A DNA stretch of 64,000 nt from Natronobacterium haloterrestre (GTDB lineage Archaea > Halobacteriota > Halobacteria > Halobacteriales > Natrialbaceae), in contig NZ_FOKW01000004.1 of the NCBI RefSeq assembly GCF_900112205.1, positions 310,001 to 374,000 on the forward strand. The letters are read 5' to 3'. The notes beneath the pieces were generated by a model. The model saw nothing but the letters and a program-made list of their open reading frames with translations. It had not been told where the DNA came from and ran no database searches. Each line of letters starts with the position of its first letter. Positions within the stretch are counted from its first letter, which is position 1. Positions 1-64,000 of the stretch are shown piece after piece. Position numbers and translations under genes: made by a program.

Positions 1-40
1 CCTGGCCACGCTCGTTCGACGTCGACGTTCCTTGTCGCAT
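1..40 (-). CDS. Pilin-like protein, N-terminus only (cut by window edge)
   Basis: An ATG at 40-38 follows the upstream pilin gene's TGA by one base, and the reading frame stays open to the window edge. The thirteen visible residues are MRQGTSTSNERGQ. An Arg-Gly-Gln near the N-terminus is the cleavage-site pattern of archaeal prepilins, and the upstream gene carries the same motif. This is probably another minor pilin of the same operon. The hydrophobic segment that should follow lies outside the window, so the call rests on the motif and the operon position. Confidence 0.5.
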   Translation of the reverse strand, partial: MRQGTSTSNERGQ

Positions 41-41
41 A

Positions 42-662
42 TCACCACACCCTCACGACAAGTCTGTAAGGCGGTTCTTCGCCGTCTACGAACGTTTCGT
101 CCTCAAACGTGACGACTCGAGCCGAACTGGCCGCCGCTTGGTCGTCGTACTCAGTCGTCCTCGCAACGAGGTCTTCGCTCCCTGACTCGAGCGGACCCTC
201 GTCGGATCTCGAAACATTGAGCGGTTCGACGCGGATGGATACGTGATCGTAGTGAATGTCCTCCGACGTATCGGCTCGAAGACCGACCAGTTCGGCGAGA
301 TCGCCGTCGATATACACGTCTTCGAATTTGTCTCCATCGAGTTCATTCGGCGATCCTCCCGTCGAGAGGTTCTCGACCACCCTGTCCGCGATCCGGTCCG
401 CCTGGGCCGTCTCGGCCCCGCCCGTCGAGGTGTCGTACGGCGTCACGATCGACGGCAGGAAGGCAAAGACGAACGCGATCGCGAGGATGAAGATTCCGAT
501 CCCGACCGCGAAGTCCTGGGTCGTCTGTCCGCGGGTCCGCGTACGCGATGGACTCGAGACGGATGGAGATACGGAGTCGGAACCAGCCACCTGGGTTCGG
601 TCGCTCTCGTCTCGTTCGTTCACCCGTCCGCCCGTTCGGCGTCGATTGCTCCCCCCGATCAT
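42..662 (-). CDS. Pilin-like membrane-anchored protein (DUF7287-type)
   Basis: 206 residues from the ATG at 662, one base after the stop of the pilus platform gene. A charged N-terminus of about 45 residues ends in Arg-Gly-Gln-Thr-Thr (Gly45-Gln46), followed by a hydrophobic stretch at about 51-70. This is the layout of a class III prepilin signal, cut between Gly and Gln by the archaeal prepilin peptidase PibD. The remainder is a soluble acidic domain ending in a hydrophobic tetrapeptide. Known: small prepilin-like proteins follow the ATPase and platform genes in haloarchaeal pilus operons. Inferred: a minor pilin. A GTG at 623 is an alternative start giving a shorter leader. Confidence 0.75.
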   Translation of the reverse strand: MIGGSNRRRTGGRVNERDESDRTQVAGSDSVSPSVSSPSRTRTRGQTTQDFAVGIGIFILAIAFVFAFLPSIVTPYDTSTGGAETAQADRIADRVVENLSTGGSPNELDGDKFEDVYIDGDLAELVGLRADTSEDIHYDHVSIRVEPLNVSRSDEGPLESGSEDLVARTTEYDDQAAASSARVVTFEDETFVDGEEPPYRLVVRVW

Positions 663-663
663 G

Positions 664-2748
664 TTAGGCCACCAGCGTCCAGCCGACCAGTGCGATCGTC
701 GAGAGCGCAACCGCGTACTTCAGGCCGCTCAGGATGTCCGCGTCCCGCATGTATCCGCAGATGAACCCCGAGATGATCCCCTGTAACGTCACTGCATGGA
801 AGAACAACACCGACAGCATATCGACGTTGATGTTGTCGCTCAGGTCCGCCTGGGCGAGTTCGCCGCCGCCACCCGCCGCGTCGACGTCACCACCGCCGGC
901 CTCGAGACCTGCCATCGTATCGATGAACTGGGTCTTGAGGATCGCGATCACCGCCAGGACGGTCATGAACGTCATGATGATGATGACGACCTGCATCCGA
1001 GTTCGGGACTTGCGTTCCCGTTCGATGTCGTCGTGATTCTCGCTTGCGCGGGCCGCGGTTCGGAGCACGTCGGTGATCTGGTTCGAGGCCTCCTGTGCTT
1101 CCGTGATCAACCGTGTCGTCCGGGCGAGCCGCGGAATGTGGTACTTGTTATTGAACTCGATCAGGGCCGCCTTCAGGCTCGTCCCGTAGTTGACCTTCGT
1201 GTGCATCATCTCGAACTCGCGGGCGAGTTTCCCGCTCGTCGTCTCCGCGACGGATTTGAGCGACTCGAGCAGCGTCAGCCCGGTATCGTTCGCGCTCGAG
1301 AGTTTCCGGAGATCCTCCGAGAGCTGGTTGACGACGGTGTTTCGGTGCCGGACGTTCCACTCACGGAAGATCGAGAGCGGGATAGCGACGATGTACAGCG
1401 GGACGTAGACGTAGACGAACGTGCCCCAGATGGGGTTGGCGACGAGTCCGTCCCAGGAGGTTGGCGCCGAGCCGTTCACCATCGCCGTCGCCACGACTAC
1501 GAGCGCCGTCGGGACCGTCAGCGCCAGGGTAAACAGCGGATTATCCCGGAAGAAGATATGCGGTTGTTTGAGCACCTCGAGCGTCGCGTGGGTTCCCTCG
1601 CGGTTCTTGATCCGGGCGAAGACGCTGTAGTCACCGGTAAACTGTTCGACCAGCCCGAGATCGAGCACGCCCCCCTGCTGGCCGGTCTCGGTCCGGTCGC
1701 CGGCTTCGCCGACGTTCATCGAGAGGTAGCCGTCGCCGGGTTCGTCGTGTTTGACCGTCGAAACCAAAACGAGAAACCCGATCCCCGTCAGCGGAATGAG
1801 GCCGTAAACGGTCATATACAGCATCTCGTTGGTCACGTCCGCCTGCGGGATCATCTGCATGACGACCATGATAATGATCAAAAGCAGTGGGAAAAGCGAC
1901 AGCGTCATGTACATCTCGCCGAACAACTCGAGCGTTTCGAGGGTGAGTTCCTGTTCCTGCTTGGCGGTTCGCATGTGCTTTTCTTTCTTGTCCTCGAGGA
2001 AGCTCTCCATGTCGCCGCCGCTGTTGACGATCGAGAGCATGTCGGTCAGGAACTGCGAGAGTTCGTCGCTGGGCGTCTCGAGGGCCTGTTTCCGGATGGC
2101 GGTCCGGTAGTCGACGTCGAAGTACTCGGTCTCTTTGACGATGCTCTGGAACTCCTTTGCGACCTCGCCGTAGGTGTCGTCGGCCTGGGCCATCGCGTCG
2201 ATGATCTCGAGCTGGTTCAGCCCGCCGACCGACAGCGCGTACATGAAGGAGACCGAGTCGGTCAACAGCATGTTGATCTCGCGCTTGCGGGCCGACGCAC
2301 GCGAGTACGGGATCGCGACCAGCGAGCCGAACCCGAGCGCGAACCCGATCGTCCCGAAGACCAGCCCGGTAGAGAAGACCAGCGCCGGGACGCGAAGCGC
2401 GTCGAGGATCTCGATCAGCGTCTGGTTCTGCATCGGAATCCCGAGCAGTTCGTTGACTGTAACGAGCCCGGTCGCGAAGATGCCGTAGCCGAGCGTCAGC
2501 CCGATCAGCCACAGTGCGAGGCCGCTGATGAATCCGATCCCGAGCGCCCGGGAGAGGTAGAGTTCGACCGTATCCGTCATCCGGGCCTGCCCGAGTTTGG
2601 TTTCGACGTCGGCGACGAACTCGCCGTCATCGTCGAACAGCCGATCGTACAGCGGATAGAACGCATCGCCGAGTCCGTCCGCGCTGCTCGCGCCGGATCC
2701 GCTGGCGCTCACTCCGGATCGAGCGCCATCGTCGGTTCCTAGACTCAT
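664..2748 (-). CDS. pilC: Type IV pilus assembly platform protein (GspF/TadC family)
   Basis: 694 residues, membrane platform on which the assembly ATPase acts to insert pilins. Two GspF-type halves are visible: helices at about 65-160, then a cytoplasmic helical domain, helices near 285-340, a second set at 400-470, a second helical domain rich in Thr and Leu, and a closing membrane region. The ATG overlaps the stop of the ATPase gene in an ATGA arrangement (2745-2748), so the two are probably translationally coupled. An acidic serine-rich N-terminus of about 20 residues precedes the first domain. The family is clear; the substrate pilins are inferred to be the two genes downstream. Confidence 0.88.
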   Translation of the reverse strand: MSLGTDDGARSGVSASGSGASSADGLGDAFYPLYDRLFDDDGEFVADVETKLGQARMTDTVELYLSRALGIGFISGLALWLIGLTLGYGIFATGLVTVNELLGIPMQNQTLIEILDALRVPALVFSTGLVFGTIGFALGFGSLVAIPYSRASARKREINMLLTDSVSFMYALSVGGLNQLEIIDAMAQADDTYGEVAKEFQSIVKETEYFDVDYRTAIRKQALETPSDELSQFLTDMLSIVNSGGDMESFLEDKKEKHMRTAKQEQELTLETLELFGEMYMTLSLFPLLLIIIMVVMQMIPQADVTNEMLYMTVYGLIPLTGIGFLVLVSTVKHDEPGDGYLSMNVGEAGDRTETGQQGGVLDLGLVEQFTGDYSVFARIKNREGTHATLEVLKQPHIFFRDNPLFTLALTVPTALVVVATAMVNGSAPTSWDGLVANPIWGTFVYVYVPLYIVAIPLSIFREWNVRHRNTVVNQLSEDLRKLSSANDTGLTLLESLKSVAETTSGKLAREFEMMHTKVNYGTSLKAALIEFNNKYHIPRLARTTRLITEAQEASNQITDVLRTAARASENHDDIERERKSRTRMQVVIIIMTFMTVLAVIAILKTQFIDTMAGLEAGGGDVDAAGGGGELAQADLSDNINVDMLSVLFFHAVTLQGIISGFICGYMRDADILSGLKYAVALSTIALVGWTLVA

Positions 2749-5700
2749 GCGTCGTCCTCGTCGGGGTTGCGTTCGCCGTCGTCGGTCGAGTCACCGCTGC
2801 CGTGGAAGATCGACTCCTCGCCGGCCTCGGATGGGTCGTCGAACAGGGACTCGTCGTCGCCGTCCGACCCGGCGGAATCGGCCGCGTCGTCGAATACGGG
2901 GTCGCGCTGGCCGCCGAACGTGTCGTCGGAGCCGAAGATCGAGTCGTTGTCGTCGTCGATCTCCGTTTCAGTTTCATCTCCGGAGTCAGTGTCGGTGCCG
3001 GTGTCGGTGTCGGAGGCCGATGAATCGGTGTCGGCGGTTTCGTCGACCGGTCCGGCGGCGACCACGTCCACGTCCTCGTCCTCGTCTTCGTCCTCGTCCT
3101 CGTCCCCGTTTCCGTCGGAGTCGTGGTCCGGCCTCGACCGGTTTCGCTCGTCGTCGGGCTCTCCCGGTGCGGAACCGTCGTCGCCTGCCCGTTCGTCCGG
3201 CCCGTCGTTGTCCTCGGCTTCCTCTTCGTCGATCTCGATCGTCGGTGGCTCACGACCGTACTCGGACGAATCGTCCGAGTCATCGGACTCGTCCGTGCCG
3301 CCGGACTCCGTCGACTCGGTCGCGTCCTCGTCGATCTCGATCGTCGGTGGTTCCCGGTCGGTGGTCGATCGACCGGTGCTTTCGTCGTCGGAGCCAGAGC
3401 CGGTGCTGGAGTCGCGGTCGGCATCGGTGTCAGTGTCAGTGCCAGTATCGAATCCTCGCACGGATTCCGACCCCGAGGGGGCTTGCTCGGCCCTGTCGTT
3501 CTCGAGTTCGTCCGTAAAGTCCGTCGAGGTCCCGTCGTCGGAGTCGGGATCGAAGATCGACTCGAAGTCACCCTCGGAGACGGAGAAGACCGGTGGATCC
3601 CCGGTTTCCCCCGAGCCTCCGTCGTCGTGATCCGACCCGTCGGTCTCGGCGGTCTCGGCGGTCTCGGCGGTTTCGAGTTCGTCCAGCGTCTCGCCCATGT
3701 CGTCGAACAGGCCGCCAAAGTCACTTTCTTCCGGATCGTCGGAGGGGAAGACCGTAGAGTCGTCGGCGGAACTCGAGTCGTCCCCGGCTTCGATGCCGGT
3801 GGCAGGGCCGGAGAGCGTCGAACCCGTCGATCCCGCCGAACTCTCGAACGGACCGGTTTCCTCGTCGGTTTCGGTCCCACCGCCGGCCGTCTCGACGCCG
3901 ACGACGGCTCCGGTCTCGGACCCGCTCTCGTCGGCGACATCGAGTTGCGTCTCGGCTTCAGTCTCGGCCTCGACCTCGGCGTCGAACGCCCCGGTCGCGT
4001 CCGCCTCGGCTCCGCCGATGCCACCGGCGCCGGCGTCGTCCGCCGATCCCGAAGCGGTCCCGGCATCCGCGGTCACGCCGCCGTCGCTGCCGTCGCCACC
4101 GACCTCGAACCCGTTATCCTCGGACAGCCAGGCCGGCGACTCGTCGCCCCCACCGGCTCCGAACGCCGTCGATCCGTCTTCCGGGTTCCAGGCGTCCGTC
4201 TCGAGGGCATCATCCAGGTCCTCGGGTTCGAACGGGCCGGCGTCCGCGTCGGCTTCGGTCCCGGTCTCGGTCTCGGTCTCACCCTCGACCTCGATCGTGT
4301 CGGCGTCGTCGACGTCCGAGAGCGCACTGGCGAGACCGCTGGGAACCCTGCCGCGGTACTCCTCGAACAGCGATTCTTCGGCCCGCTCGAGGATGTCCAT
4401 CGACGTGTTGTAGGTCTCGGTCGTCGCCTCCGGCCGGGGAACCAGTTCCTCTTTCTCCTGGTCGACGTCGATGAGGACGCTCTCCATCTCGCGGAGGTCC
4501 TCGAGGCTCTCCTCGAGTTGGCCGTTGGCGATCAGGGTGAGGATGGTGTCGGGGTCGTTGATGAACGCCTGGACCGTCGCCGCGACCTCGGCGTAGGTAT
4601 TCAGTTCGTTTTTGATGAGGTAGGCGAGGATGACCTCCCGTTTGAACAGTTCCTCCTCGAGTTTCTCCGTGCTCCAGCCCCGGTCGAACTGGATCTCCTC
4701 GAGGGTGTTCGAGTCACCCATCTTGAGGAACTCGTCGGTTTCGGCCTGCCACTGGTAGACGTCCTGGACGTTGATCTCGTCGTTTTCGGCCTCGTAGTGG
4801 TTGATTTCGGTCAGGGACTTGTTCCGGCGGACCTTCCGGCCCTGCACCCGCGTCTGGGTCTGGATCGAAACGAGATCCAGCGCGGTGAACATCGTCTTCG
4901 AGACGTTGATCGGGTCCGTCGTGAACCGCTTGAGCACCTCGTCGACGGAGTCGGCGTGGAAGGTCGTATAGGTGGTGTGACCCGTCGACATGACCTGGAA
5001 CAGCGTTCGACCCTCCTCGCCGCGGATCTCACCCATGACGATGTAGTCGGGCCGCTGGCGGAGCGCGGCCTCGAGCAGGTCGAACTCGTCGACGTCGCCC
5101 TGTTCGTCGTCCGCGAACGAGGGACGGGTGACGCTGGCGATCCAGTTTCGCTGGGGGAGTTCGACCTCGCGGGTGTCCTCGATCGAGACGATCTTGGCGT
5201 TGCTCGGGATGAAAAGCGAGACTGCGTTCAGCGAGGTCGTCTTCCCGGACGCGGTCCCGCCAGCGAAGATCAGACTCTTGTGATTCTCGATACAGAGCCA
5301 GAGGAACGCCATCTCGTCCAGCGAGAAGGTGTTCCAGTTGATGAGGTCGATCGGGGTGAAGGGCACGTCCTTGAACTGGCGGATCGTGTAGTTGGTCCCG
5401 TGATCGGAGACCTCCTGACCGAGCGTAAGCTGGGCACGTGAGCCGTCGGGAAGCGTCGCGTCGACCTGCGGGAGCCGTTTGCTGATCCCCTTCCCGGAAC
5501 GCTGGGCGAGTTTGACGACGAAGTCGTCGAGTTCGTCCTCGCCGTGGTAGATGTTCGAGATGATCTGCTCGTACTCGGAGTGGTAGACGAAGACGGGCGA
5601 GTTGTATCCGTCACAGGAGATGTCCTCGACGTTGATGTCGTGTTTGATGCCGTCGATGCGCTCGTAGCCGATGAAGTTCCGTTTGAGCAGGTAGAGCAGT

Positions 5701-6899
5701 TTCTCGACCTGGTACTCCGTCAGCGTGTCCGGATCGTCTGCGAGGATCGCCGGCTCCGGGCGGACGGAGATGCCCTCGAGTTCGGCCGGTCCGTCGTCCT
5801 CGTCGTCCTCGTCCTCGTCGTCGTTGAGAAGGCGTTTGACCGTCTCAATGATACCGGCGTCGGTGCTTCCGGACGTCTCCTCGAAGAGGTCGTACCGCTG
5901 TAAGAGCCGACGGGTTTCGTCCTCGATGACCGTCCGCCGGCCGTCTTCGTCGGCTTTCTCTTTGACTCCGTCGTCGGAATACTTGATCGCCGTCCTGAGT
6001 TTGCCCGAGAGGAACTCCTGGAGCTCCTCCTCGATCTCGTTCAGGTACGGCTCGATCACGTAGTACTTCTTCTCGTTTTCCTTCTCCGAGTGGAAGATAA
6101 CGACGTAGGCGTAGGGTTTGTTCACCCAGTAGCGCTCGACCTCGCGGAAGTGTTTCTTCTTCTCCATCGGAACCGCCTTCTCCAGATCGTAGCGGTTCGA
6201 CAGCGTCGTGTTCCCCGCGGCGGTCGAGAAGAACTCGTCCTCGTCGATGTCATCCTGGACGTTGACCGTTCGCTCGTCGACGACGTCGTCCAGTTCCATC
6301 GCGATGTCCTCGCCGATCGACAGCCGCTCCTCGAGCGTGTCCGGGTCGAACCCCAGCGCCTCCTCCTTGTCGTGGGGGACGACCTCGCCGTCGCTATCCC
6401 GGGGTCGATCGCCGTTCTCGTCGTAGTAGTACACCCATTTGTAGTGTTCCCAGGTCCAGACGTCCTTGACGACCGGCGTGGTCTCGGGATCGACGTACTC
6501 GAGGAACTCGGTCTCGAGGAGGTCGTGGTTGTCGCCGGCGATCGGGAGCACGCGGTCGACGAGGTCGTCCGGATGGTAACCCAGGTAGGCTTCCGGATCG
6601 AACTCGACTGCGTCCCAGTCGTCGCCGCTTGGGGGTGACGGCTCGATTTCCTCGTCGGTCTCGAGTCCGAGCTGGTCGCCGCCTTCACGGCCCGGATCCG
6701 GGTCGTCGGGATAGAGAGAGGAGACTTCGTCGCCGTAGCCGTACTCGTCCATGAAGTCCGCCCACGTGTACTCCCCGACCCGGGCCGACGGTTCCGACTC
6801 GCCGCCTTCGGGGGTTCGTTCCGCCTCCGACACAGCGTCGGACGCCTCGCCCTCGGAGAAGTCCCCGGCGTCCGACCGGTCGGCCTCGTCAATAGCCAT
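2745..6899 (-). CDS. pilB: Type II/IV secretion ATPase for pilus assembly, with a long acidic tail
   Basis: 1384 residues from the ATG at 6899; an upstream in-frame start at 6920 is less likely because it adds only a short peptide unlike the family. Acidic N-terminal region, then the secretion-ATPase core with Walker A GGTASGKTT (Lys553) and Walker B with Glu624 in VMGEIRGEEG, plus an arginine-rich segment between. The core ends near residue 865. The remaining roughly 520 residues are Asp, Glu, Ser, Thr and Gly-rich, without hydrophobic segments, and look disordered; they contain two copies of REPPTIEIDE (starting at residues 1182 and 1216). The enzyme would power pilin assembly at the cytoplasmic face. 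First gene of a pilB-pilC-pilin operon. Confidence 0.9.
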   Translation of the reverse strand: MAIDEADRSDAGDFSEGEASDAVSEAERTPEGGESEPSARVGEYTWADFMDEYGYGDEVSSLYPDDPDPGREGGDQLGLETDEEIEPSPPSGDDWDAVEFDPEAYLGYHPDDLVDRVLPIAGDNHDLLETEFLEYVDPETTPVVKDVWTWEHYKWVYYYDENGDRPRDSDGEVVPHDKEEALGFDPDTLEERLSIGEDIAMELDDVVDERTVNVQDDIDEDEFFSTAAGNTTLSNRYDLEKAVPMEKKKHFREVERYWVNKPYAYVVIFHSEKENEKKYYVIEPYLNEIEEELQEFLSGKLRTAIKYSDDGVKEKADEDGRRTVIEDETRRLLQRYDLFEETSGSTDAGIIETVKRLLNDDEDEDDEDDGPAELEGISVRPEPAILADDPDTLTEYQVEKLLYLLKRNFIGYERIDGIKHDINVEDISCDGYNSPVFVYHSEYEQIISNIYHGEDELDDFVVKLAQRSGKGISKRLPQVDATLPDGSRAQLTLGQEVSDHGTNYTIRQFKDVPFTPIDLINWNTFSLDEMAFLWLCIENHKSLIFAGGTASGKTTSLNAVSLFIPSNAKIVSIEDTREVELPQRNWIASVTRPSFADDEQGDVDEFDLLEAALRQRPDYIVMGEIRGEEGRTLFQVMSTGHTTYTTFHADSVDEVLKRFTTDPINVSKTMFTALDLVSIQTQTRVQGRKVRRNKSLTEINHYEAENDEINVQDVYQWQAETDEFLKMGDSNTLEEIQFDRGWSTEKLEEELFKREVILAYLIKNELNTYAEVAATVQAFINDPDTILTLIANGQLEESLEDLREMESVLIDVDQEKEELVPRPEATTETYNTSMDILERAEESLFEEYRGRVPSGLASALSDVDDADTIEVEGETETETGTEADADAGPFEPEDLDDALETDAWNPEDGSTAFGAGGGDESPAWLSEDNGFEVGGDGSDGGVTADAGTASGSADDAGAGGIGGAEADATGAFDAEVEAETEAETQLDVADESGSETGAVVGVETAGGGTETDEETGPFESSAGSTGSTLSGPATGIEAGDDSSSADDSTVFPSDDPEESDFGGLFDDMGETLDELETAETAETAETDGSDHDDGGSGETGDPPVFSVSEGDFESIFDPDSDDGTSTDFTDELENDRAEQAPSGSESVRGFDTGTDTDTDADRDSSTGSGSDDESTGRSTTDREPPTIEIDEDATESTESGGTDESDDSDDSSEYGREPPTIEIDEEEAEDNDGPDERAGDDGSAPGEPDDERNRSRPDHDSDGNGDEDEDEDEDEDVDVVAAGPVDETADTDSSASDTDTGTDTDSGDETETEIDDDNDSIFGSDDTFGGQRDPVFDDAADSAGSDGDDESLFDDPSEAGEESIFHGSGDSTDDGERNPDEDDA

Positions 6900-7314
6900 T
6901 ACATTCAAGCAAATACTCACCCTTCAAAAAGGTCACGTGGCCATTACCATATCTGATAACGGAAACGCTGTCGGCCGTCATCGGGGATGAAACGCCGGAT
7001 TCCGTCACTTCGATGGCGCTGCCAGTGACTATTGGTATCGGACATCTCCAGATCATATCATTCCCACAATGATTTCTATCAGACATTATACGGGAGAGCG
7101 ACCCGCTGAAACGAACGCGGACGGTTCGGCGGGCAAACAGCCCGGATCGGCCCAAATCTGACGGCGAAGCGTGGTTCGGCGGCGCGCGGGCCGGTCATCC
7201 AGGACATCGATGTAAATCTAAGTTAAATATATCCATGTTTTGTTAATCTATTTCGCTCTTTCACTTTCAGATGGCAGCCAGCAACTATACCATCGGCGGA
7301 CCGAAAGCCAACGT
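6900..7314. promoter_or_regulatory. Divergent intergenic region between pilB and an acyl-CoA dehydrogenase gene
   Basis: 415 bases without a convincing gene. It is more AT-rich than the flanks. GGTCACGTGGCC at 6930-6941 is nearly palindromic around CACGTG and lies about 35 bases before the pilB start. A run of A and T at 7223-7232 and an ACTATACC box at about 7283-7290 lie upstream of the dehydrogenase. The second box is 25-30 bases before the ATG at 7315, the spacing expected for a leaderless mRNA. Short open frames here overlap the pilB start and look spurious. Confidence 0.5.
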
Positions 7315-8547
7315 ATGGAGTACGCAGACTCGAGTCAGGCGCAGGCGGTCGCCGAGCGGGCCCGCGCACTGATGGAAGAGGTCGTCCTCCCGATCGAACG
7401 CGAACGGGCCGGTGGAATGGCACTCTCGAGCGGAACCATCGCGGAACTGCGCGAGGCCGCACGCGAGTACGACGTCTACGCGCCCCAGATCCCCGAGGAG
7501 TACGGCGGGATGGGCGTGGGCTTTCGGGACTCCCTCCCGGCCTTCGAGGAGGCCGGCCGGAGCCTGCTGGGACAGGTCGCGATGCGCGTCGACGCGCCCG
7601 ACGAAGGGAACATGCACCTGCTGGAACTGGCCGGGGACGATCTCCAGAAGGAGACCTACCTCGAGCCGCTGGTCGCCGGCGACATCCGTTCGGGGTTCTC
7701 GATGACCGAACCGATGCAAGGGGCCGGATCGGATCCGAAGATGATCCGGACGACCGCGGAGAAGGACGGCGACGAGTGGGTCATCGACGGCCACAAGTGG
7801 TGGACCACCCAGGGCGTCGAGGCCGACGTGCTGATCGTTCTCGCCCGGACCGACGAGGACGCCCATCCCTACCAGGGATGCTCGCTGTTTCTCGTTCCCG
7901 CGGACGCCGACGGCGTCGAGGTCGTCCGCGACATTCCCCACATGGGCGGCGGTTCGCTGGGCGTCTCTCATGCCGAAATCCGCTACGATGGAGTCCGGGT
8001 CCCCGAAGAGCACCTGCTGGGCGAACGGGATCAGGGATTCGTCCACGCACAGGAACGCCTCGGACCCGCGCGTCTCACCCACTGCATGCGCTACTCGGGG
8101 ATGGCACAGCGCTCGCTCGAGATCGCGAAGGCCTACCTGAGCGAGCGCCAGGGGTTCGACTCGACGCTCTCGGAGAAACAGTCGCTTCGCCACCGGATCG
8201 CCGACGCCGAAACCAGGCTCCACGTGGCCCGGACCGCGATCCGGGACGCCGCGGACCGGATCGCCGCGGGGAAGGAGGCCCGCGTCCCCGTCTCGATGTG
8301 CAAGGTGTTCACCGCGAACGTCACCCAGGAGGCGATCGACCTCGCGGTGCAGTGTTGCGGGGCCAACGGCATCGGGAAAGACCTCCCGCTGTCGGACTTC
8401 TACGAGTCGGTCCGCCAGTTCCGGATCGTCGACGGCGCGGACGAAGTCCACCGCCGCGTCATCGCGCGTGCCGCGTTCGAGGACGTGAACGAGGAGGAAC
8501 TCGAGCCGCTGACGCGGTTCGGGGAGCCGAACCGACGGTCGGAGTGA
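7315..8547 (+). CDS. Acyl-CoA dehydrogenase family protein
   Basis: 410 residues from the ATG at 7315. Full-length flavin-dependent acyl-CoA dehydrogenase: N-terminal helical domain, the FAD/substrate loop GFSMTEPMQGAGSDPKM, a beta domain with the VIDGHKWW motif, and a C-terminal helical bundle ending in FRIVDGADEVHRRV. This last motif resembles the ACAD10/11-like branch rather than the short-chain branch seen at 40.4 kb. It would catalyse alpha,beta-desaturation of an acyl-CoA and pass electrons to ETF. It stands alone, divergent from pilB. The substrate chain length cannot be read from the sequence. Confidence 0.9.
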   Translation: MEYADSSQAQAVAERARALMEEVVLPIERERAGGMALSSGTIAELREAAREYDVYAPQIPEEYGGMGVGFRDSLPAFEEAGRSLLGQVAMRVDAPDEGNMHLLELAGDDLQKETYLEPLVAGDIRSGFSMTEPMQGAGSDPKMIRTTAEKDGDEWVIDGHKWWTTQGVEADVLIVLARTDEDAHPYQGCSLFLVPADADGVEVVRDIPHMGGGSLGVSHAEIRYDGVRVPEEHLLGERDQGFVHAQERLGPARLTHCMRYSGMAQRSLEIAKAYLSERQGFDSTLSEKQSLRHRIADAETRLHVARTAIRDAADRIAAGKEARVPVSMCKVFTANVTQEAIDLAVQCCGANGIGKDLPLSDFYESVRQFRIVDGADEVHRRVIARAAFEDVNEEELEPLTRFGEPNRRSE

Positions 8548-8629
8548 GATATGAGGTAGCCGTCCGGCTGCTCGACCGCTCGAGGTCGATAGTCGGCCTC
8601 GAGAGATCGGGACGCTGGTGGGAGCGAGG

Positions 8630-8654
8630 GGGCGTGGCGGGATTCGAACTACGC
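8630..8654 (-). repeat. Ghost copy of the tRNA-Arg 3' end (outer att-like scar)
   Basis: The first 20 bases, GGGCGTGGCGGGATTCGAAC, equal the T-loop and acceptor 3' half of the tRNA at 8836-8908. The match stops at the T-stem and no tRNA body follows. The 25-base core is shared with the second copy at 8732. This fits a target-site remnant left by an element that integrated into the tRNA 3' end. Confidence 0.65.
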
Positions 8655-8731
8655 GAACGGCTCGCTTCGCTCGCCGTTCTCTCGTTCGAACTCCGTGCTC
8701 GTTCACTCCTCACGTCCGTTCGTCGCAGAAC

Positions 8732-8756
8732 GGGCGTGGCGGGATTCGAACTACGC
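8732..8756 (-). repeat. Ghost copy of the tRNA-Arg 3' end (inner att-like scar)
   Basis: Second 25-base copy, 102 bases from the outer one and 105 bases from the intact tRNA. It is identical to the outer copy through TTCGAACTACGC and identical to the tRNA for its first 20 bases. The sequence between copies has no open frame of note and no integrase. Confidence 0.65.
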
Positions 8757-8835
8757 CCAGACGTGCTCGCTCCGCTGCGCGCGTCCGGTCTACTTAGAAT
8801 CCCACCATGCCGGTTCGCTCCCGTCGGTCGCTGCA

Positions 8836-8908
8836 CGGGCGTGGCGGGATTCGAACCCACGATCAGAAGGTTAGGAACCTTCTGCCCTCTCCGCTAGGCC
8901 ACACGCCC
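8836..8908 (-). tRNA. tRNA-Arg (CCU)
   Basis: 73 nt on the minus strand. The acceptor stem GGGCGUG pairs with CACGCCC at the 3' end, followed by discriminator G. The D-arm contains the UGGCCUAGCGGA pattern. The anticodon stem GAAGG/CCUUC encloses the loop UUCCUAA, giving anticodon CCU. The T-loop is UUCGAAU. CCA is not encoded. No intron is visible. It lies downstream of tatA's 3' end and its own 3' side faces two partial copies of itself. Confidence 0.96.
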
Positions 8909-8920
8909 CGAAAAATACGG

Positions 8921-9223
8921 TTAGTTGGTTTCCGTTTCCGTTTCCGTCTCGGTCTCGTCTTCACTCGTGACTGGCTCGGTGTCGACGAAGTCGTCGTCGT
9001 CCTCGTCGACGCCCTCGAACTCGCCAGATTCACGCATCTCCTCGAGTTCCGTTTCGACCTTTTCACGCCCCTTCTGGAATTCGCCCATGGCCTCGCCGGT
9101 CGACCGGGCCAGCTTCGGGATCTTGTTCGCCCCGAACAGCAAGATGGCGATGAAAAGGATGATCAGTAGTTCCGGACCCCCGGGTGCGCCGGGGATGAAC
9201 AGCGGTGCGATTTCGGCTACCAT
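8921..9223 (-). CDS. tatA: Sec-independent translocase subunit TatA
   Basis: 100 residues from the ATG at 9223. The N-terminus is followed by one membrane helix (GPELLIILFIAILLFG), then the TatA hinge and the amphipathic helix with KIPKLARSTGEAMGEF, then an acidic tail ending in Glu-Thr repeats. TatA forms the pore-like component of twin-arginine export, which haloarchaea use for most secreted proteins, including several in this window (26.6-28.2 kb, 61.1 kb). A TTATAA box at 9251-9256 sits about 30 bases upstream of the start. No tatC is adjacent. Confidence 0.93.
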   Translation of the reverse strand: MVAEIAPLFIPGAPGGPELLIILFIAILLFGANKIPKLARSTGEAMGEFQKGREKVETELEEMRESGEFEGVDEDDDDFVDTEPVTSEDETETETETETN

Positions 9224-9250
9224 CTCTATGCGTGGCTTACCCGCTGGCAA

Positions 9251-9256
9251 TTATAA
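9251..9256 (-). promoter_or_regulatory. TATA box of tatA
   Basis: On the minus strand TTATAA lies about 30 bases before the tatA ATG. This predicts transcription starting within a few bases of the start codon. Confidence 0.55.
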
Positions 9257-9292
9257 CCTTTTTGGACCGCTCAGTTAAACAAGAGTCCGCGA

Positions 9293-9308
9293 CGCCCTCA
9301 TGAGGGCG
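9293..9308. repeat. Perfect 16-bp palindrome upstream of tatA
   Basis: CGCCCTCATGAGGGCG is its own reverse complement. It lies 70 bases before the tatA start and about 46 bases from repeat element copy A. It could be an operator or the hairpin of a terminator for the gene at 9509-9919, which is transcribed toward it. Confidence 0.5.
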
Positions 9309-9354
9309 GAAATCCGTCCGAAAACGTTCGGTCGGTCTTCGGTAGCGACGATTC

Positions 9355-9436
9355 ATACGGATTGCTGTACCGATGAACCGGCACAACCGCCGCCAGGGTC
9401 GCGGCTGCGCCGGGAATGACCTACAGTAAACCGTAT
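9355..9436. repeat. 82-bp palindromic repeat element, copy A
   Basis: It begins ATACGGATTGCTGTA and ends CTACAGTAAACCGTAT, so the ends are inverted repeats. The inner part holds CCGGCACAACCGC and its near-complement GCGGCTGCGCCGG. Copies B (39642) and C (52063) share ends, length and inner arms. This copy is 73 bases downstream of the stop codon of the minus-strand gene at 9509-9919. Confidence 0.8.
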
Positions 9437-9508
9437 CAGTTCACATGTCCGTCCATGCTCGGCCTGCACGGGCCGGCATCGATCCGCGTCGTTCTCGCGC
9501 GCGCTACT

Positions 9509-9919
9509 CTAGAACTCGCCCGAGAGGCCGAACGACGCGCGCGATTCGGCGATCCGCCAGTTCCCGTCGACGCGCCGATACTCGTCGACGTACCGACCCT
9601 GTCGCCACCCCTCGTTGCCGTCGGCGTCCCGATAGCACAGGAGGAGGTACCAGCGACCGGTCGCTTCGTCGCCGGCCTCGAGTTCGACGACGGGGTTCGC
9701 GACGAAATGCGCCGAGTAGTCATAGAGCGAGTCGAACGTCCCGGTAGCGAACGCCTGGAGTTCCTCGTGGCCCTCGTAGGACTGCTGGCCCTCGAGGACG
9801 AATCGACCGTCTTCGGTGAACAGCGAGACCCACCGATCGTAGTCGCCGTCGTCGATGGCATAACAGTAGTCGTACTTCAGCCGGTGGATGGCCTCGCGCG
9901 TCGACGTGGTCATACTCAT
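9509..9919 (-). CDS. NTF2-like / SnoaL-like domain protein
   Basis: 136 residues from the ATG at 9919. A single compact alpha+beta domain: an N-terminal helix with KYDYCYAIDDGDYDRW, then LFTEDGRFVLEG, and a C-terminal sheet ending YRRVDGNWRIAESRAS. This is the pattern of the NTF2-like superfamily, which includes SnoaL, ring-hydroxylating dioxygenase beta subunits and ketosteroid isomerase relatives. Catalytic function cannot be deduced. It is divergent from the peroxiredoxin gene, with 177 bases between them. The open frame extends upstream of the ATG but loses family character there. Confidence 0.85.
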   Translation of the reverse strand: MSMTTSTREAIHRLKYDYCYAIDDGDYDRWVSLFTEDGRFVLEGQQSYEGHEELQAFATGTFDSLYDYSAHFVANPVVELEAGDEATGRWYLLLCYRDADGNEGWRQGRYVDEYRRVDGNWRIAESRASFGLSGEF

Positions 9920-10096
9920 AGCGGAAGGCTCGAACGGCGAGGGGGATAAGCGTGGGCGGTCTTCCGGTGGAGGACTCGGGGTCTCCGATACCCTCTCGAG
10001 CACCGTATCGACGCGCTCCAGACCCGACACCGCCTGGACTCCCGAACCGATTTGGTAACGAAACAGTCTTTCACGCCGAACCGAAACTAGCCATCG

Positions 10097-10576
10097 ATGG
10101 TAGAAACTGGAGACGCTGCACCCGATTTCACCGCACCGCTCGCAAACGGCGACGTCGAATCCTTCACGCTCTCCGAGCGACTCGAGGACGAGGCGCCGAT
10201 CGTCCTCGCTTTCTTCCCCGGCGCCTTCACGAGCGTCTGCACCGAGGAGATGTGCACGTTCCAGGACCGACTGTCCGCATTCGACGATGTCGACGCCGAA
10301 GTGTACGGCGTCAGCCGCGACTCCCCGTTCACGCTCAACGAGTTCCGCGCACAGAACGACCTCGAGTTCGGCCTCATCAGCGACCTCAACAAGGAGGTCG
10401 TCGACGAGTACGGCGTCGAGATGGACTTCGCCGACCTGGGCGTCTACGGCGTCGCGAAGCGGTCGGTCTTCGTGATCGACAGCGACGGTGAGATCACCTA
10501 CTCGTGGGTCAGCGACGACCCCGGCGTCGAACCGGAGTACGTCGAGGTCGAAGCGGCCGCCGAAGACGCCGCGTAA
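10097..10576 (+). CDS. Peroxiredoxin (AhpC/TSA-BCP family)
   Basis: 159 residues. Thioredoxin-fold peroxidase with the active-site segment FPGAFTSVCTEEMCTF; Cys48 is the likely peroxidatic cysteine and Cys53 is a nearby candidate resolving or structural cysteine. The later motif GVSRDSPFTLNEFRAQNDL is typical of the family. It reduces hydrogen peroxide and organic peroxides in the cytoplasm using thioredoxin-like donors. The C-terminus is acidic. It is a single gene, divergent from an NTF2-like protein. The window also encodes a catalase-peroxidase at 24.1 kb. Confidence 0.92.
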   Translation: MVETGDAAPDFTAPLANGDVESFTLSERLEDEAPIVLAFFPGAFTSVCTEEMCTFQDRLSAFDDVDAEVYGVSRDSPFTLNEFRAQNDLEFGLISDLNKEVVDEYGVEMDFADLGVYGVAKRSVFVIDSDGEITYSWVSDDPGVEPEYVEVEAAAEDAA

Positions 10577-10669
10577 GCCGGTCGACGATCCCCCGATTCC
10601 GTCCTCCCGTCGACGCGGAAATTTCGTAGCCGGCACAGGGTTTTTCTAACCGGCCGCCGTCGTTTGGCT

Positions 10670-11482
10670 ATGAGCGACTCTGGTACCGAAGCGGACTCTC
10701 GTCGCATCTATTCTCCCGATGCCGAACACGAGTTCCCCGACGAGAAACTGAACCGCGTCCTCGAGTTCGTCGAGGACGACGAAGAGATCCAGACTTACCT
10801 CGAGGCCCAGAACGTCAACGCGGTCGACCGGATGCGGTACAACGATCACGGCGTGAAACACATCGAGATCGTTCGCAACCGCGCGCTGTGTCTGTACGAT
10901 CTGCTGAAAGGCGGCGACGTCGAGTTCCACGCCGGTCAGCAGGGACTCGAGGAGGAAGACGAGTCAGTGGTCGTCGCGCTGGCTGCGACGCTGCACGACG
11001 TGGGCCACGTGGTCCACCGCGACGAACACGTCTACTACTCCATCCCGCTGGCCGCGGACATCCTGGATCGGATCCTCCCCGAGTTCTACGACGTCGCGGA
11101 GACGGTCCGGATGAAAGGCGAGATCCTCCACGCGATCCTCTGTCACCACACTGCGGAGACGCCGCTGACGACCGAGGCGGGCGTGATCCGGGTCGCCGAC
11201 GCCCTGGACATGGAAAGCGGTCGATCCCGCATTCCCTACGAACACGGCGGCCGCGGGATCAACACGCTCTCGAGCCAGGCGATCAAGCGAGTATCGCTCC
11301 ACGAGGGCGACACCCGGCCCGTGATGGTCGAAATCGCGATGACCAACGCCGCGGGGGTCTACCAGGTCGACAACCTGCTGAAGGCCAAACTCCGGGACTC
11401 GGGACTCGAGGACGAGATCCGGATCGTGGCGGTCAACACCAACGAGAACCGGGAGCAACTGGTCGAACGGATCGAACTCTGA
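10670..11482 (+). CDS. HD-domain phosphohydrolase
   Basis: 270 residues from the ATG at 10670; a TTG two codons upstream is also open. The HD signature is seen as HGVKHIEIVRN, then ATLHDVGHVVHRDEH with the paired His-Asp, and later ILCHHTAETPLT followed by RVADALDMESGRSR. These residues would bind divalent metal and hydrolyse a phosphate ester, nucleotide or cyclic nucleotide. The substrate is not evident. The gene stands alone with a T-rich stretch at 10641-10648, placed as a promoter element for an almost leaderless transcript. Confidence 0.85.
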   Translation: MSDSGTEADSRRIYSPDAEHEFPDEKLNRVLEFVEDDEEIQTYLEAQNVNAVDRMRYNDHGVKHIEIVRNRALCLYDLLKGGDVEFHAGQQGLEEEDESVVVALAATLHDVGHVVHRDEHVYYSIPLAADILDRILPEFYDVAETVRMKGEILHAILCHHTAETPLTTEAGVIRVADALDMESGRSRIPYEHGGRGINTLSSQAIKRVSLHEGDTRPVMVEIAMTNAAGVYQVDNLLKAKLRDSGLEDEIRIVAVNTNENREQLVERIEL

Positions 11483-11608
11483 GCCGACGGATCGCGTCGT
11501 TTCCGCCGTCCTCGCCGAGTACGTCCCCACTCCTGGTTTTCGTCGTGTCGTACCCGACGGGTCGTCCACCCGTTCGCTTCGGCGGCAGGTCCCTCTCGAA
11601 AATCCGAG

Positions 11609-11839
11609 TTACGTTCGAGCCAGTTCGAACCCGTCGTCCGTCCGTTCGAGGTGTCCTCGCTTGCGGAGCGTCCCTGTAATCGAGAGGACCGTACTCTTCG
11701 AGAGGTCGAGATCCGTACAGAGCCGATCGGCGGGACACCGTCCGTGGGACGCGAGATAGAGGTAGACGAGTTTCGCGCGCGGCGACTCGAGATCCGCCGG
11801 CATCGATACGTACTGGGTCGACGTCGCAGTCGTCTGCAT
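11609..11839 (-). CDS. Small winged-helix DNA-binding protein
   Basis: 76 residues from the ATG at 11839. After a short N-terminus ending VSMPADLESPRAKLVYLYL, the sequence has the helix-turn-helix DRLCTDLDLSKSTVLSITGTLRKRGHL and a wing LERTDDGFEL, as in MarR/TrmB-type single-domain regulators. It is probably a transcription factor with unknown targets. An AT-rich box at 11866-11874 lies about 31 bases upstream, supporting this start over a possible ATG at 11863. It is divergent from the XapX-like gene. Confidence 0.75.
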   Translation of the reverse strand: MQTTATSTQYVSMPADLESPRAKLVYLYLASHGRCPADRLCTDLDLSKSTVLSITGTLRKRGHLERTDDGFELART

Positions 11840-11865
11840 ACGAGACAGTCCTGTTTTCGACAATA

Positions 11866-11874
11866 ATAAAGTTG
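11866..11874 (-). promoter_or_regulatory. TATA box of the winged-helix gene
   Basis: On the minus strand TTTATTATT is centred about 31 bases before the ATG at 11839, predicting a leader of only a few bases. Confidence 0.5.
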
Positions 11875-12002
11875 AGTGTCGACGATAGTCGAAAACTCGG
11901 CGGCGGAGGGACGATCGACGGCACGAAACGCGAAGGGATGGATCAGGGCGGCCCGCGACTCCAGGTCGGAGGATTTTCGTTCGTCCCGCCCCGTTGACCG
12001 AT

Positions 12003-12197
12003 ATGAATTACGAGCTCATCTTACTCGGTCTTGCTACGGGCGCAGCAACGGGCGGCTTCTTCGCGTTGTTCGACGTCCCGATCCCTGCACCGCCCGAACT
12101 GCCCGGACTCATGGGTATCGTCGGAATTTACCTCGGATACAAGCTCGTCGACGCGGCGGGGATCACGGCAAACGTATCGAGCTGGCTCGGACTGTAA
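12003..12197 (+). CDS. XapX domain membrane protein
   Basis: 64 residues from the ATG at 12003. Two hydrophobic segments: one at the N-terminus with GLATGAATGGFFALF, then VPIPAPPELPGLMGIVGIYLGYKLVD, the hallmark of the XapX (DUF1427) family. Function is not established; in bacteria the domain occurs near nucleoside and sugar transport genes. Here it lies between a small winged-helix regulator and a deaminase-like amidohydrolase gene on the other strand. The short length is normal for the family. Confidence 0.82.
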   Translation: MNYELILLGLATGAATGGFFALFDVPIPAPPELPGLMGIVGIYLGYKLVDAAGITANVSSWLGL

Positions 12198-12235
12198 GGC
12201 GGTCGTCGATCGTCGAAGGACTTTTCGTCGACCCG

Positions 12236-13540
12236 TTAGGGAGCGACCTCGAGGTCGGCCGCGAATTCGCGGGCGCGCTCGCGGATCGCGTCGGCGTCGG
12301 CGGCGAGTACCTCCCCGTCGTCCAGCAGGACGTTCCCGTCGACCATCGTGAACTGGACGTCGTCCCCGCGGGCGGCAAACACGAGATGCGAGAGGACGTC
12401 GTGGATCGGCGTCGCGCGCGTCAGGTCGGTCTCGAGGCCCACGATGTCGGCTTTCCACCCCTCGCGGAGCGCGCCGACCCGGTCGAAGCCGGCCGCGCGG
12501 GCGCCGTTTATCGTCGCCATCTCGAAGACCGTCGGCGCGGGTAGCGCCTGGGGCTCGAGCCGTTCGACCTTCTGGAGGAGGCTGGCCTGTCGCATCTCAG
12601 TGAACGGGTCGAGCGTGTTGTTACACGGCGGGCCGTCGTTGCCGAGCGCGACGTTGATGCCCCGATCGAGGTAGTCGTGGATCGGGGCGACGCCGCTCGC
12701 CAGTTTCATGTTCGAGGACGGGCAGTAGGTGACGTTGGTACCGGTTTCCGCGAGCACCTCCCGCTCGCTCTCGTCGGTCCAGACACAGTGGGCGAGGACG
12801 ACGTCCTCGCCGGTCAGTCCGACCTCGTCGAGCCAGTGGACGTTCCGCCGACCGGTCTCCTTCTCGACGGTGGCGACTTCGTCCCGGTTCTCGCTCGCGT
12901 GCGTGTGAATCCGAACGCCGTCGTACTCGTCCGCGAGGGCCCGCGACCCCCGGAGACACTCTTCGGTACAGCTGACGGCGAAGCGCGGGGTCAGCGCGTA
13001 GCGGATCCGGCCGTCGGCGGCGCCGTGATACCGCTGGATGAGCCGCTCGCTCTCGGCCAGCGCCTCGTCGGTGTCCTCGAGCAGTCCGTCGGGGGACTCC
13101 TTGTCCATCATCACCTTCCCCAGCCGGCCGCGGATCCCCAGATCGCGGGCCGCTTCGAAGGCCTCCTCGGCGTGATGCACCGAGAGGTGGTCGATGCAGG
13201 TCGTCGTCCCGCTCTCGATCATCTCGAGGTAGCCCAGTTCGGCCGCGGTTCGCATCTCCTCGGCCGACAGCGAGGCCTCCATCGGCAGGACGTAGTCGAA
13301 CAGCCACTCGAGCAGGGCGGTGTCGTCCGCGATTCCACGACCCAGGCTCTGGACGGAGTGGACGTGTGCGCCGACGGTTCCCGGCGCGAGCAGGTCGTAC
13401 GAACGACGTTCGTGGTCTGGATAGCGTTCGATACAGTCCGAACGGTCCCCGACTGTGACGATTCGGTCGTCCTCGACGACGACGGCACCGTCCGCGATCA
13501 CGGTGTCCGCGTCGGCGATGACTGTCCCCGACAGCAACAT
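12236..13540 (-). CDS. Amidohydrolase, S-adenosylhomocysteine/5'-deoxyadenosine deaminase-like
   Basis: 434 residues from the ATG at 13540. A TIM-barrel metal-dependent hydrolase of the ATZ/TRZ-MtaD group: the metal pair is His59-x-His61 in GTVGAHVHS, a further histidine in IHTHASEN, one in LAHCVWTD, and the aspartate in LGNDGPPCNNTLD. Known members deaminate S-adenosylhomocysteine, methylthioadenosine or 5'-deoxyadenosine, feeding methionine and purine recycling. The exact substrate is inferred only from this resemblance. It is a single gene, with 38 bases separating its end from the XapX gene. Confidence 0.85.
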   Translation of the reverse strand: MLLSGTVIADADTVIADGAVVVEDDRIVTVGDRSDCIERYPDHERRSYDLLAPGTVGAHVHSVQSLGRGIADDTALLEWLFDYVLPMEASLSAEEMRTAAELGYLEMIESGTTTCIDHLSVHHAEEAFEAARDLGIRGRLGKVMMDKESPDGLLEDTDEALAESERLIQRYHGAADGRIRYALTPRFAVSCTEECLRGSRALADEYDGVRIHTHASENRDEVATVEKETGRRNVHWLDEVGLTGEDVVLAHCVWTDESEREVLAETGTNVTYCPSSNMKLASGVAPIHDYLDRGINVALGNDGPPCNNTLDPFTEMRQASLLQKVERLEPQALPAPTVFEMATINGARAAGFDRVGALREGWKADIVGLETDLTRATPIHDVLSHLVFAARGDDVQFTMVDGNVLLDDGEVLAADADAIRERAREFAADLEVAP

Positions 13541-13638
13541 ACCGAACCACGATAGCCGTTCGCGGCTCTTATCTCTATGGATTCGTCGGGCGATGTTCAG
13601 AACTCGGCGAGAGACACAGAGAAGACGGGTTCGAACCG

Positions 13639-13824
13639 TTACGACTCGAGCGCCATCGACAGCTTCGATAACCCCCACGCAAGCGAGACGAGGAACACGA
13701 AGGTCAGGTATCCCACCACGAGCGGGACCGCGATCACCGGCAGCGACTCGTAGAATACGTAGGCGGCCGCGACGAGCAACGGGACGAAAACGAGATTCGC
13801 GTAGACGAATCGCGCGATACTCAT
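13639..13824 (-). CDS. Small two-helix membrane protein, unknown function
   Basis: 61 residues. Two hydrophobic stretches: FVYANLVFVPLLVAAAYVFY and VIAVPLVVGYLTFVFLVSLAWG, with a short polar C-terminus. I do not recognise the family. It lies between the end of the succinate dehydrogenase operon and the amidohydrolase, on the same strand. The ATG is preceded by AT-poor sequence with no clear promoter. The membrane pattern and orderly composition make it more likely a gene than chance. Confidence 0.55.
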   Translation of the reverse strand: MSIARFVYANLVFVPLLVAAAYVFYESLPVIAVPLVVGYLTFVFLVSLAWGLSKLSMALES

Positions 13825-13980
13825 TTGGCGACGCTACTCCGGGGAGACGGATAGCCCTGCTGGTCTCGCGGTTGGAGCGAAACGGGAAGGGACGAAAGGA
13901 GAGCAAAGCACCGACCAGGGAATCGGCCGACTCCGACTGTGGAACCGCCAACTACGAGTATCGAGCCGTAAACGGCGCAG

Positions 13981-15822
13981 TCAGTAACTGCGCTCTTTCG
14001 GCTCGTAGGTCTTGTCCTGGCCCTCGAGGATGACCGGACGGTACCAGACCGACGGCTCGCCGCCGTCCCACGAGACCATCGTGTGCTTGAGCCAGTTCTC
14101 GTCGTCGCGGATCTGGTTCTCCTGGCGCCAGTGGGCCCCGCGGAACTCGTTGCGGACCAGGGCACCGAGCGCGATCGTCTCGGCGACGTCGATCAGGTTC
14201 CGCGTCTCGATCGTGTGCTGGAGGTCGGTGTTGAACGTCCGCGATGGGTCGTCGACGTAGACGTTCTGGTACTCCTGGCGACACTCGCGGATGATCTCGA
14301 GTGCCTTCTTGATCCCGTCTTCCGTGCGGAAGACGTTGACGTAGTCGGTCATCGCCTGCTGGAGCTTCGAGCGGATCTCGGCGTGCTGGACGCCCTCGTC
14401 GCGGTCCAGCAGTCGGTCGACGCGGGCACGCTCGCGCTCGACGGCGCGCTCGAGCAGCCCCTCGGCGTCGGCGGCGACGCCGCCGTCGGCCGCGATGGCC
14501 TCGTCGACCTCGTCGAGGCCGGCCTTGCCGGGCGTGACCGGGAACTCGGTGTCGTCCTCGTCCTCGGCGTCGTCGCCGTAGCCGGTCCGGATCTCGGCCT
14601 CGCCCAGGTCCTCGCCGGCGGCGTGACGACCGGCGCGCTTGCCGAAGACGATCAGTTCCGGGAGGGCGTTCCCGCCCAGGCGGTTGCCGCCGTGGACCGA
14701 GACGCAGGCACACTCGCCGGCCGCGTAGAGACCGTCGATACAGGTCTGGCCGTTCTCGTCGGTCTCGATGCCGCCCATCGCGTAGTGCTGGCCGGGCTTG
14801 ACCGGCATCGGCTCGACGAGCCCGTCGACCCCCTCGAAGTCCTCTGCCAGGTGCAGAATGTTCTCGAGGCGGTCCATGATGCGCTCCTCGCCGAGGTGGC
14901 GCATGTCGAGGTGGACGTACTCGTCCTCGATGCCACGCCCCTCGTCGACCTCGGTGAGTTCGGCCCGGGCGACGACGTCGCGGGAGGCGAGTTCGCCGGA
15001 GTTGTTCGCGTAGCCGTACTCGAACATGAACCGCTCGCCCTCGCTGTTGTAGAGGATGCCGCCCTCCCCGCGGACGCCCTCGCTGATGAGGACGCCGGTC
15101 GACGGCAGCGAGGTGGGGTGGAACTGGATGAATTCCATGTCCTCGAGCGGGGCGCCCGCACGGTAGGCCATCGCGTGGCCGTCGCCGGTACAGGAGACGG
15201 CGTTTGTGGTGTGGTCGAAGGCCTGCCCGGGACCGCCGGTCGCGAGGACGACGCCCTGGTTGGCTTTGAAGCCCTCGATGTTGCCGGACTGGACGTCGTA
15301 GGCGACGACGCCGTGACACTCCCGATCGTTGGGATCGGGCTCGTCCGTCGTCGCGAGGTTCATCACGTACCACTCGTCGTACACCTGGATGCCCCGCTTG
15401 ACGACCTGCTCGTACATCGTGTGCAGCAGGTGGTGGCCGGTTTCGGCACCGGCGTACGTGGTGCGGGGGTACGAGAGCCCGCCGAACGGGCGCTGGGAGA
15501 CGCGACCGTCCTCCTCGCGGGAGAACGGCATCCCCCAGTGCTCGAGGTGCATCGTCTCCTCGGGGGCGTCCTGGGCCAGCGTCTCGACAGCCGGGGCGTC
15601 GCCGAGGTAGTCCGACCCCTTCATCGTGTCGTAGGCGTGCAGTTCCCAGTCGTCGCCCTCCTGGAGTGCGGCGTTGATCCCGCCCTCGGCCGCGCCGGTG
15701 TGGCTGCGGACCGGATGGAGTTTCGAGACGAGTGCCGTGTCGGCTCCCGCCTCGTGCGCTGCGATCGCGGCTCGGAGGCCGGCGCCGCCCGCGCCGACCA
15801 CGATGACGTCGTGTTCGTACAT
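13981..15822 (-). CDS. sdhA: Succinate dehydrogenase flavoprotein subunit
   Basis: 613 residues. The N-terminal FAD motif VVGAGGAGLRAAI is followed by SHTGAAEGGINA, in which His41 is at the position that binds FAD covalently in succinate dehydrogenases. Later motifs include EFIQFHPTSLPSTG, the HxGGNRLGGNALPE segment and the C-terminal helical domain with a long acidic insertion near 400-440, usual for halophiles. It oxidises succinate to fumarate in the citric acid cycle and passes electrons to SdhB. Last gene of sdhCDBA, starting one base after the sdhB stop. Confidence 0.96.
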   Translation of the reverse strand: MYEHDVIVVGAGGAGLRAAIAAHEAGADTALVSKLHPVRSHTGAAEGGINAALQEGDDWELHAYDTMKGSDYLGDAPAVETLAQDAPEETMHLEHWGMPFSREEDGRVSQRPFGGLSYPRTTYAGAETGHHLLHTMYEQVVKRGIQVYDEWYVMNLATTDEPDPNDRECHGVVAYDVQSGNIEGFKANQGVVLATGGPGQAFDHTTNAVSCTGDGHAMAYRAGAPLEDMEFIQFHPTSLPSTGVLISEGVRGEGGILYNSEGERFMFEYGYANNSGELASRDVVARAELTEVDEGRGIEDEYVHLDMRHLGEERIMDRLENILHLAEDFEGVDGLVEPMPVKPGQHYAMGGIETDENGQTCIDGLYAAGECACVSVHGGNRLGGNALPELIVFGKRAGRHAAGEDLGEAEIRTGYGDDAEDEDDTEFPVTPGKAGLDEVDEAIAADGGVAADAEGLLERAVERERARVDRLLDRDEGVQHAEIRSKLQQAMTDYVNVFRTEDGIKKALEIIRECRQEYQNVYVDDPSRTFNTDLQHTIETRNLIDVAETIALGALVRNEFRGAHWRQENQIRDDENWLKHTMVSWDGGEPSVWYRPVILEGQDKTYEPKERSY

Positions 15823-15823
15823 A

Positions 15824-16702
15824 TTACCAGAATTTGAGGTTCTTCTTGACGGCCTCCCGCTTGAGTTCCTGGATGTGCTCGGTTAGCGGGATGTCTTTCG
15901 GACACACTTCCGTACAGGAGAACTGGGTCTGGCACCGCCAGACGCCGTGTTCCTGCTCGAGAATGCGGAGTCGGTGCTCTTTGATCTCCTCGCTCTCGCG
16001 GTCGTCCATCGCGAACTTGTAGGCCTTGTTGATCGCCGCCGGGCCGAGGTACTTGTTGTCGCCGGCCGCGATGTTACACGAGGACATACAGGCGCCACAC
16101 CAGATACACCGCGAGGACATCTTGATCTTCTCGCGGTTCTCCGGACTCTGGCGCTGCTCCTCGAGGTCGTTGACGTCGGGCGTGTCTTCGTCCTGGAAGT
16201 ACGGCTCGACGGCGTGCATCTGGTCGTAGAAGTGGCTCATGTCGACGACCAGGTCCTTGACGACCTCCTGGTGGGGCAGCGGTTCGATGCGAACCGGCTG
16301 CTCGAGGTCGGAGATCTGGGTCTTGCAGCCGAGTCGCTGTTTGCCGTTGACGAAGAAGGCGTCGGAGCCACAGACCGCCTGTCGACAGGAGTGACGGAAC
16401 GTAAGCGAGGAGTCGTACTCGTCGCGGGCGTACATGACCGCATCGAGGACGGTCATCCCCTTCTCGAAGGGAACGTGGAAGTCGTCGAAGCGGGGCTCCT
16501 GCTTGCCCTCGACTTCGGGGTCGTATCGGAACACTTTGATGTGAACCGTCTCCCCCTCGAGTTCGGCCTGTTTCTCCGACTCCTCGTCGATCGCGCCCGA
16601 CTCTTTCTCGGCGAGGCGGCGGTCCTGGGGCGACTGGGCCCCCTTCATGTCCGGATCTTTCGGTGCTTCCTGCGTCTCGGGTTCTTGTTGTTGCGTACTC
16701 AT
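15824..16702 (-). CDS. sdhB: Succinate dehydrogenase iron-sulfur subunit
   Basis: 292 residues. An acidic N-terminal extension of about 50 residues precedes the ferredoxin-like domain. The [2Fe-2S] site is Cys106, Cys111 and Cys126, with Asp114 at the third ligand position, as in E. coli SdhB. The C-terminal domain has CIWCGACMSSC and SCTEVCPKDI for the [4Fe-4S] and [3Fe-4S] centres. It carries electrons from SdhA's flavin to the membrane anchor. It begins one base after the sdhD stop. Confidence 0.96.
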   Translation of the reverse strand: MSTQQQEPETQEAPKDPDMKGAQSPQDRRLAEKESGAIDEESEKQAELEGETVHIKVFRYDPEVEGKQEPRFDDFHVPFEKGMTVLDAVMYARDEYDSSLTFRHSCRQAVCGSDAFFVNGKQRLGCKTQISDLEQPVRIEPLPHQEVVKDLVVDMSHFYDQMHAVEPYFQDEDTPDVNDLEEQRQSPENREKIKMSSRCIWCGACMSSCNIAAGDNKYLGPAAINKAYKFAMDDRESEEIKEHRLRILEQEHGVWRCQTQFSCTEVCPKDIPLTEHIQELKREAVKKNLKFW

Positions 16703-16703
16703 G

Positions 16704-17069
16704 TTAGGTCCACCCGGCCATAGCGAGTGCGACGTAGATTCCCTGGACGATCAGCGCGCCACCAGCGATAACAAGGACTGCGAGTACTACTTTCTTCGGG
16801 GTTCCGTCGAGACCCTGGTTGACGAGTGCGTTGTAGACGCCGTTGACGCCGTGGAACGCCCCGGCGATCAGGAACAACACCATCGTCAGGAAGTAGCCGA
16901 CGTTTTGCATCCGCGCCTGCGTGCCGAGGAAGGTCACTTCGTAGGCGTGGTTGACGAAGTGTAGCTGGAAGAAGTGAAACGCGAGGACGACGACGAGAAA
17001 CGCCGCCGTGATTCGCTGGAGCAGCCACGCGGTCCCGCCGGGGGCGAAGGAACTGTAGCGTTCGGCCAT
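16704..17069 (-). CDS. sdhD: Succinate dehydrogenase membrane anchor subunit
   Basis: 121 residues with three membrane segments: LLQRITAAFLVVVLAFHFFQ, then NVGYFLTMVLFLIAGAFHGV and a C-terminal VVLAVLVIAGGALIVQGIYV. His residues in the first two helices are candidate haem or quinone-site ligands. It anchors the SdhAB head and helps form the quinone site. Its ATG overlaps the sdhC stop by one base (TAATG), a sign of coupled translation. Confidence 0.92.
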   Translation of the reverse strand: MAERYSSFAPGGTAWLLQRITAAFLVVVLAFHFFQLHFVNHAYEVTFLGTQARMQNVGYFLTMVLFLIAGAFHGVNGVYNALVNQGLDGTPKKVVLAVLVIAGGALIVQGIYVALAMAGWT

Positions 17070-17497
17070 TAGATGCCCACCCCCGAGAGGAACGTCGGAA
17101 CGCTCGCGACGGTGATGACCCCCGTCAGGATCAGTGAGGCGTAGAAGCTCTTGTCCTGTGCCTCGAGTCCGATGCCGAGGTCGACCATCAGCAGTCGGAG
17201 CCCGTTCAGGATGTGGAAGACGGCGACGGCGAGCAACCCGACCTCGAGGACGCGGATGATGAACAGGTCCTCGAGCCCCTGTAGCGTCGTCGTGTAGACG
17301 TCCGTCTCCGCCTGAATCATCGCTGGATCACCGCTCGCTGCGCCGATTGACGTACTCAGCACGGCGATGTGGGTGAACAGGTAACCGATCAGCATCCACC
17401 CCGTGAACTTGTGGAAGATCCACGCCCACATCCCGGCCTTGAATTCTTTCCAGCGGCCGAAATCCTCGATGAGGCCGCGGTTGTAAGACTGACTCAT
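17069..17497 (-). CDS. sdhC: Succinate dehydrogenase cytochrome b556 subunit
   Basis: 142 residues from the ATG at 17497. Three membrane segments: [21 protein letters not shown] with a candidate haem histidine, then [19 protein letters not shown] with the typical histidine-asparagine-glycine, and a C-terminal helix [15 protein letters not shown]. It is the first gene of sdhCDBA. A GGTATAGAAG patch at 17527-17536 (minus-strand TATA) lies about 34 bases upstream and fits a nearly leaderless transcript. An in-frame ATG further upstream at 17554 is less likely because it precedes the TATA box. Confidence 0.92.
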
Positions 17498-17526
17498 GCG
17501 CTCATGTGGACCGTTTGACCGTGAGG

Positions 17527-17534
17527 GTATAGAA
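17527..17534 (-). promoter_or_regulatory. TATA box of the sdhCDBA operon
   Basis: The minus strand reads TTCTATACC, centred about 34 bases before the sdhC start. It is the only good TATA-like box in the 200-base gap. Confidence 0.5.
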
Positions 17535-17695
17535 GTTACTTTTGTCGCTTCCAATTACCGCCACTACCGAGTGGCTCGGGTCGGAAACTCGCGGTGTGCG
17601 TGAGCGCGAACCGAACCCGTTCGGGTCGAGCGCGTATCGAACCGGCGATGTCACGCGTCGGATCCGTGCGGCCGGAGAGACCAACCCCTGTCCAG

Positions 17696-18820
17696 TCAGT
17701 CCCGCAGTCGGGACCGGGACCGCGCCCTGCCCTCGCCCCGTTCCCGCTCGAGCGCGGTCAGGGTGTCCTGTGAGAGGCCGACGAGGTGACACAGCGGGTT
17801 GCCGGGGTAGACGACGGGGTTCTCGAGAACGCCGACGATGAGGCCGGTAAACGGCGCTTCGACGGTCTCGATGTCGTCCTCTTCCTTGAACGGGTTCGTG
17901 ATCGAGCAGATCACCTCGCCCTCCCGAACGAGTTCGCCGCGGCCGCGTTTCATGTCGACGATGCCGCCCGCGTCGGCGCGGATCCAGGTCTTCTCGTCGT
18001 CGTCGTCGATGACGGTGCGCCAGCCGGGCCAGTGAACGGCCGAGTCGCGATGACAGCCGAACTCGGCCAGCACGCTCGCGACGCCGGTCAGTGCGCGGTC
18101 GATGAGGCGTCGCTGGAAGCGGTGGGCCTCGCCCATCTCGACCGTGATCGTCGGCACGCCCGCGTCGGTCGCCTCGCGGCGGAGGGTCCCCGACGGCCCC
18201 TCACCGGCGATGATGACGTTGGAACTGAAGGCGTTGGCGACCCGGGCGACCGTCGGATCGTCCATGTTCGCCCGGACGTGGAGCATGTTCGTCCGGCCGC
18301 GGGTGGAGGTGTGGAAGTCGAGCCCGAGGTCGCAGGGCTCGATGAAGTTCGTGAAGATGCGGTGGGCCATCCGCCTGGCGCTCGTCGATCCCTCCCGGCC
18401 GGGGAACGACCGGTTGAGGTCCCGGTCGTAGATGGGCAGGTATCGCTCCTGGGCGAGGAAGCCGGGGACGTTCATCACGGGCAGGCAGACGAGCGTCCCG
18501 TGGAGGTCGGCGTGGTTCCAGTCGTGGGCGACCTCGCGGACGACCTCGATGCCGTTCAACTCGTCGCCGTGGGCCGCCGCCGACAGGAAGACCGTCGGGC
18601 CCGGCTGCTCGCCGTTGACGATCGTCACCGGAATGCGGACGGGATCACCCAGGTACGTCTCGCTGATACCGTACCGGATGTTGGCCGATTCGCCGGGGTC
18701 GACCCGGCCGCCGTTGTACGTGAACGGTTCGGGATCGTCTCCACTGGCGTCCAGATCGGGGGGCGTGACTGTTGCCTCGTCGGGGGGCTCGAGGTCGTCG
18801 CGGGGGACGTCGTCGCTCAT
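17696..18820 (-). CDS. Succinylglutamate desuccinylase/aspartoacylase family protein
   Basis: 374 residues from the ATG at 18820. Acidic N-terminus, then the zinc-carboxypeptidase-like fold: AAAHGDELNGIEVV carries the ligands His84 and Glu87, the third histidine is in LGLDFHTST, and the basic arginines are in RDLNRSFPGREGS. A C-terminal beta domain has a biotinyl-like fold (GEVICSITNP, EAPFTGLIVGVLENPVVYPGNPL). The family removes acyl groups from N-acyl amino acids. Archaeal members of this exact type have no proven substrate that I know of. It stands alone upstream of sdh, on the same strand. Confidence 0.88.
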   Translation of the reverse strand: MSDDVPRDDLEPPDEATVTPPDLDASGDDPEPFTYNGGRVDPGESANIRYGISETYLGDPVRIPVTIVNGEQPGPTVFLSAAAHGDELNGIEVVREVAHDWNHADLHGTLVCLPVMNVPGFLAQERYLPIYDRDLNRSFPGREGSTSARRMAHRIFTNFIEPCDLGLDFHTSTRGRTNMLHVRANMDDPTVARVANAFSSNVIIAGEGPSGTLRREATDAGVPTITVEMGEAHRFQRRLIDRALTGVASVLAEFGCHRDSAVHWPGWRTVIDDDDEKTWIRADAGGIVDMKRGRGELVREGEVICSITNPFKEEDDIETVEAPFTGLIVGVLENPVVYPGNPLCHLVGLSQDTLTALERERGEGRARSRSRLRD

Positions 18821-18980
18821 ATCCCCCGCTGGACGGGACGAAACGTGAATCTTGCCCTCCGAATTACGTCCCCGTATCGTCGCGAGAGATTTTTGGACGA
18901 ACGGACACTGGATGGCCGAGGTGGTGGAAAATCTCTCCCCGTAACCATACGTTTTATACGAGGGGGTGGTACGCCTCCGC

Positions 18981-19730
18981 ATGGAAATTCGCGAAGCAAC
19001 TACCACGGACGTCGACGCCGTCCGCTCGATCGCCGAGGAGTCGCTCAACTCTACGTATACGGACTTCCTCGAGGAGGAAACGATCGACGAGGCGATCGAG
19101 CAGTGGTACGGGGAGGGGTTCGCGGACTTCCTCGAGGACGACCACGCGCTCGTGCTCGTCGTCGAGCGCGACGGCGAGGTCGTCGGCTTCTCCCAGAGCG
19201 AACTGGTCGGACAGCGATACGGGACGGGACAACTCCAGTGGCTCCACGTCGCCCCCGATCAGCGCGGCGACGGCACCGGGGTCCGACTCCTCGTCCGGAC
19301 CCGCGAACGGCTGCTCGAGGAGGGGGCGGATCAGGTCGTCGGGTTCGTTCTCGCCGACAACGAGGGCGGCAACCAGTTCTACCGGGACCACGGCTTCGAG
19401 CGAGCGGGCCAGCGCGAGGTCGAAATCGGCTCCGAAACGTTCACCGAGAACGTCTACGTCGAGAGCGACCTCGAGGACGAGGGCTGGGGTGCCGTCGACG
19501 AACTCGAGGTCGACGGCGAAAGCGTCTACGTCAGCTACGGAGAAGCCGCTCGCGGTGCCAAAGCCCCGTTCTACAGTACCTACAGCACGGCGGATCGGGA
19601 GGAGGTGTACGCGTGGCTCTGTGGAAACTGCGACTCGCTGGACAACGCCATGGACACGATGGGGCGTATCGAGTGCAACGTCTGTGGCAATCGGCGGAAG
19701 GCGACTCGGTGGGACGCCTCGTACCTGTAG
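18981..19730 (+). CDS. GNAT N-acetyltransferase fused to a zinc-ribbon domain (DUF5816-type)
   Basis: 249 residues. The first about 155 residues form a GNAT acetyltransferase: EIREATTTDVDAVRSIAEE at the start, WLHVAPDQRGDGTGVRLL as the acetyl-CoA pyrophosphate loop, then VLADNEGGNQFYRDHGFERAG. The C-terminal part holds CGNC and CNVC pairs 18 residues apart, a probable zinc ribbon, followed by RRKATRWDASYL. It would acetylate an unknown amine. The zinc module may guide substrate or nucleic acid binding. It is followed 46 bases later by a VOC protein on the same strand. Confidence 0.88.
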   Translation: MEIREATTTDVDAVRSIAEESLNSTYTDFLEEETIDEAIEQWYGEGFADFLEDDHALVLVVERDGEVVGFSQSELVGQRYGTGQLQWLHVAPDQRGDGTGVRLLVRTRERLLEEGADQVVGFVLADNEGGNQFYRDHGFERAGQREVEIGSETFTENVYVESDLEDEGWGAVDELEVDGESVYVSYGEAARGAKAPFYSTYSTADREEVYAWLCGNCDSLDNAMDTMGRIECNVCGNRRKATRWDASYL

Positions 19731-19776
19731 TCGGGTGAGGCCTACTGTTTTGTCGGTACGGCAACTGAAAGGCGGT

Positions 19777-20205
19777 ATGGGCGATACCGCCGATACCGGA
19801 CGGCTCGGACGACTTCACCACATCGAACTGTACGCTTCCGAGTTCACGACGACGGTCGAGTTCTGGGCGTGGTGGCTCACCGAACTCGGGTACGAACCGA
19901 AAGACGACTGGGACGGCGGTAGATCCTGGCGGAACGGCCCGACGTACGTGGTACTCGTCGAGGCGGACGACGGGACGTCCCCGTTCGACCGGCGGTCGCC
20001 CGGCCTGAATCACCTCGCGTTCCACGCCGATACCCGACAGCGGGTCGACCGCCTTACCGACGGCATCCGTCGCCGGACGGACGCGAAGGTGCTCTACGAG
20101 GACCAACACCCCTACGCAGGCGGCTACTACGCGCTCTACTGCGAAGGACCCGAAGGAGTCAAACTCGAGGCCGTGGCGTCCGACGCGGCGCGACGGGCCG
20201 AGTAG
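19777..20205 (+). CDS. VOC-family (glyoxalase/dioxygenase fold) protein
   Basis: 142 residues from the ATG at 19777. One vicinal-oxygen-chelate domain: LHHIELYASEFTTTVEFWAW at the start with the first metal-position histidine, LNHLAFHADTRQRVDRL in the middle, and YYALYCEGPEGVKLEAVA at the end with the closing glutamate. Such domains act as glyoxalases, extradiol dioxygenases or binding proteins; the substrate cannot be read. It is the probable partner of the GNAT gene just upstream. A GC-rich hairpin follows. Confidence 0.87.
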   Translation: MGDTADTGRLGRLHHIELYASEFTTTVEFWAWWLTELGYEPKDDWDGGRSWRNGPTYVVLVEADDGTSPFDRRSPGLNHLAFHADTRQRVDRLTDGIRRRTDAKVLYEDQHPYAGGYYALYCEGPEGVKLEAVASDAARRAE

Positions 20206-20237
20206 GACGAGCGTATCCTTCGAATAAGCACACGTTT

Positions 20238-20253
20238 CGCCCGCAAGCGGGCG
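20238..20253. terminator. GC-rich hairpin after the VOC gene
   Basis: CGCCCGC-AA-GCGGGCG forms a perfect 7-bp stem 32 bases after the stop codon at 20205. No T-run of note follows, so a termination role is only likely, not shown. Confidence 0.4.
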
Positions 20254-20343
20254 GCTTGCTCGTTGTTTACCCCGCATTACAATTGCCCGATCGGGCGTCG
20301 GTCGGGGATGACGACCGCGGCGGCGTCGGTCGTGCGCTTCTCT

Positions 20344-21828
20344 ATGAGTTCGAGTACACGCAACCGGATCGTTCGCGGGTTCAAGGCGACGCTCGTCTCG
20401 AGGGCGGTCTACATGCTCTCGAGCGCGCTGTTGATGTTCGTCCTCGCGCGCATCCTCGAGCCCGACGGCTACGGGGCGTTGTACTGGGCGATCGGGGTTC
20501 TGATGGTCGTCCAGTTGCTCGCCGATCTCGGCATCGGGAAGTCCACGGCGCGGTACATCTCCGAATACAGCGAGAAAGACGAAGGACAGATCCCGCACCT
20601 GCTACGGTCGGCCGTCGCGTACAAGCTGGTAGTTCTCGCGGTAGTCGCGTACGCGCTACTGGTCTTTCACGATCGGATCGCGGTCCTGCTCGGGGACCCG
20701 GAGGCGGCCCCGTTCCTGGCGGCCGGCGTCCTCTTCATCGTGGCAAACTCCGTTAGCGGCTTCTCGATGATGGCGTTTCAGGGGTTCAATCGCCTCGGTT
20801 ACAGCGCCGCGGTGCAGGCGGTCAGCGGGGCGACGCGGCTCGTCTTCGCCGTAGGGTTCGTCCTGCTCGGGTTCGGCGCGCTCGGTGCCCTGTTCGGCTA
20901 CATCGTCGGCTACGCCATCGCCGGGGCGTTCGGGGTCGGCGTTCTCTACTTCAAGTTCTATCGAACCTACGAACCCGCCGAGGAGTACGAAGAGGGACTC
21001 TCCAGGCGACTGGCCGAGTACAGCGTGCCGCTGACGGCGACCCGCAGCGCGAACGTCATCGACAAGCGCCTCGACATCGTTCTCGTCGGGGTCTTCCTCC
21101 CCTCGGCGGCCGTCGGGTTCTACCAGCTCGGGAAGCAGGTCGTCGACTTCGTGCTCGCCCCCTCGGAGTCGCTCGGGTTCACTATCTCTCCGAACTTCGG
21201 CGAACAGAAAGCGAACGACCAGCTCGAGCAGGCCCGCCGGATCTACGAGGAGTCGCTGACCCACACGATGCTGGTCTACATCCCCGCGGCCGTCGGACTC
21301 GTGCTGGTCGCCGATCCGTTCGTGACCATGGTCTTCCCGGAGTACGAAGGGGCCATCCCCGTGCTGCAGGTCCTCGCGGGGTTCGTCGTCCTCCAGGCGA
21401 TCACGAACCTGACCAGCGACAGCCTGGATTACCTCGGCCGCGCCCGCTCCCGCGCGATCGCGAAGGGGGTCACCGCGGTCACCAACTTCGGGCTGAACCT
21501 GGTGTTGATCCCGACGATCGGGGTCGTCGGCGCGGCGCTCGCGACGGTCGCGACCCACTCGGTGTACGTCGCGGTCAACCTCTACATCGTCCACGAGGAA
21601 CTGTCGCTCCGGCTCGGCCGGCTGGCACGGTCGATCGGGACGATCTGTGCGATCACGCTCGTGATGGCCATCGCCGTCTCGCTCGTGACCCCGCTGGTCT
21701 CGAACCTCCCCATGCTGGTCGGCGCGATCACGCTCGGGGCGGCGACGTGGGCCGTACTCGCGGTGGCCAGCGGCCTGCTCGATCCCACCGAAGTCCGAGC
21801 CGTCATCCGGTCCGAGGGGAGCCACTGA
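20344..21828 (+). CDS. Flippase / polysaccharide export protein (MATE-like Wzx family)
   Basis: 494 residues from the ATG at 20344. The N-terminal KATLVSRAVYMLSSALLMF motif is typical of oligosaccharide flippases. About twelve to fourteen membrane helices follow, including LGIGKSTARYISEYSEKDEG after the third and the lipid-II-flippase-like middle loop at LIPTIGVVGAALATVATHSVYV. It would move a lipid-linked sugar across the membrane. No glycosyltransferase is adjacent; the next gene (ATP-grasp/protease) starts 110 bases later on the same strand, so whether they work together is open. Confidence 0.88.
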   Translation: MSSSTRNRIVRGFKATLVSRAVYMLSSALLMFVLARILEPDGYGALYWAIGVLMVVQLLADLGIGKSTARYISEYSEKDEGQIPHLLRSAVAYKLVVLAVVAYALLVFHDRIAVLLGDPEAAPFLAAGVLFIVANSVSGFSMMAFQGFNRLGYSAAVQAVSGATRLVFAVGFVLLGFGALGALFGYIVGYAIAGAFGVGVLYFKFYRTYEPAEEYEEGLSRRLAEYSVPLTATRSANVIDKRLDIVLVGVFLPSAAVGFYQLGKQVVDFVLAPSESLGFTISPNFGEQKANDQLEQARRIYEESLTHTMLVYIPAAVGLVLVADPFVTMVFPEYEGAIPVLQVLAGFVVLQAITNLTSDSLDYLGRARSRAIAKGVTAVTNFGLNLVLIPTIGVVGAALATVATHSVYVAVNLYIVHEELSLRLGRLARSIGTICAITLVMAIAVSLVTPLVSNLPMLVGAITLGAATWAVLAVASGLLDPTEVRAVIRSEGSH

Positions 21829-21938
21829 ACCGGCCGCCTCGAGAGGTCGACCGTGAATCTTCGGCGACGACCGAGGACGGGCGCGTCCGCTTGCGGTTCC
21901 CTATCAATACTTATCCCGGCGGTCGGCATCTAGTGTGT

Positions 21939-23273
21939 ATGATCGACGACCCCGTCACCGTCGGCGTCCTGAGTTTTCACACGAGCAAAGAGACGAAAGC
22001 GATCCTCAACGCGGTGGAGGAACTGGGCCACGACACGGCGTGGCTTCGAACCGAGAACACCTCGGTTAGCATCGTCGACGGGAGCGTCGTCTTGGAACCC
22101 GACGTCGACGTGATCGCGAACCGAATGCTGCTGTCGAACACCGAACAGCCCTGCGAGGAACTGGGACTGGCGAACACCTTCGCACAGCTCGTCCCGATGC
22201 TCAACGAGCCGACGAGCGTCCTCACCGCCGTACACAAGCTCTCGACGGCGACGGCGCTCGCGAGCCGGGACGTTCGCACGCCGAACGTGACGCTCGCGCT
22301 CAGCAGCGACACCCTGAACGCCGCCCGCGACCGGTACGGCGAGGAGGCGGTCTACAAGACCGCGATCGGCACCCACGGCGGCGGCACCTGGAAGGTCGGG
22401 CCGGACGAGCCGGTCAACGCTCGGGTCGGGAACCGCTATGCCTTCCTGCAGGAACTCGTCGATCGCGAGGACGTTCGCCACCGCGACCTCCGGGTCTACG
22501 TCGTCGACGGCGAAATCGTCGCCGCGATGTATCGGTACGCGCCGGACAACGACTGGCGGACGAACGTCGCACTCGGCGGCTCCGTCGAGGACGCGACCGG
22601 AGACCTGCCCGACGAGGCCGCGGAGATGGCGGTCCGGTCGGCCGAGGCGATCGGACTCGACTACGCGGGCGTCGACCTCGTCGAGGGCGACGAGGGCTGG
22701 TTCGTCCTCGAGGTCAACCCGACGGCCGGATTCAAGGGGCTCTACCAGGCGACGGGCGTCAGTCCCGCTCCCCGGATCGCGAAACTGGCGATCGAACGGG
22801 CGGGCGGCGACGTCGACGACGAGCGGGTCGACGAGCTATCGCGTGTGCTGGACGACTCGCGGCCGACGGCCCAGCCGGTCCAGCAGACGCCGACCGACAC
22901 CGAACCCGCCGTCATCGGCTACATCGAGGAGGTCGTCCTCTCGGGTACCAGCGGGTCGTCGACGGTCCGTGCGAAGTCGGACACGGGAGCCACACGGACG
23001 AGCATCGACACGGGCCTCGCCGCGGACATCGGTGCGGGACCGATCAAGTCGATCACCCGCATCAGGTCCGGGAGCAGCAAGACCGCGAAGAGCCGTCCCG
23101 TCGTCGACGTGGTCGTCGGGGTCGGGGGGAACCAGCACACCGTCACCGCGAGCGTCGAAGACCGGAGCCACATGGACTACCCAGTCCTGCTCGGCCGGGA
23201 CATCCTCGAGAACTACCGGGTGGACGTGAGTCGGCGTATCGACGGTGGTGACGGCGACACGCCCGAGGAGTAA
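21939..23273 (+). CDS. RimK-like ATP-grasp ligase fused to a retropepsin-like aspartic protease
   Basis: 444 residues from the ATG at 21939. Residues about 90-290 form an ATP-grasp ligase of the RimK/alpha-L-glutamate ligase type: EAVYKTAIGTHGGGTWKV is the ATP loop, and FVLEVNPTAGFKG (about 258-262) the metal-binding loop. A linker rich in Thr, Pro and Gln follows. The C-terminal about 130 residues carry the aspartic-protease signature SDTGATRTSID with Asp348, and match the PF05618 family (RimB-like retropepsin). Known: bacterial RimK adds glutamate to ribosomal protein S6, and the separate protease RimB trims the tails. Inferred: one polypeptide could both add and remove glutamates; its target is unknown. 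Confidence 0.88.
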   Translation: MIDDPVTVGVLSFHTSKETKAILNAVEELGHDTAWLRTENTSVSIVDGSVVLEPDVDVIANRMLLSNTEQPCEELGLANTFAQLVPMLNEPTSVLTAVHKLSTATALASRDVRTPNVTLALSSDTLNAARDRYGEEAVYKTAIGTHGGGTWKVGPDEPVNARVGNRYAFLQELVDREDVRHRDLRVYVVDGEIVAAMYRYAPDNDWRTNVALGGSVEDATGDLPDEAAEMAVRSAEAIGLDYAGVDLVEGDEGWFVLEVNPTAGFKGLYQATGVSPAPRIAKLAIERAGGDVDDERVDELSRVLDDSRPTAQPVQQTPTDTEPAVIGYIEEVVLSGTSGSSTVRAKSDTGATRTSIDTGLAADIGAGPIKSITRIRSGSSKTAKSRPVVDVVVGVGGNQHTVTASVEDRSHMDYPVLLGRDILENYRVDVSRRIDGGDGDTPEE

Positions 23274-23361
23274 CGGATCACGGAAAACTGGAACGGCGAC
23301 CGTCCGGGGCCGACCCGACCGACCAGTTGTTTTATTTATCTTTCCGCCGAACCGACGAGTT

Positions 23362-23607
23362 ATGACGACGGTCCTCGCTTCGACGCTCTCCGACACTCCA
23401 GTGCTCGGCTCCGACGGAACCGAGATCGGAACGGTCCACAACGTGACGATGGACGTCGAAACCGGCCGGCTGGCGCACCTCCTCGTTTCGCCGGCGACGG
23501 AACGGAGCTACGGGTTCGCACGGACTGAAGATGGACGGCTCCGGGTTCCCGCGGGTCGAATGGTGGACGTCGGCGACTACGTGGTGATCGACCGTTCCGT
23601 CGAATGA
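23362..23607 (+). CDS. PRC-barrel domain protein
   Basis: 81 residues. A single PRC-barrel: VLGSDGTEIGTVHNVTMDVETGRLAHLLV followed by DGRLRVPAGRMVDVGDYVVID. Haloarchaea have many such small proteins; the fold takes part in RNA-processing factors such as RimM and in photosynthetic reaction centre subunits, but standalone archaeal versions are of unknown function. It follows the ligase/protease by 88 bases on the same strand. An A/T-rich run at 23330-23340 precedes it and may be its own promoter. Confidence 0.85.
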   Translation: MTTVLASTLSDTPVLGSDGTEIGTVHNVTMDVETGRLAHLLVSPATERSYGFARTEDGRLRVPAGRMVDVGDYVVIDRSVE

Positions 23608-26277
<2,670 letters not shown>

Positions 26278-26656
26278 TCGGAATCGAGAGTCTCCCCAGA
26301 GCCGAGTTCGACGGCAGTGCCGACGTCGGTGCCGACCGCCTGGGGTAGTCGGTTGCCGACGGCGGATGGCCGTTCTACCGCTTCCTGGGTCCGTTTACCG
26401 TTCTTTTCGTTCGCAGTTACTACTCGTCGCCGTACGTATCGAAATCCGTCGCCGTACGCGTCGAAACGGCGTTTGATCACCCGACTCGAGTCGGCAATCC
26501 TCGACGCATCGACGTGCTCCGATCGGAACGAACGGAACGAACGGAACGCTCGAGAGCCTGCTATCACCTCGATGGACGCCCAAAGAAGGTCGAATCGAAC
26601 GCCGGGACGACCTGACGGGACGTATCGATACCGACGCGGCGAGAGGGGAAAACGGA
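26278..26656. other. Intergenic region between katG and the acidic Tat protein genes, with short tandem repeats
   Basis: 379 bases between convergent genes. It holds two nearly identical 20-base units, CGTCGCCGTACGTATCGAAA (26425-26444) and CGTCGCCGTACGCGTCGAAA (26447-26466), and a 9-base unit CGGAACGAA repeated almost three times at 26524-26548. No plausible coding frame. A transcription-termination role is possible but no clear hairpin was seen. Confidence 0.5.
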
Positions 26657-27286
26657 CTATCCGAAGATGCCGTCGTCGTCGTCTTCGTCCTCTTCTTCTT
26701 CCGGAGGTTCTTCACCGGCCGGTTCGTCTTCGGTTTCGGTGTCTTCTTCGTCTTCGGTTTCAGTTTCGTCCTCGGTTTCGTCCTCGGTTTCGTCCTCGGT
26801 GTCGTCCTCCGTGTCCTCTTCCTCGTCGTCGACCTCACCTTCCCCGATGCTGACGTCGACCTCGAGCAGGTTCGCCTCCGCGTTGCGGAAGGAGGCGTCG
26901 CTGGCCAGCGTCACCGTGTCCCCTTCGCTGACGTCGGCCTCGTCCTCGTCGACGATGAGGTGCCCCAGCACGGTTCCCGCACCGATGTCGAACTGGACGA
27001 TGTACAGGTCCCAGTCGTCGACGGGATCGAACTCGTCCTCGAAGTTCTCCAGGACGTTGTCCCGATTGGAGGTCTGCAGCTCGGCGAGAACCTCGGCGTC
27101 GACGTCAGGGTAGTAGTCCCTTCCGGTGATGACGACCTCCCCGTCGCCATCACCGTCGTCTTGCTGTGCAGCCGCCGTGCTCGCGCTGGCCCCGGCACCT
27201 ACCGCGAGCGCGGTCGCCGCCAGTGTTCCCTTTTTCATAAACGAACGACGCGAATCTCCACTGTCGAACTGATCTTCCTCACTCAT
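26657..27286 (-). CDS. Tat-exported acidic protein of unknown function, paralog 1
   Basis: 209 residues from the ATG at 27286, or 212 from the ATG at 27295. A twin-arginine signal, GDSRRSFMKKGTLAATALAVG then an Ala-rich stretch ending ASTAAAQ, without a lipobox cysteine. A soluble acidic domain of about 100 residues includes YYPDVDAEVLAELQ, VDDWDLYIVQFDIGAGTVLGH and SEGDTVTLASDASF. The last 60 or so residues are almost only Glu, Asp and Thr. I do not recognise the domain. It is a tandem duplicate of the gene at 27668. Probably extracellular or cell-envelope. Confidence 0.82.
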   Translation of the reverse strand: MSEEDQFDSGDSRRSFMKKGTLAATALAVGAGASASTAAAQQDDGDGDGEVVITGRDYYPDVDAEVLAELQTSNRDNVLENFEDEFDPVDDWDLYIVQFDIGAGTVLGHLIVDEDEADVSEGDTVTLASDASFRNAEANLLEVDVSIGEGEVDDEEEDTEDDTEDETEDETEDETETEDEEDTETEDEPAGEEPPEEEEDEDDDDGIFG

Positions 27287-27294
27287 GTCTCTCA

Positions 27295-27308
27295 TGCCCC
27301 TGGGGGCA
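27295..27308 (-). promoter_or_regulatory. Hairpin beside the start of paralog 1
   Basis: TGCCCC-TG-GGGGCA is a 6-bp stem sharing one base with the candidate ATG at 27295 and 9 bases from the ATG at 27286. The predicted transcription start from the TATA box at 27331-27337 falls near its upstream edge, so the mRNA may begin in the hairpin. Paralog 2 has a matching hairpin. Confidence 0.45.
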
Positions 27309-27330
27309 AGCGAAGTTGGCCGATGGCACG

Positions 27331-27337
27331 TATAAAG
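27331..27337 (-). promoter_or_regulatory. TATA box of paralog 1
   Basis: On the minus strand CTTTATA lies 36-42 bases before the first candidate start. The aligned element of paralog 2 is CTTTATG at 28291-28297. Confidence 0.5.
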
Positions 27338-27667
27338 CGACTCGTCCGTTTCGTCGGCCATGCGACCGTTTCGGCCGGTAATACCGGAACTAGTCGCGCT
27401 ACACGCCCGGCGTCGTGGCCGCGAGGCTGCGAGACGCCGAACGGGGAACCGGCCGATCGTCGTCGACACCCGTCGGTGCGCTGTTCGTCTCGAGCGGTTA
27501 TGGAAACGGCCCGATCGGATGGATGAAAGACCGCCGAAAGCGGCCGCGTCGAAAGCAACTGATCGAGCGACCACCGTGCCGTCGAACGAAAGGACTGTTT
27601 CCCCGGAAAACGAGCGATTTTATCGGCAGAGAACCGGTAAAAGTCAATTGCTGCGGGGAGCGTACCG
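27338..27667. other. Spacer between the tandem paralogs
   Basis: About 330 bases. The part next to paralog 1 resembles the region upstream of paralog 2 for about 60 bases (promoter and AAACGGAC upstream). The rest shows no gene; a weak open frame on the plus strand is arginine-rich and unsupported. Confidence 0.45.
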
Positions 27668-28246
27668 CTACGCTCCGTCGCTTTCGTCGTCGCCCATGCC
27701 GTCGTCTTCGGTCTCGTCGTCCATCCCGTCGTCTTCAGTCTCGTCGGCTCCCATGTCTTCGTCTTCGTCTTCGTCCTCGTCCTCGTCCTCGTCCTCGTCG
27801 TCGCTAGCGCCCCCTCCTCCGGTACTGACCTCGACCAGGTTCGCCTCCGCGTCGCGGAAGGAGGCGTCGCCGGAGAGCGTCACCGTGTCGCCTTCGCTGA
27901 CGTCGGCCTCGTCCTCGTCGACGAAGAGGTGACCCAGCACGGTCCCCGCGCCGATGTCGAACTGGACGATGTAGACGTCCCAGTCGTCGACGGGGTCGAA
28001 CGTTTCCTCGAAGTTCTCGAGGATCGTATCGCGCGTCCCCGTCTCGAGTTCGGCGAGGACGTCGGCGTCGACGTCCGGGTAGTAGTCACTGCCGGTGAGG
28101 ACGACTTCGCCCTCATCGTCTTGCTGTGCAGCCGCCGTACTCGCGGTGGCACCGGCACCGACCGCGAGCGCGGTCGCCGCCAGTGTTCCCTTTTTCATAA
28201 ACGAACGACGCGAATCTCCACTGTCGAACTGATCTTCCTCGCTCAT
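27668..28246 (-). CDS. Tat-exported acidic protein of unknown function, paralog 2
   Basis: 192 residues from the ATG at 28246 (195 from 28255). Same layout as paralog 1: twin-arginine signal GDSRRSFMKKGTLAATALAVG, soluble domain with YYPDVDADVLAELETG and VDDWDVYIVQFDIGAGTVLGH, then a tail of Glu-Asp pairs and Asp-Gly-Met repeats. The signal-coding DNA is identical to paralog 1 over about 80 bases, whereas the tails differ. No lipobox. Function unknown; the duplication looks recent or kept alike by gene conversion. Confidence 0.82.
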   Translation of the reverse strand: MSEEDQFDSGDSRRSFMKKGTLAATALAVGAGATASTAAAQQDDEGEVVLTGSDYYPDVDADVLAELETGTRDTILENFEETFDPVDDWDVYIVQFDIGAGTVLGHLFVDEDEADVSEGDTVTLSGDASFRDAEANLVEVSTGGGGASDDEDEDEDEDEDEDEDMGADETEDDGMDDETEDDGMGDDESDGA

Positions 28247-28254
28247 ATCTCTCA

Positions 28255-28268
28255 TGCCCCTGAGGGCA
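28255..28268 (-). promoter_or_regulatory. Hairpin beside the start of paralog 2
   Basis: TGCCC-CTGA-GGGCA is a 5-bp stem at the same place as the hairpin of paralog 1, sharing one base with the first candidate ATG (28253-28255). Confidence 0.4.
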
Positions 28269-28299
28269 AGGGGAATTGGCCGATAGCGTGCATAAAGCA

Positions 28300-28844
28300 G
28301 ACAGTCCGTTTCGGACCTCAACGCGACCGTTTCGCGGATTAATTCCGAAAAAAGCCGAGATGACGGTATGAGAGGCTCGTATCGACTCTCTCGACTCAGC
28401 GAAACGCGGCGTTTTCGTGATCGACTCGAGTCGCCAGGCAGCAAATACGTGATTTCGGAAACGGGAGTCGCACGAGGGAATTTCGGGCTCTCGAGGTATG
28501 GGTGACGGCGTACCCCGGTTGCGATCCCGGCGGACCTCCTGGCGGTTCTCCGCTGGCGGGACCCGAGACCTCGGGTCGAGGTCGACGGTCGGTCTCGGGA
28601 GTGGCGGAAGTGGATCGTCGAACCCGGAATAAGCGACTTTTGACGACCGTTGTCCGCGTATTACCGATCGATAGCCGCGTGTGCAAGCCCCATCCTTATC
28701 CGACTGTTTGGCGCTCATCATTCTGGCTTTCCCGGGTGCCGAGATGGGCGTATCCGGGGGAGCCGTTCGGTCGTGAAACCGCCTGCCGACTCCGTGTAGA
28801 GCGTGTCTCCCTCGGAGTCGGCTTTCGCCTGGCGGCGGCTCGGG
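28300..28844. other. Gene-poor region upstream of paralog 2
   Basis: About 545 bases with no supported gene. A 44-codon plus-strand frame beginning at 28498 contains arginine pairs but no hydrophobic core and no promoter that I can see. Regions of average GC alternate with a lower-GC stretch at 28600-28740. No tRNA-like fold or repeat was found. Confidence 0.45.
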
Positions 28845-29471
28845 TCACGAGTCGGACTCGTACTCCGCCCAGATGTATCGCGTCGCGACGCTTCGGTACG
28901 GTCGCCACGGTTCGGCGATCTCGCGCATTTCCGCACGGGTTAGCTCCTCGCCGTCGGCGTACAGCGCCTCGATCCCCCGCCGAACCGCGAGGTCACCGAG
29001 CGGCAACACGTCGGGGCGCTCGAGAACGAACAGGAGGTACATCCGCGCGGTCCACTCGCCGACCCCCTTGATTTCGGTGAGATGGTCGATCACCTCGTCG
29101 TTGTCGTAATCGGCGAGTCCGGCCCGGGTGTAGTCCCGCTCCTGGAACGCGCGGGCGGCGTTTCGCATGTATTCGATCTTGCTGCGAGAGAGGCCGGCGT
29201 CGCGCAACGCCGCGTCGTCGGCAGCGAGGACTCGACCGGGAGTGATCTCCTGGTTCAGGACGTCGAACACCCGCTCGCGGACGGCGGCGGCGCTCGCCGT
29301 CGAGAGCTGTTGGTTGATGATCGAGATACAGAGCCGTTCGTACTCGGTCCAGTCGGGTTCGACGTAGGGATCGTGACGCTCCACGAGATCCGCCATGACG
29401 GGATCCTCTCGAAGGACGGAGTGGGCCTCTTCGAACATTCGTCGTGTCCGTTCACGGGACTGCGGCGGCAT
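28845..29471 (-). CDS. DNA-3-methyladenine glycosylase (HhH-GPD family)
   Basis: 208 residues. A DNA-glycosylase fold with the helix-hairpin-helix LTEIKGVGEWTARMYLLFVL and the catalytic aspartate in LPLGDLAVRRGIEAL, the AlkA-type arrangement. The early helix CISIINQQLSTASAAAVRERV is also family-typical. It would remove alkylated purines as the first step of base-excision repair. No iron-sulfur cysteine cluster is present, unlike EndoIII or MutY. An internal methionine at residue 12 gives a shorter alternative start. The gene is alone between an intergenic stretch and a flavoprotein gene. Confidence 0.9.
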   Translation of the reverse strand: MPPQSRERTRRMFEEAHSVLREDPVMADLVERHDPYVEPDWTEYERLCISIINQQLSTASAAAVRERVFDVLNQEITPGRVLAADDAALRDAGLSRSKIEYMRNAARAFQERDYTRAGLADYDNDEVIDHLTEIKGVGEWTARMYLLFVLERPDVLPLGDLAVRRGIEALYADGEELTRAEMREIAEPWRPYRSVATRYIWAEYESDS

Positions 29472-29546
29472 ATGCGTCTCGGTCCGGGTTCCACGTTCCG
29501 CCTCGAGTACGCCACGAACCCACCCTCTCCCGCCGTCGCCGAGAAG

Positions 29547-31427
29547 TCATTCGAGGTGGTGGTAATCCAGTTCGTACCCCTCCTCGAGCGCCTCACGGAC
29601 GGCGGGGCTGGGCTCGCCGACCCCGCACCGATCGATCGAGCGTTCGCCGCCCTCGATCGAGACGACGAGGTTGACCCGCCAGTCCTCGTCGGTCTCGGGG
29701 TAATCGGTTCGGAAGTGGGCACCGCGGGATTCGGTCCGCTCGAGGGCCGCCCGGAGGGCCATCTCGGCGACCGTGAGGCCGAACGAGAGGTCGACGGCGT
29801 ACTCGAAGGACGTCGACGTCAGGCCGCCCTCGACGCGCAGATCGGTCGTCCGTTCCCGGATCCCCTCGAGTTTCGCGAGTGCCTCGCGCAGTCCCTCCTC
29901 GTCGCGGAGAATGCCGGCGTGACGCCACATCAAAGCCCGCAGATCGGCGAGCAGTTCGGTCGGTTCGACGTGACCGTCGGCGGCCGCCAGCGTCTCGAGG
30001 CCGGCGAACTCCCGCTGCGCGAGCGCACGCGTCTCGTCGGTTATCGTCGGCGACTCGTCCTCAGTCGTCACCTCGCTCGCGACGTGTTCGCCCACGAGCT
30101 TCCCGATCGCGACGGTCTCGGCGAGCGAGTTGCCCCCGAGACGGTTCGCGCCGTGGACGCCCGCGACGGTCTCGCCGACCGCGTAGAGCCCCTCGACGCC
30201 AGTCTCGCCGGTCTCGAAGTCGACGTCGACGCCCCCCATCGTGTAGTGAGCCGTCGGCGCGACCTCGATCGGGTCCTCGGTGATGTCGACGCCCAGCGAC
30301 TCGAACCGCTCGACCATCCGCGGCAACCGATCGCGGACGTAGTCGTCGTCGCGGTGGGAGATGTCGAGGAAGACGCCGCCGTTCTCGGTGCCCCGTCCCT
30401 CCTCGAGTTCGCGGGCGATCGCACGGGCGACGACGTCGCGGGCGTCGAGTTCCATCTGATCGGGCGAGTACCGTTCCATGAACCGCTCGCCCTCGGTGTT
30501 GTAGAGTCGGCCGCCCTCGCCGCGGACCGCCTCGGTGACGAGGCGGCCGTCCCACTCCTCGCCGTAGCGCTCGCCGACCATGCCCGTCGGGTGGAACTGG
30601 ACGAACTCGAGGTCGAGCAGCCGAGCGCCGGCCTCGAGCGCCAGCGCCTGCGCGTCGCCGTTGTTCTCGTCGGCCCGCGAGGAGTGACGATCGAAGACCG
30701 CGGAGAATCCGCCCGCGGCGAGGACGACGTGGTTCGAACGAAAGAGAAGCCCGCGGCCGGACTCCATGTCGAACCCGACGGCCCCGGAGACCCGCTGGCC
30801 GTCCGAGAGCAAGCGGGTGATCATGACGTTCTCGCGGTAGGGTACCTCGAGTTCCTGCGCCCGATCGATGAGCGCCTCGAGCATGGCCTCGCCGGTGCGG
30901 TCGCCGACGAAACACGTGCGGCGGTACGACTGCGCGCCGAAGTACCGCTGGTTGATCGCACCGTCCTCGGTACGGTCGAACGGCATCCCCCACTCCGCGA
31001 GTTCGCGGATCCGGTCTGGCATCTCGCGGGCCGTGAGTTCGACGGCGGTGGGGTCGTTCAGGTGGTGGCCCTCGTTCAGCGTGTCCGCGGCGTGGATCGT
31101 CCAGTCGTCCTCGTCGTCGAGCGAGCCGAGTGCGGCGTTGATCCCGCCCGCGGCCCACGTCGTGTGGGCGTCGCCGTGGTCGCGCTTGCCGATCACCAGC
31201 GGCTCGACGCCGGCTTCGGCGAGTTCGATGGCGACCCGGGCACCGGCCGCGCCCGCCCCGATCACGAGTACTGGGACGGAGACGACGTCGTACTCGAGGC
31301 CGTCCGCCGACGAGGGACCCTCCCCGTGTTCGATTCGGTTCGCTACCCCGGCGTCGCGACCGTTATCCGCCGGTCGTCGCGCATCGCCGTCGGCAGTTCG
31401 GCGGTCGTCAGCGGATGGTTCTGTCAT
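29547..31427 (-). CDS. Standalone SdhA/FrdA-like flavoprotein
   Basis: 626 residues from the ATG at 31427. A polar N-terminus of about 48 residues precedes VPVLVIGAGAAGARVAIELA. The following HTTWAAGGINA places His88 seven residues before the GG pair, the same distance as the covalent-FAD histidine of the true SdhA at 13981. Further motifs are LLDLEFVQFHPTGMVGERYG and GANRLGGNSLAETVAIG. No iron-sulfur or membrane subunit is adjacent. It may be a fumarate reductase-like or L-aspartate oxidase-like enzyme; the aligned histidine argues against plain aspartate oxidase. The substrate is unresolved. Confidence 0.82.
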   Translation of the reverse strand: MTEPSADDRRTADGDARRPADNGRDAGVANRIEHGEGPSSADGLEYDVVSVPVLVIGAGAAGARVAIELAEAGVEPLVIGKRDHGDAHTTWAAGGINAALGSLDDEDDWTIHAADTLNEGHHLNDPTAVELTAREMPDRIRELAEWGMPFDRTEDGAINQRYFGAQSYRRTCFVGDRTGEAMLEALIDRAQELEVPYRENVMITRLLSDGQRVSGAVGFDMESGRGLLFRSNHVVLAAGGFSAVFDRHSSRADENNGDAQALALEAGARLLDLEFVQFHPTGMVGERYGEEWDGRLVTEAVRGEGGRLYNTEGERFMERYSPDQMELDARDVVARAIARELEEGRGTENGGVFLDISHRDDDYVRDRLPRMVERFESLGVDITEDPIEVAPTAHYTMGGVDVDFETGETGVEGLYAVGETVAGVHGANRLGGNSLAETVAIGKLVGEHVASEVTTEDESPTITDETRALAQREFAGLETLAAADGHVEPTELLADLRALMWRHAGILRDEEGLREALAKLEGIRERTTDLRVEGGLTSTSFEYAVDLSFGLTVAEMALRAALERTESRGAHFRTDYPETDEDWRVNLVVSIEGGERSIDRCGVGEPSPAVREALEEGYELDYHHLE

Positions 31428-31579
31428 CGATGTAACCTCAGTGCCGAGCGGGTTTAGGGAGAGACCCAAACGACGTAGCCCCCCACATTCTTGCCGTAGA
31501 GAGGCCCTATTTCCAGATCAGGGCCGCCGACCACCCCCTTCCCCACGCTTACTCCGCTCGAGATGGAAGCCACGGACGG

Positions 31580-32113
31580 ATGCAACCGGTCGTCCACCTG
31601 GCCGTCGGCTACGTCTGTTACGCAATATACACGCGTCGGCGATGCGACGCTAGCCCTCGCGACGGGCCGGCGATCGCCGCGATCCTCGGCGCTGCCCTTC
31701 CGGACCTCCTGGACAAGCCGATCTGGCTCGTCGGCATCGTCGACGTCGGGCGGACGATCGGCCACTCGCTGCTGTTCGCGCTCCCGCTGCTCGTCGCTCT
31801 CGGGCTGTACGCACGCTCGAGCGACCGGGAGGTCCTCGCGGTCGCGTTCGCCGTCGGATACCTCTCGCACGTCGCAACCGACGTTCCCTGGCACGTCCTC
31901 TCGGGGGACGTCCACGAACTCGGCTTCCTCCTCTGGCCGATCACGCCGATGCCGCCGTACAGCGGGACGAAACCGCTCGCGACGGTACCGGGCCTCGAGG
32001 TGACGGTGACGACGCTGTGGCTCGAGGCGGTCGTGCTCGTCGCGGGTATCGGACGCTGGTGGGTCGACGGAAAACCGGGGCTCGAGGCTGTTTCCCGGGC
32101 CCTGAGCGGGTAG
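31580..32113 (+). CDS. DUF457/YdjM-like membrane-bound metal-dependent hydrolase
   Basis: 177 residues with four or five membrane helices. The family pattern is visible: MQPVVHLAVGYVCYA with an early histidine, ILGAALPDLLDKP, then GHSLLFALPLLVAL and VGYLSHVATDVPWHVLSG. These His and Asp residues would bind a metal at the membrane surface. Enzymatic activity in this family is poorly known. A second membrane protein with a similar Asp-Leu-Asp-His motif lies at 48.2 kb. It is divergent from the flavoprotein gene and is followed by another membrane protein on the same strand. Confidence 0.8.
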   Translation: MQPVVHLAVGYVCYAIYTRRRCDASPRDGPAIAAILGAALPDLLDKPIWLVGIVDVGRTIGHSLLFALPLLVALGLYARSSDREVLAVAFAVGYLSHVATDVPWHVLSGDVHELGFLLWPITPMPPYSGTKPLATVPGLEVTVTTLWLEAVVLVAGIGRWWVDGKPGLEAVSRALSG

Positions 32114-32177
32114 ACCTCTCGGGGACTGGTCGTGGTCCGGTAGTAGCTTTTTGCACGTCGGGGCTGTCAGACCACCG

Positions 32178-33242
32178 ATGGTCGACGGCGAATCCCTGCT
32201 TCGATCCGCCCGACGTCGGTTCGGCACGTCGGAGCGACGGATCGATCGCTCGAGCGAGAACCGGATCAAGGAGTGGGTCCTCTTCGACGGCAACCGCGAG
32301 CGGGTCGCGACCGGATTGCTCGCGGCCGTGTTCGTTCTCCTGCTCGTCATGGGCGGACTCTGGCCGATCGAATACCAGGAGCTGTTGAGCGAAACGACGA
32401 TGGTCCAGACGGTGTTCGACACCCTGCTGAGCGGGACGATCCTGCTCGTGTCGATCGTCGTCTCGATCGCCGCGGTCGGCATCTCCCAGGAACTCACGTC
32501 GCTCGGCGACCAGTCCGAACGGGTCGACACGACCATCGACTTCCAGGCCGAGATCGAGGATCACGGCATCGTGGACGTCAGTCCGGCACGTCCGGGGAAG
32601 TTCACCGCGGTCGTTCTCCGGTCGATCAAACAGCGCGCCCACGAACTGCAGGAACTCGACGGAAACGCCGGCGCGGAGTACCGCCACGAGGTCGACCGCC
32701 TCCAGAGCGACATCCGGAAGAACACCGAGGAGGTGTTGACCACCCTCTCCCGGGTTCCCAACGGCTCGACGGACGAACTCCTCACCGGCCTGAACTACGA
32801 CTCCTCGTGGCAACTGCACCAGTCGCGTCGGATCCTCACGAAGTACGACGACCGACTCACTGCCGAGGAACGGGCGGTAATCGAGGACATCATGGACACG
32901 CTTCACAAACTGATGGTCTGTCGCGAGTACTTCAAGACCCTCTACTACAAACTCGAGCTTTCGGACCTCACGACGACGCTGTTGACTGTCTCGCTACCGA
33001 TTATCGTTTTCATCACGTACGTGTTGCTCGCCCTCGACAGCGGGCTCTTCCCCGACGTCTCGCTGTTCGGGTATACGCCGCTGACCGTCTTCATCAGCTT
33101 CGCCTACACCATCGCGCTCGCACCCTACGCGGTACTCACGTCGTACGTCCTCCGTGCCGCGACGGTGACGAAACTGACGCCGGAGGAGGGCCCGTTCGTG
33201 CTCGACGCCGACCGGGAGACGGCCTACGATCGGGAGGAGTGA
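32178..33242 (+). CDS. Integral membrane protein, unknown function
   Basis: 354 residues from the ATG at 32178. A basic N-terminus, then two membrane helices (VATGLLAAVFVLLLVMGGLW and LLSGTILLVSIVVSIAAVGI), a long cytoplasmic helical region from about 105 to 255 with LHQSRRILTKYDDRL, and two C-terminal helices (LLTVSLPIIVFITYVLLALD, FISFAYTIALAPYAVLTSYV). I do not recognise a named family beyond a haloarchaeal membrane protein type. It lies 65 bases after the DUF457 gene, same strand. The cytoplasmic helices could form a coiled coil. Confidence 0.75.
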   Translation: MVDGESLLRSARRRFGTSERRIDRSSENRIKEWVLFDGNRERVATGLLAAVFVLLLVMGGLWPIEYQELLSETTMVQTVFDTLLSGTILLVSIVVSIAAVGISQELTSLGDQSERVDTTIDFQAEIEDHGIVDVSPARPGKFTAVVLRSIKQRAHELQELDGNAGAEYRHEVDRLQSDIRKNTEEVLTTLSRVPNGSTDELLTGLNYDSSWQLHQSRRILTKYDDRLTAEERAVIEDIMDTLHKLMVCREYFKTLYYKLELSDLTTTLLTVSLPIIVFITYVLLALDSGLFPDVSLFGYTPLTVFISFAYTIALAPYAVLTSYVLRAATVTKLTPEEGPFVLDADRETAYDREE

Positions 33243-33265
33243 TCGGACGGCGAGTCCGACGCCGA

Positions 33266-35842
33266 CTACCGCGCGTCGTCGCCCTCGAGGTCGGTCGGCG
33301 TCTCCGGTTCGACGCCGGCGAGTCGCATCGCGTTGCTCGTCACGCCGAGGCTCATCCCCATGTCGCCGATGACGACGGCGTGGATCACCGTCACGATGCC
33401 GAAGGGTGCACCGGCCGCGAGGACCGCCTTCACGGCGAGGCTCGCCCAGATGTTCTGCCGGATGACGCCGTTTGCCTTCCCGGAGAGTTCATAGAGGTAC
33501 GGCAGGCGGGTGAGGTCGTCGCTCATCAGCGCGACGTCGGCCGTCTCGAGGGCGGTGTCGGTGCCCGCGGCCCCCATCGCGATGCCGACGGAGGCGGTCG
33601 CCAGCGCGGGCGCGTCGTTGATGCCGTCGCCGACCATGGCGACGCCTCCCCCGTCCGCACTCCCGTTCGCATCCACGCTCCCGCTCTCGCCTTCCAGCCG
33701 GTCGATCCACTCGAGTTTCTCGTCGGGTAGCAGTTCCGCGTGGTACTCGTCGATCCCCACCTGCTCGGCGATCGCACGGGCCGTCCCCTCGTTGTCACCG
33801 GTGAGCATCACGACGCGGACCCCCTGCTCCTGGAGCCGCGAGACCGCCCACTCGGCTTCCGGACGGACCCGGTCCGCGACCGCGATCACGCCGACGGGTC
33901 CGTCCTCGGTGCCGACGATCACGACGGTCTTCCCCTCGGACTCGAGTTCGGGGACGAGGTCGGTGAGCACGTCGAGACAGCCCGGGCGTTCACACTGCGA
34001 GTCGCTGTCGTACCCCATCGACGCGAGGTCGACCCCGCCGTCGGTCGTCGCGTGGACGTGCTCGAGGTCGGCGAGCCCCTCGAACAGGTCCGGCTTGCCG
34101 ACGTAGAGCGTTTCGCCGTCGATCTCGGCCCGCACGCCCTTGCCGGTCAGCGCCTCGAACTCCGCGACCTCGGGGTCGTCCGGATCGAGCCCCTGCTCCT
34201 CGGCGTAGCCGACGATCGACCGGGCGATCGGGTGTTCGCTGCGGCGCTCGGCCGCGCTCGCCCGGCGGAGCACGTCCTCCTCGTCGGCCCCCTCGAGCGG
34301 GATCACGTCGGTCACCGAGAGGTCGCCCTCCGTCAGCGTTCCCGTCTTGTCCACCGCGAGAACGTCGCTCTCGTCGACCGCCTCGAGGTGACGGCCGCCC
34401 TTGATGAGGACGCCGTTACGGGCGGCGCTCGTGACGCCCGAGACGACGCTGACCGGCGTCGAGATGACGAACGCGCAGGGACAGGCGATGACGAGCAGCG
34501 TCAGCCCCCGCAGGAACCAGGTGTTCCAGGACGCCCCGACCAGCAGCGGCGGGAGCGCCGCCACCGCGAGCGCGAGAACGACGACGATCGGCGTGTAGAC
34601 GCTCGCGAACCGGTCGACGAACTGCTCGCGCTCGGTCTTCTCGCGCTCGGCGTCCTCGACCATCCGGACGATCCGCGAGAGCGTCGAATCAGCGGCGGCG
34701 CGTTCGACCTCGACCTCGAGGTAGCCCGACTCGGCGATCGTCCCGGCGTAGACCTCGTCGCCCGTGGACTTGTCCTCGGGGACGCTCTCGCCGGTGATCG
34801 GCGACTGGTCGACCGCGCTCTCGCCCTCGCGGACGACGCCGTCCGCGGGGATCTTCTCGCCGGGACGAACGACGACCACGTCGCCGACCGCGAGGTCGTC
34901 CGCCGGGACCGTCTCCTCGCCGTCCTCGGTCTTGACGGTCGCGACGTCGGGCGAGAGGTCCATCAGTTCCCGCAGCGAGTCTCGGGCCCGATCCATCGAG
35001 AACTGCTCGAGCAACTCGGCGATCGAGAACAGCACGGCCAGCATCGCGCCCTCGAAGGGGTGGTGGGCCGCGACCGAGGCGACGATGCCGACGCTCATCA
35101 GGAAGTCGATGTCGAGGCTCCGGTTGCGCGCCGAGTAGTAGCCGTTGCGCAGAATCGGCGCGCCGCCGACCGCCGCCGCGAGGATGAAAAGCAAGTGCGA
35201 GAGTTCGTAGGTCCGGCCGGCCACCGCCCCCACTGCGGGGTCGAGTCCGGGGAGGACGAACTCGAGGGCCATTCCCGCGGCTACGAGGACGGCCGCGATC
35301 CCGGTGCCGACGGCGCGTCGGCTCCGCCAGACGGCGCGTTCCTCCGAGAGCGGATCCGCGCCATCCGACAGCGGGGTCGCGTCGTACCCCGCGCCTTCGA
35401 CGGCCTCGACGATCTCGTCCGGCGCGGTCCCCTCGTCGACAGTCACGGTCACGCGCCCCGAGGCCGGCCGCGTCTCGATCCGGTCGACGCCGTCGACGCC
35501 CTCGAGCGCGTTCTCGACTTTCCCCGCACAGGAGGGACAGTCCATCTCGGGGACCGACAGGGCGAGTTCGGCGTCCTCGTCCTCGATGGTGTAGCCGGCG
35601 GCCCGGACGCGCTCGCGGATCTCGTCGGGGCCCGTGACGGTCGGGTCGTAGTCGACGATCAGCCGGCCGCTTGTCACCCGCGGATCGATCCCGTCGATCC
35701 CCTGGAGGGTCTCGACGCTGTTCGTCACCTTGCCCGCACAGGACGGGCAGTCCATCTCCGGGACGCGCAACTCGAGACGACGCGTCGCGCTCGAGTCGGG
35801 CGCGGAACCGGATGGGGTCGAGGTGGAAGACGACTCGGTCAT
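33266..35842 (-). CDS. Heavy-metal P1B-type ATPase, Zn/Cd class, two HMA domains
   Basis: 858 residues from the ATG at 35842. Two heavy-metal-associated domains with CPSC at 32-35 and 102-105. Membrane helices follow, then the Cys454-Pro-Cys456 site in IACPCAFVISTPVSVVSG, whose STP sequence is typical of ZntA-type transporters. Asp498 in DKTGT is phosphorylated. An insertion in the nucleotide domain contains CERPGC (Cys617, Cys622). The C-terminal motif is MVGDGINDAPALA. It would export Zn, Cd or Pb from the cell. A bat-type regulator lies 81 bases upstream on the same strand. Confidence 0.93.
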   Translation of the reverse strand: MTESSSTSTPSGSAPDSSATRRLELRVPEMDCPSCAGKVTNSVETLQGIDGIDPRVTSGRLIVDYDPTVTGPDEIRERVRAAGYTIEDEDAELALSVPEMDCPSCAGKVENALEGVDGVDRIETRPASGRVTVTVDEGTAPDEIVEAVEGAGYDATPLSDGADPLSEERAVWRSRRAVGTGIAAVLVAAGMALEFVLPGLDPAVGAVAGRTYELSHLLFILAAAVGGAPILRNGYYSARNRSLDIDFLMSVGIVASVAAHHPFEGAMLAVLFSIAELLEQFSMDRARDSLRELMDLSPDVATVKTEDGEETVPADDLAVGDVVVVRPGEKIPADGVVREGESAVDQSPITGESVPEDKSTGDEVYAGTIAESGYLEVEVERAAADSTLSRIVRMVEDAEREKTEREQFVDRFASVYTPIVVVLALAVAALPPLLVGASWNTWFLRGLTLLVIACPCAFVISTPVSVVSGVTSAARNGVLIKGGRHLEAVDESDVLAVDKTGTLTEGDLSVTDVIPLEGADEEDVLRRASAAERRSEHPIARSIVGYAEEQGLDPDDPEVAEFEALTGKGVRAEIDGETLYVGKPDLFEGLADLEHVHATTDGGVDLASMGYDSDSQCERPGCLDVLTDLVPELESEGKTVVIVGTEDGPVGVIAVADRVRPEAEWAVSRLQEQGVRVVMLTGDNEGTARAIAEQVGIDEYHAELLPDEKLEWIDRLEGESGSVDANGSADGGGVAMVGDGINDAPALATASVGIAMGAAGTDTALETADVALMSDDLTRLPYLYELSGKANGVIRQNIWASLAVKAVLAAGAPFGIVTVIHAVVIGDMGMSLGVTSNAMRLAGVEPETPTDLEGDDAR

Positions 35843-35923
35843 CACGTGGTTGTAGTCACGGAACGGATAAACAGGTTATTTGGCGTGCGCCAACTCGTGG
35901 GTCGGCGCGGGACGAGACGGCCG

Positions 35924-36688
35924 CTACAGTCGGGTCGCGAGTTCCTCGAGCGCATCGTCGGTCTCGGCGTCGGCCGCGGCGAACGCCGTCGCGAGTTCGG
36001 CCTCGGCCCGGCGAAGCCGGTAGGACAGCGTCGATCGCGGGATCTCGAGTCGGTCGGCGAGCTCCGAGAGGTCGATCCGGCGCGGCGTCTCGTAGTAGCC
36101 GTGTTCGACGGCCGCCCGCAGCGCCTCGCGCTGTTCGTCGGGGAGCGATCGATCGGCGTCGGGATCGAGGGGGGTCCGCTCGGGGTCGAGTTCGGTCAGT
36201 CGTAGCATCTCGATCCCGGTACAGCCGCCGACCTCGTCGCCCAGCGCGTCGAAGAACGCGTGGACCGGCGCGGTGTCGTCGAGGACGATCCGCCAGCGAT
36301 ACCGTCGGCCCTCGCGGTAGGTCTCGAACAGCAGCCCATCGCCCAGGTGCTCGAGGGCGACGTGGGGCACCGACGTACAGACGTCGGTCCGCTCCCAGTA
36401 AGTGTAGACGACGAGTTCGTCGCTCGAGCGGTCCAGTACCTGCACGTCGCAGCTAGTTCCGCAGCCGTCGTTGACCAGACAGTCGGCGAAGTAGTCGTCG
36501 TTCCCGTACGCGCGCTCGAGGGCCTCGAGCCCTTCCGCCGTCCCCTCGGCGTGGTCGACGCGCCAGAGGCTGTCGGCGCTGGCGTGACACGACAGCGATC
36601 GGATCGACGTCTCGGGGTGGTCTGCGAGCACGTCGGCGACCGGGTTCGTGCCCGGTTCGTACTCGAGGGCGAAGACGAACTCTCTCAT
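35924..36688 (-). CDS. Bat-type HTH transcriptional regulator, probable metal sensor
   Basis: 254 residues. An N-terminal sensory domain contains FADCLVNDGCGTSCDVQVL and a further cysteine in ERTDVCTSV, then a beta-rich domain with GRRYRWRIVLDD. The C-terminal HTH-10 (bat) domain has DLSELADRLEIPRSTLSYRLRRAEAEL. The cysteines suggest a metal or redox input. It is transcribed in the same direction as the heavy-metal ATPase immediately downstream, so it probably controls that gene. Metal identity cannot be read. Confidence 0.87.
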   Translation of the reverse strand: MREFVFALEYEPGTNPVADVLADHPETSIRSLSCHASADSLWRVDHAEGTAEGLEALERAYGNDDYFADCLVNDGCGTSCDVQVLDRSSDELVVYTYWERTDVCTSVPHVALEHLGDGLLFETYREGRRYRWRIVLDDTAPVHAFFDALGDEVGGCTGIEMLRLTELDPERTPLDPDADRSLPDEQREALRAAVEHGYYETPRRIDLSELADRLEIPRSTLSYRLRRAEAELATAFAAADAETDDALEELATRL

Positions 36689-36748
36689 TACCTACGTGAA
36701 GGGGCTCACGCGACAAATGACTTCCCGATGGGCACCGTAGCAGTATCG

Positions 36749-37276
36749 ATGACTGTTCCGGTACAGACGGCGGCCGCGGGATCACGTCTCCGGGATTTTT
36801 GGACCTTCTACCGGGAATATACGGAGACGACGATCCACACCGCCACGATGGCAGCCCTGACTATCTTCGGGCTGTTGATCTTCGTCGACCCGCTGTTCAC
36901 GGTGCTCGCGATCGGTAGCTACGTCCTGCCGCCCATCGGGCTGTACGTCGGTAAAAGGGGGCGACGTGGCCCATCGAGCCGCGGCTCCAGGGACGTCGCA
37001 TCGGAACCTGCCGATCCGTTCGCCGGTCGCACGGAACGAAAGCAGCGGGACGATCGTTCGATCGACGATCCGGTCGGTGACGGGACGCATCCGGAGGTGG
37101 GTACTGACGCAAGCCTCGGTGACGATGGCGACGGGACCGATACTGATTCGGATGCCGACTCCGACACCGACACCGATTCCGACACCGACTCCGACACCGA
37201 TTCCGACACCGACTCCGACTCCGACACCGATTCCGATTCCGACGACGGAGATACCGACACGGATCACAGCGGCTGA
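36749..37276 (+). CDS. Membrane protein with an Asp/Ser/Thr repeat tail
   Basis: 175 residues from the ATG at 36749, or 182 from 36728. It begins with [21 protein letters not shown], then one or two hydrophobic segments ([34 protein letters not shown]), then a polar region and a C-terminal stretch of alternating Asp-Ser and Asp-Thr. The tail is encoded by repeats of GAC plus TCC or ACC between 37140 and 37260. Function unknown; relatives of the first part occur in haloarchaea. The next gene starts 154 bases later. Confidence 0.7.
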
Positions 37277-37430
37277 GGGAATCCCGTCGAACGAACGGGA
37301 TCCGGGCCGGTCACTCGAATGCGATCGACCGGATTCGACCGACAGTTCGATGAACGGCGGTTTCCTCGAGTCGAGACCGGTTCCCGAGCGAGAACGAACC
37401 GTTTTTGCCGTGATTGGTCCAACCGACGCC

Positions 37431-37976
37431 ATGGATCGACTCCTCGCGTCCCTCGACGACGCGCCGATCATCGACAAGGACGGCTACGAGTACCTCGTAC
37501 ACCCGATCAGCAACGGCGTTCCGATGCTCGATCCCGCGCTGTTGCGCGAGGTCGTCGTCGAGGTCATGCGAACCGCCGACCTGGACGTCGACAAGATCGT
37601 CGCGCCCGAGGCGATGGGGATCCACCTCGCGACCGCGGTCTCGCTACAGACGGACATCCCCCTGGTCGTGATCCGCAAACGGGAGTACGGACTCGAGGGC
37701 GAGGTCTCGCTCCACCAGGAGACGGGCTACTCCGAGTCGGAGATGTACATCAACGACGTCGAACCCGGCGACAGCGTCGTGATCATCGACGACATGCTCT
37801 CGACGGGCGGCACCCTGGCGTCGATCTGTACCGCGCTCGACGACATCGGCGCGGAGATCCGTGACATCGTCGTCGTCATGCGGAAGGTCGGCCCCTCCGC
37901 GCTCGACGAGACGGAGTTCGAGGCGACGAGTCTCATCGACATCACGGTCGAAGACGGCGAAGTGACGGTTCACTGA
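37431..37976 (+). CDS. hpt: Hypoxanthine/guanine phosphoribosyltransferase, archaeal type
   Basis: 181 residues from the ATG at 37431. A type I phosphoribosyltransferase: the PRPP loop is [18 protein letters not shown], preceded by [20 protein letters not shown]. The N-terminal [20 protein letters not shown] is typical of archaeal Hpt/Apt. It converts hypoxanthine and guanine with PRPP to IMP and GMP. The nucleobase permease at 38215 lies downstream on the same strand, so the two form a purine salvage unit, though an AT-rich promoter-like stretch separates them. Confidence 0.92.
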
Positions 37977-38116
37977 TCGGGGCGAACCGGCCGCTCGTCG
38001 ACCGCCCTCGAGTTTTCCGTCGGGTCGACCGGTAGCCGCGGGACTCGCATCCGCGGCGGTCACACCCTTCCGGACGGCACTGCCTGACTCGACTCGAGCG
38101 AGTGGGTCCGCCGATT

Positions 38117-38186
38117 TGTATGCACATATCTGTATACATCGGGGCGAATGAAGCGAGTATCTAAGCTCGTATACGAAATTTTTTAC
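38117..38186 (+). promoter_or_regulatory. Promoter and candidate operator of the nucleobase permease
   Basis: TGTATGCA at 38117-38124 and the palindrome TGTATACA at 38131-38138 form a near-repeat pair. A second palindrome TCGTATACGA lies at 38167-38176. The T-rich TATA-like box at 38178-38186 is about 32 bases before the ATG at 38215. The palindromes flank the likely TATA/BRE region, so a regulator bound there could control the permease. Confidence 0.5.
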
Positions 38187-38214
38187 CCCCTCGTTCGTAA
38201 CGTGGCTTCCATAG

Positions 38215-39642
38215 ATGGCGAACGAACCCGGGGATGGCATTCAACTCGAGTACGAACTCGACGAACAGCCGCCGTGGCCGAAGTCGATCCTGCTTGGGCT
38301 CCAGCACGTCGCAGTGATGATCGTGCCCGCGACCGCGGTCGCCTACATCGTCGGCGGCGGCGTCGGGCTCGGCGCTGCGGACACGGCCTACATCGTCCAG
38401 ATGGTGTTGCTGTTCTCCGGCCTGGCGACGATCGTCCAGGCCTACACCGTCGGACCTGTCGGCGCGAAACTACCGATCGTGATGGGAACCAGTTTCACCT
38501 TCGTCGGCGCGGCGACGACGATCGGCGCAGACTTCGGGATGGCCGCCGTCTTCGGCGCGATACTGGTCACCGGCTTCGCCGTCGAGGGGCTCATCGGCTG
38601 GCAGTTCAAACGGATCGAACCGTTCTTCCCGCCGCTGGTCACGGGCCTGGTCGTCGTCATCATCGGCCTCTACCTGATCCCGGTCGGCATGGACTACGCT
38701 GCCGGCGGGGCCGCCGCACAGGAGGCGGGCGAGTTCGGCGCCGTCCAGCACATCGGGCTCGCGGCACTCGTACTGGCCATCGCGGTCGGGCTCAACATGT
38801 TCACGAGCGGAGTCACGCGACTGCTGAGCATCCTCGTCGCGATCGCGGTCGGCTACGCCGCCGCGGTCGCCGCCGGCCTCGTCGACTTCTCGCCGATCGG
38901 GGAGGCCGACTGGGTCGCCGTCCCGTCTCCGACTCACTTCGGCCTCGAGTTCGAACCGATCGCGATCCTCGTTTTCGCCTTCCTGTTTCTCGTCTCCGCG
39001 ATGGAGACCGTCGGCGACATGTCCGGGATCACGGCCGCCGAGGGCCGGAACCCGACCGACGGGGAGTTCCGCGGCGGGCTGTTCACCGACGGATTGATGA
39101 GCTCACTGGGCTCGCTGTTCGCCGCGTTCCCGGTCACGTCGTTCTCCCAGAACGTCGGCATCGTCAACTTCACCGGCGTGATGAGCCGCCACGTCGTCGG
39201 CATCAGCGGGGTCATCCTCGCAGTGCTCGGCCTGAGTCCGAAGGTCGGTGCCGTGGTAACGACGATCCCGAGCGCGGTCTTCGGCGGCGCGGTGCTTTTG
39301 ATGGTTGGCATGGTTGCAGCGAGCGGCGTCCGGCTGATCGTCCTCCACACGGAACTGAACCGGCGGAACATGGTCATCGTGGCCGTCTCGCTGGGCCTCG
39401 GACTCGGCATCGCGACCACGCCCGACGCCATCGCGGGCCTGCCGAGCGCGGCTCGAACGTTCTTCGGCGAGCCGGTCATCCTGACCGCGCTGTCGGCGCT
39501 CGTACTCAACACCCTGGTCCCCGGTGAACAGAGCCCGCTGTTCGATGCCGTCTCGAGCGATGAAAGCGAGGGGACGACCGGCCAGGACCCGGATCCAAAC
39601 CCCGATCCTGATCCGGCGGCGCCGAGTTCGGGTGGCGACTGA
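38215..39642 (+). CDS. Nucleobase:cation symporter, NCS2 family (uracil-xanthine permease)
   Basis: 475 residues with about twelve to fourteen helices. The motif LLGLQHVAVMIVPATAVAYIV opens the first helices, IVMGTSFTFVGAAT is in the substrate region, and FAAFPVTSFSQNVGIVNFTGV matches the family signature with the conserved Asn-Gly region. Upstream hpt suggests purine transport (xanthine, guanine or hypoxanthine), but uracil cannot be excluded. The acidic, Pro-Asp-rich C-terminus is unusual. Its TGA stop (39640-39642) shares its last base with repeat element copy B. Confidence 0.92.
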   Translation: MANEPGDGIQLEYELDEQPPWPKSILLGLQHVAVMIVPATAVAYIVGGGVGLGAADTAYIVQMVLLFSGLATIVQAYTVGPVGAKLPIVMGTSFTFVGAATTIGADFGMAAVFGAILVTGFAVEGLIGWQFKRIEPFFPPLVTGLVVVIIGLYLIPVGMDYAAGGAAAQEAGEFGAVQHIGLAALVLAIAVGLNMFTSGVTRLLSILVAIAVGYAAAVAAGLVDFSPIGEADWVAVPSPTHFGLEFEPIAILVFAFLFLVSAMETVGDMSGITAAEGRNPTDGEFRGGLFTDGLMSSLGSLFAAFPVTSFSQNVGIVNFTGVMSRHVVGISGVILAVLGLSPKVGAVVTTIPSAVFGGAVLLMVGMVAASGVRLIVLHTELNRRNMVIVAVSLGLGLGIATTPDAIAGLPSAARTFFGEPVILTALSALVLNTLVPGEQSPLFDAVSSDESEGTTGQDPDPNPDPDPAAPSSGGD

Positions 39643-39722
39643 TACGGATCCCTGTGCCGGTGTGCCGGCGCAACCGCGGTCCGGCGGCTGTTGCACCGGA
39701 ACTGACGGACCGTAAACCGCAT
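39642..39722. repeat. 81-bp palindromic repeat element, copy B
   Basis: It begins ATACGGATCCCTG on the last base of the permease's TGA stop codon and ends GACCGTAAACCGCAT. The inner arms are GCCGGCGCAACCGC and its near-complement GGCTGTTGCACCGG. It is more diverged from copies A and C than they are from each other, yet keeps length and ends. Confidence 0.78.
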
Positions 39723-39847
39723 GCGCCAGTCGTCGTTTTCTCCAGACGGTCGTGTCGGCCCTCGAGCGATCGATCCCGTTGTCTTCTTTCACAGCCCGAA
39801 CGAGTCCGTCGTCCCGAAACGCGAGTGAAGTGCGGCTGGCGCTAGGG

Positions 39848-40301
39848 TTAGTCTGCGGCGACGAACTTGTGGCCGCCACCGTCGGTGTCGATCCCGGACT
39901 CGTCTTGCTCCTCGGCATCGGCTCCGGAGGTGCTGGGGCGCGTTCGGCGACGTATATCGCCCCGTCGTAGACCGGGGGCGTGCTCGAGACGTTGCCGTCG
40001 AAATCGACGTGCCAGACCGCTTCACCGGTTCGGTTCTCGACCGCGACGAAGAGATGATCGAACCGCCACTCGCGTTCGACCGCGTCGGGGACCGTCTCCT
40101 CCGGATAGTACCCCCTCGTTCGCGGTGCCGCGGAACTGCGCGACGCCGTCGGGGAGCGTCTGTGACGGTACCGCATCGTCGCGCTCGACGAGAGGGTCGG
40201 AACGCGATCGGTCGCGGACCGAGCCGAGACAGCCCGCCGTCATAGCAACGGTAGCAGCGCCGACACCTCGGAGACGCCCGCGCCGAGAGATCGAAGGTCA
40301 T
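39848..40301 (-). pseudogene. Decayed PQQ-type beta-propeller lipoprotein gene
   Basis: Three minus-strand frames together give one protein. Upstream, one frame reads SRRGRLRGVGAATVAMTAGCLGS, split here only by my reading; it is a Tat lipoprotein signal with lipobox TAGC. The same frame goes on to DGVAQFRGTANEG. A second frame continues with YYPEETVPDAVEREW and the propeller blade GEAVWHVDFDGNVSSTPPVY. A third closes with a TAA at 39848-39850. Start ATG, signal and blade are out of frame with one another, so at least two frameshifts and a large deletion have occurred. Only one blade remains of what is normally seven or eight. Confidence 0.72.
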
Positions 40302-40442
40302 CGGACCGATCCTCTCGCTGCGGAAATGTGAGAATCCTGTAATTAGGCAGTTCCGAGGCGGAGGGACCGGTATTCGTCGACGCGGTCAAAAGGGGGACGG
40401 AAGTCGTCGCGATGTGAGGGACCGACGAGCTCGGCTACGGGG

Positions 40443-41594
40443 TTAGAAGCCCTTGCCGAGCATCTCGCGGGCGATGACGTTCTTCTGGATCTCGCTGGTT
40501 CCCTCGTAGATCTGGGTGATCTTGGCGTCGCGGTAGAACCGCTCGACGGGGAAGTCGTCGACGTAGCCGGCCCCGCCGTGGATCTGAACGGCTTCGTCGG
40601 CGACGTCGACGGCCACGCGGGAGGCGTACTCCTTGGCCATCGACGCGAGCTTGGTGATGTCTTCGCCCTGGTCGACCTTCCAGGCGGACTTGTAGGTCAG
40701 GTTGCGGGCGGCCTCGGTGTCGGTCGCCATCTCGGCCAGCTTGTGCTGGATGGCCTGGAACTCCGAGATCGACTGCCCGAACTGCTCGCGGTCCTGGGCG
40801 TACTCGAGGGCCGCACGCGTGGCGCCTTTGGCGATACCGACGCCCTGGGCGGCGACGGCGGTCCGGGTCTCGTCGAAGAACTGCATCTGCTGCATGAAGG
40901 CAGCGTCCCGGGTGCCGATGAGGTTCTCCTCGGGGACGCGGACGTTGTCGAAGACGAGTTCGGCGGTGTCCGAGGCACGAATACCCAGTTTACCGGTGAT
41001 CTTCTCCGCGGAGAAGCCGTCGCGGTCGGATTCGACGACGATCTGGCTGAAGCCGTTGTACCGGCCCTCGGCGTCGGGATTGGTTTCACAGAGGACGACG
41101 AAGAAGTCGCCGACCGTCCCGTTGGTGATCCACATCTTGTTGCCGTTGATCACCCACTCGTCGCCGTCCTTCTCGGCGCGGGTCGAGACCGAGGACACGT
41201 CCGAGCCGGTGTCGGGTTCGGAGATGGCCGCTCCCGAGATCTTCTCGCCTTTCGCGATGGGCTCGAGGTACCGCTCTTTCTGGTCCTCGGTGCCGAAGTT
41301 CATGATCGCCTCACAGCCGAACGACGTGGAGACGATCGACAGTGCGATGCCGGGGTCGTACGAGAACAGTTCCTCGGTGATGATCGACGTATCGAGGATC
41401 GAGTAGCCGGCGCCGCCGTACTCCATCGGGATGTACGGACCGGTAAGCCCCATCTCGGCGGCCTTGTCGACGACATCGTGGGGGTACTTCTCCTCCTCGT
41501 CGTACTCTCCGGCCACGGGGACGATTTCGTTCTCGGCGAACCGCCTGACTTCCTCGCGGATCTGTTGCTGCTCTTCGGTGAGACCGAATTCCAT
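40443..41594 (-). CDS. Acyl-CoA dehydrogenase (short/medium-chain type)
   Basis: 383 residues from the ATG at 41594. Classic acyl-CoA dehydrogenase: [14 protein letters not shown] and [13 protein letters not shown] around FAD, and [26 protein letters not shown] at the end, where the glutamate of YEGTSE is the usual catalytic base of short- and medium-chain enzymes. It forms the trans-2-enoyl-CoA in the first step of beta-oxidation. It is divergent from the fused hydroxyacyl-CoA dehydrogenase/hydratase gene, with a shared 115-base AT-rich promoter region, so co-regulation is likely. Confidence 0.94.
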
Positions 41595-41709
41595 AGACAA
41601 TAGTTACCGACCGACCGATAAAGACCTTTGTAACCAGATATAAACTAAATTGTAGTTTCCTTTACGAAATAGGGAAACGTTGAAACGCCCACCCATTGCA
41701 TGTTAGCCC
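41595..41709. promoter_or_regulatory. Divergent promoter region of the beta-oxidation pair
   Basis: 115 bases, strongly AT-rich in the middle (AGATATAAACTAAATTGTAG at 41636-41655 and a TTTACGAAATAGGG patch). TATA-like boxes can be assigned in both directions. A regulator could control both genes here. No perfect palindrome stands out. Confidence 0.5.
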
Positions 41710-43683
41710 ATGGAGCTGGAAGATATCAACACCATCGCAGTTCTCGGCGCAGGAAACATGGGCCACGGCATCGCGGAGGTCGCCGCGATGGCAGGCTACG
41801 ACGTGAACATGCGCGACATCAAAGAGGAGTTCGTGCAGGACGGCTACGACCAGATCGAGTGGTCGCTCGGAAAACTCGCCGAGAACGACCAGCTCTCCGA
41901 GGAGGAAGCTGATGCCGCCTTAGAGCGCGTGACGCCGCTCGTGGACATGGAGGAGGCCGTCGGCGACGCCGACGTCATCATCGAGGCGGTCCCGGAGAAG
42001 ATGGAGATCAAGAAGGACGTCTACGGCGAAGTCGAGGAGTACGCGCCCGATCACGCCGTCTTCGCGACGAACACCTCGAGCCTCTCGATCACCGAACTGG
42101 CCGAGGTAACGGACCGGCCCGAGCAGTTCTGCGGGATGCACTTCTTCAACCCGCCGGTCCGGATGCAACTCGTCGAGGTCATCTCCGGCGCCGAAAGCGC
42201 CGAGGAAACCCTCGAGCTCACCGAGGACCTCGCGGAGGACTTCGGCAAGACGCCCGTCCGCGTCCACAAGGACTCGCCGGGCTTCATCGTCAATCGCATC
42301 CTCGTTCCCCTGATGAACGAGGCCTCCTGGCTCGTCAGCGAGGACGAGGCGACCATCGCCGAAGTCGACTCGACCACGAAGTACGGCATGGGACTGCCGA
42401 TGGGCAGTTTCGAACTCGGCGACCAGGTCGGCAACGACGTCAGCTACCACGTCCTCGAGTACATGCACGAGGTGCTCGGCGACGCCTACGAGCCCGCGCC
42501 GCTGCTCGAGGAGAAGGTCGAAAACGAGGAACTCGGCAAGAAGACGGGCAAGGGCTTCTACGACTACGAGGACGGAGAGGGCGTCGACATCCCGACCGAC
42601 GAGCAGTCGGAACTCGTCGAGAAGCGGCTGCTGGCCTCGATGGCCAACGAGGTCGCGAAGCTGATCGGCAACGACGTCGCCCCGCCCGAAGCGATCGACG
42701 AGGCCGTCCAGCTGGGTGCCGGCTTCCCCGACGGTCCCGTCAAACAGGTCGACGAGTACGGCCTCGACGAACTCCTCGAGACGCTCGAGGAAGCCTACGA
42801 GGAGACCGGCCACGAACGCTACGCGCCCGCTGATTTCCTCGCGGAGCGGGCCGAGGAGGGCGGCTTCTACGAGACCGACGCCGAAGCGGAGGGCGTCGAC
42901 TTCGACACGATCCGTCTCGAGTACCCCGGCGACATGGTCGGCCACGTCGTGCTCGACCGGCCCCACCGGATGAACACCATCAGCGGCGAGTTGCTGGACG
43001 AACTCTCCGAGGCGATCGACATCCTCGAGGACGACGACGAGGTGCGGGCCATCCTGCTCACCGGCGAGGGCGAGAAGGCCTTCTCCGCGGGCGCGGACGT
43101 CCAGAGCATGGCCGGCAGCGGTGCCGACCCGATCGAGGCCCAGGAGCTCTCCCGGAAGGGCCAGGAGACGTTCGGCAAGCTCGAGGCCGCCGACGTGCCC
43201 GTCGTCGCGGGCATCGACGGCTACTGTCTCGGCGGCGGCATGGAGCTTGCGACCTGTGCGGACATGCGCGTCGCCAGCGAACGCTCCGAGTTCGGCCAGC
43301 CCGAACTCGACCTCGGACTGCTGCCGGGCTGGGGCGGCACCCAGCGGCTCAAGCACATCGTCGGCGAGGGCCGCGCGAAAGAGATCATCCTCACCGCCGA
43401 ACGCTACGAGGCCGAGGCGATGGCTGAGTACGGCTTCGTCAACGAGGTCGTCGCCAACGACGAGCTCGCGGACCGCGCGCTCGAGCTGGCGACCGACCTG
43501 GCGGGCGGGCCGCCGATCGCCCAGAAGTACACCAAGCGCGCGTTCCTCGCCGGCCGCGACGACACCGACGCCGGCCTCGAGTACGAGGCCTCCGCGTTCG
43601 GGCACCTGATGGCGACCGACGACCTGATGGAGGGGATCACGGCCTTCATGGGCGACGGTGAGCCGGAGTTCGAAGGGAAGTAA
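41710..43683 (+). CDS. 3-hydroxyacyl-CoA dehydrogenase / enoyl-CoA hydratase fusion
   Basis: 657 residues. Residues 1 to about 290 form the dehydrogenase (NAD motif VLGAGNMGHGIAEVAAMAG, ATNTSSLSI, GMHFFNPPVRMQLVEV, catalytic His in it), then a linker domain, and from about 400 the enoyl-CoA hydratase (HRMNTISGELL, AFSAGADVQSM, GYCLGGGMELAT, FGQPELDLGLLPGWGG). It catalyses hydration and oxidation of enoyl-CoA in beta-oxidation. The order dehydrogenase then hydratase is the reverse of bacterial FadB/FadJ and is usual in archaea. It is divergent from an acyl-CoA dehydrogenase. Confidence 0.94.
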   Translation: MELEDINTIAVLGAGNMGHGIAEVAAMAGYDVNMRDIKEEFVQDGYDQIEWSLGKLAENDQLSEEEADAALERVTPLVDMEEAVGDADVIIEAVPEKMEIKKDVYGEVEEYAPDHAVFATNTSSLSITELAEVTDRPEQFCGMHFFNPPVRMQLVEVISGAESAEETLELTEDLAEDFGKTPVRVHKDSPGFIVNRILVPLMNEASWLVSEDEATIAEVDSTTKYGMGLPMGSFELGDQVGNDVSYHVLEYMHEVLGDAYEPAPLLEEKVENEELGKKTGKGFYDYEDGEGVDIPTDEQSELVEKRLLASMANEVAKLIGNDVAPPEAIDEAVQLGAGFPDGPVKQVDEYGLDELLETLEEAYEETGHERYAPADFLAERAEEGGFYETDAEAEGVDFDTIRLEYPGDMVGHVVLDRPHRMNTISGELLDELSEAIDILEDDDEVRAILLTGEGEKAFSAGADVQSMAGSGADPIEAQELSRKGQETFGKLEAADVPVVAGIDGYCLGGGMELATCADMRVASERSEFGQPELDLGLLPGWGGTQRLKHIVGEGRAKEIILTAERYEAEAMAEYGFVNEVVANDELADRALELATDLAGGPPIAQKYTKRAFLAGRDDTDAGLEYEASAFGHLMATDDLMEGITAFMGDGEPEFEGK

Positions 43684-43835
43684 GCGAACGAGAGACGACG
43701 GCCCGAGTCGCCTTCCCGGGCGGCGGTTCGATAATTCAGAATAATAAAACCGTGCTGAACGATCCGGCTGATCGACCTGTACGGTCGCGAGATTTATGAC
43801 CCATAGGGACCATGACTGACGCGTGGCCGTAACCG

Positions 43836-44432
43836 ATGACGAGCACGGAAGGGGATTCGATGGGTGACGAGCCGGACGTCCTCGTCGTTGACGACGAGAC
43901 CCGACTTGCGGACCTGTTCGCCGCATGGCTCCAGACCGACTGGTCCGTCGAGACAGCCTACGACGGCGAGGAGGCCCTCGAGAAGATGGCCGACTCCGTC
44001 GAGGTCGTCCTTCTGGACCGTCGCATGCCGGGCCTCTCCGGCGACGAAGTCCTCGAGCGGATCCGCGAGAAAGGGTACGACGCCCGGGTCGTCATGGTAA
44101 CGGCGGTCGATCCGGACTTCGACATCATCGAGATGGGGTTCGACGACTACCTCGTCAAGCCCGTCTCCAAGGACGAACTCCTCGAGATGGTCGACACCGT
44201 CTCGGATCGCTCCGATTACGAGTCGGAGATCCAGGAGTACTACGCGCTGGTCTCGAAGAAGGCGCTCCTCGAGTCCGAAAAACCCGACCGCAAACTCGCG
44301 GAGAACGAGGAGTATCAGGAGCTTTGCGACCGGGTCGCCGAACTCGAGGACCGCGTCGACGACGCGGTCTCGCAGATGACCTCCCACGACGAGTTCGTCG
44401 GCGCGTTCCAGAACCTGCAGTCGGAGAACTGA
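43836..44432 (+). CDS. Response regulator with HalX domain
   Basis: 198 residues. The receiver domain has VLVVDDETRLADL, phosphoacceptor Asp61 in LLDRRMPGLSGD, and the switch lysine in YLVKPVSKDEL. The C-terminal HalX domain (about 125-195) has YYALVSKKALLESEK and a coiled helix. HalX regulators are found in haloarchaea and are thought to signal through protein contacts rather than DNA. A second start at 43860, preceded by GGAAGGGG, would remove eight residues. It is convergent with a sensor kinase gene and separated from it by a strong hairpin. Confidence 0.88.
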   Translation: MTSTEGDSMGDEPDVLVVDDETRLADLFAAWLQTDWSVETAYDGEEALEKMADSVEVVLLDRRMPGLSGDEVLERIREKGYDARVVMVTAVDPDFDIIEMGFDDYLVKPVSKDELLEMVDTVSDRSDYESEIQEYYALVSKKALLESEKPDRKLAENEEYQELCDRVAELEDRVDDAVSQMTSHDEFVGAFQNLQSEN

Positions 44433-44574
44433 CCGGCCCACCCGACCGAAGCCGACCGTCGTCGAGCGACGACGAAGTCCCGTCCCTCGTCCACCGTCAC
44501 CCATCCCTGCTCGCACGCGTTTTTCGCCGTTCGACAGTCCTTGCTCTGCGGATCGAGTACCGTTCCAACCGTCG

Positions 44575-44620
44575 ACTGATGGGTCGAATCGGCCCGCGCG
44601 AGCGGATTCGACCCATCAGT
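44575..44620. terminator. Long hairpin between convergent HalX and sensor kinase genes
   Basis: The arms ACTGATGGGTCGAATC (44575-44590) and GATTCGACCCATCAGT (44605-44620) are perfect complements, giving 16 base pairs around a 14-base loop. It lies after both stop codons (44432 and 44638), where a bidirectional terminator or RNA-stability element would be expected. No T-run follows. Confidence 0.6.
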
Positions 44621-44637
44621 TCAGGCTTGGACCGCCA

Positions 44638-46836
44638 CTAGCTCGAGTCCCGCTCCGCTCGGTCCGCTGCGAACTCGAACCGGAACTCGAATCGCGCGCC
44701 GCCCGATCGGCTCTCGGTCGCCGTCACGGCCCAGCCGTGGCCGGTCGCGACCTCGCGGACGACCCAGAGACCGATTCCCAGCCCCTCCGAGGACGACGAT
44801 ACGGAGGGATCGAACACGTTCTCGCGCTCGCGCAGTTCCTCCGGCAGGCCGGAGCCATCGTCGGCGACGAAGAAGCCGGTGACGGTGCCGTCGGCCTCGA
44901 GCGGTCCCGTACGGACGGTGACGTCGCTGCCGCCGTGTTCGACGCTGTTCCGGAAGAGGTTCTCGAACAGCCGCAGGAGCCGTCCCCGGTCGGCCTCGAA
45001 CGGCGTCTCCCCGTTCGGGCGGACCGACGACTCGTGGACGACGAACGACGCCGACGGCGTCGAGACGTGGTCCCACGCCTCCGCGGCGACGTCCTCGAGC
45101 GTGACGGGTTCGGGTTCGGCCGCCCAGTCACCGCCGCGGGCGATCGAGAGGACGTCGTCGATGATCCCCTCCATGCGGTCGAGGCCGTCCCGGATCTGCT
45201 CGACGTGCTCGAGCGATCCGGTCTCTTCGATGAGGTCGAGATACCCCTGGGAGACGCTAAGCGGGTTCCGGAGGTCGTGGCTGACGACCCGGGCGAACGC
45301 GTCGAGGCGTTCGTTCTGCTCGCGGAGTTTGCGCTCGCTTCGCTTGCGCTCGGTGATGTCCCGGACCACGCCGACGATCCCCTCGAGGTCGTCCCCGCCG
45401 CCGAGGACCGCGACCTGTCCCTCACAGGGGATCGTCCGGCCGTCCTTTCGCTCGAGGGTCAGTTCGACGGTGTCGGTGCTCTCGTCGGACGCGAGCAGCG
45501 ATCGTACCGTGGCTTCACCGGCGTCGACGTCGTCGCCGCCGAACAGGATCGAGACGTGTTCCCCGAGCAGCCCTTCGCGGCTGTAGCCAGTCATCTCCGT
45601 CAGCGCTTCGTTGACGGTCATGAAGTGTCCGTGATCGTCGAGCACGCACATGCCGTCGCCCGCGGTTTCGACGAGCCGTTCGTACCGTTCGAGGACCCGT
45701 TCCTGCTGGTCGAGTCGTCCGCGAACGGCGATCGTCTCGAGGACGTGGGAGGCGACGCGGGCGACCTCCCGGATCGCGTCCCGATCGGCGTCCGTGAGCC
45801 CGTCGGTGGCGTAAACGACGAAGACGCCGTACAGGTCGCCGATCGCCTCGGTCGCCGGACGCCGCTCGGTCGCGACCAGCGGTGCGGCGGCAACCGCCTC
45901 GACGCCCCGGTCCGCGGCCTGCTCGCCGAACGGGACCGCGCCGGGATCGCGCTCGAGGTCCTCGAGGTCGGCAACCTGCAGTTCGTGGCTCCGAACGGCC
46001 CGGTGAAGCACGGTTCCCTCCGCGCCGACTCCGAACGTTCGCTGTAGCGGCCACTCGAGTTCCGACGAATCGGTGATCCAGGGGACGATCTCGCTTTCGC
46101 CCCGGTCGTACTCGCCGACCCAGGCGAACGCGAACCGGTCGCTGTCGGTGAACTCCTCGCGCAGGCTCGCCTCGACGGACAGCGGCGAGGTGGCGTCGAC
46201 CAGCCGCCGCCTGACGGCGGCGACGATCGACTCGAGATCGGCCGTCGGATTCGGTCGGTCCGGACTCGCGTCGCTCCCCTCTTCGCGGTCGGAATCATCG
46301 TGCTCGGAGGAGCCGTCGTACACCCGTTCCACCACCGCCCGCGCGAGATGCGCCGCGACGGTCGCGGCGTCGTCGGTCGACGGTCGATCGCTCTCGGTCA
46401 ACACCGTGATACGGCTCTCGAGCCGGCGGAGGTCGTCGGTGGACGGCGCCGCGGGATCCCGCTCCGACTTGTCCTCGCTCTCGAGGCCCCAGTGAACGAT
46501 CGTCGGGGCTTCTCGGGCCTCGGACTCGAGGGCCTCGAGCAGCGACGCGTCGGTCACGGCACGGTCTCCCCCGCGGGAATCGGCGTTCCCCTTCCTCGCG
46601 CCGGCCAGCGTCCGCGCGTCGAGAACGATCCCGTCGATGGAGTCGCGCTCGAGTCTCGCGGCGGCGTTCCGGGCGGACTCCGCGACGGTCACGTCTACCG
46701 GATCGTCCGTCAGCGCGAGGGTCAGTGCGGCCCGCGTGGAGCGGTCGCTGCTGACACAGAGGACGCGAGGCCGAGTTGCGGGCTCCTCGGTGCCGTCGGT
46801 ATCGCTGTCGTCCGTGTCGCCGCGGACGGATCGCAT
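44638..46836 (-). CDS. GAF/PAS sensor histidine kinase
   Basis: 732 residues. The N-terminus resembles a receiver-like domain (VLCVSSDRSTRAALTLALTD), followed by a GAF-type domain (about 255-385 with FAFAWVGEYDRGESEIV), a PAS domain (ETAGDGMCVLDDHGHFMTVN) and the kinase: phosphoacceptor His in ARVVSHDLRNPLSVSQGY, then the ATPase with NLFRNSVEHG, DDGSGLP and GLGIGLWVVREVA. No membrane segment is seen, so it is probably a cytoplasmic sensor. It is convergent with the HalX regulator, a plausible but unproven partner. Confidence 0.9.
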   Translation of the reverse strand: MRSVRGDTDDSDTDGTEEPATRPRVLCVSSDRSTRAALTLALTDDPVDVTVAESARNAAARLERDSIDGIVLDARTLAGARKGNADSRGGDRAVTDASLLEALESEAREAPTIVHWGLESEDKSERDPAAPSTDDLRRLESRITVLTESDRPSTDDAATVAAHLARAVVERVYDGSSEHDDSDREEGSDASPDRPNPTADLESIVAAVRRRLVDATSPLSVEASLREEFTDSDRFAFAWVGEYDRGESEIVPWITDSSELEWPLQRTFGVGAEGTVLHRAVRSHELQVADLEDLERDPGAVPFGEQAADRGVEAVAAAPLVATERRPATEAIGDLYGVFVVYATDGLTDADRDAIREVARVASHVLETIAVRGRLDQQERVLERYERLVETAGDGMCVLDDHGHFMTVNEALTEMTGYSREGLLGEHVSILFGGDDVDAGEATVRSLLASDESTDTVELTLERKDGRTIPCEGQVAVLGGGDDLEGIVGVVRDITERKRSERKLREQNERLDAFARVVSHDLRNPLSVSQGYLDLIEETGSLEHVEQIRDGLDRMEGIIDDVLSIARGGDWAAEPEPVTLEDVAAEAWDHVSTPSASFVVHESSVRPNGETPFEADRGRLLRLFENLFRNSVEHGGSDVTVRTGPLEADGTVTGFFVADDGSGLPEELRERENVFDPSVSSSSEGLGIGLWVVREVATGHGWAVTATESRSGGARFEFRFEFAADRAERDSS

Positions 46837-46897
46837 CTTCCCGAAGCCTTTCCCTCGAAAGTGATCGTTCTTTCGGCCAGGAACGCCCGGGAGCCCG

Positions 46898-46939
46898 GTC
46901 GGACGTCGGACGTCGGACGTCGGACGTCGGACGTTGGAC
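46898..46939. repeat. Six 7-bp tandem repeats upstream of the sensor kinase
   Basis: GTCGGAC occurs five times head to tail, followed by one GTTGGAC variant. The array lies 61 bases upstream of the kinase start and 13 bases before the stop of the acyl-CoA dehydrogenase gene. This is a slippage-prone simple repeat. Confidence 0.7.
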
Positions 46940-46952
46940 GAGGGAGACGGGA

Positions 46953-48104
46953 TCAGGGAGCCTGTCCGTAGATCAAGTTCCGCTGGATCTCGTTTGCCCC
47001 CTCGTAGATGACGGGGATTCGGGCGTCCCGGTACGCCCGGGCGATCCGTCGTTCGTCGAGGATCGAGCGGCCGCCGTGGAACTGCATCCCCTGCTCGGTG
47101 ACGTCGACGGCCGTCTCGGTCGCCTTCGTCTTCGCCATCGCGGCCCAGTAGCCGGCGTTCTCGCCGCTCTGGACCTTCTCGCAGGCCCGCCAGGTCAGCG
47201 CCCGCGCGCTCTCGAACTCGAGGAGCATGTCCGCCAGCCCGTGCTGGACCGACTGGAACTCGCTGATCGTCCGGCCGAACTCCTCGCGGTCGTGGGTGAA
47301 CGCCCAGGCCTCCTCGAGGGCGGCCGCGGCGATGCCGAGACCGTGGCCGGCGACGATCACCCGGCCGTGGTTGAAGAACTCCGCGAGCATCCAGAAGCCC
47401 GCCCCCTCGGTGCCGATCAGGTTCTCCTCGGGGATGCGACAGTCGTCGAACTCGATGTGGGCCTGTTTGGAGGCGCGCATCGCCATCTTCTCGGGGATGT
47501 GTTCAGCCTCGTAGCCCTCGACGTCGGTGGGGACGATGAACATCGAGTGGTTGCCGTACCGATTCTCCTCGTTATCGCCGGTGCGGGCGTAGAGGGTGAT
47601 CCAGTCGGCCTCGACGCCGTTGCCGATCCAGTACTTCTCCCCGTCGATGACCCACTCGTCGCCGTCTCTCTCGGCCGTCGTTTCCATCCCCGCGAGGTCG
47701 CTGCCCGTCTCGGGTTCCGAGACGGCCAGTCCGGAGAGTTGCTCGCCCTCCGCGACGGGCCTGATGTACTCCTCGCACTGTTCGTCGGAGCCGTACTCGT
47801 AGGTGATCTCGCAGCCGAAACTCGCCAGCTGGAGGGTGAGCGCGATCCCCGCGTCGGCCCGGTAGAACTCCTCGGTGACCGCGAGCAACTGCGGGAGATC
47901 GAGCCCCCGGCCGCCCCACTCCTCGGGGATGTCCTGGGCGACGAGGCCGGCCTCCTGCCCGGCCTCGAGGATCTCGTGAGGGTACTCGCCCGACTGGAAG
48001 TACTCCTGTGCGTTCGGTTCGATGTGTTCGCGGGCGAACTCCGCGGCTTCCTCCTTGATCTCGCGGGCGTGCTCCGGGACGATGCTGTCGTCGAGCGGTT
48101 CCAT
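46953..48104 (-). CDS. Acyl-CoA dehydrogenase
   Basis: 383 residues. FAD-linked acyl-CoA dehydrogenase: LAVSEPETGSDLAGM, WVIDGEKYWIGNG, and YRDARIPVIYEGANEIQRNLIYG at the end, with the glutamate of YEGANE as the usual base. It differs clearly from the other two acyl-CoA dehydrogenases in this window. The gene is alone upstream of a sensor kinase, same strand. Chain-length preference cannot be read. Confidence 0.94.
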   Translation of the reverse strand: MEPLDDSIVPEHAREIKEEAAEFAREHIEPNAQEYFQSGEYPHEILEAGQEAGLVAQDIPEEWGGRGLDLPQLLAVTEEFYRADAGIALTLQLASFGCEITYEYGSDEQCEEYIRPVAEGEQLSGLAVSEPETGSDLAGMETTAERDGDEWVIDGEKYWIGNGVEADWITLYARTGDNEENRYGNHSMFIVPTDVEGYEAEHIPEKMAMRASKQAHIEFDDCRIPEENLIGTEGAGFWMLAEFFNHGRVIVAGHGLGIAAAALEEAWAFTHDREEFGRTISEFQSVQHGLADMLLEFESARALTWRACEKVQSGENAGYWAAMAKTKATETAVDVTEQGMQFHGGRSILDERRIARAYRDARIPVIYEGANEIQRNLIYGQAP

Positions 48105-48195
48105 ACGTCCTCGACCACGGCCGGCGGAATATAGCCGCGGCCTCCATTGGATGGGATCAGTGGCGGGGGCTTGGGGTTCGAGGGAGCGACCGCCG

Positions 48196-48630
48196 TTACC
48201 GCAGCGCCCGCACCAGTTCCTCCTCGTCGGCGGAGGCGTCGATCTGCCGATCCAGTCGGCTGGCGTCCCAGGCGACGTCGGTGAGCAGGTGGACGTACAG
48301 GACGGCGGCGGTCAGCACCGCGAGCGGGACGCTGGCGAGCGCGAGCAGCGCGACCAGCAGGCCGATCAGGAGGAGGTGGCTCAGGAGCCGCGAGAGCACG
48401 CCGACGTCGCCACGGTCGAAGATTCGACTCTGGTCCGCGACCGCCGCGGCGGGATTGGACAGACAGAACCGCACGGCGTCCCAGCTACCCGTTTTGAGAC
48501 GAGCAATGAGGAAGTGGTCGAGGTCGATCAGGACGCCGATTGCGGTGCCGTAGACGACGAGCGCACCTGTCGGAACGGCGTAGCCGAACGGCGACACCGG
48601 CGGCAACGCGGTTACGATCGCCAGGGACAC
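48196..48630 (-). CDS. DUF457-like membrane protein with metal-binding motif
   Basis: 144 residues from the GTG at 48630. Hydrophobic helices surround GVLIDLDHFLIARLKTG, LLSHLLLIGLLVALLALASV and LYVHLLTDVAWD, the His/Asp pattern of YdjM-type proteins. The frame stays open upstream and there encodes YSKHHAVVSLV, which contains the early histidine pair expected in this family. The only codons before it are GGA, CCG and ATC after a stop. So the true protein probably starts with an unusual codon or has lost its ATG. A relative lies at 31.6 kb. Confidence 0.65.
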   Translation of the reverse strand: MSLAIVTALPPVSPFGYAVPTGALVVYGTAIGVLIDLDHFLIARLKTGSWDAVRFCLSNPAAAVADQSRIFDRGDVGVLSRLLSHLLLIGLLVALLALASVPLAVLTAAVLYVHLLTDVAWDASRLDRQIDASADEEELVRALR

Positions 48631-48753
48631 GACCAGGGAGACGACGGCGTGATGTTTCGAGTAGATCGGTCCTCACCCGGCCGGGTAGACGACGGCGAGT
48701 CACTAAACGGTCCCGCCCGCTCGCGGATTTTGTCCTCCCTACGGTGGCTCGTC

Positions 48754-49131
48754 TCAGCCGGCGAACCCGGAGAGTAACCACTCGTCGTCGTCGCTCTCTT
48801 CGTCCCCGATGCTCGGCGCGCTCACGAGCACGAACGCGCTCTCTGCGTCCCCGTTGCGGATCTGGCGCGTCGACTCCGGCGGGATCCAGAGGGCGTCGCC
48901 GGTCTCCATCTCGACCGGTTCGTCGTCGACGACGACCGTCGCCCGGCCTTCGATGAGCACGTACACCTCCTCGTGGTCGTTGTCCGTGTGGTCGTGGGGT
49001 TTGCTGTTCCAGCCCGGGTCACAGCGAGCGACGGTGACCCCGACCTGTTCGGTCTCGAGCGGGTCCGACAGGAAGTGCATCGCGCTCGAGACCTGGTCGA
49101 CGTCCTCGTAGTTGACCTTCCGGTAGCTCAT
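48754..49131 (-). CDS. Cupin domain protein
   Basis: 125 residues from the ATG at 49131. A single cupin barrel: the first motif is PGWNSKPHDHTDNDHEEVYVLIEG with the metal-ligand histidines and glutamate, and the second is VEMETGDALWIPPESTRQIRNG. It would bind a metal and act as an isomerase, dioxygenase or small-molecule sensor. The function cannot be fixed from sequence. An upstream GTGTCG tract precedes the gene. Confidence 0.87.
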   Translation of the reverse strand: MSYRKVNYEDVDQVSSAMHFLSDPLETEQVGVTVARCDPGWNSKPHDHTDNDHEEVYVLIEGRATVVVDDEPVEMETGDALWIPPESTRQIRNGDAESAFVLVSAPSIGDEESDDDEWLLSGFAG

Positions 49132-49184
49132 GTCGTCCGCTTCGAGGGGAGGACGGTAAAATTGCGCGCACAGCGGCACGTATT

Positions 49185-49210
49185 GTCGGTGTCGGTGTCG
49201 GTGTCGGTGT
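49185..49210. repeat. GTCGGT tandem hexamer tract
   Basis: GTCGGT is repeated four times head to tail. It lies 55 bases upstream of the cupin start. Simple repeats of this kind also encode acidic-residue runs in coding regions of the window, but no coding frame is evident here. Confidence 0.6.
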
Positions 49211-49315
49211 TGCGGTCGGAGTCGACCGGACGGATCGGACGGTCCGTTGTAGTTCGTCACCAGTAATCGTCGTCCCGTCGGAGCGATCACCGCTAAAACG
49301 CTACAACGCTCCGTA

Positions 49316-49744
49316 TCAGTGATCCTGTGCGATCGGATCGAAGTCGTCGACCGGGATCACGGAATAGTCGACCGTCAACGCGTCCTGGGTCGCCCGGATC
49401 TTCCCGACGAACGTCGAGATATCCTCGAGTTCGCCCTCCAGGACGAACAGTTCCATACAGTAGTGGTCGCCGACGTGGCTGTGGAAGTTCGAGGCCACCA
49501 GGTCCTCGTGTTCGTGTCGCAGGTGCATCATCCGCTCCTCGACGCTCGTGGTCTCGTAGTCGAACAGGACGGTGACGATCCCCATGAGTTCGCGGTCCTC
49601 GAGTCGGGTGTCCTCGAACTCGCCGAGCAGGTTCCGGGAGGCCTCCCGGACGACTTCGCTGCGGCCGGTGTAGCCGTGTTCTTCGGCGAACTGGTCCAGC
49701 CGTTCGAGGAGTTCGTCCGGCATCGAGACGCTTACGACAGCCAT
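49316..49744 (-). CDS. nikR: NikR-type nickel-responsive regulator
   Basis: 142 residues from the ATG at 49744. An N-terminal ribbon-helix-helix DNA-binding domain ([20 protein letters not shown]) is followed by a ferredoxin-like ligand domain. His77, His88, His90 and Cys96 align, offset by one, with the nickel ligands His76, His87, His89 and Cys95 of E. coli NikR. It would repress nickel uptake when nickel is bound. No nickel transporter or nickel enzyme is adjacent: the cupin is on one side, and the other side is divergent from a creatininase-family gene. Confidence 0.9.
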
Positions 49745-49863
49745 ATAATAACTCGACGGCAGTCGACTATTAAGGTTTACTATCAGGGAGCGGACGACGG
49801 CTGCGGGCCTCGAGCGAACGCCCCGTCGCACAACGTTTTGTGGCTTCGCCGGGAGATGAGGGT

Positions 49864-50655
49864 ATGTACCTGCCACACCGGACCTGGCCCGAACTCGCGG
49901 AGCGGATCGACGAGGAGTCGCTAGCGGTCGTCCCGCTGGGCTCGACCGAACAGCACGGCCCCCATCTCCCGGAGGGAACCGACTACCTGATCGCCGAGGC
50001 GCTCGCGCGGGAGGCAGCCGATCGCACCGGCTTCCTCTGTACGCCGCCGCTCCCGATCGGAGTGAGCTCCCACCACCGCCAGTTCCACGGGACGATGTGG
50101 GTCGAGCCGCCGGTCTTCCGGGACTTCGTCGAGAGCTTCTCGCGGAACCTCACGTACCACGGGATCGACCGGATCGTCTACGTCAACGCCCACGGCGGCA
50201 ACGTCTCCCACCTGCGGGAGGTCGGCCGCCGGCTCCACGAGGACGGGACCGCCTACGCCATCGAGTGGATGTGGGACGAGTCGATCCCCGACCTGATCGA
50301 GGAGGTCTTCGAGACCCCCGGCCCCCACGGCGGCCCCAAGGAAACCGCGATGATCATGCACATCGCCGAGGAACTGGTCCGGAAGGACCGCCTCGAGGAC
50401 GCCCGCGACGGCGGGGCGACGTTCGACTACGACGCCGAGCACGTCCACGGCGCGACGACGTTCTACGACGCAGTCGAGAACAGCCCGAACGGCGTCTTCG
50501 GCGACCAGACCGACGCGACCCCCGAAATCGGCGCGGAGCTGTTCGAGGCCGCGACCGACCAGCTCGTCGCGCTGCTCGAGTGGCTCGACGACCGACCGCT
50601 CGAGGAGTTGCTGCCGGAGCCCCACGTCGAACCGCGGCCGACCGACGGTTCGTGA
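49864..50655 (+). CDS. Creatininase-family amidohydrolase
   Basis: 263 residues from the ATG at 49864. The family pattern is clear: [18 protein letters not shown] with metal ligands Glu and His, [14 protein letters not shown], and [19 protein letters not shown]. It would bind two metals and hydrolyse a cyclic amide; archaeal relatives include the FAPy deformylase ArfB, involved in riboflavin and F420 synthesis, so creatinine is not the likely substrate. It is followed by a Lrp-type regulator and is divergent from nikR. Confidence 0.87.
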
Positions 50656-50745
50656 CCGAGAGAGGACGGACCGCGGGCCGGCGGCCGTTTCGCCGGATGC
50701 GGGACAACCGAACCTCTTTTGAATTGGGTCCGAAAGGGCCGCCTG

Positions 50746-51222
50746 ATGAGTTCCTTCGAACTCGACGACGTGGATCGCGGGATCCTCCACTTGCTCCAGG
50801 AGGACGCCCGCGACAACTCCCCGGCGACGATCGCCGAGGAGGTCGGGGTGGCACCGAACACGGTCCGGAACCGGATCGAGCGCCTGGAGGAACACGGCGT
50901 AATCGAGGGGTATCACCCACAGATCGACTACGAACGGGCGGGCTACCAGTTGCGCGTTATTTTCGTCTGTACCGTCCCGATCTCGGAGCGCCGGACGTTC
51001 GCGGACGAGGCGTTCGACATCGACGGGGTCGTTCGGGTCGTCGAAGTTCTCTCGGGTCGGGAGAACCTGGCCGTCGAGGCCGTCGCGGAGGACAGCGACG
51101 GGGTGACCGCTATCGCCAGCGACCTCGAGGACCTGGGCTGCGAGATCGCGGACGAGTGGTTCGTCAAAAACGAGCGCGTGCAACCGTTCGACCACTTCGG
51201 GATCGACGTGACGGACGAGTGA
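50746..51222 (+). CDS. Lrp/AsnC family transcriptional regulator
   Basis: 158 residues from the ATG at 50746. An N-terminal HTH (DDVDRGILHLLQEDARDNSPATIAEEVGVAPNTVRNRIERL) and a C-terminal alpha/beta domain with GVVRVVEVLSGRENLAVEAV. The ligand-binding glycine motif of typical Lrp is modified. It probably regulates amino acid or nitrogen-related genes; the target is unknown. It follows the creatininase-family gene by 90 bases on the same strand and may be cotranscribed. Confidence 0.87.
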   Translation: MSSFELDDVDRGILHLLQEDARDNSPATIAEEVGVAPNTVRNRIERLEEHGVIEGYHPQIDYERAGYQLRVIFVCTVPISERRTFADEAFDIDGVVRVVEVLSGRENLAVEAVAEDSDGVTAIASDLEDLGCEIADEWFVKNERVQPFDHFGIDVTDE

Positions 51223-51300
51223 TCGACGCCTCTCGATCGACCGTCGTTCCGTCGAAGACGTTGCGGATATCTTCAACGGCCCTGCCTGCGGATTCGCTCA

Positions 51301-51357
51301 ATATATACCAACAGGATGCAGTATACCATGCATATTTGGTACAAAAGTTATTTATTA
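51301..51357 (+). promoter_or_regulatory. AT-rich promoter with TACCA half-sites
   Basis: ATATACCA (51303-51310), GTATACCA (51321-51328) and the inverted TTTGGTAC (51335-51342) form a cluster. TTATTTATTACG (51348-51359) follows as a TATA box. The predicted transcription start is near 51380, a few bases from an ATG at 51383. Confidence 0.45.
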
Positions 51358-51382
51358 CGCATGCGGATGGTGAAACGTATCG

Positions 51383-51613
51383 ATGGGACGACGCATGCAG
51401 TACGGCGACGGGAGCACCGGTAGACCGATGGGGGAAGGGCCGGCCGCAGTCTCCGCAGGTTCCCGCGACGGAAGGGGATCGAGTCGCTACCGCGGGGAGA
51501 CCTGCCGCCGGCCGACAACGGCCGACCACGTCGCGGGGTCCATACCGGACGACCGCGGCATCGACGTCATCGGGGCCATCGATCGTTGCCGCACGTCTCG
51601 CTCGAGTCACTGA
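51383..51613 (+). CDS. Small ORF in frame with the downstream response regulator
   Basis: 76 codons beginning at the ATG a few bases after the predicted transcription start. The TGA at 51611-51613 is followed directly by the response regulator's ATG, in the same frame. The translation is Gly-, Arg- and Ser-rich with no recognisable domain and no hydrophobic core, so it may be an untranslated leader. If translated, it would sit exactly upstream of the regulator with the stop as the only separation. Weak support for a real gene. Confidence 0.3.
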   Translation: MGRRMQYGDGSTGRPMGEGPAAVSAGSRDGRGSSRYRGETCRRPTTADHVAGSIPDDRGIDVIGAIDRCRTSRSSH

Positions 51614-52063
51614 ATGTCCGCGGATACTCAGGGCGACGTCCTCCTGGTCGAAGACGATCCGGGCGACGCTACCCTCGTGGAGGAGGCGTTCGCAGCGACC
51701 GAGGGAGACACCCGTCTCCGGGTCGCCGACGACGGCTACGAGGCGCTCCACTACCTGAAACGGGCCGGAAACGCCGACCCGGATGCGCTCCCGGATCTCG
51801 CGCTCGTGGATCTGCAGCTCCCGGGGAAGGACGGCTGCGAACTGCTCGAGGCGATCAGAGCGGATCCACAGCTCCGGTGTCTCCCCGTGATCATGCTCAC
51901 CGGCTCGGACGACGCGGACGACGTCCGCCGCTGTTACGAGGCGTCGGCGAACGCGTACCTCACGAAGCCGACGGATCTCGACGGGTTCGTGGCAATCGCG
52001 GAGTTGATCGAGCGGTTCTGGTTCGACCACGTTCAGTTGCCGCCGGTCACGCAGTCCCCGTAA
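51614..52063 (+). CDS. Single-domain response regulator
   Basis: 149 residues. Only a receiver domain: VLLVEDDPGDATLVEEAF with acidic residues Asp14 and Asp15, phosphoacceptor Asp66 in LALVDLQLPGKDG, and the lysine in YLTKPTDLDGF. This type resembles the Rcp1/CheY-like group that pairs with multi-PAS and phytochrome-like kinases. A multi-PAS kinase gene starts 192 bases downstream, the likely partner. The TAA stop (52061-52063) shares its last base with repeat element copy C. Confidence 0.92.
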   Translation: MSADTQGDVLLVEDDPGDATLVEEAFAATEGDTRLRVADDGYEALHYLKRAGNADPDALPDLALVDLQLPGKDGCELLEAIRADPQLRCLPVIMLTGSDDADDVRRCYEASANAYLTKPTDLDGFVAIAELIERFWFDHVQLPPVTQSP

Positions 52064-52144
52064 TACGGATTACTGTAACGATGTACCGGCACAACCGCGA
52101 CCCGGGCGGCGGTTGCGCCGGAACTGACTTACAGTAAACCGTAT
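52063..52144. repeat. 82-bp palindromic repeat element, copy C
   Basis: It begins ATACGGATTACTGTAA on the last base of the response regulator's stop codon and ends TTACAGTAAACCGTAT; the two arms pair at 15 of 16 positions. Inner arms are CCGGCACAACCGC and GCGGTTGCGCCGG. A long stem of about 30 bp can form. Closely matches copy A at 9355. Confidence 0.82.
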
Positions 52145-52254
52145 AAGGCCCCGCGAGCGTCGGCGCGCGACGAGAGGACAGCCGACGACGGCAAGCGGGA
52201 TTTTCTCCCGTAACGAGCGGTGAACTTATCCGGCCAAGCGTCTTGGAACCGGCA

Positions 52255-55200
52255 ATGAGCGATCGTGGCAACTCGAGCGAGCGACGGGTCCGGGTCGTCG
52301 GCGGGGAACCCCCATCCTGCCGGCAGTTCCGGACCCTCGTCGAGACCGTCGACGGCGGCGTCTTCCAGTTCGACGGCGACGGTCGCATCGTCGCGATCGA
52401 CGACGATCTCGCCGAGTTGGTCGGACTCGATCCCGAAGCGAACGAGCAGGCGAAGCGAAACGGAAGCCGCGACCGATTGCTGGGCAATTCCGTCGCCGAC
52501 CTGGCGGCGGACTCAGACCGCGAGCTTCTCGAGGCGGCACTGGCGGAGAAAGAGGGAGACGCGGACGGCGACGGCGACGGCGACGACGAGGACGGCATAA
52601 CCGAACTCGAGATCACGATTCGGACCCGTCGCGACGACCCGATCCCGTGTACCCTCCGGCTGAACGACGGCCGGGAACCCCGATCGGACGGCGGCGCCGG
52701 CGAGACCGACGAGAGCCGCGGGTTCGGCATCGTCCGGCCGATGGTCCGAGACGACGACGCCGAGGCCGGGCCGACGGCATCCGCGGCGATCGATCCGATC
52801 ATGGAGGCCCTCGAGACGGCGAACGTCGGCGCGTTCGTTCTCGACTCCGATTTCGACGTCGCCTGGCTCAACGAGGCGACGGAGCGGTACTTCGGCATCG
52901 AGCGGGGCGACGTCGTCGGGCGGAGCAAACGGGACCTCGTCGAGGGAGTGATCCGCGAACGCATCGCCGACGAGGACGCCGGGGAGTTCGTCGACACCGT
53001 TCTCGCGACGTACGACGACAACAGCAGCGTCGAACGCTTCGAATGCCGGGTGACCGGCGGGAGCGACGACGGGGTGCGCTGGCTCGAGCACCGGAGCAAA
53101 CCGATCGAGAGCGGCCCCTACGAGGGTGGCCGGGTGGAACTCTACTACGACGTGACCGAGCAGCGCCGGCGCGCGTTGCAGTTGCGCCGGCTGAACGAGG
53201 CCGTCCGCGACTGGCTCGAGTGTGACACCTGGGACGAGGTCGCCGAACGGGCGTGTCGAAGCCTGCAGGACGTCCTCGGCCTCGAGATCAACGGCGTCTA
53301 CCGGTACGACGAGGAGGGGGAGACGCTTCGACCGACCGCCAAGTCCGACCGCGCCGAGGAACTGTTCGACGACCTGCCCGCGTTCGACGCGGGCGATGGG
53401 GTCGCCTGGCGGGTCTTCGAAACCGGCGAACTCGAGCTTTACGAGGACGTCCGGGCCGCCCCGGACGTCTTCAACCCGGAGACGCCGATCCGCAGCGAGA
53501 TCGTCCTCCCGATCGGAGACCACGGGGTGGTCATCGTCGGCTCCGAGCGTGCCGGCGCGTTCGGCGACGAGGAAGTCTCGCTTTCGAAGGTCGTCGCCTC
53601 GAGCCTCGAGGTGATCTTCGATCGACTCGGACACGAACGACGGCTGCAACGCGAGCAGGCCCAGACCGAGGAACTCCTGCGGACGGCACCGGTCGGGATC
53701 GCCGTCGAGGACGCCGACGGCGGGACGGTCCTCGCGAACCGCTACGCGACGGACTCGCTCGGCCTGCCGGCGGGAATGAGCTTCGAGGAGATAGCGACCG
53801 GGGACCGGGAGGTCTACGACGCCGAGGGCGATCCCCTCGAGGCGGCGGACGCACCGTCGGCTCGTGCCAGACGGTCCGGGGAACCGGTCGTCGGGGACGA
53901 ACTCGTTCTGGAGGACGAGACGGGACGTCAGCGGTGGTTCTCCGTCAACGCGGCACCGGTCATCGACCCCGACGGCGCCGTCGAACGCGTCGTCATCGCC
54001 GCGGAGGAGGTCACCGAGCGCAAGCAACGTGAGCGCCGACTCGAGCGCCGGAAGAGCGAACTCGAGACCCAACTGAGCGAGATTCTGGGTCGCGTCTCGG
54101 ACGCGTTCGTCGCCGTCGACAGCGACTGGCGGTTCACCCACGCCAACGAGCGGGCGGCCGAGATTCTCGGCCGCTCCGGGCAACCGGACGGCCTCCTCGG
54201 CGAGACCCTGTGGGAGCTGTACCCCGGGAAGACGGATCCCGTTCGGCGTCGGTTCCGCGACGCCATGCGGACCCAGCGGCCGGTCAGTTTCGAGCGGTAC
54301 GTCGACGCGCTCGACTCGTGGCTCGAGTTCAACGTCTACCCCTCCGAGACCGGACTCTCGGTGTACTTCCGGAACGTCACCGAGCGCAAGGAACGGGAAC
54401 GGGAACTCAGGCGATACGAGACGATCGTCGAGACCGTCGAGGACGGCATCTACGTGCTCGGTGGCGACGAGCGGTTCACCACTGTCAACGAGGCCTATAC
54501 GGAGATCACCGGCTACGACCGCGAGGAACTGGTCGGCGCCCACGCCTCGCTGATCGTCAACGAGTCGGTCATGGAACATGCCAGGGAGGTAGCCGACGAC
54601 GACGACGCGTCGACGATCGAGACCGAAATCGAGAGCGCGTCCGGCGACCCCGTCCCGGTCGAAGCGACGGTCACGAGCCTGCGCCGGATCGACGGCGAAC
54701 GCGAGCGGATCGGCGTCGTCCGCGACGTCACCGAGCGCAAGGAACGCGAGCGGCAACTCGAGGCCAGCGAGCAGCGGTACCGGACCCTCGTACAGAACTT
54801 CCCCGAGGGGATCGTCGCCCTCTACGACGAGGACCTGGAGTATACGGCCGCCGGGGGCGGGCTGCTCGAGGCCGTCGGCACCGACCCGGAGAACGTGACC
54901 GGACAGACGGTCGCCGAGCGGTACTCCGAGGAACTCGTCGAGGAGATCGAACCCCACTTCCGAGCCGCTCTCGAGGGGGAAGAGCGCACCTTCGAGGTCG
55001 ATTACCGCGGCCGGGAACTGTCCGCCCGGACGCTCCCGGTCCGGATCGGCGAGGAGGTCGACGCGGGCATGGTCGTCGCCCGGGACGTCACCGAACGCAA
55101 CGAGTACCAGCGCAAGCTCGAGGAGTCGAACGAGCGGCTGGAGCAGTTCGCGTACGCGGCGTCGCACGACCTGCAGGAGCCGTTGCGGATGGTCTCGAGT

Positions 55201-55812
55201 TATCTGCAGTTGCTCGAGCGGCGGTACGGCGAGCACCTGGACGAGGACGGCGAGGAGTTCCTGGCGTACGCGATCGACGGGGCCGACCGGATGAAGGCGA
55301 TGATCGACGGCCTGCTGGAGTACTCGCGGGTCGAGACCCGCGGAGAGCCGCTCGAGCCGATCGACCTCGAGGACGTCCTCGAGGACGTTCGGGACGACCT
55401 GACGGTGCAACTCGCCGAGTCGGACGCGGAGGTCGAAGTGGGGTCGCTCCCGCGCGTGCGCGGCGACGGCGATCAACTTCGGCAGGTGTTCCAGAACCTG
55501 CTGTCCAACGCCGTCGAGTACAGCGGCGACGAACCGCCGCGGATCGAGGTCACCGCGGCGGAAAACCCCGGCGAGGGGACCTGGACCGTCGCGGTCAGCG
55601 ACGAGGGGGTCGGGATCGATCCCGATGACCAGGAGCGGATCTTCGAGGTGTTCCAGCGGCTCGAGGGTGCCGGGCGGGGGTCCGGCACCGGGATCGGACT
55701 GGCGCTGTGCAAGCGGATCGTCGAGCGCCACGGCGGCGAGATCGCCGTCGAGTCGGAACCCGGAGAGGGAACGACGTTCTACGTGACGCTCCCGGCGGCC
55801 GACGAGGTTTGA
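52255..55812 (+). CDS. Large multi-PAS sensor histidine kinase
   Basis: 1185 residues. Domains in order: a PAS (about 20-70), a second PAS (about 180-300), a GAF (about 315-460), a PAS (LLRTAPVGIAVEDADG), a PAS (RVSDAFVAVDSDWRFTHAN), a PAS (TVEDGIYVLGGDERF), a last PAS (LVQNFPEGIVALYDED), then HisKA with the phosphoacceptor in YAASHDLQEPLRMVSSYLQ and an ATPase domain (NLLSNAVEYSGD, GTGIGLALCKRIVERHGG). No membrane helix, so probably cytoplasmic. The DLQEPLR motif is shared with phytochrome-type kinases. The signal is unknown. Confidence 0.93.
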   Translation: MSDRGNSSERRVRVVGGEPPSCRQFRTLVETVDGGVFQFDGDGRIVAIDDDLAELVGLDPEANEQAKRNGSRDRLLGNSVADLAADSDRELLEAALAEKEGDADGDGDGDDEDGITELEITIRTRRDDPIPCTLRLNDGREPRSDGGAGETDESRGFGIVRPMVRDDDAEAGPTASAAIDPIMEALETANVGAFVLDSDFDVAWLNEATERYFGIERGDVVGRSKRDLVEGVIRERIADEDAGEFVDTVLATYDDNSSVERFECRVTGGSDDGVRWLEHRSKPIESGPYEGGRVELYYDVTEQRRRALQLRRLNEAVRDWLECDTWDEVAERACRSLQDVLGLEINGVYRYDEEGETLRPTAKSDRAEELFDDLPAFDAGDGVAWRVFETGELELYEDVRAAPDVFNPETPIRSEIVLPIGDHGVVIVGSERAGAFGDEEVSLSKVVASSLEVIFDRLGHERRLQREQAQTEELLRTAPVGIAVEDADGGTVLANRYATDSLGLPAGMSFEEIATGDREVYDAEGDPLEAADAPSARARRSGEPVVGDELVLEDETGRQRWFSVNAAPVIDPDGAVERVVIAAEEVTERKQRERRLERRKSELETQLSEILGRVSDAFVAVDSDWRFTHANERAAEILGRSGQPDGLLGETLWELYPGKTDPVRRRFRDAMRTQRPVSFERYVDALDSWLEFNVYPSETGLSVYFRNVTERKERERELRRYETIVETVEDGIYVLGGDERFTTVNEAYTEITGYDREELVGAHASLIVNESVMEHAREVADDDDASTIETEIESASGDPVPVEATVTSLRRIDGERERIGVVRDVTERKERERQLEASEQRYRTLVQNFPEGIVALYDEDLEYTAAGGGLLEAVGTDPENVTGQTVAERYSEELVEEIEPHFRAALEGEERTFEVDYRGRELSARTLPVRIGEEVDAGMVVARDVTERNEYQRKLEESNERLEQFAYAASHDLQEPLRMVSSYLQLLERRYGEHLDEDGEEFLAYAIDGADRMKAMIDGLLEYSRVETRGEPLEPIDLEDVLEDVRDDLTVQLAESDAEVEVGSLPRVRGDGDQLRQVFQNLLSNAVEYSGDEPPRIEVTAAENPGEGTWTVAVSDEGVGIDPDDQERIFEVFQRLEGAGRGSGTGIGLALCKRIVERHGGEIAVESEPGEGTTFYVTLPAADEV

Positions 55813-55860
55813 TCCGACCAACAACTATATATCCGATCGCCTACACCTGCCGGCAAGGCG

Positions 55861-56343
55861 GTGCACGACGTGATCCACGCCACCACCAGTTCGGGCTCGG
55901 ACTCGGAAACGGGTCGGCTCTCGATCGCCGCATCGTTCGCCTCCTTCGTCGTCGCGGGCGGCGCGACCGCCAGTACCGACGCGATCGTTCCGACGCTCGG
56001 AGCGACGGCGCTGGCGATTGGCGGCGTCTACCTGCTCGCGCTGTACGCGAAGGCCGTCTCGCGCCGAACCCTCGCCCAGCTGTCGGTCGCCCTCTGGGCA
56101 GGGTTCCTCGGTGTCGCCGGCCTCCACGCCGTCGGCCTCGAGACGGTCGGCGCGGCCGTCCCCGGGCCGACCGGGACGCTCGTCCTCTCGCTGACCGCGA
56201 TCACGTGGGGGACCTTCCTGACGGCTTGCGGTTCGACCGCCTTCCTCGCCGCCCGGGAGTACGGTGCCTCGGCCGGAACGCAGGTCGACGCCGAAGAACA
56301 GGTTCTCGAGGGCGAGACCGGCACTACGCGACGCGGTAGCTGA
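55861..56343 (+). CDS. Haloarchaeal membrane protein, unknown function
   Basis: 160 residues from the GTG at 55861. Four hydrophobic segments: SIAASFASFVVAGGATAST, ALAIGGVYLLALYAKAVS, SVALWAGFLGVAGLHAVG and LVLSLTAITWGTFLTACGS, then a polar C-terminus. I do not recognise the family. It follows the large kinase by 48 bases on the same strand and its 3' end overlaps the convergent O-methyltransferase by 20 bases. Confidence 0.68.
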   Translation: MHDVIHATTSSGSDSETGRLSIAASFASFVVAGGATASTDAIVPTLGATALAIGGVYLLALYAKAVSRRTLAQLSVALWAGFLGVAGLHAVGLETVGAAVPGPTGTLVLSLTAITWGTFLTACGSTAFLAAREYGASAGTQVDAEEQVLEGETGTTRRGS

Positions 56344-57001
56344 CCGCGATCCCCTCCCCCAGCGGCAGGAGGACGGTCTCGAACTCCGGATCTTCCCGCA
56401 CCCGCGCCAGGTAGTCGGCGATCCCCCTGGTGTGTTCGTTGGCCTCGAGCGCGTCGGGATCGGCCTCCTCCTCGAGGATTTCTCGCAGTTTGTCGAACTC
56501 GATGATCCCGGCAGTCACGGCGTTGTCCGCGACGACGACGCCCCCCTGTGGGACCTTCGAGCGGACGGCCTCGAAGGCGTCCACGTACCGGTGTTTCTGG
56601 TGGTCGATCAACACGGCGTCGAACGGGCCGTCGTAGGTTTCGATCGTCTCGAGGGCATCTCCGAGTTCGTACCGGGCGAGGTCGTCGTAACCGCCCGCAG
56701 CCATGTACTCGCGGGCCATCTCGAGTTCGTCCTCGTCGACTTCGGTCAGAACGATCTCGCCGTCGTCGGGCAGGGCCTCGGCGAACCAGTACGCGGAGTA
56801 GCCGTAGCCAGAGCCGAACTCGAAGATCCGCTCGGCGTCGGTCAGCCGGGCGAGCAGGCGGAGGACGGCCCCGACCTCGGGACCGACGTGGGGGAACCCC
56901 TCGCGCCTGGCGAACTCGTCCATCTCGACGAGCGTCTCGTCCGGGTCCGGACCGACGGCCCGGGCGAACGCTTCGATCTCGTCGGCAAGTACGTCGACCA
57001 T
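56324..57001 (-). CDS. SAM-dependent O-methyltransferase (class I, catechol-type)
   Basis: 225 residues from the ATG at 57001. The SAM motif FEFGSGYGYSAYWFAEALP is followed by IVLTEVDEDELEMAREYM and FDAVLIDHQKHRYVDAFEAV with metal-binding residues, then GGVVVADNAVTAGII. This is the catechol/caffeoyl-CoA O-methyltransferase type. It would methylate a small phenolic or similar acceptor, substrate unknown. Its end overlaps the neighbouring membrane protein gene by 20 bases. Confidence 0.9.
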   Translation of the reverse strand: MVDVLADEIEAFARAVGPDPDETLVEMDEFARREGFPHVGPEVGAVLRLLARLTDAERIFEFGSGYGYSAYWFAEALPDDGEIVLTEVDEDELEMAREYMAAGGYDDLARYELGDALETIETYDGPFDAVLIDHQKHRYVDAFEAVRSKVPQGGVVVADNAVTAGIIEFDKLREILEEEADPDALEANEHTRGIADYLARVREDPEFETVLLPLGEGIAVSYRVA

Positions 57002-57049
57002 GTCCGACGGTACGCGGCCGGACACATCAAGTCCGGGGACGAATCGAGC

Positions 57050-58336
57050 CTACTCCCCGGCGAGACGTGCGATCGCCCCGGCGAGCACGCGCGTCGCGGT
57101 CGCACAGTCCTCCCAGTCGGTCCACTCCCGGGGTGTGTGCGAGAGCCCGTCCTCGGACGGCGCGAAGAGCATCCCGGCGTCGGTCACCCGCGAGACGTAC
57201 ATCGCGTCGTGGGCCGCGCCGGAGTGCAGCGACGTCGACTCGACGCCCGCGGCGTCGGCTCCCGCCGCTAACGCCCCCCGGCACCGCTCGCTCATCGGGG
57301 CCGGCTCCACCTCGAGTTCGACCTCGAGGTCGGTCTCGACGCCGCGGTCGGCCTCGAGGCGGGCGAGGCAGCGGCGGGCGCGCTCGAGGAGCCGGTCCAT
57401 CGTCGCGGCCTCGACGTCCCGGACGTCGACGCCCAGTTCGACCGCGCCGGGGACGACGTTGGTCGCGTTCGGCCTGACGTGACTCTGGCCGACGGTGGCG
57501 ACGGCGGTTCCGGACTCCATCGCGAACTCCCGCCCCGCCCGCTCTACGTCCAGGACGAACTCGCTTGCCGCCGCCAGCGCGTCCGTCCGATCAGCCATCG
57601 CCGTCGTCCCCGCGTGGTCGGCTTCCCCGACGAACCGCGCGGTCGCGTGGACGATGCCCGTGATCGTCGAGACGACGCCGACCGGAATCCCGCGCTCCTC
57701 GAGTCGCGTGTCCTGCTCGACGTGGAGTTCGAGGAAGGCGTCCCACTCGCCGGCCTCGAGCCGGCCCTCCCCGCGGTAGCCGATCTCAGCGAGCGCGTCC
57801 TCGAGAGTCGTCCCCTCGTCGTTCGTCGCCGCGAGCGCGTCCTCGACGGAGCGGTAGCCGGTCGCGACCGACGACCCGAGCATCCCGCCGCCGAACCGGG
57901 TTCCCTCCTCTTCGGTGAACGAGACGACGGCGACCGGCCGCGTGGGTTCGACGTCGCTTTCCTGCAGCGTCCGGACCGCCTCGATCGCGGCATAGACGCC
58001 CAGCGGGCCGTCGAAGATGCCGCCTTCGGGCACCGAGTCGAGGTGGCTCCCGGCCGCGACCGGCGCCGCGTCGGGGTCGGCCGAATCGGGGGTCCAGGTG
58101 CCGACGACGTTCCCCACGGCGTCGACCGAGACGCCGAGGCCCGCGTCCTCGAGGCGATCGACGAGGTAGTCTCGAGCCCGGCGGTTCGGCTCCGTACCGG
58201 TGAGGACCGTCCGGCCCCGCCCCTCCTCGGCGTCGATCGCGCCGAACTCCGCGTTTCGCTCGAGGTCGGAGCGGAGGCGCTCCGCGTCGACCGCGACCGT
58301 TTCATCGATCCCGTCCGCGTTTCGATCCGTACTCAT
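57050..58336 (-). CDS. M20-family Zn-dependent amidase (hydantoinase/carbamoylase type)
   Basis: 428 residues. Features of the family include GSHLDSVPEGGIFDGPLGVYA with the first metal ligands, VVSFTEEEGTRFGGGMLGS with the bridging glutamates, ELHVEQDTRLEERGIPVGV, and the closing SGAAHDAMYVSRV. It would hydrolyse N-carbamoyl amino acids, ureidoglycolate or a related amide. The exact substrate cannot be read. Its gene is 48 bases upstream of the O-methyltransferase start, same strand. Confidence 0.93.
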   Translation of the reverse strand: MSTDRNADGIDETVAVDAERLRSDLERNAEFGAIDAEEGRGRTVLTGTEPNRRARDYLVDRLEDAGLGVSVDAVGNVVGTWTPDSADPDAAPVAAGSHLDSVPEGGIFDGPLGVYAAIEAVRTLQESDVEPTRPVAVVSFTEEEGTRFGGGMLGSSVATGYRSVEDALAATNDEGTTLEDALAEIGYRGEGRLEAGEWDAFLELHVEQDTRLEERGIPVGVVSTITGIVHATARFVGEADHAGTTAMADRTDALAAASEFVLDVERAGREFAMESGTAVATVGQSHVRPNATNVVPGAVELGVDVRDVEAATMDRLLERARRCLARLEADRGVETDLEVELEVEPAPMSERCRGALAAGADAAGVESTSLHSGAAHDAMYVSRVTDAGMLFAPSEDGLSHTPREWTDWEDCATATRVLAGAIARLAGE

Positions 58337-58449
58337 ACGCCCGGGTTCGCGCTCCCCCGGGATACCGTTTCGTCTCGCGGCAGCGCCGCCCCGTCGCGTC
58401 GGCGGGGACGGTACGTTTTTTGACGCTCGGCGTCGTCAGTTTCGACCGA

Positions 58450-58917
58450 ATGTCCGCCGAACACGAACGCGAACACCCGCTGGTCGACGCCGTCGACAAC
58501 CTGGTGTACGAACCCGTACAGGTCCACGAGCACGGGATCGACCTCACCGCGAGCGCGATCTACCGCGTCGCCGGTCCCGGCCGGATCGACTTCGGCGGCG
58601 ACGAACTCGAGGACGCCGACCTCGAACCGGTCGAGACCACCCTCCGCGATCCGGACGACGAGTACGGGTGGTGGGACCTCGAGGGCGGCCAGTACGTCGT
58701 CCAGCACAACGAGTTCCTCACCGACGCGGAGGAGCCGCTGTGGCTCCAGCCCCGGAACGAACTGCTCGCTCGCGGCGGCTCGCACCCGTCGATGCAGGTG
58801 GTCTCGCACCTCCCGCTGATCCCGCTTACGGTCGCCGACGGCGGCCTCCGGCTCAAGGAGAACGCGCGGATCTCGACGCTGATGCCGCCCGGAACGGCTG
58901 CTGGGCCGTCGGAGTGA
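58450..58917 (+). CDS. dCTP deaminase / dUTPase-like protein
   Basis: 155 residues from the ATG at 58450. Resembles the trimeric dUTPase/dCTP deaminase fold: VQVHEHGIDLTASAIYRV near the start, WWDLEGGQYVVQHNEFLT, and LQPRNELLARGGSHPSMQVVS followed by VADGGLRLKENARISTLMPP. Known members limit uracil in DNA. The sequence is shorter than the usual dCTP deaminase and the nucleotide motifs are only partly recognisable, so specificity is open. Divergent from the amidase. Confidence 0.7.
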   Translation: MSAEHEREHPLVDAVDNLVYEPVQVHEHGIDLTASAIYRVAGPGRIDFGGDELEDADLEPVETTLRDPDDEYGWWDLEGGQYVVQHNEFLTDAEEPLWLQPRNELLARGGSHPSMQVVSHLPLIPLTVADGGLRLKENARISTLMPPGTAAGPSE

Positions 58918-58987
58918 GGCCGGAGGACCGTCTCGAGAGCGTTCGATTCGCCGAACTCACCCGGTTTCAGTTTTCAGTTTTCACTTT

Positions 58988-59341
58988 TCACTTTTGACAG
59001 CCCTCCCCCGAATACGTCAGCAGGTAGTACGTCTCGCCGTCGCGAGTCACCGCGTAGAGGGTCGTCGTATCCCAGTAACGGAACTCCGGCGGTTCACTGC
59101 CCGGGTCGTCGGCCGTCGTCGAGTGGCTGCCGTTCTCGAGGGCTGCGTCGACCGCCCGCTTGGCTTCGTCGCTCAACTCCCCGTACCCGTAGGTCTCGTG
59201 CGGATCGCCGTAGCCGTCCGACGAGTCGACGACCTCGTGGGATAGCCGACAGTCCGCCGGCGGGTCCTCGTTTCCGGCACAGCCGGCCGTGGCGCCCGTG
59301 ACGGCGGTGGCGGCGACGGCCAGCATGGATCGACGGTTCAT
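58988..59341 (-). CDS. Small Tat/Sec-type lipoprotein, unknown function
   Basis: 117 residues from the ATG at 59341. The leader MNRRSMLAVAATAVTGATAGC is written here in two parts by meaning: a twin-arginine start (MNRRSML) and a lipobox ending TAGC (Cys21), so it is probably an exported lipoprotein. The mature part has CRLSHEVVDSSDGYGDPHETY, YGELSDEAKRAVDAAL and a closing YAVTRDGETYYLLTYSGEGC. Two cysteines in the mature part may form a disulfide. Family not recognised. Divergent from the stress protein gene. Confidence 0.75.
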   Translation of the reverse strand: MNRRSMLAVAATAVTGATAGCAGNEDPPADCRLSHEVVDSSDGYGDPHETYGYGELSDEAKRAVDAALENGSHSTTADDPGSEPPEFRYWDTTTLYAVTRDGETYYLLTYSGEGCQK

Positions 59342-59480
59342 ACCGTCGATGCTCTCCGCGGGACCCAAGTCTCTTGTCCCGAGTGAAAGAGCGACGTGGG
59401 CGCGGTCGCCCTCGAGGGACGGAAACGGAATACTGCGCCGAACTGAACACTTATCCCCGCGGTGGTGGAAACATGTTAGC

Positions 59481-59945
59481 ATGGCAATCGATACGGTGCT
59501 ACTGGCCGTCGGGCCGATGGACACGGTCCGGGCCGAGGAACTCGCCGAGACCGTCCTCGAAATCGCGGACCCGCTCGGAGCACGGGTAGTGATCGGACAC
59601 GCGTTCACCGCACAGGAGTACGAGGAGTTCCGCGAGGACTTGGGCCTCGAGGCCCGCCTCGAGGACGTCGATCCCGACGAGGTCGCCGCCGAACGCGCGC
59701 CGGTAAGCGACCTCGCGGACCGGTTCGCGGCGGCGGGCGTCGACTACGAGATCCGCGGCTCCGTCGGCGAGATCGGCGACGCCGTCGTCGACATGGCACG
59801 AGCGGTCGACGCCGACCGGATCGTCGTCGGCGGTCGACGCCGCTCGCCGGCGGAGAAGGCCGTCCTCGGGTCGGTCTCACAGGACATCATCCTCCAGGCC
59901 CCCTGTCCGGTGACGTACTTCCGGGATCTGGACGTAATGGAGTAA
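59481..59945 (+). CDS. Universal stress protein (UspA family)
   Basis: 154 residues from the ATG at 59481. A single Usp fold: TVLLAVGPMDTVRAEELAET at the start and VVGGRRRSPAEKAVLGSVSQ near the end, where the G-x-G-x-R pattern is the ATP-binding signature of the ATP-binding class. The last residues are LQAPCPVTYFRD. Role in stress adaptation, exact function unknown. A TTAT-containing box near 59450 gives a leader of a few bases. The next gene is a ROK kinase. Confidence 0.9.
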   Translation: MAIDTVLLAVGPMDTVRAEELAETVLEIADPLGARVVIGHAFTAQEYEEFREDLGLEARLEDVDPDEVAAERAPVSDLADRFAAAGVDYEIRGSVGEIGDAVVDMARAVDADRIVVGGRRRSPAEKAVLGSVSQDIILQAPCPVTYFRDLDVME

Positions 59946-60074
59946 TCCGGGCGGTCTGCCGCTCCAGGGGTCGACGGCGCGGACCCGGCCGCCCCGGTTC
60001 GGAGTGTGAAGAGTACTCGCCTCCGAGTCGTAATATGGGTAGTTAAGTACGCCGACGGTCGTTTCTAAGACAGG

Positions 60075-61052
60075 ATGGTCTACTACGCCGGCGTCGACCT
60101 CGGCGCGACGAACCTGCGGGCGGCCGTCGCCGACGGCGACGGGACCACGATCGGTATCAGCCGTAACGCCACGCCACGCGGTCCGACGGGCATCGACGTG
60201 ACTGAGGGCGTCCTGCGAACGCTCCGTGAGGCGTGTGGCGACGCCGGGATCGCTCCCGACGCGATCACTGCCGCGGGGATCGGCTCGATCGGTCCGTTCG
60301 ACCTCGCGGAGGGCGCGGTGATCGACCCAGCCAACCTGCCGGACTCGATCGACCGCATCCCGCTTACGGGCCCGATCGAGAAACTGATCGACAGCGAGGA
60401 GGTCTACCTCCACAACGACACGACCGCCGGCGTCATCGGCGAGCGGTTTCACGCCGATCGCAACCCCGACGATATGGTCTACATCACGATCTCTTCGGGG
60501 ATCGGCGCGGGGGTCTGCTGTGACGGCGAGATCCTCGACGGCTGGGACGGTAACGCGGGGGAGGTCGGCCACGCCATCGTCGACCCGCGCGGTCGGCTGA
60601 CCTGTGGCTGCGGGCGCGACGGCCACTGGGAGGCCTACTGCTCGGGCAACGGTATCCCCGACTTCGTGCGGTTGCTGGCCGAGGACGACCCCACGATCGA
60701 CACCGACCTCCCGCTCGAGGACCCCGACTTCACGGCGAAAGACGTCTTCGAGTTGGCCGGCGAGGACGACCTGGCCGACTACGCGATCGACCAACTTGCC
60801 CACTGGAACGCGATCGGCGTCACCAACGTGGTCCACTCGTTCGCGCCCCTTCTGGTCTCGTTCGGCGGCGCGGTCGCTTTGCACAACGAGGAACTCGTCG
60901 TCGACCGCATCCGCGAGCGCGTCTCCGAGATGGTGATGACCAACGTCCCCGAGATCCGCGTAACTGACCACGGGGACGACGTCGTCCTCGAGGGGGCGCT
61001 GGCCAGCGCGATGACCGAGGGGACGGGCGACCGGAAACGGCTCGCGGATTGA
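60075..61052 (+). CDS. ROK-family sugar kinase (glucokinase-like)
   Basis: 325 residues. The ATP phosphate motif is YAGVDLGATNLRAAVAD; the ROK signature is NAGEVGHAIVDPRGRLTCGC followed by RDGHWEAYCSG, whose cysteines bind a zinc ion; ISSGIGAGV is the sugar-binding region. It would phosphorylate glucose or a related hexose with ATP. Archaeal ROK glucokinases are known, although ATP-dependent specificity here is inferred. It is a single gene between uspA and the LVIVD-repeat gene. Confidence 0.9.
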   Translation: MVYYAGVDLGATNLRAAVADGDGTTIGISRNATPRGPTGIDVTEGVLRTLREACGDAGIAPDAITAAGIGSIGPFDLAEGAVIDPANLPDSIDRIPLTGPIEKLIDSEEVYLHNDTTAGVIGERFHADRNPDDMVYITISSGIGAGVCCDGEILDGWDGNAGEVGHAIVDPRGRLTCGCGRDGHWEAYCSGNGIPDFVRLLAEDDPTIDTDLPLEDPDFTAKDVFELAGEDDLADYAIDQLAHWNAIGVTNVVHSFAPLLVSFGGAVALHNEELVVDRIRERVSEMVMTNVPEIRVTDHGDDVVLEGALASAMTEGTGDRKRLAD

Positions 61053-61131
61053 CGACGCCTCCGATCCTGCCGGAAGACGGCGGCACGGATCGACCCGATG
61101 GTATTTTGCCATCCCCTCCGTGGTGGTTGGT

Positions 61132-62634
61132 ATGCAACGGCGAACGGTCCTCCGGCGGAGCGGTGCCGCCGTCGCCTCCACCCTCTCTCTCCCCGTAGTC
61201 GGCACGCGATCCGCGCGAGCAACGGCAGGCTCGTCCCCGCGAGTTGGATCGGGTCAGGACGAATCCGGATACGAACCCCTCGGCCGCCTCGAGATCGAGG
61301 GGGCCGCCGAGGCGGTCGTCGGCGACGATGACGACGTCGCCTACCTGGCGACCACGACCGGTTTCGCGACGGTCGACGTGAGCGACCCGACCGCGCCGGA
61401 GCTTCTCTTTCTCGAGGACGACATCGAGGTCGACGGCGAACCGCTGCTGGAGATCCTCGACGTCGCGGTCGACGGCCAGCGGCTGGTGGTTCCCGGACCG
61501 GCGAACCGCACATCGGGCCGGCTATTCGAGGGGTTCTGTTGCTACGACGTCTCCGATCCCGCCGATCCCGAACTCGTCGCCGAGCCCTACGAGACCGGCT
61601 TCCACATCCACAACTGCTACCTCGAGGACGACGTCCTCTACGTCGTCGGGAACGATCCCTCGGACAACGTGCTGGTCGTCTACGACGTCGCCGACGGCGT
61701 CGAACGGATCGGCCGCTGGTCGCTGCTCGAGCACGAACCCGGCTGGGCCGACGTCGACTGGATCGCCCGCTACCTCCACGACGTCTCCGTTCACGACGAC
61801 GTCGCGTATCTCGCCCACTGGAACCCGGGCACCTACCTGCTTGACGTGTCCGACCCCGCCGAGCCCGAGTACATCTCGCACGTCTCCGAGACGGACCTCG
61901 AGTCACAGCGCAGCGTCGAGAACCACCTCGAGATCCGTCAGGGCCTGCCTGGCAACGACCACTACGCGACGGTCGACGAGACGGGCGACCTGCTCGCCGT
62001 CGGCCGGGAGGCCTGGGCGACCGGCGGCGAGGAGCCCGACGGGCCGGGCGGGATCGACCTCTACGACGTCTCCGATCCCGAGGATCCCGTCAGCCGGGGG
62101 TCGATCGAGGCCCTCGCGGCGGCCGACGAGAGCTACGACGCCGGCCTGTGGACGACCGCCCACAACTTCGAGCTCCGGAACGACCGGCTCTACGCGGCCT
62201 GGTACCGCGGCGGCGTGACGATCCACGACGTCAGCGACCCAGACGACCCCGAGCGCCTCGCCGCGTGGCGCGATCCCCACGTCGCCGGGTTCTGGACCGC
62301 ACGCGTCCTCGAGCCCGGCGAGACCTTCGTCGCGAGCAGTACGCAGGCGATCCCCAACGCGCCGATGGAGGGCGCGCTCTATACGTTCCCGATCGAGGCC
62401 GGCGAGCAGGCGGACCCGCCATCGCTGACCGATCCCGACGCGTTCGACCTCGAGGGCGTCGACAGGGACGACGGGAACGAGTCGGCGGCGGACGCTGACG
62501 ACGGGGACGACGGGACGGTGGGGAACGCGGACGACTCGATCCCCGGATTCACCGGCCCGGGGGCCGGGTTCGGTCTCGCCAGCGTCGCCGGCGGCGCGGC
62601 CGCCCTCGAGTGGGTTCGACGCCGGCGACGGTGA
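61132..62634 (+). CDS. LVIVD-repeat beta-propeller surface protein with PGF-CTERM-like anchor
   Basis: 500 residues from the ATG at 61132. A Tat signal (MQRRTVLRRSGAAVA) is followed by a series of repeats containing DVSDPADPE, VSDPEDPVSRGS and DVSDPDDPERL, typical of LVIVD repeat propellers. The C-terminal Asp/Glu-rich linker ends in DDSIPGFTGPGAGFG and a hydrophobic segment with RRRR, the pattern of archaeal PGF-CTERM anchors processed by archaeosortase A. It is probably an exported cell-surface protein. Ligand unknown. It lies 75 bases upstream of leuS, same strand. Confidence 0.87.
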   Translation: MQRRTVLRRSGAAVASTLSLPVVGTRSARATAGSSPRVGSGQDESGYEPLGRLEIEGAAEAVVGDDDDVAYLATTTGFATVDVSDPTAPELLFLEDDIEVDGEPLLEILDVAVDGQRLVVPGPANRTSGRLFEGFCCYDVSDPADPELVAEPYETGFHIHNCYLEDDVLYVVGNDPSDNVLVVYDVADGVERIGRWSLLEHEPGWADVDWIARYLHDVSVHDDVAYLAHWNPGTYLLDVSDPAEPEYISHVSETDLESQRSVENHLEIRQGLPGNDHYATVDETGDLLAVGREAWATGGEEPDGPGGIDLYDVSDPEDPVSRGSIEALAAADESYDAGLWTTAHNFELRNDRLYAAWYRGGVTIHDVSDPDDPERLAAWRDPHVAGFWTARVLEPGETFVASSTQAIPNAPMEGALYTFPIEAGEQADPPSLTDPDAFDLEGVDRDDGNESAADADDGDDGTVGNADDSIPGFTGPGAGFGLASVAGGAAALEWVRRRRR

Positions 62635-62709
62635 CGTGCTCCCGGGCAGGGGGAAGGGGCCGAACAATGATATGAGACGCCAACCCAGAGAGAGTAACGA
62701 TCGAACGCA

Positions 62710-64000
62710 ATGACAGGGTACGATCACGAGCAGGTGCAGGAGTTCTGGCAGTACGTCTGGGAACGGGAGGACGTGTACGAACTTGCCGACGACGCGACGG
62801 ATCCGACCTACGTCCTCGGGATGTTCCCCTACACGTCGGGGACGCTCCACATGGGCCACGTCCGCAACTACGCGATCGCGGACGCGTACGCCCGCTATCG
62901 GCGGATGTGCGGCGACGACGTCCTCCACCCGATGGGGTGGGACGCGTTCGGCCTTCCCGCCGAGAACGCCGCCTACGAGCGGGCCAGCGACCCCGAATCC
63001 TGGACGCAGGCTTGCATCCGACGGATGCGCGAGGAACTCGAGACGCTGGGGTTCGGCTACGACTGGTCCCGAGAGATCACGACCTGCGAGCCGTCGTACT
63101 ACCGGTGGAACCAGTGGCTGTTCAAACGCTTCCACGAGGCGGGGCTGGTCGAGTACGACGCCGCGACGGTCGACTGGTGTCCGGACTGCGAGACGGTGCT
63201 GGCCGACGCCCAGGTCGTCGAACGCGATGGGGAACGCGGGGCCGGCGACCGCGTCTGCTGGCGCTGCGAGACGCCCGTCGGCCGGCGGGAACTCGACCAG
63301 TGGTTCTTCACCATCACCGACTACGCCGACGAACTGGACGAAAGGCTGGACGACCTCGAGGGGTGGCCCGACGGCGTCCGGGAGATCCAGCGCAACTGGA
63401 TCGGCCGCCGCGAGGGAGCCAGGATCTCCTTCGAGGTCGACCTCGACGGCGCGACGACGGCGGTCGACGTCTTCAGCGCCCGGCCCGAGACGATCCACGG
63501 CGCGACCTACCTCGCGGTTTCGCCGGGTCACGACCTGGCGCGGGCCCTCGCGGAGGAGGAGGACGAGGACGGGGACGGGGACGAGGACGAGGAGGTGCAG
63601 GCGTACGTCGACGAGGTACGGGACCGCGGGCCGGACGAGGTCGGCTACTCCGGCGTCGCGACCGACGCGAGGGCGATCAATCCCGTGACCGGCAAGTCCC
63701 TGCCCGTCTACGTCGCCGGCTACGTCCTCGAGGACGTCGGCACGGGCGCGGTGATGGGGGTGCCGGGCCACAACGAGCGCGACCACGCGTTCGCCCGCGA
63801 GCACGACATCCCGATCGAGCGGGTGATCGAACCCGTGGACGACGCGAACGACGCGGACGACGCGGACTACCAACTTCCCTACACCGACCACGGTACCCTG
63901 ACCGAGAGCGGCGAATACACCGGTCTCGAGACCGAGGCCGCCCGCGAGCGACTGCTCGAGGACTACGACGCCCTCGAGGCCGACGTCACCTACCGGCTAC
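62710..64000 (+). CDS. leuS: Leucyl-tRNA synthetase, N-terminal 430 residues (cut by window edge)
   Basis: The ATG at 62710 opens a frame running to the window end. A class I synthetase with [10 protein letters not shown] (His47-x-Gly-His50), [18 protein letters not shown] in the Rossmann domain, a zinc-like CPDC pair, and the editing domain start [17 protein letters not shown]. The N-terminal half is of the bacterial LeuRS type. An Asp/Glu-rich insertion is present at about 288-302. It attaches leucine to tRNA-Leu. Known: Natrialba magadii has two LeuRSs with bacterial-type N-terminal regions; which of the two this is cannot be seen without the C-terminus. Confidence 0.95.

Follow-up and report, generated by a model that had tools for sequence, protein, structure and literature searches.

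The genome of Natronobacterium haloterrestre carries a palindromic repeat that begins directly at the stop codon of a response-regulator gene, and the question raised by this locus is how one and the same repeat comes to abut the ends of unrelated genes. The original prediction, made on the stretch of 64,000 nucleotides analyzed here (positions 310,001 to 374,000 of contig NZ_FOKW01000004.1, hereafter the window), had suggested that three copies could be REP-like or MITE-like repeats serving as terminators or as RNA elements of 3' ends, and had reasoned that such exact placement would be rare for a transposon. Our results leave little doubt that the repeat is a MITE-like, non-autonomous DNA transposon of about 80 bp, which duplicates a TNA target and probably owes its placement at stop codons to target preference and survivorship.

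Results

The three copies had been correctly located at 9355-9436, 39642-39722 and 52063-52144: a pattern derived from their left halves as a consensus matched all three and gave no match in 100 shuffles, and their alignment had a mean column identity of 89%. While the copies are real, the edges of these intervals shift slightly, as the outer A or AT is part of flanking TNA repeats and not of the element. The copy next to the response-regulator receiver-domain gene (51614-52063, identified by Pfam PF00072 and the gene caller; features of the window are given on the plus strand unless otherwise stated) is an element of 80 bp in the arm-A-first orientation at 52064-52143, the top covariance-model match of the genome with 106.5 bits, flanked by a TAA at 52061-52063, which is the stop codon of that gene, and by a second TAA at 52144-52146. 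A diverged copy of 79 bp at 39643-39721 follows a xanthine/uracil-type permease gene (38215-39642; Pfam PF00860), whose stop codon TGA (39640-39642) is the left target duplication, the right one (39722-39724) having decayed to TGC. The third copy, of 80 bp (9356-9435), lies between two TCA repeats (9353-9355 and 9436-9438), 73 nt past the stop of a minus-strand SnoaL-like gene at 9509. Two of the three copies are thus placed on the stops of unrelated genes and the third 73 bases after a stop, just as first noted. Folding compared with shuffled sequences gave z scores of -4.0 and -7.1 for two of the window copies and a weaker one, -1.9, for the copy at 39642. No Rfam family matched the elements above the gathering score, the sole match in the window being a tRNA.

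The original prediction had proposed a genome-wide search and a covariance model, and had named a count of fewer than five copies as evidence against it. About 40 copies were detected by BLAST in the host genome (4.5 Mb), and the covariance model that we built found about 70 distinct ones, both strands merged. The element measures mostly 74-81 bp (range 68-88), so short that no transposase can fit, and it is without coding capacity. Its terminal inverted repeats are TACGG.TT.CTGTA and TACAG.AA.CCGTA. When 30 copies were lined up, the bases before and after the element agreed (TGA...TGA, TCA...TCA, TAA...TAA), and the element proper accordingly runs for about 80 bp from TACGG to CCGTA inside a 3-bp direct repeat, TNA. 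This repeat is perfect in 36 of the 70 host copies and in 52 of 60 copies from three other genomes, as well as in a younger subfamily of 79 bp, the copies of which are 95-100% identical and have unrelated flanks.

Insertion was further investigated by joining the flanks without the element and comparing them with relatives. In the closest relative compared, G004, the sequence runs on uninterrupted at seven orthologous sites, from which the element and exactly one 3-bp repeat are missing (L054, L056, L059, L060, L064, L067 and L070, of which L056 corresponds to the window copy at 9355). In several of them TGA still serves as the stop; at L070 and L064, both species end the gene with the one TGA present. 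G004 is probably Halobiforma lacisalsi AJ5, as a 107-bp element of this genome shares its coordinates with plasmid NZ_CP019286.1 of that strain. Such empty sites are ordinarily taken as evidence that an element has inserted and duplicated its target, and together with the identical copies in unrelated flanks they identify the repeat as a very short MITE-like non-autonomous transposon. The term "MITE-like" is therefore well chosen, given the terminal inverted repeats, the TNA duplication, the empty sites and the recent identical copies. As a short, multi-copy, intergenic palindrome, the element also resembles palindromes of the REP/BIME type, which a RAYT (Y1) transposase mobilizes, or the PATEs that IS200/IS605 elements leave behind. 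However, it has terminal inverted repeats and a 3-bp duplication by which the empty sites are exactly short, whereas IS605-type elements and PATEs make no target duplication (PMC3119063), and we regard this origin as highly improbable; "REP-like" in the strict sense does not apply to a dispersed full-length unit with a target duplication.

Besides the seven empty sites, 12 further sites are occupied in both the host and G004. Some of them hold the same copy in the two species (L048 and L061, 100% identical; L050, 97%), others hold a different subfamily in G004 at the same target position (L049, L062 and L063), and at L071 the position of the host's 79-bp element is taken in G004 by a 107-bp element from another family. 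Since different elements occupy one site in the two species, these sites have been reused or replaced, which, for elements on the same stop codon, suggests either hot spots or in-place replacement. Tandem copies with one TNA in common were also observed (L092:3088-3248 and L260:492-652), in which the element was inserted into its own target duplication, a possible route for replacement. The 107-bp elements constitute a second MITE family, with ends TACTGTYGGACAGAA and several copies per genome (L396/L438 in G004; L439, L443 and L444 in the host). Like the 80-bp element, this family has a TNA duplication and is often found on stop codons, but its ends and interior are unrelated except for a short TACTGT motif.

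The relation to stop codons holds genome-wide, the copies not being scattered without regard to them. According to a gene caller for which 374 kb of the contig containing the window served as training data, and which recovers the Pfam-supported genes around the element, 54 of the 70 host copies (77%) abut a called stop codon and all 70 are intergenic, while stops make up 10.4% of the non-coding TGA sites (unweighted binomial P ~4e-39 for the excess over these sites). The same position is seen in the deposited annotation of two plasmid sites from other genera, at which the element directly follows the gene for an archease and for a VOC protein, respectively. The fraction of copies at stops differs among genomes: it was 20/20 in one set of G024 and 3/8 in another, and 5/20 in both G005 and G019. 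A caller artefact was suspected behind the latter low values, but retraining on those two genomes gave identical counts. That the decayed repeat always lies on the far side of the stop is true by construction and was not counted as evidence.

TGA and TAA both fit TNA, and hence the "A" that gene and repeat seemed to share belongs to the target, while the stop codon is restored by the duplication; the argument that a transposon would rarely land in this way was mistaken. A target PWM built only from insertions outside stops (G005 and G019) has GAC before TGA. On the host contig, this PWM gives an expected stop fraction of 28-38% over all non-coding sites, and of 70-82% when restricted to less than 100 nt 3' of genes, against 77% observed, although this restriction describes where copies are seen and is no independent proof of selection. 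The variation between genomes is not predicted by the PWM model by itself. A bias in the orientation of the element relative to TGA/TCA, 11/12 in a first set of G005 copies, weakened with more copies.

An alternative is that the machinery itself recognizes stops or 3' ends, the cue being a protein bound there, an extended motif or a DNA state related to termination, so that survivorship would not be needed. In one set of G024, all 20 young copies sit on stops, as do 7 of the 8 host copies of the young subfamily; several stop sites hold another subfamily or the other MITE family in G004, hinting at hot spots stronger than the PWM; and the unrelated 107-bp family obeys the same rule. In both G005 and G019, however, just 5/20 recent copies are at stops and most are elsewhere in intergenic DNA, and the PWM with 3' survivorship already accounts for 70-82%. 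We thus consider such recognition of gene ends conceivable but rather unlikely. It is with similar reservation that we put forward a broader speculation, according to which an unrecognised transposase, without an IS5-type relative found in the host, would read GAC-TGA gene ends as a safe harbour, need a hairpin substrate of free sequence, and serve at least two MITE families competing for the same stops.

The position of the copies might also reflect a function at 3' ends, as a terminator, an RNA-stability hairpin or a bidirectional terminator between convergent genes, for which the element would have been domesticated and kept by selection. The stable hairpin kept by covariation, the 77% of host copies at stops and the share of these between convergent genes (20/54 vs 76/313 genes) agree with such a role. 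In contrast, T-runs within 40 nt downstream are not enriched (6/54 vs 33/313 genes), copies point both ways with respect to the gene (33 vs 21), orthologous genes do without the element, and its presence between genera is patchy. A domesticated 3'-end element is therefore improbable, and the suggestion of terminators or 3'-end RNA elements is not borne out, notwithstanding that the element may have a side effect on 3' ends. The TNA target, the preference for GAC-TGA, the duplication that restores the stop and a probable loss of insertions inside or before genes explain the placement with no need for a regulatory role.

Across genera, the outer ends of the element are conserved, whereas the inner stem is fully changed (CGCAACCGC, CGCACCCGC, AGCGACCG, TGATTGCC and TCGATCGC) with complementarity kept. 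Pairing in the named structure amounted to 96.1% of cells, compared with 24-39% in slid controls, and two-sided changes were found in 34 cells against 8.8 in shuffles; helix 1, formed by the terminal inverted repeats, was 96.4% paired. Either a need for the hairpin in transposition or arm-templated repair could maintain the palindrome. Within one genome, the hairpin loop was found in both orientations between otherwise equal ends, as if flipped (L077:671-749 vs L082:6540-6618 and L085:4635-4713).

Nearly all matches to the element fall within Natrialbaceae, with just single weak matches outside, and copy number is patchy between genera, from 0 to at least 76 per genome; within Natrialbaceae it is high in G005, G019, G024, G026 and G035, and no copies are present in G013, G014 and G016-G018. 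In G005 and G024, there are copies with unrelated flanks that show 100% identity across their 80 bp. The genome of Natrarchaeobius chitinivorans (G003; e.g. L086 and L095) gave about 150 matches per strand to an end pattern of 14 bases searched as an exact string, so that its copy number is very high. Most of the unpaired ends in Natrarchaeobius belonged to 80-bp copies in which the other end has diverged, and two motifs separated by 8 kb did not delimit a transposon.

Discussion

Taken together, the results point towards the following course of events. The element consists almost entirely of two imperfect inverted arms that fold into one hairpin, and a transposase supplied from elsewhere would recognize its ends of about 26 bp (TACGG[A/T]TT[A/G]CTGTA...) and join it to a 3-bp staggered cut at TNA, preferentially at TGA/TCA where GAC adjoins the TGA side. 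The TNA is then duplicated by repair, as the direct repeats and the empty sites show. Gene ends in these archaea are often Asp-stop, GAC-TGA; upon insertion there, the left TGA remains the stop and the coding sequence is unchanged. Insertions within or before genes would be lost by selection, leaving survivors largely at stops, with which the observed numbers fit. Compensating changes of the inner stem maintain the palindrome, either because the hairpin would be needed to transpose or because one arm would serve as the template for repair of the other.

The 3-bp target duplication of TNA type is shared with the IS1031 group of the IS5 family and with eukaryotic PIF/Harbinger transposons. The likeness to IS5/IS1031 extends to the TNA duplication, but DDE_Tnp_4 (PF13359) and DUF4096 (PF13340) transposases had no match in about ten genomes, and the ends of the element are unlike those of any DDE_Tnp_1 element examined.

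Prokaryotic MITEs have been reviewed (PMC10969869), and those of Haloquadratum walsbyi are described as mobile without an evident functional transposase (PMC3119063). Our element agrees with them in being short, non-coding and multi-copy, with terminal inverted repeats and target duplication, and in its recent mobility in the same circumstance. Unlike them, it is only 80 bp long and palindromic almost throughout, no parent transposon with the same ends was found, it lands at stop codons, and its inner stem is free in sequence yet palindromic. It also resembles the small mobile repeats (SMR) of H. walsbyi, such as the 80-bp HqIRS41, which measure 80-110 bp and have prominent inverted ends and no known related transposon (PMC3119063). 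SMRs, however, are reported to insert into other mobile elements and to make no target duplication (PMC3119063), whereas our element has its TNA duplicated and is found at the 3' ends of genes (all 70 host copies intergenic, 54 at stops).

The element shows that a transposon can sit harmlessly at stop codons when its 3-bp target is the stop itself, which is duplicated so that the gene keeps its end. It explains a placement that looks regulatory, and cautions against calling stop-abutting palindromes terminators. A natural element landing mostly at gene ends is also of interest for harmless integration tools in archaea. Two questions are posed by these results: why the inner palindrome persists in a mobile element although every base of it changes, and which enzyme moves its many recent copies in Natrialbaceae without recognisable IS5-type transposases.

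As to the latter question, none of the DDE_Tnp_1 (PF01609) loci in the host and in four high-copy or related genomes had the ends of the element; the two multi-copy groups of G005 have TATC- and GAGGGTGTC-type ends. Scanning viral contigs for the end motif gave chance matches alone, with no end pair around a transposase; phage records held no match to the element, plasmid records no transposon with its ends, and a literature search for the end sequences returned unrelated papers only. No parent transposon with these ends was thus found among the transposase families examined. In Natrialba chahannaoensis, one contig breaks off after about the first 27 nt of the element (L076:1-27), as if a longer multi-copy relative had broken the assembly, and this contig end could mark an autonomous element.
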